NCBI GenBank assembly: GCA_023137125.1
Contig: JAGLPW010000081.1
Span: forward strand, 1-34,821
DNA from: Candidatus Cloacimonadota bacterium
GTDB taxonomy: Bacteria > Cloacimonadota > Cloacimonadia > Cloacimonadales > TCS61
Direction: 5' to 3'
Length of the DNA: 34,821 bases
The notes beneath the pieces are model-generated. The model was not told the origin of the DNA. It saw only the letters and a program-made list of their open reading frames with translations, and ran no database searches. The position numbers were made by a program, and so were the translations under genes. This document shows positions 1 through 34,821 of this stretch, one piece after another. The first letter of the stretch is position 1. Every line of letters begins with the position of its first letter.

Positions 1-656
1 CCACCTTTCGTTACATGTCCAATTAGGAATATTGGGATATTCTTTTGTTTTGCAATACGTGTGAAGAATCCGGTGCATTCTCGCAATTGTGAAACACTTC
101 CAGGCGCACTTTCCAATGAACTCAGATACATTGATTGAATGGAATCTATGACTACTATATCCGGTTCTGTATTGAATATTGTTTGTGCGATTTCTTCAAA
201 ATCTGTTGCACAATATAGAAATAATTTGTCGGAACTGCATTCAAGTCGCTGACTGCGAAGTTTGATCTGTTCCTGGCTTTCCTCACCGGAAATATACAAA
301 ACACTTTTGCCTTTGTGGGCAAGCTGATCCGAAACCTGTAACATTAAAGTAGATTTTCCAATACCTGGTTCACCTCCGATAAGTACAACCATTCCCGGGA
401 CAATACCACCACCGAGAGCGCCATCAAATTCTGAGATACCGGATTTTGTTCTTTGTTGTTCAGTATAGTTAATGTCTTTAAGTTTTAAAGGTTTTTTATT
501 GGGTTCATTTTCAAAAAGATCACGACCTTTATTTTTTTTACTCTTTTTTCCGGTTACACTTGTTGTTTCCTTCAGGCTATTCCAAGCTCCACAAGCAGGA
601 CACTTCCCGCTCCATTTTGAAGTTTCCGATCCGCATTCTGTACAAAAGAACATCAT
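1..656 (-). CDS. radA: DNA repair protein RadA (partial; C-terminus lies beyond the window)
   Basis: Minus-strand reading from ATG at 656 gives MMFFCTECGSETSKWSGKCPACGAWNS (zinc finger CxxC..CxxC) and GGEPGIGKSTL (Walker A). ATG overlaps the ribF stop (ATGA). Confidence 0.93.
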   Translation of the reverse strand, partial: MMFFCTECGSETSKWSGKCPACGAWNSLKETTSVTGKKSKKNKGRDLFENEPNKKPLKLKDINYTEQQRTKSGISEFDGALGGGIVPGMVVLIGGEPGIGKSTLMLQVSDQLAHKGKSVLYISGEESQEQIKLRSQRLECSSDKLFLYCATDFEEIAQTIFNTEPDIVVIDSIQSMYLSSLESAPGSVSQLRECTGFFTRIAKQKNIPIFLIGHVTKG

Positions 657-1582
657 TTTCTCCTTTCAAAGAAATCACGTGCTTGTTGAATATCTATGTC
701 TATAGCTTTAATAAGTTCATCTTTATCTTTAAATAGTAATTCATCACGTAGTTTTTTATTAAAGCAAATCTCAACATTTTTATGATATAAATCATCATTA
801 AAATCTAAAATATGAGTTTCAATTTCTTTTATTCGCGCTGTCTTCATGGTTGGCGAATAACCAATATTTGTCACACCAATGTATTTCTTTCCATCAACCA
901 ACACTTCACAAACATAAACGCCAATTGCCGGAATCAATTTATTATTATCACGAGGTTGAAGATTTATTGTGGGAAATCCTATCTTTCTTCCAATGCGATG
1001 ACCCAATTGAACAGACCCATGAATGGAATAATTCCTTCCCAGTAATTTAGCTGCATACTGCATATCACCTTCTCTGATATAATCTCTAATCAGGCTGCTG
1101 CTGATGATGTAGTTATTCATTTTAACAGGCTCGATCAATTCAATACTATAATTGTAAATTGAAGATCTTTCCTTTAGAAATTGATAATTACCCTCACGCG
1201 AATTTCCAAAATGTGTGTCATAACCAACTATAAGATCCTGCACTCTAATCTCATCTATAATAATCTTTTTTAAAAAATCCTCAGGTTGCATCTGCGCCAT
1301 TTGTTCGTTAAAATCTAGATACAGAACACAATCAATACCACATTCTTTTATGAGTTTCTCTTTATTTTCTCGCTCAGTAAGAAGATATGGAAATGTCTTT
1401 TTGTGAATTGTTTCTAATGGATGATGAAAATATGTGATCACAATAGATTTTGTGTTGTTCTCATTAGCTTTCTTTACAACGTGCTCCAGAAGCTTGACGT
1501 GTCCTAAATGTACACCATCAAAAGTTCCCATCGTTACAACGGGTTTGATAAAATCGCATTTTTGAGCCTTAAAATATTTCAT
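653..1582 (-). CDS. ribF: Bifunctional riboflavin kinase / FAD synthetase
   Basis: 309 aa; VTMGTFDGVHLGH nucleotidyltransferase motif; GRKIGFPTINLQP flavokinase motif. Confidence 0.95.
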   Translation of the reverse strand: MKYFKAQKCDFIKPVVTMGTFDGVHLGHVKLLEHVVKKANENNTKSIVITYFHHPLETIHKKTFPYLLTERENKEKLIKECGIDCVLYLDFNEQMAQMQPEDFLKKIIIDEIRVQDLIVGYDTHFGNSREGNYQFLKERSSIYNYSIELIEPVKMNNYIISSSLIRDYIREGDMQYAAKLLGRNYSIHGSVQLGHRIGRKIGFPTINLQPRDNNKLIPAIGVYVCEVLVDGKKYIGVTNIGYSPTMKTARIKEIETHILDFNDDLYHKNVEICFNKKLRDELLFKDKDELIKAIDIDIQQARDFFERRK

Positions 1583-2442
1583 ATAAATACTATCTTGGGT
1601 TTTAGTGAACCCTCTTTAATATAACCAAATCCAACACATATATCAGCATTGTCAAGAACGATAATTTCACCTTCGTCATTTTGGGAAACCTTAACATCTC
1701 TCCCATTATGGAAGTGTTCCCTTTGTTCTGGATCGAGATGTATTTTTTCTAGCGATGAAAATATTTGAGTTAGGGGGAAAAGATATTCTTTCCAGTTACT
1801 GCTATTAAGATCTTCTAATTTAACAGCACTATTTAGATCGATCTTACCTATTTTAGTTCTTCTCAAAGTTATCGTAGTTCCTATGGTTCCCAATTTTTCT
1901 GCAATTGTTTCTGAGAGAACACGAATATAGGTTCCTTTACTAACTTGAGCTTTAAAGATAAGTTTATTATTTTCAAAATTTTCTATACTAAATCCCAATA
2001 TTTTAATTGGACGTGATTGTAGATTTACTTCTTTTTTTTGTCTGGCAAGTTCATAAGCTCGCTTGCCATCAACTTTAACGGCTGAAAATTTATGAGGGAT
2101 CTGAGATGTTATATTCAATATTTCTGGTATTATATTATTTAATTCTTCCTTCGTAATTATAGGAGGTTCTTCTTGTTTGATTATTTCACCTGTCATATCA
2201 CCTGTATCGGTTTGGATTCCTAATTGGCAAGTTGCAAGATATGTTTTATCATTTTCTGTAAGTTTAGAAACTACTCGTGTTGCCTTTCCAATGCAGAGCT
2301 GAAGAAGTCCCGTAGCGAAAGGATCAAGTGTTCCTGTATGTCCAATTTTCCTGATTCCGGTTATCTTACGAAGTTTTCTTACAACATCGAACGAAGTTAT
2401 GTCCGGTGGTTTATCTATTAATATTACACCGAAATCTGACAT
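1579..2442 (-). CDS. truB: tRNA pseudouridine(55) synthase TruB
   Basis: 287 aa; GVILIDKPPDITSFDVV and GHTGTLDPFATGLL motifs. Confidence 0.96.
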   Translation of the reverse strand: MSDFGVILIDKPPDITSFDVVRKLRKITGIRKIGHTGTLDPFATGLLQLCIGKATRVVSKLTENDKTYLATCQLGIQTDTGDMTGEIIKQEEPPIITKEELNNIIPEILNITSQIPHKFSAVKVDGKRAYELARQKKEVNLQSRPIKILGFSIENFENNKLIFKAQVSKGTYIRVLSETIAEKLGTIGTTITLRRTKIGKIDLNSAVKLEDLNSSNWKEYLFPLTQIFSSLEKIHLDPEQREHFHNGRDVKVSQNDEGEIIVLDNADICVGFGYIKEGSLKPKIVFI

Positions 2443-2445
2443 TTA

Positions 2446-3432
2446 TTATAACTGTTCCCTGATGTCTGCCAATAAAGTGATTTTTAATTCTTCCAGACTT
2501 CCTCTCATCTCACAACCGGAAGCCTTTTCATGACCTCCACCACCATATTTTACAGCAATTTTGTTTACATTTATATAATTTGAACGCAAGCTCATGCGAA
2601 ATCTATTCTTAACTACCTGATGATAAAGAACTGTAACTTTTACATTATGAGTACCCTTGACCCAACGAGTAAGTTTTGAGTTCCCTTCATGTCCAACTTT
2701 GTTTCTATTAAGCATATCAACAGTTGCGTGCATGAATAGGATCTGGTCATCATCGAAAGTCTCGATCGTTGAGAGTACTTCACCCACGAAACGTATTTCA
2801 TTAGCCGGTTTATTCAGCAGAAATAATTCTGTAATTCTTCCAGGATTGATCTTATATTTCATAAGTTCGGAACATATCAAAAATGTCTCTTCATCAACAT
2901 TTTGGTTCAAGAAATTATCGGTATCATTAAGTATGGTTGTATAGATAGCTTGTGCAATATAATTTGCAGATCCTTCTTCAAATTCATTAATTTCTTTTTT
3001 AAACATTTTATAAATAATAGCTCCTGCTGAAACAGTTGAAATATTAATATAAGTATCAGCATTTTCGATAGGTTCACTCAAAATATGATGATCGATAGCA
3101 ATTATTTTTTTTGCTGTGGGAATTAGCGGCTCGCAAATGCCAATACGCTCAATTTCATGACAATCTAGAATTATCAGAAGATCATATATCATATATTCCG
3201 AAAAAATTTTAGCTCGTTTATATCCATCCAGAAAATCATATATTTCAGAAGGTTCTTCTTCCATAATTACATCTGATTTAATATTCTGCTGCCTTAGAAT
3301 TTCTTGCAGTGCCAAACAAGAGGGTAAGCCATCTCCATCAGGGTTTTTATGTGTTAGAATTGCAATTTTGGAATATTTATTTACTGTTTCATTAAGTATA
3401 CTTTTAAGCTCAGGTAACTTTTTAAGAATCAT
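2446..3432 (-). CDS. nrnA: DHH-family bifunctional oligoribonuclease / PAP phosphatase NrnA-like
   Basis: 328 aa; THKNPDGDGLPS, DHH (AIDHHI) and GGGGHEKASG (DHHA1) motifs. Confidence 0.9.
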   Translation of the reverse strand: MILKKLPELKSILNETVNKYSKIAILTHKNPDGDGLPSCLALQEILRQQNIKSDVIMEEEPSEIYDFLDGYKRAKIFSEYMIYDLLIILDCHEIERIGICEPLIPTAKKIIAIDHHILSEPIENADTYINISTVSAGAIIYKMFKKEINEFEEGSANYIAQAIYTTILNDTDNFLNQNVDEETFLICSELMKYKINPGRITELFLLNKPANEIRFVGEVLSTIETFDDDQILFMHATVDMLNRNKVGHEGNSKLTRWVKGTHNVKVTVLYHQVVKNRFRMSLRSNYINVNKIAVKYGGGGHEKASGCEMRGSLEELKITLLADIREQL

Positions 3433-3833
3433 TCTTTTTCCTTTTTCTCAGCATGAATTTTTGCAAAAATTTTATCTAGATCACGAGCATTTTCTTCCAA
3501 TTTATCATATTCAAAACTAATATCAGGTATTTTACGCATAAATTTTGCTTTAGCAATTTCGTTTTTAAGAAACCCGCTACTTTTATTTAAAGATTTCAGG
3601 ACGTCTTCTGTTTTTGTCTCATCAAAATGCGAGAAGAACACTCTAAGATATGATAGATCATTTGTAAGTTTAACTCCAGTAACAGTTACCATAGTAAGAT
3701 TATTATCACGAAGCTTAAAACTAATTGTTGTACTAAGAAGCTTAAAAAGTTCACTTTCTAATCTTTTTATTCTAATCCTTGCCATATTATCCTCATTAAG
3801 CTTACTTAAGTTTTCGTTCAACTTCCTCGACAA
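3429..3833 (-). CDS. rbfA: 30S ribosome-binding factor RbfA
   Basis: Small protein between infB and nrnA in canonical order. The called start overlaps infB by 32 nt; internal ATG at 3785 (MARIRIKRLESELFKLL), preceded by an AGGA-like SD, is the likelier start. Confidence 0.88.
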   Translation of the reverse strand: MSRKLNENLSKLNEDNMARIRIKRLESELFKLLSTTISFKLRDNNLTMVTVTGVKLTNDLSYLRVFFSHFDETKTEDVLKSLNKSSGFLKNEIAKAKFMRKIPDISFEYDKLEENARDLDKIFAKIHAEKKEKE

Positions 3834-6207
3834 TGTAATTTTCTATAATATCAGCTACTTTAATATCATTATAATTTTCCACTCCGATTCCACCTTCTGT
3901 TCCAGCTTTTAGTTCTTTCACTTCTTCAGAATAATGCTTCAATGAAGATAATTTACCTTCGTGAATTATGATGTCGTTACGATAAATCCTGACAACACCT
4001 TCATTTCGGATCACTCCTTTTTCAACTGCAACACCAGCGATTGTCCCAACTCCTTTAATTTTGAAAGCTTGTTTCACAACAGCGGTTCCCAGATATTTCT
4101 CAACAAATTTAGGTTTCAGCATTCCAGTCATTGCACTTTCAATTTCTTCAATTGCTTCATAGATGATCTGGTACAATTTAATTTCTACCTTTTCATCTTC
4201 AGCCAGTTTTTTAGCGGATGTTCCTGCACGGACATGGAATCCTATAATTATAGCATCGGAAGCTGAGGCCATGTGTACATCAGCATCATTAATACCACCA
4301 ACTGCTTTCCTAATGATATTTACCACAACTTCATCTGTACTTAGTTTCTGGAATGAATCGCACAACGCTTCCACAGAACCATCTGTGTCTGCCTTTACGA
4401 TAAGCTTGATCTCGCTCATTTGATCTTCTTTGATTCGCTGGAACAGGTTATCAAGATTTGTTTTAGATTGGAATTTCTCACGTTCACGACGGATATTTCT
4501 TCTCTCCGCACTGATCTGACGAGCTTTCTTCTCATCATCTACTTTATTAAGAATATCACCAGCTTTAGGTACTGCATTCAAACCATACAATACTCCTACA
4601 TCAGCAGGGTTAAGTTCATTAATTTCGTTTCCTCGCTCATCTTCTATCTTTCTGATGTGACCATAAGTAGCTCCACAAACCACACTATCAGATTTAACAA
4701 GTTTTCCTTTCTGCAATAATATTGTAACTATTGTTCCTTTTTGTGCGTCTTTTTGAGATTCAATAACAATACCTTCACCATTAATATTAATTGGAGCTTT
4801 AAGTTCCATCATTTCTGTTGTAAGCAAAATGGATTCTAGCAGATCATTTATTCCTTCACCTGTTTTTGCAGAACACTCTGTCCACATAACGTCTCCGCCG
4901 TAATCTTCTAACATAATATTATGCTTCATTAGATCAGCAATAGTTTTATCTACATTTGCATCTTTTAGATCTATCTTATTTATAGCTACAATAATAGTAA
5001 CACCTGCAGATTTTGCATGGTCAATAGCTTCAAGGGTTTGTTTCTTCACACTTTCGTTAGCTGCAACAACAATAACTGCGATATCTGTAACATTTGCACC
5101 ACGAGCACGCATAGCTGCAAAAGCTTCATGGCCTGGTGTATCGAGGAAAGTGATCTTTTGGTCATTATAATCTACTTGATAAGCACCAATATGCTGAGTG
5201 ATCCCACCAGCCTCACCAGCAATAACATTTGTAGAACGGATCCTATCAAGAATGGCAGTTTTACCATGATCAACATGACCCATAATGGTTACTATAGGTG
5301 GTCTGCTAGCTGTTTCAACATCACTATCCTCTATTTTCTGTTCTTCAAGGATCTCGCTACCGTATTCTTCTTTAAATTCAACATCGAAATCAAATTCATC
5401 ACATATCATCTCAAGAGATTCTTTATCAAGACGCTGATTTATAGTAACCATCTGCCCCATCATAAAGAATTTAGTAATGATCACGGAAGCAGATACATCC
5501 ATCATTTTAGCTAGCTCACTTACAGAAGTATATTCATTAAGAACTATCTTTGTATCATGATCAATTTGCACTTTATCTTTTTTATATCTTTTCTTTTTCG
5601 AAGAATCTTCAGATAATGTTAGCTTGATATTTTTTGCGATTGCAGCTTCTTCCATTTCATTTGGTGTGAAGCGTTTTTTCCTTTTTCCTTTTGATAAGTG
5701 TTGCATTTTAGCTTTTAAATGCTTATCTTTCTTATCATATGATTTTTCGGAAGCAGCCTTTTTATCATGGTCTTTAAATTTTCTTTTTCCTTCAGTCGGT
5801 GGTACTTCAGGTAGTTTAGTTTGCTTTGAAGAAACAATCGGTTTTTTATAAATCTTATCCTTTTTAGTTGGTTTTCGTGTATCAGTTTTTTTGATACTTT
5901 TTTCAACAAAATTCTGAACCTCTTTCCTTTTCTCTTTATCAGAAGCCTGGAACTTCTTTTCTTTTTCAACTTCCAATTTCTTTCTGTCTGCCAAAACAAT
6001 TTTCTTATGGAAGGTGTTCCTGTCGTGCTGACGTTTTCTCACTGCATTAAATTCTGCATTAAACTTAGCACGAATATTTTTTTCTGTTTCTTCATCAATA
6101 GGGCTCATATGGCTTTTAACGATAACACCCATATCATTCAAATGTTTTTTTAGAGCTGCTGTTGATATTTTTAGTTCTTTAGCTAATTGATGTACTTTAG
6201 TCGGCAT
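3802..6207 (-). CDS. infB: Translation initiation factor IF-2
   Basis: 801 aa; [24 protein letters not shown] and NKIDL G motifs; lysine-rich N-terminal region. Confidence 0.97.
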
Positions 6208-6219
6208 GTATCCTCCAAT

Positions 6220-6519
6220 TTAACCAATCGAGCGCAAAATTCCTTTAGCGAAATTTGCGTCTTCAATACAAATTATTCCAATATCTCTGATCTTAAATTC
6301 TCTTCCAAAGAGAGATTTAGAACCATATTCTACGATTTTAACATTATTTGCATTTGCCATATCCAACAAATGTTTTTTTCTCTTTTCAGCAAGATCAGAT
6401 GCATAGATGAGCAATTTTGCATTATTAGAAAAACAGGACCTTTCACAGGCATCATAGCCGGATTTTAATTTCCTGGCTTTTCTTGCCATGTGCAAAAGAT
6501 TAATTACTTTATCTTCCAT
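6220..6519 (-). CDS. L7Ae/L30e-family ribosomal-like protein (YlxQ-like)
   Basis: 99 aa; GYDACERSCFSNNAKLLIYASDLAEKRKK; position between infB and ylxR. Confidence 0.8.
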   Translation of the reverse strand: MEDKVINLLHMARKARKLKSGYDACERSCFSNNAKLLIYASDLAEKRKKHLLDMANANNVKIVEYGSKSLFGREFKIRDIGIICIEDANFAKGILRSIG

Positions 6520-6748
6520 TTGATTTCCTGCTTATTAACATTTTCATAACCCTTTTATCCAATTTCTGCATACAACTATTATCATCACACACATAATAAC
6601 CACGTCCTTTCATATCACAATTCAGATCGAACACAATTTCAGAATCCAATAAAACAAATTTCATCAGCTGTTCCTTATCTGATTTCTTTCTGCATACTAT
6701 ACACGTTCTTTGTGGACTGTGTCCAACTTTAGAAGATCTATTCGACAT
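6509..6748 (-). CDS. ylxR: YlxR family (DUF448) RNA-binding protein
   Basis: 79 aa; PQRTCIVCRKK and KGRGYYVC motifs; position between nusA and infB. Confidence 0.88.
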   Translation of the reverse strand: MSNRSSKVGHSPQRTCIVCRKKSDKEQLMKFVLLDSEIVFDLNCDMKGRGYYVCDDNSCMQKLDKRVMKMLISRKSNGR

Positions 6749-6779
6749 TAGAATCCAATAATTTCCTTAAATTATGAGT

Positions 6780-8012
6780 TTAGAAATATTTTGAAGATTC
6801 TTTGATCTTTTCGGCTGTTTTTTTTCCAAGCCCTTCCAGATTACAAAGTTCTTTAATGCTTGCTTCATAAATATCTTGGACGGAAGTATATCCGTGAGTT
6901 TTTAATACTTCCGCAACTTTTGTTGAGACACCATCAAGATCACTAACATGACTTGTAATTCTGCGTTCTTCAGAGATCTTATCCTCAAATTCCTCTTCTG
7001 TATAGATATCCAATTTGAAATCGGTAAGTTTTGCTGCAAGTTTTACGTTTTTACCTTTCTTACCAATAGCAAGATTTTTATTATCTTTATTTACGATAAT
7101 TCTGGCAAATTTTCCTCGATCCGCTAGATATACCTTCTCAACCAGATCAGTTCCAATAGCATTTGCAATCAATTGTTCTGGGGCTGAATCCCATACAACG
7201 ATATCTACCAGTTCACCATTCAATTCTTTTCTTATAGCTTCAATTCTAACTCCGTGTGGACCAAGACAGGCAGCAGTAGCATCAACTTCGGCATTGTTAG
7301 AATGAACAGAAACCTTTGTACGCATTCCGGGTTCACGAACTATTCTTTTAATCTCAATTTCTCCTGATGTGATTTCAGGGATTTCAGACTCAAATATTTT
7401 TTTCACGAATTCAGGACGTGTTCTGGATAAAATAACAATAACATCTTTTTTGCGTTTACGAATATCCACAACGTAACAACGAATTACATCGCCAACTTTA
7501 TAATATTCATCTTCAACCTGTTCTTCTTTAGATAGAAGAGCATCAGCATAACCAATGTTTACAAGGTAACCGTTAAAATCATCTTTTCTTATTTTACCTG
7601 AAACAAGTTGATTTTTTTGATTTTCATAATCTGATATGATCCTATCTTCTTCTAATAATTTTATACGTTCAAGAATCGCTTTTCTTGCATTTCGGATTAC
7701 TTTTGGCTCGAATTCTGATATGTTCATTTCTACTGGGATTGTATCTCCCAATTGCAGATCTTCATCAATCATCTTTGCATCTTCAAAAGATATCTCACCA
7801 AGTGATGTATCTCGCTCAACAACAATTCTGTTGAATCTTGCGATTATCTTGTTTGTATTGTAATCTGTAGTTATTTCTAATTCATTGTCTAAGATCATTT
7901 TCTTAGAAATTGCTTGATATAAACCTTCTTTAATAATTGAAGTTAATTTTTCTTTATCAAGCTGTTTTAAATTAGCCAATTCGGCAAGAGATCCCATAAT
8001 GTTTGAGTTCAT
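6780..8012 (-). CDS. nusA: Transcription termination/antitermination factor NusA
   Basis: 410 aa; S1-like and KH regions (GPHGVRIEAIRKELNGELVDIV; AIGKKGKNVKLAAKL); C-terminal HhH-like NLEGLGKKTAEKI. Confidence 0.96.
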   Translation of the reverse strand: MNSNIMGSLAELANLKQLDKEKLTSIIKEGLYQAISKKMILDNELEITTDYNTNKIIARFNRIVVERDTSLGEISFEDAKMIDEDLQLGDTIPVEMNISEFEPKVIRNARKAILERIKLLEEDRIISDYENQKNQLVSGKIRKDDFNGYLVNIGYADALLSKEEQVEDEYYKVGDVIRCYVVDIRKRKKDVIVILSRTRPEFVKKIFESEIPEITSGEIEIKRIVREPGMRTKVSVHSNNAEVDATAACLGPHGVRIEAIRKELNGELVDIVVWDSAPEQLIANAIGTDLVEKVYLADRGKFARIIVNKDNKNLAIGKKGKNVKLAAKLTDFKLDIYTEEEFEDKISEERRITSHVSDLDGVSTKVAEVLKTHGYTSVQDIYEASIKELCNLEGLGKKTAEKIKESSKYF

Positions 8013-8027
8013 AATCTCCTCACTTAT

Positions 8028-8483
8028 TTATTTCTTATAATCAAAATATGTTTTAGCTTTCTTAACATCAGTAAGCTGAATTTCTTTTAATGCATCTTCA
8101 AATTCTATCTTGATACTCTCAGGTAATACCTCTTTTAGTATTCCTATAAGAGTAATGATATTTTCACCATCTGCAAATGATATTTGAATCTTCTCATCAA
8201 TTGCACTCACATAATGTTTCTTCTGGTTAAGAAAGCGTTCAAGCCCTGGTGATGATACTTCCAGAAAATATCTCTCGTTTATAACATCTTCTGCTTCCAA
8301 AATTTCAGAGATGATCCTGCTCACTTTTTTACACTCATTAATTGTAGCACCGCCAATCTTGGTAATATAGATCAGTACTATCAATCCTTTGGATGCACGC
8401 TTCAAATTTATGTCATATAATGCCACGTTAACATCTGAACATGCATTCTTGGCAATATGTTCAATTCTTTCTTTTTGTTCCAC
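8028..8483 (-). CDS. rimP: Ribosome maturation factor RimP
   Basis: 151 aa immediately upstream of nusA; YFLEVSSPGLERFL motif. Confidence 0.94.
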   Translation of the reverse strand: MEQKERIEHIAKNACSDVNVALYDINLKRASKGLIVLIYITKIGGATINECKKVSRIISEILEAEDVINERYFLEVSSPGLERFLNQKKHYVSAIDEKIQISFADGENIITLIGILKEVLPESIKIEFEDALKEIQLTDVKKAKTYFDYKK

Positions 8484-8500
8484 CTACAAACACCTCCATA

Positions 8501-8534
8501 AACGATTAAACCACTGAATGACAGTGGTATCGTT
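8501..8534. terminator. Hairpin with T-run on + strand; second leader hairpin of the rimP operon on - strand
   Basis: AACGAT-taaa-CCACTG-aatga-CAGTGG-t-ATCGTT followed by TTTTTA on the + strand. Confidence 0.5.
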
Positions 8535-8542
8535 TTTTTATC

Positions 8543-8569
8543 AAAAAAATGCTGACCCGGAATGTCAGC
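8543..8569 (-). terminator. Putative attenuator/terminator in the rimP-nusA operon leader
   Basis: Minus strand GCTGAC-ATTCCGG-GTCAGC-A-TTTTTTT upstream of rimP. Confidence 0.55.
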
Positions 8570-8755
8570 TAAAAAACTATGCGCTTTTTATTTACTTCGA
8601 ATTCAATAAAAATTTGAGGGTTCTACTGTCAAGAGTAAATTACTATATATATATAATTTAATTATTAATATAAATGTCCTCATGTATATTCAAAAATGAT
8701 TTAAGATTGACAAAACGGTATTCACTTTTTTCATTCGAGCAGCTTTGGAGGATTA

Positions 8756-9553
8756 ATGAGATTTAAGGTTGGAATATGCCAATTCAAGCCTGAATTAATG
8801 CGAATAGAGAAAAATTTGGAGAAGATGGAATCACTTTTAGAATCGGTTTTAGCAGATCTGATAGTACTTCCAGAGCTTGCTGCGAGCGGATATTTATTCA
8901 ATTCAAAAGAGGAAGTTATAAATATTGCCGAAGATTCAAACAATGGACCAACAGCAACTTTGTTCCAAAAACTTGCTAAACAAAATAACACAAGCTATGT
9001 AATTGGATTTGCTGAGAAAGCAGAAAATGGAATTTACAATTCTTCCATGCTGGTCAATCCTGATGCATCTATCTATATTTACAGAAAAACACATCTTTTT
9101 TATGAAGAGAAAAAATGGTTCAAAGCAGGAGATACCGGCTTTAAAGTTTTCAGAGCAAAAAATAATGTTAAAGTCGGGTTGATGATCTGTTTCGATTGGA
9201 TATTTCCTGAATCGGCACGTTCACTTGCTTTAGCAGGAGCACAAATAATTGCTCATTCTGCTAACTTGGTTTTACCCTGGTGCCAGCAGGCAATGCTTAC
9301 GCGATCACTTGAAAATGGAGTTTTCTCTGCGACATCCAACAGAACAGGAAAAGAGAGAAACGGAGATAACGTACTTGATTTTACCGGCATGAGTCAGATA
9401 GTTGATACAAAAGGTCAGATCATTCACAGGATGAACAAATTTGAAGAATCTGTTTTTGTAACAGAAATTAATCCTTTAAAATCAGAAGATAAAAATATTA
9501 CTGAATTCAATAATTTATTTTTAGATCGCAGAACGGAGTTGTATAGATCATGA
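8756..9553 (+). CDS. Carbon-nitrogen hydrolase (nitrilase superfamily)
   Basis: 265 aa; catalytic-type motifs LPELAASGY, RKTHLF, GLMICFDWIFPES; SD GGAGG before the ATG. Confidence 0.92.
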   Translation: MRFKVGICQFKPELMRIEKNLEKMESLLESVLADLIVLPELAASGYLFNSKEEVINIAEDSNNGPTATLFQKLAKQNNTSYVIGFAEKAENGIYNSSMLVNPDASIYIYRKTHLFYEEKKWFKAGDTGFKVFRAKNNVKVGLMICFDWIFPESARSLALAGAQIIAHSANLVLPWCQQAMLTRSLENGVFSATSNRTGKERNGDNVLDFTGMSQIVDTKGQIIHRMNKFEESVFVTEINPLKSEDKNITEFNNLFLDRRTELYRS

Positions 9554-10776
9554 AAAAATATCACATAACAGCAATTTTATTTGCCCTGCTTCTTATCCTT
9601 AATTTCATTTTAACCAAACCGAATCCTACAATCAGAATTACATCTGCAGAAGAATTGGAACAACTCTTTAGTAATCCACAAGAAGATATAAATGTAAAAC
9701 TTGCAAGCGGGGTCTATGAACTTAATTTTGAGACAATTATAGATTCAACTTGTGGCAATTGTGAAAACCCGGACACATTGGTAACAGCAACTGCCGGCTT
9801 GATAATCTCTGGCAAGAATATACAAATTTCCGGTCCTTCAGATAAATCAGCAGTGATCAAAACAAATTCCGGATATGGTTTGTATATCCTCAATTGTGAA
9901 AACTGCATCCTGGAAAATCTTACTATAACTGGCGGAATTAGAGATTCAAGCGAATTTGCCACTGATGCTGCAATTGTTGTAAAAAATAGTACTATTATAA
10001 TTCGTAATAATAAGATAACCAGAAATTATGGTGATCAAGCTCTAATAAAAAAGAACGTCGTTGGCATAATGGGAATCTGCGGAAGAGAAAATTCAATTTT
10101 GAAAATTTATAATAACCTGATATCAAAAAACTCTTGGGATGGAATTGCTTTATATCGAAATTCAGAAGCCGTGATAGAAGAGAATATTATTGATGGAGTT
10201 CACAAAGCTGGGGGAAGGATCGCTCAAGGTGGAAGGGGAGTTGGCATTGGAGTTACTTGGAATTCCAAGGCTGTGATAAGAAATAATCTGGTGAAACGTT
10301 ATTGGAAGGGTATCGGTCTTTTTGTGGATGCTGAAGGAACTATCGAGTACAATATTGTTGAAGACATAATTACATGGGGTATTTCACTTTGGGATGCAGG
10401 TAAAGGTGAACCAAGAGGATTCATCAATAATAATATTATTTACAAAACCGGTGCAATGGGTACATCATTAACATTTAAAACCGAAGAGAATCCAGGTTAT
10501 TTCAAGGCAAATATTATTGTGAGAGCTGCACAAGATTCCACATATGATTCCTCTGATTATTATGGTTATCAATGCGCTCTAGCAGAACATCTTGTTCCAA
10601 AAGAATTTACAATTGAAAACAACATTTTTTATGATAATAGACGTTATGATCCACGATTACCTGATTTTGATACTGATCTGGAAAAATTTGAAAATAAATT
10701 AAAAATTCAAAAGGAATGGATCAATCGGATAACAATTCTGGAAGATTCAGATTTCTATCACGATTTTATTGAATAA
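9550..10776 (+). CDS. Right-handed parallel beta-helix repeat protein (NosD/PbH1-like), exported or membrane-anchored
   Basis: N-terminal hydrophobic signal, then repeating hydrophobic/Asn beta-helix rungs (IIRNNKITRN, LKIYNNLISKN, AVIRNNLVKR). Confidence 0.82.
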   Translation: MKKYHITAILFALLLILNFILTKPNPTIRITSAEELEQLFSNPQEDINVKLASGVYELNFETIIDSTCGNCENPDTLVTATAGLIISGKNIQISGPSDKSAVIKTNSGYGLYILNCENCILENLTITGGIRDSSEFATDAAIVVKNSTIIIRNNKITRNYGDQALIKKNVVGIMGICGRENSILKIYNNLISKNSWDGIALYRNSEAVIEENIIDGVHKAGGRIAQGGRGVGIGVTWNSKAVIRNNLVKRYWKGIGLFVDAEGTIEYNIVEDIITWGISLWDAGKGEPRGFINNNIIYKTGAMGTSLTFKTEENPGYFKANIIVRAAQDSTYDSSDYYGYQCALAEHLVPKEFTIENNIFYDNRRYDPRLPDFDTDLEKFENKLKIQKEWINRITILEDSDFYHDFIE

Positions 10777-10822
10777 GGCTAAGATCAAGGTCAAGATCAA
10801 GGCTAAGGTTGAGGTTGAGGTT
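10775..10822. repeat. Imperfect hexanucleotide tandem array (RAGGYY-like), 8 units
   Basis: AAGGCT AAGATC AAGGTC AAGATC AAGGCT AAGGTT GAGGTT GAGGTT read directly. Confidence 0.85.
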
Positions 10823-12140
10823 ATTTCTTAATAATTGAACTGCTTCGTAAATCTTTTATCGCTCTCTCAGAATACTTTTGTTTTCTTAGTTTTTTATCTC
10901 TGATACGTTCCTCAAGTGGAGGTAACAACCCAAAGTTTGCATTCATTGGTTGGAAATTTTTCTGCTCTGTCATCATGTGCTTCCAAAGTTGTCCGGAAAT
11001 TGTTGTATTGGGAAGTAACTCATCAATTTTTCCAATATCCTCAACTAATAATTTTGCTACTAATAATCCAGCAAGAATTGATTCTACATAACCTTCCACA
11101 CCTGCAAGTTGTCCGGCAATAAACACATTAAGCTTATTTTTCAGAGATAAATTATCATTTAAAATGTGCGGTCCGTTTAAATATGTATTTCGGTGAATTG
11201 ATCCGAATCTCACAAATTCTGCCTTTTGCATTCCGGGGATCAACCGAAATATTTTCTTCTGCTCTCCATATTTCAGCATCGTCTGGCAGCCAACCAGATT
11301 ATATGAAGTTTTATCATTATTTTCTGCACGCAATTGAATCACAGCATAGGGCCATCTACCTGTTCTGGGATCATCCAGACCAACAGGTTTCATCACACCG
11401 TAACGCAGAGTATCTTTTCCACGTCTTGCCAATTCTTCAATTGGAGTGCAATTCTCATAGAAATTGAAATTGATATTTTCAAAGAATTTACTTTCAAATT
11501 CATGAGCTTCGTGTTTTTCTGCTTTATTCAAAGCATCTACAAACGCATAGTATTCATCTTTAGAAAACGGACAATTCAAGTAATCTGCTTCACCTTTATC
11601 ATAACGTGTTTTACGATAGATTATATCCTCATCTATACTTTCAGCAGTAATAATCGGAGCAATTGCATCAAAGAAATAGAGATGTTCTTCTCCAATTATT
11701 TCTATCAATGCTCCTGTAAGTTCTTTTGATGTGAGCGGACCTGTGGCAACAATTGTTAGTTCATCATTTAGGATTGTTACTTCTTCACGATGAGTATTTA
11801 TATTGGGATGATCCTGAATAATTGCAGTTATCTTTTCAGCAAAGACATCACGATCGACAGCTAATGCATTTCCTGCCGGCACACTGCATTCCTCAGCTAT
11901 TGGCAGCAGTTTACAGCCCAACAGTTTCATCTCTGCTTTTAATAATCCGGAGGCAGTTGTAATTAATTTGCTTTTGAGGGAATTACTGCATACAACTTCT
12001 GCAAAATTGGCAGTTTGATGTGCTTCGGTTTGTTTTTCTGGTCGCATTTCATAAAGTTCAACCTGCCAGTTGTTATCGGCAAATTGCAAAGCAGCTTCAC
12101 ATCCGGCAAGTCCGGCACCAATTATTTTTATCTGTTTCAT
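10821..12140 (-). CDS. trmFO: Methylenetetrahydrofolate-tRNA-(uracil-5-)-methyltransferase TrmFO
   Basis: 439 aa; IIGAGLAGCEAA FAD motif; YEMRPEKQTEAHQT; CSNSLKS; GVEGYVES. Confidence 0.96.
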   Translation of the reverse strand: MKQIKIIGAGLAGCEAALQFADNNWQVELYEMRPEKQTEAHQTANFAEVVCSNSLKSKLITTASGLLKAEMKLLGCKLLPIAEECSVPAGNALAVDRDVFAEKITAIIQDHPNINTHREEVTILNDELTIVATGPLTSKELTGALIEIIGEEHLYFFDAIAPIITAESIDEDIIYRKTRYDKGEADYLNCPFSKDEYYAFVDALNKAEKHEAHEFESKFFENINFNFYENCTPIEELARRGKDTLRYGVMKPVGLDDPRTGRWPYAVIQLRAENNDKTSYNLVGCQTMLKYGEQKKIFRLIPGMQKAEFVRFGSIHRNTYLNGPHILNDNLSLKNKLNVFIAGQLAGVEGYVESILAGLLVAKLLVEDIGKIDELLPNTTISGQLWKHMMTEQKNFQPMNANFGLLPPLEERIRDKKLRKQKYSERAIKDLRSSSIIKK

Positions 12141-12198
12141 AATTTTTTATCAACATAAAAATTATTCTTTCCTTGATACATTCGGTGATTCTCTTTGC

Positions 12199-12882
12199 TT
12201 AACTTTCCCAATCTATCTCAATTGCATAAGTTATCGGGTCTTTCATTTTTGCTTTTTTAAAGGCATTTATCCTCAGCACACAACTATCACATTTTCCACA
12301 GGCAATATCATTGTTTTTGTAACAACTCCAGCTTGATTCCAACGGTGCTTCTAATTTAAACCCGAGTTTTATTATTTCAGATTTTCTTTTATGGATAATA
12401 GGAGTGACAAGTTTAATTTTTGTTTCATCTTTTGTACCTAGATCAATTGCTTTCTCAAAAGCTATATAAAAACTCTCCCGGCAATCAGGATACCCGGAAC
12501 TGTCTTCTTCTACCGCACCAATATATATTTTATTAGCTCCAATAACTTCTGCCCAACTTGTTCCGATTGTGACTAGATGCGCATTCCTAAAAGGAACATA
12601 GGAAGTAGGAACACCTTCCTCACCATCATAATCTTTTATCTGCATATTGCTATCAGTCAGGCTCGATCCGCCAATTTCTTTAAGATAGCTTATATCGACA
12701 ATAAGTACTTCTTTCGGGTTGAAATAATTACACATTTTGCGAAATGATCGCATTTCTCTATCTTCAGTTTTCTGTCCGTAATTCAAATGCAGAAAATAAA
12801 TTTCATCACATTCATTTTTTGCAATGGCAGCAGTCACTAAACTATCCATCCCACCGCTTAAAAGTACAATCCCTTTATTCAT
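12199..12882 (-). CDS. queC: 7-cyano-7-deazaguanine synthase QueC
   Basis: 227 aa; VLLSGGMDSLV PP-loop; C-terminal zinc motif CyknndiaCGkCdsC. Confidence 0.95.
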   Translation of the reverse strand: MNKGIVLLSGGMDSLVTAAIAKNECDEIYFLHLNYGQKTEDREMRSFRKMCNYFNPKEVLIVDISYLKEIGGSSLTDSNMQIKDYDGEEGVPTSYVPFRNAHLVTIGTSWAEVIGANKIYIGAVEEDSSGYPDCRESFYIAFEKAIDLGTKDETKIKLVTPIIHKRKSEIIKLGFKLEAPLESSWSCYKNNDIACGKCDSCVLRINAFKKAKMKDPITYAIEIDWES

Positions 12883-12916
12883 AATTTATTCCTTCCTATT
12901 TTATCATTAAATTTAA

Positions 12917-12995
12917 TTAAACACCGAAAATCACTGAATACACCGAATAGATTTACTTTTGTGTCAATACATTCTGTGTACTCTGTGTTTAGTCT
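12917..12995. repeat. Degenerate repeats downstream of the GxxExxY gene
   Basis: TTAAACACCGAAAATCACTGAATACACCGAAT, and inverted CATTCTGTGTACTCTGTGTTTAGTCTCTTCTC. Confidence 0.65.
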
Positions 12996-13018
12996 CTTCT
13001 CCCAAATCATAGTAAAAC

Positions 13019-13393
13019 CTACAAAATTATTCTTTTGAATTGGAGTTTAGGAGTTCCAAAATTTATTAATAATCCTAATTTTATTTCAGTCGCTTTTAAA
13101 TAATTCTTTACTTGAGCAAAATGAATTGGATCTAAAGTTGATGCTGTTTTTAATTCAATAATAATTTTTTTCTCGACCATTAGATCAGCGTAATAATCTC
13201 CAACTTTGAAATTATCAATGAAATATACTGGGATTTGACACTGTTGAGAAATTTGTAATCCTTTCTTTTCTAACTTATATTTTAAGGCATTCTCATACAC
13301 TTTTTCCAAAAAGCCTGTTCCGAAATACTTATGTACTTCATAAGCTGCTTGTCTGATTATTTCAGTTTGATCTTCATATAATAATTCCATCAC
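13019..13393 (-). CDS. GxxExxY protein (PD-(D/E)XK superfamily type)
   Basis: 124 aa; GTGFLEKVYENAL (GxxExxY), VGDYYADLMVEKKIIIELKT. SD AGGAGG; start GTG 13393 or ATG 13390. Confidence 0.92.
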   Translation of the reverse strand: MMELLYEDQTEIIRQAAYEVHKYFGTGFLEKVYENALKYKLEKKGLQISQQCQIPVYFIDNFKVGDYYADLMVEKKIIIELKTASTLDPIHFAQVKNYLKATEIKLGLLINFGTPKLQFKRIIL

Positions 13394-13518
13394 ACCCTCC
13401 TGTTACCAATGCTTTTGAGTACTAAGTATTTATTTTTTCCAAAATTATTTTTTACAACTTTCATTAAAAAAACTAAAAAATATTTAATCACTTTAACATC
13501 AACATAATTCTTTTTATC

Positions 13519-13550
13519 GGTGCTTTCGGTGTACTCGGTGTTTAATCCTT
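13519..13550. repeat. Second copy of the GTGTACTCgGTGTTTAATC repeat, upstream of the GxxExxY gene
   Basis: TTCGGTGTACTCGGTGTTTAATCCTTCTC matches TTCTGTGTACTCTGTGTTTAGTCTCTTCTC near 12972 with few mismatches. Confidence 0.7.
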
Positions 13551-15002
13551 CTCTAATATCTCTGCAACTGCTCTAATGCTTAATGGATCAACAAAAAGTG
13601 TTTTTTGATTCGTATAAATAACATACCCTGGGGCACTTCCGCGTGGTTTCCGTACATACCGAATTTGTGTGTGATCTACTGGTATATTAGTAGATTTTTT
13701 AGCTTTACTATAATAGGCTGCAAGTTGGGAACATAATAGTTTTAATTTATTGGGAAGTTCCTTCTTGTTGTAATTGCGTAAGATAACATGAGTTCCTCTG
13801 AATACACGAGTATGAAACCACCAGTCATGCGGTTTTGCAAAGCGGATTGTTAGTGTATCATTTTCCTTACTGGTCCTACCGATATAAATTTCCCAATTAT
13901 CATCAATAGCTATCTTTTTATATCCTGCTTTCTGAGATTTCCTCTTCTTGCTTTTTTCCTGTCTACTGAAGAAGATGTCAGTCTCATCTAGCTCAAATAT
14001 GTCTCTTTGCAGAACCTCAATTTCATTATGAGTGATATTTATCTGTTTTTGAATTTTAGTTTTACCATCTCTTGCTTTACGATATTTTTTAAAATAGTGT
14101 TCAATATTTTGTTTTGCATCTTTTTCGGAATCTAATTTAATCTCGATCTCAGGGAAATCATCCTCATAATAATTTTGAAGAACAATGGATTGCATTCCCT
14201 TCTTTATAGATGCAAAGTTTGCTTTTAGTAGTTCAGCTTGCTGTTTCCACTTTTCTTCTTTACTGGCAGTAATAAGTTCTTTTTCCTGTTTCTCGATCTT
14301 CCTAGTCTTTTTCTTTATTTCCTTATTTATCTGTTTGATCTTAACACTTTTAATTCTCTCATTTCTTGCTTTGAAGATCCATTTAAAATATAGTTCTTCA
14401 AGCAATAGATTCATTGAACCAAATGTTAGAGATTCTTCTGAGGATTCCCTTAGTTTCTTTACTGAATCAATACTTATTGGGAATTGAACTTCTTCTTTTT
14501 CAATCTTGAAATCAGTTTGAGGTGGAGTGTATTCCAATCTGGGCAGGATCTGTCTTTGCCTGTTCTCTGCAAAACTTACTTTTTTTGTACAATCAATGAC
14601 CTGCTCACTGTTTTCATCTACTTTAAGCAATATAATATTTTGATAACGTGGAATTAATTCCAAGATCAATCTATAGTTCTGTTTATTATTATAAATATCA
14701 ATTTTAGAAAAATTTAAATATATTATTCTATCTGTTTCAGAAATCATCAACTCGTTTAATCGTGCTTTATTCAGGTGTGTATTCATAATATCAAGTTCAT
14801 TTCTTTGTTCAAAAGGGATGGTCTTATTTTGTGTAAAAAAACAGAAACAATCTTGTGATGAGAGATTAATATGAAATTTCTCTTTCAGCTTACTGAATTC
14901 AATGGAATATTGATCTTCAAATTTACTGATAGACTTAAAAACAAGATTTTGTTCCCTGTTCTCTTTTATCCATTCTGCCAGATATTTATATTGCATTCTC
15001 AC
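13542..15002 (-). CDS. NFACT-family protein (Rqc2/RqcH-like, DUF814 domain)
   Basis: 486 aa; coiled-coil centre; C-terminal DNDTLTIRFAKPHDWWFHTRVFRGTHVIL and VRKPRGSAPGYVIYTNQKTLFVDP (NFACT-R). Confidence 0.87.
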   Translation of the reverse strand: MRMQYKYLAEWIKENREQNLVFKSISKFEDQYSIEFSKLKEKFHINLSSQDCFCFFTQNKTIPFEQRNELDIMNTHLNKARLNELMISETDRIIYLNFSKIDIYNNKQNYRLILELIPRYQNIILLKVDENSEQVIDCTKKVSFAENRQRQILPRLEYTPPQTDFKIEKEEVQFPISIDSVKKLRESSEESLTFGSMNLLLEELYFKWIFKARNERIKSVKIKQINKEIKKKTRKIEKQEKELITASKEEKWKQQAELLKANFASIKKGMQSIVLQNYYEDDFPEIEIKLDSEKDAKQNIEHYFKKYRKARDGKTKIQKQINITHNEIEVLQRDIFELDETDIFFSRQEKSKKRKSQKAGYKKIAIDDNWEIYIGRTSKENDTLTIRFAKPHDWWFHTRVFRGTHVILRNYNKKELPNKLKLLCSQLAAYYSKAKKSTNIPVDHTQIRYVRKPRGSAPGYVIYTNQKTLFVDPLSIRAVAEILEKD

Positions 15003-15155
15003 CTCAAATAATTACAATTAACAAGAAATTTTTTGCTTTGAATCTGTCCATAAAAAGAAGTGTGCTAGTTCACTATAGGTGTTGTGTTCCCACATTATTC
15101 TTGACACCATGTACACAAAATGGAGATTTTAAATGAAATTTATCAGGAGGATACA

Positions 15156-17300
15156 ATGAATAAGAAAATTATTTTTTTAGTATTTTTTATAATTATCAAT
15201 TTAGTAGGATTAAACGCCATTGATTCAGTTGCATATCCACTCAAAGTTAAAGGAAATGTAGATCTTACCAGAAACCTTGAGAGTTCTGCTTTGAAGTTAG
15301 GAGATGAGCTTTATAATGGTGACGAAGTAGAAACAAAAGCTGAATCTTATGCTGCAATTCAATTTGAGGATAAGAGCTCTATTGTTAAACTATTCCCCAA
15401 TACAATTCTTAATATCCGCACAGAAAAAGAGGGTGAAAAGTATAATAAGAGAAGTCTGCTTAAAATGGGTGAACTCTGGGCAAAAGTAGAAAAAGGCACA
15501 GGAAAATTTGAAATTGAAACTCCCACAACAGTAGCCTCGGTAAAAGGAACCAATTTCATACTGAAAGTTGCAGAAGATGGAACTACCGAGCTTCTAACAT
15601 TCGAAGGTGAAGTCCTCTTCCAAAATAAAATAACCGGTCAAACTGAAGTGATCTCAGCCGGTCAGAGAGGTATGACTTCTGGTGATCAGCCAATTATTGT
15701 AGCACCATTTGATCCCGGTGAAATTGAAGAATCCCAGAGTGAGTTTATAAATGAAGATTATGGAACTATTCAAGAAGAAGTGGTTCCCGAAACAGAGATC
15801 GAAGAAACTCCGATTGAAGCACCTGTTGAAGCACCTGAAGTGATTGAAGAAGAAGAAGAAGAAGAGGAAGAGGAAGAAGAAGCAGATGATTCAACTTCCG
15901 GACCATTCAATATGGGTGGTGGTGTTGGTTCTGTAATGCTGGGAGAAGAGATTTATACTCAGATTAGATTAATGCCGGAGCTCACTTTTGGTAAATTTGG
16001 ACTGGGTTTGGATATAGATTTGATGATAGATAGCAACGGTGATGTACGCAAAGAAGACTGGGACAGTTTTGAAGATTTTGTAAATAAAATCTACTACCTT
16101 CGTTATGGAGAGCGTGGAGATGCTTTCTATGGAAGACTCGGAGGTTTCAAATCTTATACTTTAGGTCATGGTTTGGTAATGAAAGATTATTCTAATATGT
16201 TACGCTATCCTGAATACAAACAGATTGGTATACAACTTGGAGGTAAGCTTCCTGTAGCTGGGATGACGGCGGAATTATTTACTGCAAACGCTGTGAAAAA
16301 TGAGATTCTGGGTGGGAGATTGACAATCCAACCTTTGGGCAATACAAGTATTCCATTATTGAGTAAGCTTGTGTTTGGCGGAACTATTGCACATGATCGT
16401 AATCAGGTTAAAGGATTGCTAGATTCTGACGATGACGATTATCCAGATCATTTTGATGATTTCCCTTATGATGAAGATTGGCATAATGAAGTTGATTACG
16501 ATATTAATGAATACCGCAATATCTATTTTGAATTATTTTCAAGTAATACAGAAGAACAGTTCCTAGACTGGTTTCTAAATTCACCTACATTAAATGATCT
16601 TCGTAATCCATCTTTCGCTGACTTTGGAGAAGATGATATAACTGTTTTTGGTGTTGATTATGAACTTCCATTTGTTCAGAATCCTCTATTTACTTTAAGT
16701 CATTATGGTGAAGCTGCACAGATTGACGGACATGGCATGGGCTTCATTTTTCCCGGCTTCTATTCGAAATTCCTTATTTTTCACATGAATCTTGAATACA
16801 GAATTTATCAGGATGACTTTATGCCTGCCTTCTTTGACCAACTTTATGATGAGCAGAGAGCTGTTGTTTACACAGATATTGATAGTGTTCTAACAAAAGA
16901 AAGTCTTTTAGAAGATATGACTAAATCTCATGGTTGGTATGGAGCTCTTACTACTAATATTCTCAATTTTCTCTTCATTACTGTAGCCTATGAAGATATG
17001 TATGATGATAATGATGACAACTCACGTTCTTTGTGGGGAAAGGCAAACCTTGATACAAAAATGATTCCAAAACTCTCCAAAGCTGAGATCGGTTACTCTC
17101 AAACCGGATTTGATAAACTGAGTGAATTTAAAACACCAAACACTATTGTTAATGGTTCACTTGGCTATTCATTAGGTGGTAGTACTCAACTTGTAGGAAG
17201 CTATCAGGAACGGTACGTGGATCTCAATAATGATGGAGAGATCAAAGGCACAGACGAAACTATCACTTCAATGAGTATAGGTGTTGAGTTTAGTTTTTAA
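15156..17300 (+). CDS. FecR-domain protein fused to a predicted outer-membrane barrel-like C-terminal region
   Basis: ORF called from 15120, but AGGAGG precedes ATG 15156 (MNKKIIFLVFFIIINLVGLNA signal peptide). FecR-like LKMGELWAKVEKGTGKFEIETPTTVASVKGTNF; poly-Glu linker; C-terminus ends in aromatic SIGVEFSF. Confidence 0.8.
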   Translation: MNKKIIFLVFFIIINLVGLNAIDSVAYPLKVKGNVDLTRNLESSALKLGDELYNGDEVETKAESYAAIQFEDKSSIVKLFPNTILNIRTEKEGEKYNKRSLLKMGELWAKVEKGTGKFEIETPTTVASVKGTNFILKVAEDGTTELLTFEGEVLFQNKITGQTEVISAGQRGMTSGDQPIIVAPFDPGEIEESQSEFINEDYGTIQEEVVPETEIEETPIEAPVEAPEVIEEEEEEEEEEEEADDSTSGPFNMGGGVGSVMLGEEIYTQIRLMPELTFGKFGLGLDIDLMIDSNGDVRKEDWDSFEDFVNKIYYLRYGERGDAFYGRLGGFKSYTLGHGLVMKDYSNMLRYPEYKQIGIQLGGKLPVAGMTAELFTANAVKNEILGGRLTIQPLGNTSIPLLSKLVFGGTIAHDRNQVKGLLDSDDDDYPDHFDDFPYDEDWHNEVDYDINEYRNIYFELFSSNTEEQFLDWFLNSPTLNDLRNPSFADFGEDDITVFGVDYELPFVQNPLFTLSHYGEAAQIDGHGMGFIFPGFYSKFLIFHMNLEYRIYQDDFMPAFFDQLYDEQRAVVYTDIDSVLTKESLLEDMTKSHGWYGALTTNILNFLFITVAYEDMYDDNDDNSRSLWGKANLDTKMIPKLSKAEIGYSQTGFDKLSEFKTPNTIVNGSLGYSLGGSTQLVGSYQERYVDLNNDGEIKGTDETITSMSIGVEFSF

Positions 17301-17306
17301 TGAAGT

Positions 17307-17343
17307 TTAACCTTGCGCAGGTTTCAGACCTCCGCAAGGTTAA
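17307..17343. repeat. REP-like palindrome
   Basis: TTAACCTTGCG-c-AGGT-ttcag-ACCT-c-CGCAAGGTTAA: 11 bp perfect outer stem plus 4 bp inner stem. Confidence 0.85.
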
Positions 17344-17393
17344 TTTATATAGGCCAAAATTGTATTTACGAGGAAAATATCAAAGTCTCCTCC

Positions 17394-17527
17394 TGTCATT
17401 GCGTCCATTCTCCGTAGTACTACGAAGGATGAAAGGAACGAACGTGACGCGGCAATCATTTCTTTCTTTTCTTTCAGCAATAGAGATTGCTTCGTCCGAT
17501 GCCGCAGGTAGAAATCTCGCAAAGACA
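17394..17527. repeat. MITE/REP-like imperfect palindrome (TGTCATTGCG ... CGCAAAGACA)
   Basis: Terminal arms TGTCATTGCG/CGCAAAGACA (9/10 complementary); internal GACGcgGCAATC/GATTGCttCGTC complementarity. Confidence 0.72.
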
Positions 17528-17541
17528 TGGGTAAAAGACAT

Positions 17542-18270
17542 ATGGTTAATTTAATAGATGCACACTGTCATTTAAATGATGAAAGAATCTTCGCTGAAAT
17601 TCCTGAAGCATTAGAATTGGGGATCTCTGGTTTTATCTCATCAGCTTTATGTAAAGAAGAATACGATTGGCATATCCAAAACGACATTCCGGAAATGAAA
17701 TGGTGTGCTGGGATCCATCCCTATTATGAAAAGAGCAAAGAATCTGATCTGGAAAGAATAATCCAGTTATGTGAAGAAAAGAAGATCGTTGGGATTGGTG
17801 AAATTGGACTCGATGGACGCAATGACAACGAGGATTGGCAAACTAAAATCTTACTTCAGCAACTTGATATCGCTCGTAATTTTGATCTACCGGTTGTTTT
17901 CCATACAGTTAGAAAATACAATGAATTATATAAAATCTTGAAAAACAATTTCCCTAAAGTTAAAGGTTATCTACATGGATTCAATGCTTCTAAGGATATA
18001 GTAGAAATTTTTACTAAATTTGATCTGGCTTTTTCCCTTGGCTGCAAACCACCAAAAGATGATTGTGTAAATCACATTATAAAACGTGGATTTTTTCTAT
18101 TTGAAACTGATGCTCCATATCAGAAACCACATGATTCAAAAGATGAATATAATCACTTAAAGAATCTTCTGCTGAATGTAGAAAACATTTCAGCTGTTTC
18201 AGGCATAAATGTTGCTAAATTAACAGAATTTCAATATAAGAGCTATGTCTCATTATTCCAATTGAATTGA
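17542..18270 (+). CDS. TatD-family hydrolase
   Basis: IDAHCHLND, GIHPYYE, GIGEIGLDG and LFETDAPYQKP motifs. Called ORF starts at 17527, inside the repeat; ATG 17542 (MVNLIDAHCH) is likelier. Confidence 0.88.
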   Translation: MVNLIDAHCHLNDERIFAEIPEALELGISGFISSALCKEEYDWHIQNDIPEMKWCAGIHPYYEKSKESDLERIIQLCEEKKIVGIGEIGLDGRNDNEDWQTKILLQQLDIARNFDLPVVFHTVRKYNELYKILKNNFPKVKGYLHGFNASKDIVEIFTKFDLAFSLGCKPPKDDCVNHIIKRGFFLFETDAPYQKPHDSKDEYNHLKNLLLNVENISAVSGINVAKLTEFQYKSYVSLFQLN

Positions 18271-18281
18271 AAGGAAATTTT

Positions 18282-19016
18282 ATGAAACAATTTTCTAGAA
18301 CAGAATTATTATTCGGGAAAGAAGCAATTGAAATTTTTCAAAAGACTACGGTTGCAGTAATGGGGTTGGGAGGTGTTGGCAGTTACGCCGCAGAGGCTCT
18401 TGCGCGTAGCGGTATTGGTTCAATCTTGCTTGTAGATTTTGATACAATTAGTCTCTCCAATCTTAACAGACAACTACCTGCTCTACACAGCACGATCGGG
18501 AAAATGAAAACCGAAGCAATGCGTGATAGATTATTAGATATTAATCCAAAAGCTAAAATAGATATTTATTCAGATTTCTGTGCACATGAATCTCGTGACT
18601 TTTTATTGGAAAATATTGATTTTGTAGTTGATGCAATTGATAGTTTGGGTCCCAAAACGGGTCTTCTTGAATCATGTGTTCGCAAAGATATTCCTGTAAT
18701 TTCTTCAATGGGAGCAGCCTGCAAATTCGATCCATCCAAGATCGAGCTTGTAGATATTTCAAAAAGTAAAATATGCCCGTTAGCTAAGAAAGTTCGCAAA
18801 TATCTTCACAGAAGGGGAATTGATAAAGGGATACCGGTTATCTATTCTTATGAAAAACCAATACCTCAATTTGATCATGAAGCCGGTGCAGGAGAAGAGT
18901 GGATTTCAGGAAGGGGTAGAAAAAGAGGAACTTTGGCTTCAGTTGTATACTTACCTGCAATAATGGGTATGTGGGCTGCCAGTTATGTGCTGAGGAAATT
19001 GGCAGGGAAATTGTAG
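18282..19016 (+). CDS. tcdA: tRNA threonylcarbamoyladenosine dehydratase (TcdA/CsdL), ThiF/E1-like
   Basis: VAVMGLGGVGSYAAEALARSGIG; DFDTISLSNLNRQ; GRGRKRGTLASVVYLPAIMG. AAAGGA SD before ATG 18282. Confidence 0.9.
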   Translation: MKQFSRTELLFGKEAIEIFQKTTVAVMGLGGVGSYAAEALARSGIGSILLVDFDTISLSNLNRQLPALHSTIGKMKTEAMRDRLLDINPKAKIDIYSDFCAHESRDFLLENIDFVVDAIDSLGPKTGLLESCVRKDIPVISSMGAACKFDPSKIELVDISKSKICPLAKKVRKYLHRRGIDKGIPVIYSYEKPIPQFDHEAGAGEEWISGRGRKRGTLASVVYLPAIMGMWAASYVLRKLAGKL

Positions 19017-19069
19017 CTCAAGGATTTTACGGAAAATCACTAATTGAATCTTTTTTTTAATAAACGTCT

Positions 19070-20353
19070 TTACTCAATCATTGTCTCTTCGTTTATAAAT
19101 TTCTCTGGTATCTGTTTTTTTGCTTTTGCTCCTAATTTCTTAATATTTTCAGAACGTGAAATCAGATTTCCCTTTCCAGTTGATAATTTATTTACAGCAT
19201 TCAAATAAATATCTTTTGATTTATCTAAATTTTTTCCTATATCATCCAAATCCGTTATGAATCCAACAAATTTATCATACAAAGCACCACCCTGTCTGGC
19301 AATTTCAAGAGCATTTTTGGTCTGATTTTCCTGCCGCCAGATAAAAGCAATTGTCCTTAGTGTTGCCAATAATGTACTTGGACTTACAATTACGATCTGC
19401 TTATCATAAGCATATTGATAGATCGTGTTGTCATGCTGCATAATTACTGCAAACACACCTTCTATAGGGATAAACAGCATCACAAAATCCGGTGAATTCA
19501 ATCCCTTCAAATCTTGATAGTTTTTTTTATGTAGATCATCTATTTGTGATTTTATGGAAGCATTCAAAGCTTTAAGATAGCCCTGTTTCTGTTCTTCGGT
19601 TTCAGAAGAAACCATCCGCTCATAATGAACTAACGAAACTTTGGAGTCGACAATAACATGTTTATTTTCAGGTAATTTTATGACAAAATCAGGCTTGGAA
19701 GTAGATCCTTCTTCACTTTTTAATCCCATACCTTTAGCTTGGGCTTCATATTCAATTCCTTTTCTCAAACCGGATTCTTCCAGAATTCTTTCCAGTATCA
19801 CTTCTCCCCAATTCCCCTGAATTTTAGATTCACCCTTTAAAGCTTTGGTTAGATTATTTGCATCATCACTGATTTTTTTGTTGAGTTTTTCTAAACTTCT
19901 TATCTGTTCAACAAGAGACGTGTGACTCATTCTATTTTTTTCGTTTGTCTGCTCTACTTTTGTTTCAAAATCTTTGATCTTTTCTTTTAATGGATTCAGA
20001 ATTACATCCAGATTAGCTTTATTTTGCTCGGTGAATTTTTTGGTTTTTTCTTCCAGAATTTCATTTGCCAGATTTTTAAATGCATCTGTAAATTTTGCCT
20101 GAAGCTCTTCTAATTCTTTTTTCTGATCATTTAATTTTTCCTGTAAGTTTAAATTAACTGTATCTAATCTGGATATCTCTGAATGAGAATTTGTATTTTT
20201 TTCTCTTTCAATATTAAGTTCAGATTCTGTTTTTTGTAATTCTTTGTCCAACATTTCTACTCGAGTATCTTGTTTCCCTTTCTTTGAAAACAAGAATAAT
20301 CCAATTATCGTGCCGCCTATAAAAATTCCTACAGCTAAATATAGTAATTCCAT
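19070..20353 (-). CDS. rmuC: DNA recombination protein RmuC
   Basis: 427 aa; N-terminal TM, coiled coil; IQGNWGEVILERILEESGL; PDFVIKLPENKHVIVDSKVSL. Confidence 0.94.
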   Translation of the reverse strand: MELLYLAVGIFIGGTIIGLFLFSKKGKQDTRVEMLDKELQKTESELNIEREKNTNSHSEISRLDTVNLNLQEKLNDQKKELEELQAKFTDAFKNLANEILEEKTKKFTEQNKANLDVILNPLKEKIKDFETKVEQTNEKNRMSHTSLVEQIRSLEKLNKKISDDANNLTKALKGESKIQGNWGEVILERILEESGLRKGIEYEAQAKGMGLKSEEGSTSKPDFVIKLPENKHVIVDSKVSLVHYERMVSSETEEQKQGYLKALNASIKSQIDDLHKKNYQDLKGLNSPDFVMLFIPIEGVFAVIMQHDNTIYQYAYDKQIVIVSPSTLLATLRTIAFIWRQENQTKNALEIARQGGALYDKFVGFITDLDDIGKNLDKSKDIYLNAVNKLSTGKGNLISRSENIKKLGAKAKKQIPEKFINEETMIE

Positions 20354-20365
20354 ATATCCTCTCGA

Positions 20366-21439
20366 CTAGATGTTATCAGCTAGCTTAATTTTACCCTGTA
20401 ATTCTTTCTCTTCCAATATTTCCATTTCCGCTAACGCTTTATTAAGCAGAATAACACGTTCTCGGTATGGTATAAATGCACTTTTAAATCCATTGATTAT
20501 TATATTCTTTATATCGGAATAATCCAAACCTAACTCATTGATCGCAAGCATATATTCTTCGGTAAGAGTAGTATCTGAGACTAAGCGATTATCCGTATTA
20601 ATGGTAACACGCATTCCGTAATCAAGATAAAAGTTTAGCGGGTGTTGTTTGAGGCTGGGAACCGATTTTGTATGCATATTGCTCTTTAAACAAATCTCCA
20701 GTGGAATCCGATGGTCATTTACATAGTTCAATAGATCTCCATCTTCTATAAGTCTAGTCCCATGTCCAATACGATGAGTACCACAATAATGCAACGCTTC
20801 ATGAATACTCTTGGGTCCATAAGCTTCCCCGGCATGAATTGTTATATTTATATTATTATTCAACGCAAGGTAGAAAGCTTCCATATGATCTTTTGCCGGA
20901 TAATTGTATTCTGCACCTGCAAGATCAAAACCGATCACACCTTTATTTTTGTAGGCAACAGCCAGCTTTGCTAATCTTAATGATTTATCGGGATCCATAT
21001 TACGGATTCCGCAAATAATAACTCCGGCTCTGATATTATATTTTTTCTCTGCTTCCCGCAATCCTTTAAGTACAGCATCCGAGATAACAGTTAATTTAAG
21101 TCCTTTTTGAGTGTGTAAAATGGGAGAATAGCGTACTTCTAAATATCTTATATTCTCTTTTGCTGCATCTTCGGCAAGTTCAAAAGCAGTTCTAATTAAT
21201 GCATCTTCTGTTTGCATAACACTTAAAGTTATATCAAATGCTCTTAAATATTCATCTAAACTTTTACAGTCTTCATCACAACAAATTATTTTTTTTAGTT
21301 CTTCTTCTGTGTCAGCAGGGAGCTTGACCTTTTGTTTTTTTGCAAGATCAAAAATTGTAGAAATTCTAATTGATCCATCCAGGTGAACATGTAGATCTGT
21401 TTTTGGTAATTTTTCAATAAATTCTCTTTTTAGTTTCAT
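20366..21439 (-). CDS. add: Adenosine deaminase
   Basis: LPKTDLHVHLDGS, IHAGEAYG, HRIGHGTRL, VTINTDNRLVSDTTL. GGAG-type SD supports ATG 21439 rather than ORF start 21451. Confidence 0.9.
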   Translation of the reverse strand: MKLKREFIEKLPKTDLHVHLDGSIRISTIFDLAKKQKVKLPADTEEELKKIICCDEDCKSLDEYLRAFDITLSVMQTEDALIRTAFELAEDAAKENIRYLEVRYSPILHTQKGLKLTVISDAVLKGLREAEKKYNIRAGVIICGIRNMDPDKSLRLAKLAVAYKNKGVIGFDLAGAEYNYPAKDHMEAFYLALNNNINITIHAGEAYGPKSIHEALHYCGTHRIGHGTRLIEDGDLLNYVNDHRIPLEICLKSNMHTKSVPSLKQHPLNFYLDYGMRVTINTDNRLVSDTTLTEEYMLAINELGLDYSDIKNIIINGFKSAFIPYRERVILLNKALAEMEILEEKELQGKIKLADNI

Positions 21440-21488
21440 ATAAAACTCCACTATATTTTAATAATATACATTTTCTAGTTTTAAAATA

Positions 21489-22049
21489 TTATAATTCCCA
21501 TTTATCATAACTAATTATGTTCTTTAATTCATTTCTCTTCTTACTTTGTGCAAACACTTTTACAGCCTTTTCATATAATGATTTCTTTTCTTTTGGATAA
21601 CCAAATGGGCTTAGAGCTACAATTCTAATATTTTGGGGAATCTCAAGAATCTCACGTACTTTCTGTTCGTTAAAAGCAGCAAGCCAGCAGCTTCCTATTC
21701 CGTGATTCCAGGCAGAAAGCATCATCTGTTGAAAAGCAATTGTAGTATCTACAAGATAATAATTTTGATCGTTCATCGTTCCACTCTTTGCTGGATCAGC
21801 ACAAGCAACAATAACTATAGGAGCATCTTTGATAAAAAAATTAACTTTACTGATCATCCCGCTTCTAAGGGCTAGATCTTTTATTAAATCTTTATCTCGG
21901 ACAACTATAAACCGCCAACATTGTCTGTTTTGAAAAGATGGAGACAGCCGAGCTGCCTCCATCATGTTGTTCAAAATATCTTCAGGGATTTCTTTATCCC
22001 GAAAACTTCTTACACTTTTACGTGAAATTAATACTTCATCAAATTCCAC
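21489..22049 (-). CDS. Nitroreductase family protein
   Basis: 186 aa; SRKSVRSFRDKEIPEDIL; ARLSPSFQNRQCWRFIVV; GIGSCWLAAF. Confidence 0.92.
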   Translation of the reverse strand: MEFDEVLISRKSVRSFRDKEIPEDILNNMMEAARLSPSFQNRQCWRFIVVRDKDLIKDLALRSGMISKVNFFIKDAPIVIVACADPAKSGTMNDQNYYLVDTTIAFQQMMLSAWNHGIGSCWLAAFNEQKVREILEIPQNIRIVALSPFGYPKEKKSLYEKAVKVFAQSKKRNELKNIISYDKWEL

Positions 22050-23020
22050 TAAAATGAAACTCCAATTCCAGCATTAAATACAGAGTACTTACTTATTGTA
22101 TAATCTGCATAAAGTTTCAATAGAAGCAAACTATATCTGATGCCAGCTGTTGCTCTGACTTCATTCTCACCATCAACATCAAATTTGATCTCTTGCTCTA
22201 AAGACACAATTTCATTATCTTGGTTAAGTGTCTGATATGTATAATCATATTCAGCAGTAACATTTGTCTTATCATAACCTACACCTGTATAAAGTGTCCA
22301 CATCAGAAGTTTCTTACTTACTTCGAGATTAGCATTGAAATTTGTAAATGTTAAGATGTCGCCAACATAAAGATTTTGGAAGGCAACCTGAGCTGCTATA
22401 TCAATTGGAATAAGTGGAATGTATTGGCTTACACTGTGCTTCAAACCAACACCCCAGAATCCGAGATCACCAATATCTTTATTGATCTCAACTTTAGGGA
22501 AACCACGGATCATTATTTCATTTCCAAATGGTAATCCCAAATTAAATTGAGGCATTAAGAATGGAATAGCAGGAAGATCTGCTCCATTTGGTAAATCTAT
22601 ATCTAATTGAGCTGCATCTAAGCCCGGAATATCATCAAGAAGCGGATTATGTACAAAGGTAGCACCATCTTCACCAAAAACTGTTGCCGACTCCAACTCT
22701 TCATCCGCATAAAGATAGATAACCTCACCTGGATTTAATGGATCATCAATGAAAAGATTCGGTCTAATAGCAGTGAAAATTTTATCTTCATCAGGCACAA
22801 AAGCCAACATCATATTCACATTCAAACCAAAAGCGAAAGGCTTAAGAACCTTGGCTGTATTGAAAAGCCCAGTATTCATTGTTGTCCCAAATGCCGTAAC
22901 CAAAGGTTTTACATACACTAAACCATTGTCTTCCCCAAATTGCTCCAGTTTCTCCTGAACACCAGCAAATAAAGCTGTGATCATAACTATTAATAATAAA
23001 CTTAAAAACGTTTTTTTCAT
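22049..23020 (-). CDS. Predicted exported or outer-membrane protein (DUF6588-like)
   Basis: Signal peptide MKKTFLSLLLIVMITALFAG; amphipathic beta strands; C-terminal FNAGIGVSF. Confidence 0.65.
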   Translation of the reverse strand: MKKTFLSLLLIVMITALFAGVQEKLEQFGEDNGLVYVKPLVTAFGTTMNTGLFNTAKVLKPFAFGLNVNMMLAFVPDEDKIFTAIRPNLFIDDPLNPGEVIYLYADEELESATVFGEDGATFVHNPLLDDIPGLDAAQLDIDLPNGADLPAIPFLMPQFNLGLPFGNEIMIRGFPKVEINKDIGDLGFWGVGLKHSVSQYIPLIPIDIAAQVAFQNLYVGDILTFTNFNANLEVSKKLLMWTLYTGVGYDKTNVTAEYDYTYQTLNQDNEIVSLEQEIKFDVDGENEVRATAGIRYSLLLLKLYADYTISKYSVFNAGIGVSF

Positions 23021-23306
23021 ATTTCCTCCTTTAATTTTAAAAACTAACGTTTTTTTAATCTTGAATTTATTTCTGTTAAACTTTTTGAGATCTACTCTAA
23101 AAAGTCAATGCAAAACCCAAATTGCAATAGAAAGATACGATATTCCAAATACAAGAACAAAGAATTATATGTTTCTTCATCTGTTCCTCATAGTCACTTT
23201 TTTATGATGCTAAAGTTATTAGTACCACATAATTGTAGTCAACAAATAACTTTACAAAAAAGTCAAATGTAAATTTTCTGCTAACTTAAGATTATGGAGT
23301 TCAAAG

Positions 23307-24479
23307 ATGTTTAAGAATAAAAAGATTTTGTTGGGAATTACAGGTGGGATCGCAGCTTACAAAGCAGTTGATCTTGCCAGCAAACTCACAAAAATGGGTG
23401 CTGAAGTAAAAACAGTTATGACTTCTCATGCTTGTGAATTCGTCAATCCCATTACGTTCAAATCTATCACACACCAACCGGTTATTACCAAAATGTTCGA
23501 TGCTGAATCTGATATTGAGCATATATCACTTGCAGATTGGGCTGATCTGGTAGTTATAGCTCCCGCAACAGCAAATATAATTGGAAAGACAGCATCTGGA
23601 ATTGCAGACGACCTTCTTTCTACAACAATAATGGCAACAACGGCTCCTATATTATTTGTTCCAGCCATGAATATTCACATGTATGAAAACCCGATAGTTC
23701 AGGAGAATATTACAAAGCTTACTAATTTGGGTTATTTTTTTATGGAACCAGAATTTGGAATTCTTGCCTGCGGTTATGAAGGAAAAGGACGTTATCCGAT
23801 GAATGAAGAGATTGTTTTCAATATTACAACATATCTTAAATATACGAAAGACTTATCGGGTAAGAACATTCTTGTTACGGCTGGTGCAAGTCGTGAGATA
23901 ATTGATCCGATGCGTTTCATCACAAATCATTCTACAGGAAAGATGGGATTAGCTCTTGCTCGAGCTGCACATATTAGAGGTGCAAATGTAAAATTCATAC
24001 ATTCATCGATTAGCATAAAGGTTCCGGAATACCTGGATTCTATAAAGGCTGTATCGGCAGAAGAAATGCATAATGCTGTTCTTAGAGAGTACCCGAACTT
24101 CGAAATCACATTCATGACAGCTGCAGTTGCTGATTACACACCTGCAAAACCTTCCAAACAAAAAATAAAAAAATCTGATGATCTAAATCTTGAATTAAAG
24201 AGGACCAAAGATATTTTACTAGAGATTGGTAAGAAGAAGACCAGTGATCAAATGTTAATTGGTTTTGCAGCTGAGTCAGAAAATTTAGAAAAAAATGCTC
24301 TCCAGAAGATCGAAAAGAAAAATTTGGATTTCATTTGTGCAAACAATCTGAATGTCTCAGGCAAAGATGAAACTGAAATACTGGTTTTGGGTAAAGGAAC
24401 AGAAATTAAACTTATCGGTAGTAAATTTTCTGTAGCTCATCAAATCATTGATGTTATTTTAAAATCTACAAAAAAGTAA
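23307..24479 (+). CDS. coaBC: Bifunctional phosphopantothenoylcysteine decarboxylase / phosphopantothenate-cysteine ligase
   Basis: LGITGGIAAYKAVDLASKL; APATANIIGKTASGIADDLLS; ILVTAGASREIIDPMRFITNHSTGKMG. Confidence 0.96.
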   Translation: MFKNKKILLGITGGIAAYKAVDLASKLTKMGAEVKTVMTSHACEFVNPITFKSITHQPVITKMFDAESDIEHISLADWADLVVIAPATANIIGKTASGIADDLLSTTIMATTAPILFVPAMNIHMYENPIVQENITKLTNLGYFFMEPEFGILACGYEGKGRYPMNEEIVFNITTYLKYTKDLSGKNILVTAGASREIIDPMRFITNHSTGKMGLALARAAHIRGANVKFIHSSISIKVPEYLDSIKAVSAEEMHNAVLREYPNFEITFMTAAVADYTPAKPSKQKIKKSDDLNLELKRTKDILLEIGKKKTSDQMLIGFAAESENLEKNALQKIEKKNLDFICANNLNVSGKDETEILVLGKGTEIKLIGSKFSVAHQIIDVILKSTKK

Positions 24480-24485
24480 AAACAT

Positions 24486-25238
24486 ATGAAGAATAACGCT
24501 ATCATTATTACAGGTGCAAATGGAAATGTAGGTTCTTATTTCGCCAATAAATATTGCGACATGGGTGAAAATTTGATCCTGATCATTCATAAGAGTGATC
24601 ATCGTATAAAAGAAATAGTCAAAGATCATCCTGATAGAATCCAAGCCATTCAAGTAGATCTATCCGATTATTCAATTCTTAAAATCAAACTAGCAAAAGT
24701 TATTACCAAAACAGGTTGGAAGCCGGATCGTCTGATCCATACCGCAACAGCAAGAAGTAATGTTATAAAGTCACTTGCTGATTCCGATCCCGAACTTTGG
24801 AAAAATATAATTAATGCAAATCTTGTTGGAACATTCAACATTTTAAAGGCAACACTTAAATATTTCAAAGAGAATAATAATGGAAAGATCGTACTTTTCG
24901 GCTCTAATGTTTCACGTATTGGTCTTCCTAAAGGTACTGCATACGCAGCATCTAAGGCCGGTATTGCTAATATTGGAAGAACTCTCGCTGCTGAAGAAGC
25001 TGCCAGCAACATTATTGTGAATACTGTTTCTCCAGGACCTATCAAGATAGATGATAGCCAATTCTCAGAAAGTTACCGTAAATTCCGCCAAGAATATTAT
25101 GAAGAAAAATTGAGAGAAATACCGCTTAAACGCTGTGCTTCTTTTCAGGATATTTTCGGGCTTTGTGAATTTCTCCTTTCCAAAGATAATTCTTACATTA
25201 CCGGAGAGGAATTCTTTATAACCGGTGGCAAGATCTAA
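24486..25238 (+). CDS. SDR family oxidoreductase
   Basis: ITGANGNVGSYFA Rossmann motif; YAASKAGIANIGRTLA (YxxxK); NTVSPGPI. Confidence 0.93.
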   Translation: MKNNAIIITGANGNVGSYFANKYCDMGENLILIIHKSDHRIKEIVKDHPDRIQAIQVDLSDYSILKIKLAKVITKTGWKPDRLIHTATARSNVIKSLADSDPELWKNIINANLVGTFNILKATLKYFKENNNGKIVLFGSNVSRIGLPKGTAYAASKAGIANIGRTLAAEEAASNIIVNTVSPGPIKIDDSQFSESYRKFRQEYYEEKLREIPLKRCASFQDIFGLCEFLLSKDNSYITGEEFFITGGKI

Positions 25239-25241
25239 TTA

Positions 25242-26309
25242 ATGAAAAAATTATTCGCAATTGCCATTTTAGTTATTACAATCAGCCAACTTCTCATTGC
25301 AAAAGCTGAATATATTTTCTATCCGGCTCTTGGTTATTCCGATGAAACAGGAATCTATGCTGGAGGACTGGCATATCTGCGTTATGCCAGTATTAGGAAT
25401 GATTCAACTTCCCAGAAAAACCTAATTTATTTTTCAACCGAAGTTAGTGAAAAGAAGCAATATTCAATTCTTTTAATGCCAAAAATCCATATTAATAATG
25501 GAAAATATACAATTTTGGCTAATTTAAAATTCAAACATTGGCCCAGCACATTTTATGGCATTGGGAATGAACATATTTACGGTACGGAAGAGCAATACAC
25601 AAAACGAGAATTTGATATTGAACTTGAAATTATGAGAAAAGTAACAGAAACTTGGCGGACTACCCTAATTTATGAATTATCACATTTTCAAATAATAAAG
25701 TTGGAAGAAAACGGTTCACTTGCTAATGGAGATATACCAGGTAGTGAAGATAATTTAACTTCAGGGCTAGGATTTAGTGTAAATTATGATAAACTTGATT
25801 CGGACACATATCCGCAAAATGGGTGCCTATATAATTTCAAATCTGTTTTATTCTCGGATATTTTTACAAGTGATTATAGTTTCATTCGGAGTGAGATAGA
25901 TCTTCGACAATATGTATCAATTTTTCCTAACCAGACATTAGCTTTTCAGGCTTATTTTTCAACAATTTCAGATGAAGTTCCATTCAATAAGATGTTTTAT
26001 CTAGATGATAATATGCGAGCCATTACCGCCAATAAATTTATTGATAAACATTCAATTATCTTCCGAATTGAGAATAGAATATTTCCATGGTCAAATCATC
26101 TTTTAGAAAGATTTGGATTTGTAATATTTTTGGAAACAGGCGAAGTTACCGGTAGTATGGAAGAATTTTCACTGAATAGACTTAAACTCTCTTATGGTAT
26201 GGGATTAAGAATCTCTTTTCTGATGAATGATAGATTAAATGTAAGACTTGATATTGGTTTTGGAGAACAAAATAAAAGCTTAAGTATAGGAAGTCGAGAG
26301 GAATTTTAA
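25242..26309 (+). CDS. BamA/TamA-family (surface antigen D15-like) outer-membrane protein lacking an evident POTRA region
   Basis: Signal peptide; FYPALGYSDETGIYAGG; SGLGFSVNYDKLDSDTYPQNG; barrel-like pattern. Confidence 0.8.
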   Translation: MKKLFAIAILVITISQLLIAKAEYIFYPALGYSDETGIYAGGLAYLRYASIRNDSTSQKNLIYFSTEVSEKKQYSILLMPKIHINNGKYTILANLKFKHWPSTFYGIGNEHIYGTEEQYTKREFDIELEIMRKVTETWRTTLIYELSHFQIIKLEENGSLANGDIPGSEDNLTSGLGFSVNYDKLDSDTYPQNGCLYNFKSVLFSDIFTSDYSFIRSEIDLRQYVSIFPNQTLAFQAYFSTISDEVPFNKMFYLDDNMRAITANKFIDKHSIIFRIENRIFPWSNHLLERFGFVIFLETGEVTGSMEEFSLNRLKLSYGMGLRISFLMNDRLNVRLDIGFGEQNKSLSIGSREEF

Positions 26310-27061
26310 TGCTTAAGAGATTAATAATTCCATTCATCGTTGTCATAAGCATTCAACTATCTGCCTTCGAGATCGGCGAGAAATTAACCTTCAATATCAA
26401 ATACGGCATTATCAAAGCTGGAGAAGCAACGTTACAGATAAACTCCCATATTTATAAAGACTCAACCGAATGCTACAAAATAGAATCACTTGCAAAAACA
26501 AATTCTTTCTTCGATAATATTTACAAAGTCCGTGATCGAATTGAGTCGATCTGGGATAAGAACAAACTTGTAACACTTAGGTTCACAAAAAAATTACAGG
26601 AAGGATCTTACCGGCAATATAGAATCCATTTTTATTATCCTGAACTGAATTTTACGATCTATACAAAATTTGGACGTAAAACCAAAAAATTCAAAGAAAA
26701 GAGAATGGATATTCCTGCCAATACACAGGACATTTTGAGTGCTTTATATTACTTGAGATTACAGGAATTTACTGTTGGAGATACATTGACGATAAATGTA
26801 ACCGCTGACGGCAGAAATTATCCTGCTGATGTAATAGTTCATAGAATAGAAGAAATGGAAACTATCTTTGGAGATAAAAATTGTTTTGTGGTTGAACCAA
26901 TTCTAAAAGGGGATGCAATATTTAAACAGACCGGAAAAATTCTTGTCTGGCTAACAGCTGATGAACACAAGATCCCCGTGAAAATGAGCAGTAAAATTAT
27001 TTTTGGAAGTTTTAAGGCAATATTAAAAGATGCAGAAAATATCCCTTACAAAAAAAAGTAG
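26309..27061 (+). CDS. DUF3108 domain-containing exported protein
   Basis: FEIGEKLTFNIKYGIIKAGEATLQI; DILSALYYLRLQEFTVGDTL. Confidence 0.85.
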   Translation: MLKRLIIPFIVVISIQLSAFEIGEKLTFNIKYGIIKAGEATLQINSHIYKDSTECYKIESLAKTNSFFDNIYKVRDRIESIWDKNKLVTLRFTKKLQEGSYRQYRIHFYYPELNFTIYTKFGRKTKKFKEKRMDIPANTQDILSALYYLRLQEFTVGDTLTINVTADGRNYPADVIVHRIEEMETIFGDKNCFVVEPILKGDAIFKQTGKILVWLTADEHKIPVKMSSKIIFGSFKAILKDAENIPYKKK

Positions 27062-28070
27062 TTACTGGTACGATCTACCTGCTGAATTCATAGCTCAGCA
27101 CCCAAAAGATAAACGCTCTGAAAGCAGAATGCTTGTCTTAGATAAAAAAACCGGGAAAGTTGTGCATGAGAAGTTTAGCAATATCATCGATCACTTGTTA
27201 CCTTCAGATATTCTAGTTATTAATAATACAAAAGTTATTCCCGCACGTTTATTCGGGACAAAAAGTACCGGTGCTAAAGTTGAAGTATTTCTACTAGAGC
27301 AAAAAATTGAAAACCGCTGGGAATGTCTGGTAAAGCCGGGACGCAAATTGCAGATCGGTGCTGAAATCACATTCAATGAAAAGCTAAAAGCAAAGATAAT
27401 TGAACACGCTGAAGAAGGTAGCAGAATTGTTGAATTTTATTGGAAAGGGAATTTCTGGGATATCTTAGAAGATATCGGGAATGTACCGCTTCCACCTTAT
27501 ATAAAAAGAGAATCAACTAACAAAGATAAAGAAACTTATCAGACTGTATATGCAGAAGAACGTGGCTCAGTTGCAGCACCAACTGCTGGATTGCATTTCA
27601 CAAAATCGCTTATGCAGCAAATAAGAGAAAAAGGTATTGAAATTTTGGAAGTTGTTCTGCATGTTGGTTTGGGAACCTTTCGTCCTGTAAAAACTGATGA
27701 CATAAAAGATCATATTATGCACAGTGAGCATTGCCAGATAACTAAGGAAGTTGCTGCAGAGATCAATCAGGCAAAGAATGATGGCAGACGAATTATTGCT
27801 GTGGGAACAACCACAACACGTACTCTGGAAAGTTTTGCTGAAAATGGTCATCTTAACCATGGTTCACATTGGACAAATATTTTCCTATATCCCGGAAAAG
27901 AAATTCAAATTATTGATGGATTGATCACAAATTTCCATATGCCGGAATCCACACTAATGATGTTGGTTTCTGCCTTTGCAGGTTATAATAACATTATGAA
28001 TGCATACAAAATTGCTGTAGAAGAAAAGTATCGTTTCTTCAGTTACGGCGATGCTATGCTGATATTATGA
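27030..28070 (+). CDS. queA: S-adenosylmethionine:tRNA ribosyltransferase-isomerase QueA
   Basis: YDLPAEFIAQHPKDKRSESRMLVLD; GSVAAPTAGLHFT; GLGTFRPV; TNFHMPESTLMMLVSAFAG. Confidence 0.96.
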   Translation: MQKISLTKKSSYWYDLPAEFIAQHPKDKRSESRMLVLDKKTGKVVHEKFSNIIDHLLPSDILVINNTKVIPARLFGTKSTGAKVEVFLLEQKIENRWECLVKPGRKLQIGAEITFNEKLKAKIIEHAEEGSRIVEFYWKGNFWDILEDIGNVPLPPYIKRESTNKDKETYQTVYAEERGSVAAPTAGLHFTKSLMQQIREKGIEILEVVLHVGLGTFRPVKTDDIKDHIMHSEHCQITKEVAAEINQAKNDGRRIIAVGTTTTRTLESFAENGHLNHGSHWTNIFLYPGKEIQIIDGLITNFHMPESTLMMLVSAFAGYNNIMNAYKIAVEEKYRFFSYGDAMLIL

Positions 28071-28093
28071 GAAAACATAAATAGGAGATTTAT

Positions 28094-28837
28094 TTGAACG
28101 ATTTCAAACATCCATTATTCGATGAAATATTATTCTTTAAAAACTTAAGAAGTACATCCTTAAAAGCAGAAAGATTGATAAATTCCAATACAGCTCAAGG
28201 AAATTTTTTATGCCTGGCAGGAGAGCAATCTTCCGGAAAGGGACGAGGAAAAAATTCCTGGATATCACCAACTGGTGGGTTGTGGCTAACTGCTGCTCTT
28301 TATGGATTCAATTTTCAATCTAACATAACAATTTTTACTGGGATCTGCATTCATAAAACTATATCTGAGCTATTCCCTTCAATCTCCGATAAACTTAAGA
28401 TCAAGTGGCCAAACGACATCTATTTGAATAATAAAAAAGTTTGTGGGATTCTTTCCAGTAATCTCAGCAATAAGAAGTATCACATTATCGGGATCGGCAT
28501 AAACACTAACTTAGCAGAGCTCGATGAAATTTCGGTTCCAAATGCAACTTCACTGCAAATTGAATTAGATAGAACTGTGGATAATGAAGAAATATTAACT
28601 CGGATTTTTGACAATTTTGCTTCCGCTCTTCCCGGATTTGTGGAGGGAGAACTGGACGAAAAATATTTCAATAATCATTCATTATTGAAAGGACTTCACA
28701 TTGAGTTGGATACAGATTACGATATTTTTAGAGGAAAAGCAAAAGGAATTGATAAAAGCGGTGCTTTACTTATTGAACTCAAATCCGGAATGATACAACC
28801 CTTTTATGCGGGAAGCATTATAGGCTGGGAAAAATAA
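28094..28837 (+). CDS. birA: Biotin-[acetyl-CoA-carboxylase] ligase (no N-terminal HTH)
   Basis: GEQSSGKGRGKNSWISPTGGLWLTA; KWPNDIYLNNKKVCGIL; GIGINTN. Confidence 0.93.
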   Translation: MNDFKHPLFDEILFFKNLRSTSLKAERLINSNTAQGNFLCLAGEQSSGKGRGKNSWISPTGGLWLTAALYGFNFQSNITIFTGICIHKTISELFPSISDKLKIKWPNDIYLNNKKVCGILSSNLSNKKYHIIGIGINTNLAELDEISVPNATSLQIELDRTVDNEEILTRIFDNFASALPGFVEGELDEKYFNNHSLLKGLHIELDTDYDIFRGKAKGIDKSGALLIELKSGMIQPFYAGSIIGWEK

Positions 28838-28851
28838 TAAAAGGAGTAAAT

Positions 28852-29193
28852 ATGCAAATCAAAATCGATGATATAATAATAAACGTGAGTAATCCGAATT
28901 TAAACATTGTACAAATAGCCAAAGAAAATGGAATCATCATTCCTGCACCTTGTTTTAATACTAACAGGGAGTTTGGCTGTTGTAATGTTTGTGCAATAGA
29001 GATTAATGAAGTGATCCAATATGCCTGTTGCACAAAACCACTAGATGGCATGAAAATAATCTTCAAGCGGGATGACCTTGATACATTAAGACGCGTGAGA
29101 ATAAAAGAATACGCCTTCAATAAACAACATAATATCAAGAATGATACTTGCTGTTCAGATAGTAGTTGTGGAACTGAATGTGGTTGTAGCTAA
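28852..29193 (+). CDS. Small 2Fe-2S ferredoxin-like protein with Cys-rich tail
   Basis: 113 aa; IPAPCFNTNREFGCCNVCAIEI ... YACCTKP; C-terminal DTCCSDSSCGTECGCS. Confidence 0.75.
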   Translation: MQIKIDDIIINVSNPNLNIVQIAKENGIIIPAPCFNTNREFGCCNVCAIEINEVIQYACCTKPLDGMKIIFKRDDLDTLRRVRIKEYAFNKQHNIKNDTCCSDSSCGTECGCS

Positions 29194-29304
29194 TACAATC
29201 ATATTCAACAAGATAACAGAAATTTTCAACATAGAGACACGAGGACACCTGTCTTCGCTAAAGCTGCACCAAGGCAGGCAAAGAACACAGGAAGGAGGAG
29301 ATAA

Positions 29305-30093
29305 ATGGATGATCTGAAACTTGTAGATATAACTCCGAATAACGTAATGGAGCATGGTTTATTCTGTATAAAAAATGTGAAGAATCCGGAATTTGCTTTA
29401 AAGAAGAACTGGTTCCTGCAGAGCTATAAAGAAGGATTAACAATTAAAATCCTTTATAACGATGATGGGAAACAGATCGGTTACATCGAATATATTCCTG
29501 CCGAATTTGCCTGGCGTCCAATTGATGCACCCTGTTATATGTTTATTCACTGTATGTTCATTTATGCCAAAAAGGATAAAGAAAAGGGTTATGGTTCATT
29601 TCTGGTTAAAGCATGTGAAGAAGATGCGAAAAGGCAAAACATGAAAGGTGTGTGCGTGATGACCAGCAACGGAACATTCATTGCAAACAAACAATTGTTC
29701 ATCAAGAATGGATATTCTCAAATTGATAAGCTGGAACGTTATGAACTAATGGTGAAGAAATTCGATCCTGATTCACAGGATCCGCAATTGATTGACTGGA
29801 CGAAGGATCGAGAGAAATATCAAGGTTGGAATCTACTCTATGCTGATCAATGTCCCTGGCATCATAGATCTGTTGAAGCTCTTAAAGAAGTAGCCAAAGA
29901 TGCTGGAATAGATCTAAAGATCAAAAAGATCACAAACTGGCAGGAAGCTAAAAAAGCTCCATCAGGTTTTGGTGTTTTCAGTCTTTTGCACAATGGGAAA
30001 CTACTGGAAGATCATTATCTTAGTGCGACACGTTTTAAGAACATTTTGAAGAAAGAATTAAAATTAGATATTAACAAAAGAGCAGATCACTGA
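29305..30093 (+). CDS. GNAT N-acetyltransferase with C-terminal YoaP-like thioredoxin-fold domain
   Basis: GNAT core (FIHCMFIYAKKDKEKGYGSFLVKACEEDAKRQNMKGVCVMTSN); C-terminal LLYADQCPWHHRSVEALKEVAKDAGI. Confidence 0.85.
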   Translation: MDDLKLVDITPNNVMEHGLFCIKNVKNPEFALKKNWFLQSYKEGLTIKILYNDDGKQIGYIEYIPAEFAWRPIDAPCYMFIHCMFIYAKKDKEKGYGSFLVKACEEDAKRQNMKGVCVMTSNGTFIANKQLFIKNGYSQIDKLERYELMVKKFDPDSQDPQLIDWTKDREKYQGWNLLYADQCPWHHRSVEALKEVAKDAGIDLKIKKITNWQEAKKAPSGFGVFSLLHNGKLLEDHYLSATRFKNILKKELKLDINKRADH

Positions 30094-30098
30094 TCTGC
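30082..30098. repeat. Short palindrome overlapping the GNAT gene stop; right arm ends ...GCCCCTAC
   Basis: GCAGATCA-c-TGATCTGC, then CCCTAC. Confidence 0.7.
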
Positions 30099-30139
30099 CC
30101 CTACGCTTTTCCACTTATACCCTTATTCGCTTACACGCA

Positions 30140-32584
30140 CTAAAATCCCAATCTCAACCCAGCTACAAAATTACGTCCGGCTGCTGGCCAGTAATAATTT
30201 GCTCCACTCCAGTTTTGTCCACCCCACGGGTCATAATAACCGGCAGTTTCATATTCTTCATCTAGAATGTTATTTACTCTCAGATTCAATTGCAGATCGG
30301 TTTTACCAAAGAGTTTTGCGATATTAATAACTGCACCAACATTAAGCACTTTAAATGGGTCGATTGTACGATCTTCATTTTCTGTATTATCCAGATATTG
30401 TTTCCCAACATATTGCATTTGAGCAAAAAGATTTAAATTACCATTATTATATGCAAGTTTCCCATTACTAATAACACTTGGGAATCCAGCAATCGTATTA
30501 CCGGAAAGATCAATTTCTTCTCCCCAATCATACATTATAAATTCTTCGAAATAATTATCGCTGTAACTGAAATTACCGGATAATTCCAGATAAGCAGGTA
30601 ATTGTGCTTTTGCAGAGAGTTCCACACCTCTATGTACAGTTTTGTCGGCGTTCCCTCGGATTGGACTTCCTTCATCATCCGCACCACCATAAGCTACGAT
30701 CTCGTCAGTAAAGTTCATCCAATATAGATTTGCTTTCAAATCCCAAATTCCACCTGTGTAGCCAATCCCCATTTCATAATCCAGCAATTTCTCCTCTTTC
30801 ACATAAGGATCACTCCAGTTGATATTTTCAACATTTTCATCATCAGTAAATACAGTATCTGCTACGGCAAAGAGAGGTGATACACCCAGATCATCCGGTC
30901 CGTCCCATGTATCATAAAGTTCGCTGTCTGTAGGTTCTCTTTGAGAAACCGATATGTTCCCATAAATATTGAAATTCTCATTCACATTATAATTAACCCC
31001 AAATCTTGGATTAAAGAAATTGTAATCCACTTCATAGGCATTCAGGAATTCTCCGCTGAAATTACCTGATTCCAGCTGTTCAAAACTGTAATTTATGTGT
31101 TGGAAATAAAGATTTGCCATAATTGACAGGTTATCGATTGGCTTGAATATTTCATTCACATATACAGTTAAATATTGTTTCTCCCCAATATAATTGTAAT
31201 AATTCTGACCACTGTCATAATCTATGCTAAGCGTGTCGGCACCAATTACTTGCGTTATCTCTCCCCAATGATCACTATCGAATAAACTAAGATACGTTCC
31301 TGCTGTAAAAGTCCCTTTTTCATGATGTAAATTGTATTGTGAAACCCAGCCATAATGATTTTTAGTTACCCATTTCTGACGGATAATATCAGCCTCATCA
31401 TCATTATCTTCCGCGACAAGACCGTGTTCCCAAAGATTACGACCTTCTTTATACTGCTCGTAGAAACCATTCCCACGGATGTAGAAAAATGAGTTTTTTA
31501 TATCCGATCTTTCATTCAGTAAATAACTATTATGCAATTCAAAATGAGGTTGGGAAAAATCATCTACATAATTCTCGTATGTGTATGGATTGTGCTGATG
31601 GTTCTCTTCCAGTTGCCAATCTCCAGATGCTTCCCAGGCTGCATGTGTAAGCTCATGTCCTGTATAAAAATTAAGTTCTGTAATCGATCTCTCACCCATT
31701 CTGGAAAGATTTGTAAAAACAGACCAGAGCTCGGAGGCTGAATTATCCCGATAACCATCGGAAGCAATTTTTGAAAATCGGATATTTGTACTATATTTTC
31801 CAAACTTTTGGGCAGTTTTTATTCCAACTTTATAAGTATTATAACTTCCAAAGACACTAAAAAACTCTGTTTTATTTTCTTTAACAAAAGTAGAAGTCTG
31901 CATATTTAGTGAACCGCCAAAAGTGGAAATCCCATAAAGGGAACTTCCCACACCACGTTGAAATTGTATATCGGATGTACTCTCTGCAAGATCCGGCATA
32001 TTAACCCAGTAAACATTATGATCCTCTGGGTCGTTAAGCGGGATCCCATTTATCATCACACCAATTCGCTTTTGATCGAAACCACGGATTTTAAGATATG
32101 CATTCCCTACCAGACCACCTGCATCAGAATAAGCATATACTCCCGGAACATCTTCCAGCAACATTGGAATTTCCTGCCCAAAATTGTTTTGAAGAACCTG
32201 TTCCTGAGCCAGATTTGTAAAAGTAACCGGTGTTTCACGATCTTTTGCTTTTGTGGCTGATACTTTCAACCCTGAAATATTCTGTGGTTTTTTTGTAAGC
32301 TGCATATTCAGAACAGATGTATCAAATGGATTATGTTCCACAACTCTTTTTTCATAACCGATTCGTTCAAAGACAATCTTGAAAATTGCTGGTTTAATGA
32401 AGTTCATCATATATTGTCCATCCGCATTCGATGTTGCTGACAAGTTTATACTTTCAACATACACACTAACTCTGTCTATTGGTTCTCCTGTTTGTGAATC
32501 GGTAATTTTCCCTATTAATTGATCAGCAAAAGCCAGACTGCTGATAACAATTAATCCAATTAAAATACAAATAACTTTTTTCAT
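30140..32584 (-). CDS. TonB-dependent receptor with N-terminal carboxypeptidase-regulatory-like domain
   Basis: 814 aa; signal peptide; GKITDSQTGEPIDRVSVYVE; plug domain (EIPMLLEDVPGVYAYSDAGG, LKIRGFDQKRIGVMINGIPLNDPED); C-terminal VAGLRLGF. Confidence 0.94.
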   Translation of the reverse strand: MKKVICILIGLIVISSLAFADQLIGKITDSQTGEPIDRVSVYVESINLSATSNADGQYMMNFIKPAIFKIVFERIGYEKRVVEHNPFDTSVLNMQLTKKPQNISGLKVSATKAKDRETPVTFTNLAQEQVLQNNFGQEIPMLLEDVPGVYAYSDAGGLVGNAYLKIRGFDQKRIGVMINGIPLNDPEDHNVYWVNMPDLAESTSDIQFQRGVGSSLYGISTFGGSLNMQTSTFVKENKTEFFSVFGSYNTYKVGIKTAQKFGKYSTNIRFSKIASDGYRDNSASELWSVFTNLSRMGERSITELNFYTGHELTHAAWEASGDWQLEENHQHNPYTYENYVDDFSQPHFELHNSYLLNERSDIKNSFFYIRGNGFYEQYKEGRNLWEHGLVAEDNDDEADIIRQKWVTKNHYGWVSQYNLHHEKGTFTAGTYLSLFDSDHWGEITQVIGADTLSIDYDSGQNYYNYIGEKQYLTVYVNEIFKPIDNLSIMANLYFQHINYSFEQLESGNFSGEFLNAYEVDYNFFNPRFGVNYNVNENFNIYGNISVSQREPTDSELYDTWDGPDDLGVSPLFAVADTVFTDDENVENINWSDPYVKEEKLLDYEMGIGYTGGIWDLKANLYWMNFTDEIVAYGGADDEGSPIRGNADKTVHRGVELSAKAQLPAYLELSGNFSYSDNYFEEFIMYDWGEEIDLSGNTIAGFPSVISNGKLAYNNGNLNLFAQMQYVGKQYLDNTENEDRTIDPFKVLNVGAVINIAKLFGKTDLQLNLRVNNILDEEYETAGYYDPWGGQNWSGANYYWPAAGRNFVAGLRLGF

Positions 32585-32623
32585 TTTTACTCCTTTTTAT
32601 ATTTTTTCCTACTCTTAAAATAA

Positions 32624-32662
32624 CAAAAAACCACATCCCAGCGAAATACCGGAATGTGGTTT
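32624..32662 (-). terminator. Rho-independent terminator between TPP riboswitch and TonB receptor (expression platform)
   Basis: Minus strand AACCACATTCC-ggtatttcgct-GGGATGTGGTT followed by TTTT: 11 bp stem with one G-U. Confidence 0.88.
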
Positions 32663-32685
32663 ATCTAATAAACTATCATTTTCTT

Positions 32686-32770
32686 CATATTTCCTCCACC
32701 GGCATTATCCGGATCAGGTTCAAGGGTATATTCTCAGCTTTAGTATAACTACTTCAGCACCCCTAAATCA
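32686..32770 (-). promoter_or_regulatory. TPP (THI-box) riboswitch upstream of the TonB-dependent receptor
   Basis: Minus strand TAGGGGTGCTG...CTGAGAATATACCCTTGAACCTGATCCGGATAATGCCGGTGGAGGAAAT matches the THI-box consensus. Confidence 0.96.
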
Positions 32771-32892
32771 GATTACTTAATTTTCTAAAGATCTTATGAA
32801 GGAAAAAATCTTCATCTTGTTTTTTGTGTCAAAGATTTTCTCACTTTTTAGAAATAATTTGACTTATTAACCTCAAGATCGAATTTCAATAA

Positions 32893-32978
32893 TTGGATAA
32901 CAGGGGAGCCAAAATAAATGGCTGAGAAGTGAATATCACTCAACCCTCAGACTTATCGGATAATGCCGAAAAAGGAGT
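32893..32978 (+). promoter_or_regulatory. TPP (THI-box) riboswitch, diverged, upstream of the sodium:solute symporter
   Basis: Plus strand ACAGGGGAGCC...GGCTGAGAAGTGAATATCACTCAACCCTCAGACTTATCGGATAATGCCGAAAAAGGAG. Confidence 0.88.
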
Positions 32979-32983
32979 TGCAC

Positions 32984-34414
32984 TTGGAATTTGAATTAAC
33001 TGTAGATTATAAAACAATCTTGAGTAAATTAGATTGGTATGTCTTTTTCGGAATTTTGCTTTTAACCTTTTCATCTGTAATTTACGGACAATATTTAAAA
33101 AAGAAGAAAGGAAAATCCTTCAATAATAATGAAGTTCGCTTTTTAGATCTATTCTTGATGGGAAGACAACTAACTCTTCCAATGTTCGTAGCAACCCTAG
33201 TTGCCACCTGGTATGGTGGAATATTTGGTGTAACAAAAATCGCCTTTGAGCAAGGAATATTTAATTTCATAACTCAAGGCGTTTTCTGGTATATCTCATA
33301 CATTCTATTTGCATTTTTCATTGTGCATAAAGTTGCAAAATATAAAGCTATTACACTCCCTGACCTAGTAGGAAAAATGTTCGGACCAAGTGCAGGAAAG
33401 CTGAGTGCAGTTTTCAATTTTTTCAATGTATTGCCAATTGCCTACGTTATTAGTTTAGGGCTTCTCATACAGGCATTATTTGGAATTTCATTTCTTCAAG
33501 GAATGATCATTGGCGTCACAGTTGTAATTCTTTACACACTTTATGGTGGTTTCAGAGCTATTGTTTTTTCTGACATAATCCAATTTTTTGTAATGTGTTT
33601 GGGTGTTTTTTTAATTCTTTTATTTTCATATAAACTATTTGGCGGAATAAGTTTTTTAGAAGCAAATCTGCCTGCTGCTCATTTCACACTTACCGGAGGA
33701 GAGGGAATTGCAACTACACTGGTTTGGGGATTCATAGCCCTATCCACTCTGGTTGATCCCAATTTTTATCAGAGAGTTTTTGCTGCTAAAAGCACTAAAG
33801 TAGCAAAAAGAGGTATCTTGATCTCTACAATTATCTGGATACTATTTGATATTTGTACAACAGTTGGTGCGATGTATGCCAGGGCAGTAATTCCGGAAGC
33901 AGCTTCCGATAAAGCCTATCTGATCTATGCCCTTCAAATATTACCGGATGGGATTAGAGGATTAGTTTTAGCGGGAATTTTAGCCACGATCCTTTCAACT
34001 TTAGATTCATATCTTTTCATTGCAGGAACTACTGTTTCTTATGATATGATGCCAAAAAAATGGAAAGGTAAAGTATCTCTTTATCATTTAGGAATAATCT
34101 TTGTAGGAATACTGGCTATTCTAATGGGCATCGTATTTGAAGGCAATATTAAAGCTGTCTGGAAAACACTGGGAAGCTACTCTGCCAGTTGTTTGCTTCT
34201 TCCTGTTCTTTACGGATATATTTTCCCCGGAAAGATAAAAGATCATCAATTTGTTTTTTCCAGCATTTTGGGTGTTATAACTGTAAGTGTATGGCGAAAT
34301 ATAACCTTACCTGGCTTCTGGCAGAATGTGGATGAACTGTATATGGGAATTGTGGCTACGTCGTTTGGATTAGCAAGTTATGGTCTTGTTTATAAATACA
34401 TTCTAAAAAAATAA
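32984..34414 (+). CDS. Sodium:solute symporter family transporter; candidate thiamin/precursor transporter by riboswitch context
   Basis: Multi-TM SSS pattern (LMGRQLTLPMFVATLVATWYGGIFGVTKIAFEQG; YTLYGGFRAIVFSDIIQFFVM; DPNFYQRVFAAKS). ORF called at 32963, but that ATG lies in the riboswitch; AAAGGAG precedes TTG 32984. Confidence 0.87.
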   Translation: MEFELTVDYKTILSKLDWYVFFGILLLTFSSVIYGQYLKKKKGKSFNNNEVRFLDLFLMGRQLTLPMFVATLVATWYGGIFGVTKIAFEQGIFNFITQGVFWYISYILFAFFIVHKVAKYKAITLPDLVGKMFGPSAGKLSAVFNFFNVLPIAYVISLGLLIQALFGISFLQGMIIGVTVVILYTLYGGFRAIVFSDIIQFFVMCLGVFLILLFSYKLFGGISFLEANLPAAHFTLTGGEGIATTLVWGFIALSTLVDPNFYQRVFAAKSTKVAKRGILISTIIWILFDICTTVGAMYARAVIPEAASDKAYLIYALQILPDGIRGLVLAGILATILSTLDSYLFIAGTTVSYDMMPKKWKGKVSLYHLGIIFVGILAILMGIVFEGNIKAVWKTLGSYSASCLLLPVLYGYIFPGKIKDHQFVFSSILGVITVSVWRNITLPGFWQNVDELYMGIVATSFGLASYGLVYKYILKK

Positions 34415-34430
34415 AGGTTTCTATTAAAAG

Positions 34431-34459
34431 AAAAAAGCGCTAACCAATGGTTAACGCTT
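34431..34459 (-). terminator. Rho-independent terminator of the tRNA cluster
   Basis: Minus strand AAGCGTTAACCATTGGTTAGCGCTTTTTT after the tRNA-Leu CCA end. Confidence 0.8.
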
Positions 34460-34464
34460 CTATT

Positions 34465-34551
34465 TGGTACCAGAGGCCGGACTTGAACCGGCACGACCCA
34501 AAGATCGAGGGATTTTAAGTCCCTTGTGTCTACCAATTCCACCACTCCGGC
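34465..34551 (-). tRNA. tRNA-Leu (anticodon TAA)
   Basis: GCCGGAGTGGTGGAATTGGTAGACACAAGGGACTTAAAATCCCT...GGTTCAAGTCCGGCCTCTGGTACCA; long variable arm; encoded CCA. Confidence 0.95.
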
Positions 34552-34580
34552 AAGAACTTGAGTCACTAAGAACGCACATA

Positions 34581-34654
34581 TGGAGGCGACACCCGGATTC
34601 GAACCGGGGATAAAGATTTTGCAGACCTTTGCCTTACCACTTGGCGATGTCGCC
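34581..34654 (-). tRNA. tRNA-Cys (anticodon GCA)
   Basis: GGCGACATCGCCAAGTGGTAAGGCAAAGGTCTGCAAAATCTTTATCCCCGGTTCGAATCCGGGTGTCGCCTCCA. Confidence 0.96.
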
Positions 34655-34665
34655 AAAATTCAAAA

Positions 34666-34740
<75 letters not shown>

Positions 34741-34788
34741 ATCATATTGCGGATTATACTAAAAAAAACTATTGCTCTTCGGCAAAGA

Positions 34789-34816
34789 GTAAGGGCGTAT
34801 TGCCATACGCCCCTAC
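34789..34816. repeat. Palindrome GTAaGGGCGTAT-TGCC-ATACGCCCcTAC
   Basis: 11 of 12 arm positions complementary; right arm ends CGCCCCTAC as at 30097. Confidence 0.75.
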
Positions 34817-34821
34817 AAATA

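Follow-up and report, generated by a model that had tools for sequence, protein, structure and literature searches.

The question raised by this locus is what its divergent pair of genes imports, and whether both genes answer to the same ligand. The window, i.e. the whole stretch of 34,821 nucleotides that was analysed, comes from an uncultured Cloacimonadota bacterium of the genus Candidatus Tenebribacter. An earlier note on this DNA described two THI-box elements facing in opposite directions, one preceding a TonB-dependent receptor and the other an SSS-family symporter, and this description was borne out. Using cmscan, we found two RF00059 aptamers lying head to head with 117 bp between them, and the domain content of the downstream genes agreed with the proposed families (Table 1). 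These are the only credible TPP elements in the whole genome; a third match (C149, 24.2 bits) sits within a coding ORF and was rejected as a chance hit. We found no sigma-70 consensus promoter between the two aptamers, an absence that means little in this phylum.

Table 1. Features of the divergent locus, in window coordinates.
Feature	Position	Strand	Evidence or remark
TonB-dependent receptor, 814 aa, predicted outer-membrane thiamin receptor	30140..32584	-	PF00593, PF07715, PF13715
Intrinsic terminator, receptor-side expression platform	32628..32662	-	15-pair hairpin and T-rich tail
TPP (THI-box) aptamer of the receptor gene	32674..32774	-	RF00059, 57.1 bits, above gathering score 54.3
Variant TPP-type aptamer of the symporter gene	32892..32993	+	RF00059, 51.3 bits, below gathering score 54.3
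CUGAGA T-loop (aminopyrimidine pocket)	32922..32927	+	invariant in 17/17 (alignment A2)
P4-J4/5-P5-L5-P5-J5/4-P4: CUU A UCGG AUAAUG CCGA AA AAG	32952..32974	+	canonical G60, C77 and G78 absent
Shine-Dalgarno AAGGAG	32972..32977	+	3' strand of P4 and first base of P1 3' strand
SSS-family symporter, TTG start, 476 aa, ThiV-like, predicted Na+:thiamin	32984..34414	+	PF00474

On the receptor side the situation was clear. The aptamers are canonical in all 28 copies from the family, and G60, C77 and G78 are all present in 27 of them. The window copy carries C77U, so that its J5/4 reads UG instead of CG; it is otherwise canonical, with GAU after P4 and the UGAGA T-loop, and scores 89.1 bits against our own canonical model (R2). 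The terminator scan returned one hairpin, with 0.3 expected, and the fold of aptamer and terminator together has an unusual minimum free energy (z -4.4). Both the plug and the beta-barrel domain of the receptor score over their cut-offs and are accompanied by a carboxypeptidase-regulatory-like domain. Profile searches against solved structures gave distant matches only, e.g. the PQQ transporter 9c4o, YncD and FecA.

The symporter-side element was more difficult to characterise. The RF00059 search on both strands recovered the minus-strand copy outright, and the plus-strand copy became visible to cmscan once the gathering score was lifted. Its E-value is 3.2e-9 for the 501-base stretch, or about 4e-9 per genome, and the same element occupies this position in 16 relatives, making 17 genomes in total. 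A chance match is thus excluded, and the score falls under the Rfam cut-off only because the element deviates systematically. The roles of the aptamer residues in ligand contact are documented (PMC3764141, PMC7824784). The pyrophosphate contacts C77-G78 in J5/4 are present in none of the 17 Cloacimonadota symporter-side copies, G60 is missing from 14 of the 17, and J4/5 is reduced to 1-2 nt. The statement of the earlier note that both genes respond to TPP is therefore unsupported as it stood; it cannot be taken for granted that the symporter transcript responds to TPP. The aptamer on the symporter side is a derived form: it has kept the pyrimidine-binding T-loop and lost the nucleotides contacting the pyrophosphate. 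The earlier note had described neither the altered pocket nor the placement of the Shine-Dalgarno sequence within the aptamer, nor that the two genes use different expression platforms (a terminator on the receptor side, a Shine-Dalgarno inside the aptamer on the symporter side).

The core of the variant is nevertheless preserved by selection: identity between genera reaches 89 % there, compared with 37 % for four-fold sites and 42 % for the sequence upstream. In the symporter-side alignment, 98 % of the cells of helix 5 (P4 and P5) and 90 % of those of P1 are paired. The minimum free energy of the leader is not unusual (z -0.7). The longest symporter ORF opens at an ATG at 32963, within the aptamer's own L5 (AUAAUG). 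In most relatives the ORF starts at the codon matching the TTG at 32984, which is for this reason the likely start.

What the variant senses can be read in three ways. It is quite possible that it still binds TPP with retuned affinity, the change having been imposed by the conversion of P4 (3' strand) and J5/4 into a Shine-Dalgarno sequence. The altered bases do coincide with the built-in AAGGAG, and receptor and symporter could plausibly respond in graded fashion; however, the Shine-Dalgarno sequence does not force the loss, as orthologs from other phyla carry this AAGGAG within the aptamer as well and keep both G60 and the CG of J5/4. We put forward more tentatively a variant class of altered specificity, which would sense thiamin (or TMP), the imported substrate, and directly hide the ribosome-binding site of the symporter. 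If true, the importers of the two membranes would answer to two ligands, the receptor to TPP and the symporter to thiamin. Leaving aside the 2017 survey of riboswitch variants, we are aware of no TPP-riboswitch variant whose change of ligand specificity has been validated. It seems unlikely that the aptamer is a decaying, ligand-free element whose conserved stems do no more than hold translation at a constant level. The loss of the pyrophosphate contacts from every copy, together with the loss of the element in four relatives (G002, G004, G007 and G022, where inspection by eye and with the model revealed no element or only a remnant), could mean that the switch is decaying. Against this, little or no change is seen in the T-loop, P2, P5-L5 or P4 across genera whose synonymous sites are saturated, and a ligand-free attenuator has no need for CUGAGA, G72 or an aminopyrimidine pocket.

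The linkage of the pair in relatives, another expectation of the earlier note, held. The back-to-back aptamers occur in 15 of the 40 family genomes, spread over five genera, and in 9 of the 10 genomes of Candidatus Tenebribacter; four further family genomes have the receptor and symporter genes linked. In sister genera (G016, G018, G021 and G023), this riboswitch-controlled receptor gene stands opposite an operon of the YkoE-YkoD-YkoC type instead, and the loci of G021 and G018 share the birA neighbour with the window.

We searched the genomes for the enzymes that would use the imported compound. The note had seen no thiamin biosynthesis gene and suggested salvage, with which the genus agrees: ThiC, ThiE, ThiD and ThiL scored over the curated cut-offs in none of the ten genus genomes. 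The host genome is 86 % complete, and these absences rest on the ten members jointly, four of which are more than 90 % complete. Matches to ThiC, ThiE and ThiD under the cut-offs were fragments or related folds; the best ThiL match of the host genome is an AIR-synthase-type protein (PF00586/PF02769) with a HypE-like N-terminus and not ThiL. TPK is present in seven of the ten genomes and was not found in G032, which is 95 % complete. Among the 40 family genomes the symporter occurs in 22 and ThiE over the cut-off in five, never together.

The symporter matches PF00474 with 101.6 bits, its best NCBIfam equivalog is panF with 81.6 bits, far below the cut-off, and among solved structures the profile search reached only distant relatives, SGLT and choline transporters. 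Tyr78, Asp139 and Phe254 (SiaT numbering) have been reported for HMP/thiamin symporters (PMC11452348). The family is widespread; a single scan recovered 328 loci, among them loci of Bdellovibrionota, Elusimicrobiota and Cloacimonadota. At the Elusimicrobiota loci TPK directly follows the symporter in 17 of 18 cases, the exception ending at a contig edge, and neither model found a TPP element there. The Bdellovibrionota orthologs too have a TPP element, and the Shine-Dalgarno lies within it. In the 28 genomes of other phyla that carry the symporter, TPK was matched in 24 and ThiE over the cut-off in three.

The note had left the substrate as thiamin or a precursor such as HMP. The first option gained and the second lost support: the genus has neither ThiE nor ThiD with which to use HMP, it does have TPK, and the Elusimicrobiota orthologs form operons with TPK. 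Intact thiamin is therefore the preferred reading of the substrate. Next to TPK the genus also encodes an NMT1-like binding protein and an ABC permease, so the symporter may not be the sole inner-membrane route. The NMT1/THI5-like family is often tied to pyrimidine precursors, and its position beside TPK is a point in favour of HMP. Import of HMP or a related vitamer is nonetheless very improbable here, even though HMP uptake was measured for SAR11 ThiV, likewise an SSS symporter under a TPP riboswitch (PMC11452348), as a genus with no ThiE, ThiD or ThiL over the cut-off could not turn HMP into TPP by the known route.

Taken as a whole, we give a probability of roughly 80 % to the locus being a thiamin salvage module of a host unable to make thiamin, with the importers and both switches working as follows. 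Scarce thiamin would cross the outer membrane through the TonB-dependent receptor and the inner membrane together with Na+ through the ThiV-like symporter, to be converted to TPP by TPK. When plentiful, TPP would bind the canonical aptamer of the receptor mRNA and the intrinsic terminator would halt transcription. In the symporter mRNA, helices P4 and P1 take their 3' strand from the ribosome-binding site, so ligand binding would directly hide this site and block translation. With the pyrophosphate contacts lost and the T-loop kept, this second aptamer would bind TPP differently or more weakly, or sense thiamin or TMP.

Control of outer- and inner-membrane thiamin importers by riboswitches is already known (PMC5613172). 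The locus adds a widespread family of SSS symporters that appears assignable to thiamin by three independent contexts, namely the TPP elements, the TPK operons and the replacement by YkoEDC opposite the same receptor. It also adds a Cloacimonadota TPP aptamer, under selection and consistently altered, from which the nucleotides of the pyrophosphate contact have gone while orthologs of other phyla keep them.

Compared with known systems, both elements match the TPP riboswitch (RF00059), the receptor-side one being typical and having an intrinsic terminator, whereas the symporter-side one departs from the family in its pocket, its shortened J4/5 and the Shine-Dalgarno within P4/P1. The ECF-type thiamin/HMP transporter YkoEDC(F) takes the symporter's place in the sister genera; it is energised as an ABC transporter rather than by the predicted Na+ symport, and we found no TPP element on its side of those loci. 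The symporter resembles ThiV (SAR11_0811) in being an SSS-family, PanF-like protein with a TPP-type element upstream, a likeness of family and context and not of direct alignment, and differs in that the context here favours thiamin over HMP. The Bacteroides system OMthi (Omr1)-PnuT-Tnr3 likewise combines a TonB-dependent outer receptor with an inner importer, each under TPP riboswitches; here an SSS symporter stands in for PnuT, the genes are divergent, and the two riboswitches are unlike in mechanism and pocket.

The window corresponds to contig C180 in a draft genome of 2.93 Mb that is 86 % complete. Among the matches listed in the symporter search, the closest named relatives were Candidatus Tenebribacter mawsonii, burtonii and davisii and other Cloacimonadota, and from these close matches we infer that the window belongs to the genus Candidatus Tenebribacter (described in PMC8542988). 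The two aptamers lie head to head with a gap of 117 bp, and the SSF-family symporter gene is directly continuous with the plus-strand aptamer. The longest symporter ORF starts at ATG 32963 (32963-32965), which is the AUG of aptamer loop L5. An automatic annotation would therefore put the start inside the riboswitch. The ORF of most relatives starts at the codon equivalent to 32984, 6 bases after AAGGAG.

Regulatory elements between the receptor and symporter genes
Feature	Position	Strand	Evidence or placement
RF00059 element	32674-32774	minus	cmscan, 57.1 bits, above gathering score
Second RF00059 element	32892-32993	plus	cmscan with thresholds lifted, 51.3 bits, E 3.2e-9
Intrinsic terminator	32628-32662	minus	after the minus-strand aptamer, before the TonB-dependent receptor gene

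A TPP element is present in 34 of the 40 family genomes. When elements were mapped to genes in this set, back-to-back pairs between receptor and symporter were found in 15 genomes, namely nine of the ten of the genus (on two of these nine contigs, G036 and G037, the contig end truncates either the receptor or the symporter gene) and G003, G008, G009, G010, G011 and G024. In G002, G004, G007 and G022 receptor and symporter are still divergent neighbours, but at most a remnant is left of the element on the symporter side. G017 and G028 carry the symporter element on a contig without the receptor.

The two sides differ in the pocket that holds the pyrophosphate. All 28 receptor-side aptamers have GAU or GAA after P4, and their J5/4 is CG in 27 and UG in one, the window's own copy. 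On the symporter side (17 of 17 aptamers), J4/5 is reduced to 1-2 bases and J5/4 reads AA, A, AC or UA; C77-G78 is present in none of the 17 and G60 is lost in 14. In E. coli thiM, the G60, C77 and G78 nucleotides contact the pyrophosphate and its metal ions (PMC3764141; PMC7824784). The CUGAGA T-loop of the pyrimidine pocket is invariant on the symporter side. A canonical model of our own, for which no symporter-side sequences were used, gave 89 bits for the receptor side and 16 bits for the symporter side.

The symporter orthologs of Bdellovibrionota and others also have a TPP-type element directly upstream of the gene, and in most of these AAGGAG forms the 3′ end of P4. All 22 parsable copies from other phyla keep G60 (followed in one by CU, not A) and C/U-G at J5/4. 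The embedded Shine-Dalgarno sequence is thus common to different phyla and does not alone force the contacts to be lost. Between Cloacimonadota genera, mean identity is 89 % in the aptamer core (helices and T-loop, columns of our own choosing) and 69 % in the whole aptamer, against 37 % at four-fold degenerate symporter sites and 42 % in upstream DNA. Pair counts gave 91.8 % of cells paired compared with 36-62 % in slid controls. The helices barely vary, which leaves only weak covariation. Judged by these sequence comparisons, the symporter-side variant in Cloacimonadota is derived and selected.

As is usually assumed for an aptamer with a terminator, TPP would cause transcription of the receptor mRNA to terminate. 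As the ribosome-binding site of the symporter lies within P4 and P1, folding of the liganded aptamer would hide it, and no further expression platform would be needed. Such direct overlap is known in other classes, e.g. NAD+-I (PMC10043782). Regarding the ligand, parsimony gives a slight edge to retuned binding of TPP, and the variant may instead recognise thiamin or TMP. Loss of function seems less likely given the selection signal.

In none of the ten genus genomes did ThiC, ThiE, ThiL or ThiD have a match above the curated cut-off, while control profiles did match; TPK was found in seven. The known route for coupling HMP to the thiazole requires ThiE, so in its absence the useful import would be intact thiamin. 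The symporter occurs in 22 of the 40 family genomes (21 and a partial copy in G017) and ThiE over the cut-off in five, with zero overlap (chance about 0.013 by our own arithmetic, which ignores relatedness of the genomes). In the ThiE-bearing genomes TPP elements precede thi operons. Those of G019 (L066) and G006 (L064), from other genera, are Thi4-ThiE-ThiC operons, so the genera of the family span full synthesis to pure import. At L071, L067 and L070 (G014, G019 and G029) the first gene of the operon behind the TPP riboswitch encodes a class I SAM methyltransferase; ThiM comes next, then ThiE, ThiL and ThiD as far as the contig extends. A cluster of an NMT1/THI5-like binding protein, an ABC permease and TPK (L037 at G000:C179, about 21,100-23,000; also L036, L038 and L039) is kept across the genus and is possibly a second, non-riboswitch route for thiamin vitamers.

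Scanning genome contigs with the symporter alignment recovered 328 relatives, the best 80 of which are mostly from Bdellovibrionota and Elusimicrobiota. TPK directly follows the symporter gene, at a distance of about 47 bases, in 17 of 18 Elusimicrobiota-type loci; in the exception, the sequence ends before the TPK position. No TPP element was detected at these two-gene units (L135-L161). TPK was matched in 24 of the 28 other-phyla genomes with the symporter, and ThiE passed the cut-off in three. In G016, G018, G021 and G023 (loci L077, L078, L079 and L080), which represent four Cloacimonadota genera lacking the symporter, the same riboswitch-controlled receptor gene faces a divergent YkoEDC-type operon that encodes PF09819, a double ABC ATPase and CbiQ. 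In G021 and G018 birA adjoins the receptor, as in the window. The inner-membrane partner has therefore been swapped in place, and no other argument speaks as strongly for the symporter acting as a thiamin importer. Its Na+ coupling is assumed from family membership; Na+ gradients are reported for the genus (PMC8542988).

THI elements were the basis for predicting both Omr1 and ThiV (Rodionov 2002, as cited in PMC2211319), and omr1 and thiV are listed in PMC10881298. Here, the receptor resembles Omr1 and the symporter ThiV, and the two are joined in a single divergent unit. Bacteroides OMthi and PnuT form the tested outer/inner pair (PMC5613172). HMP was proposed as the substrate of SAR11 ThiV (PMC11452348), whereas thiamin is the likely substrate at the present locus, which has a non-canonical aptamer on one side.
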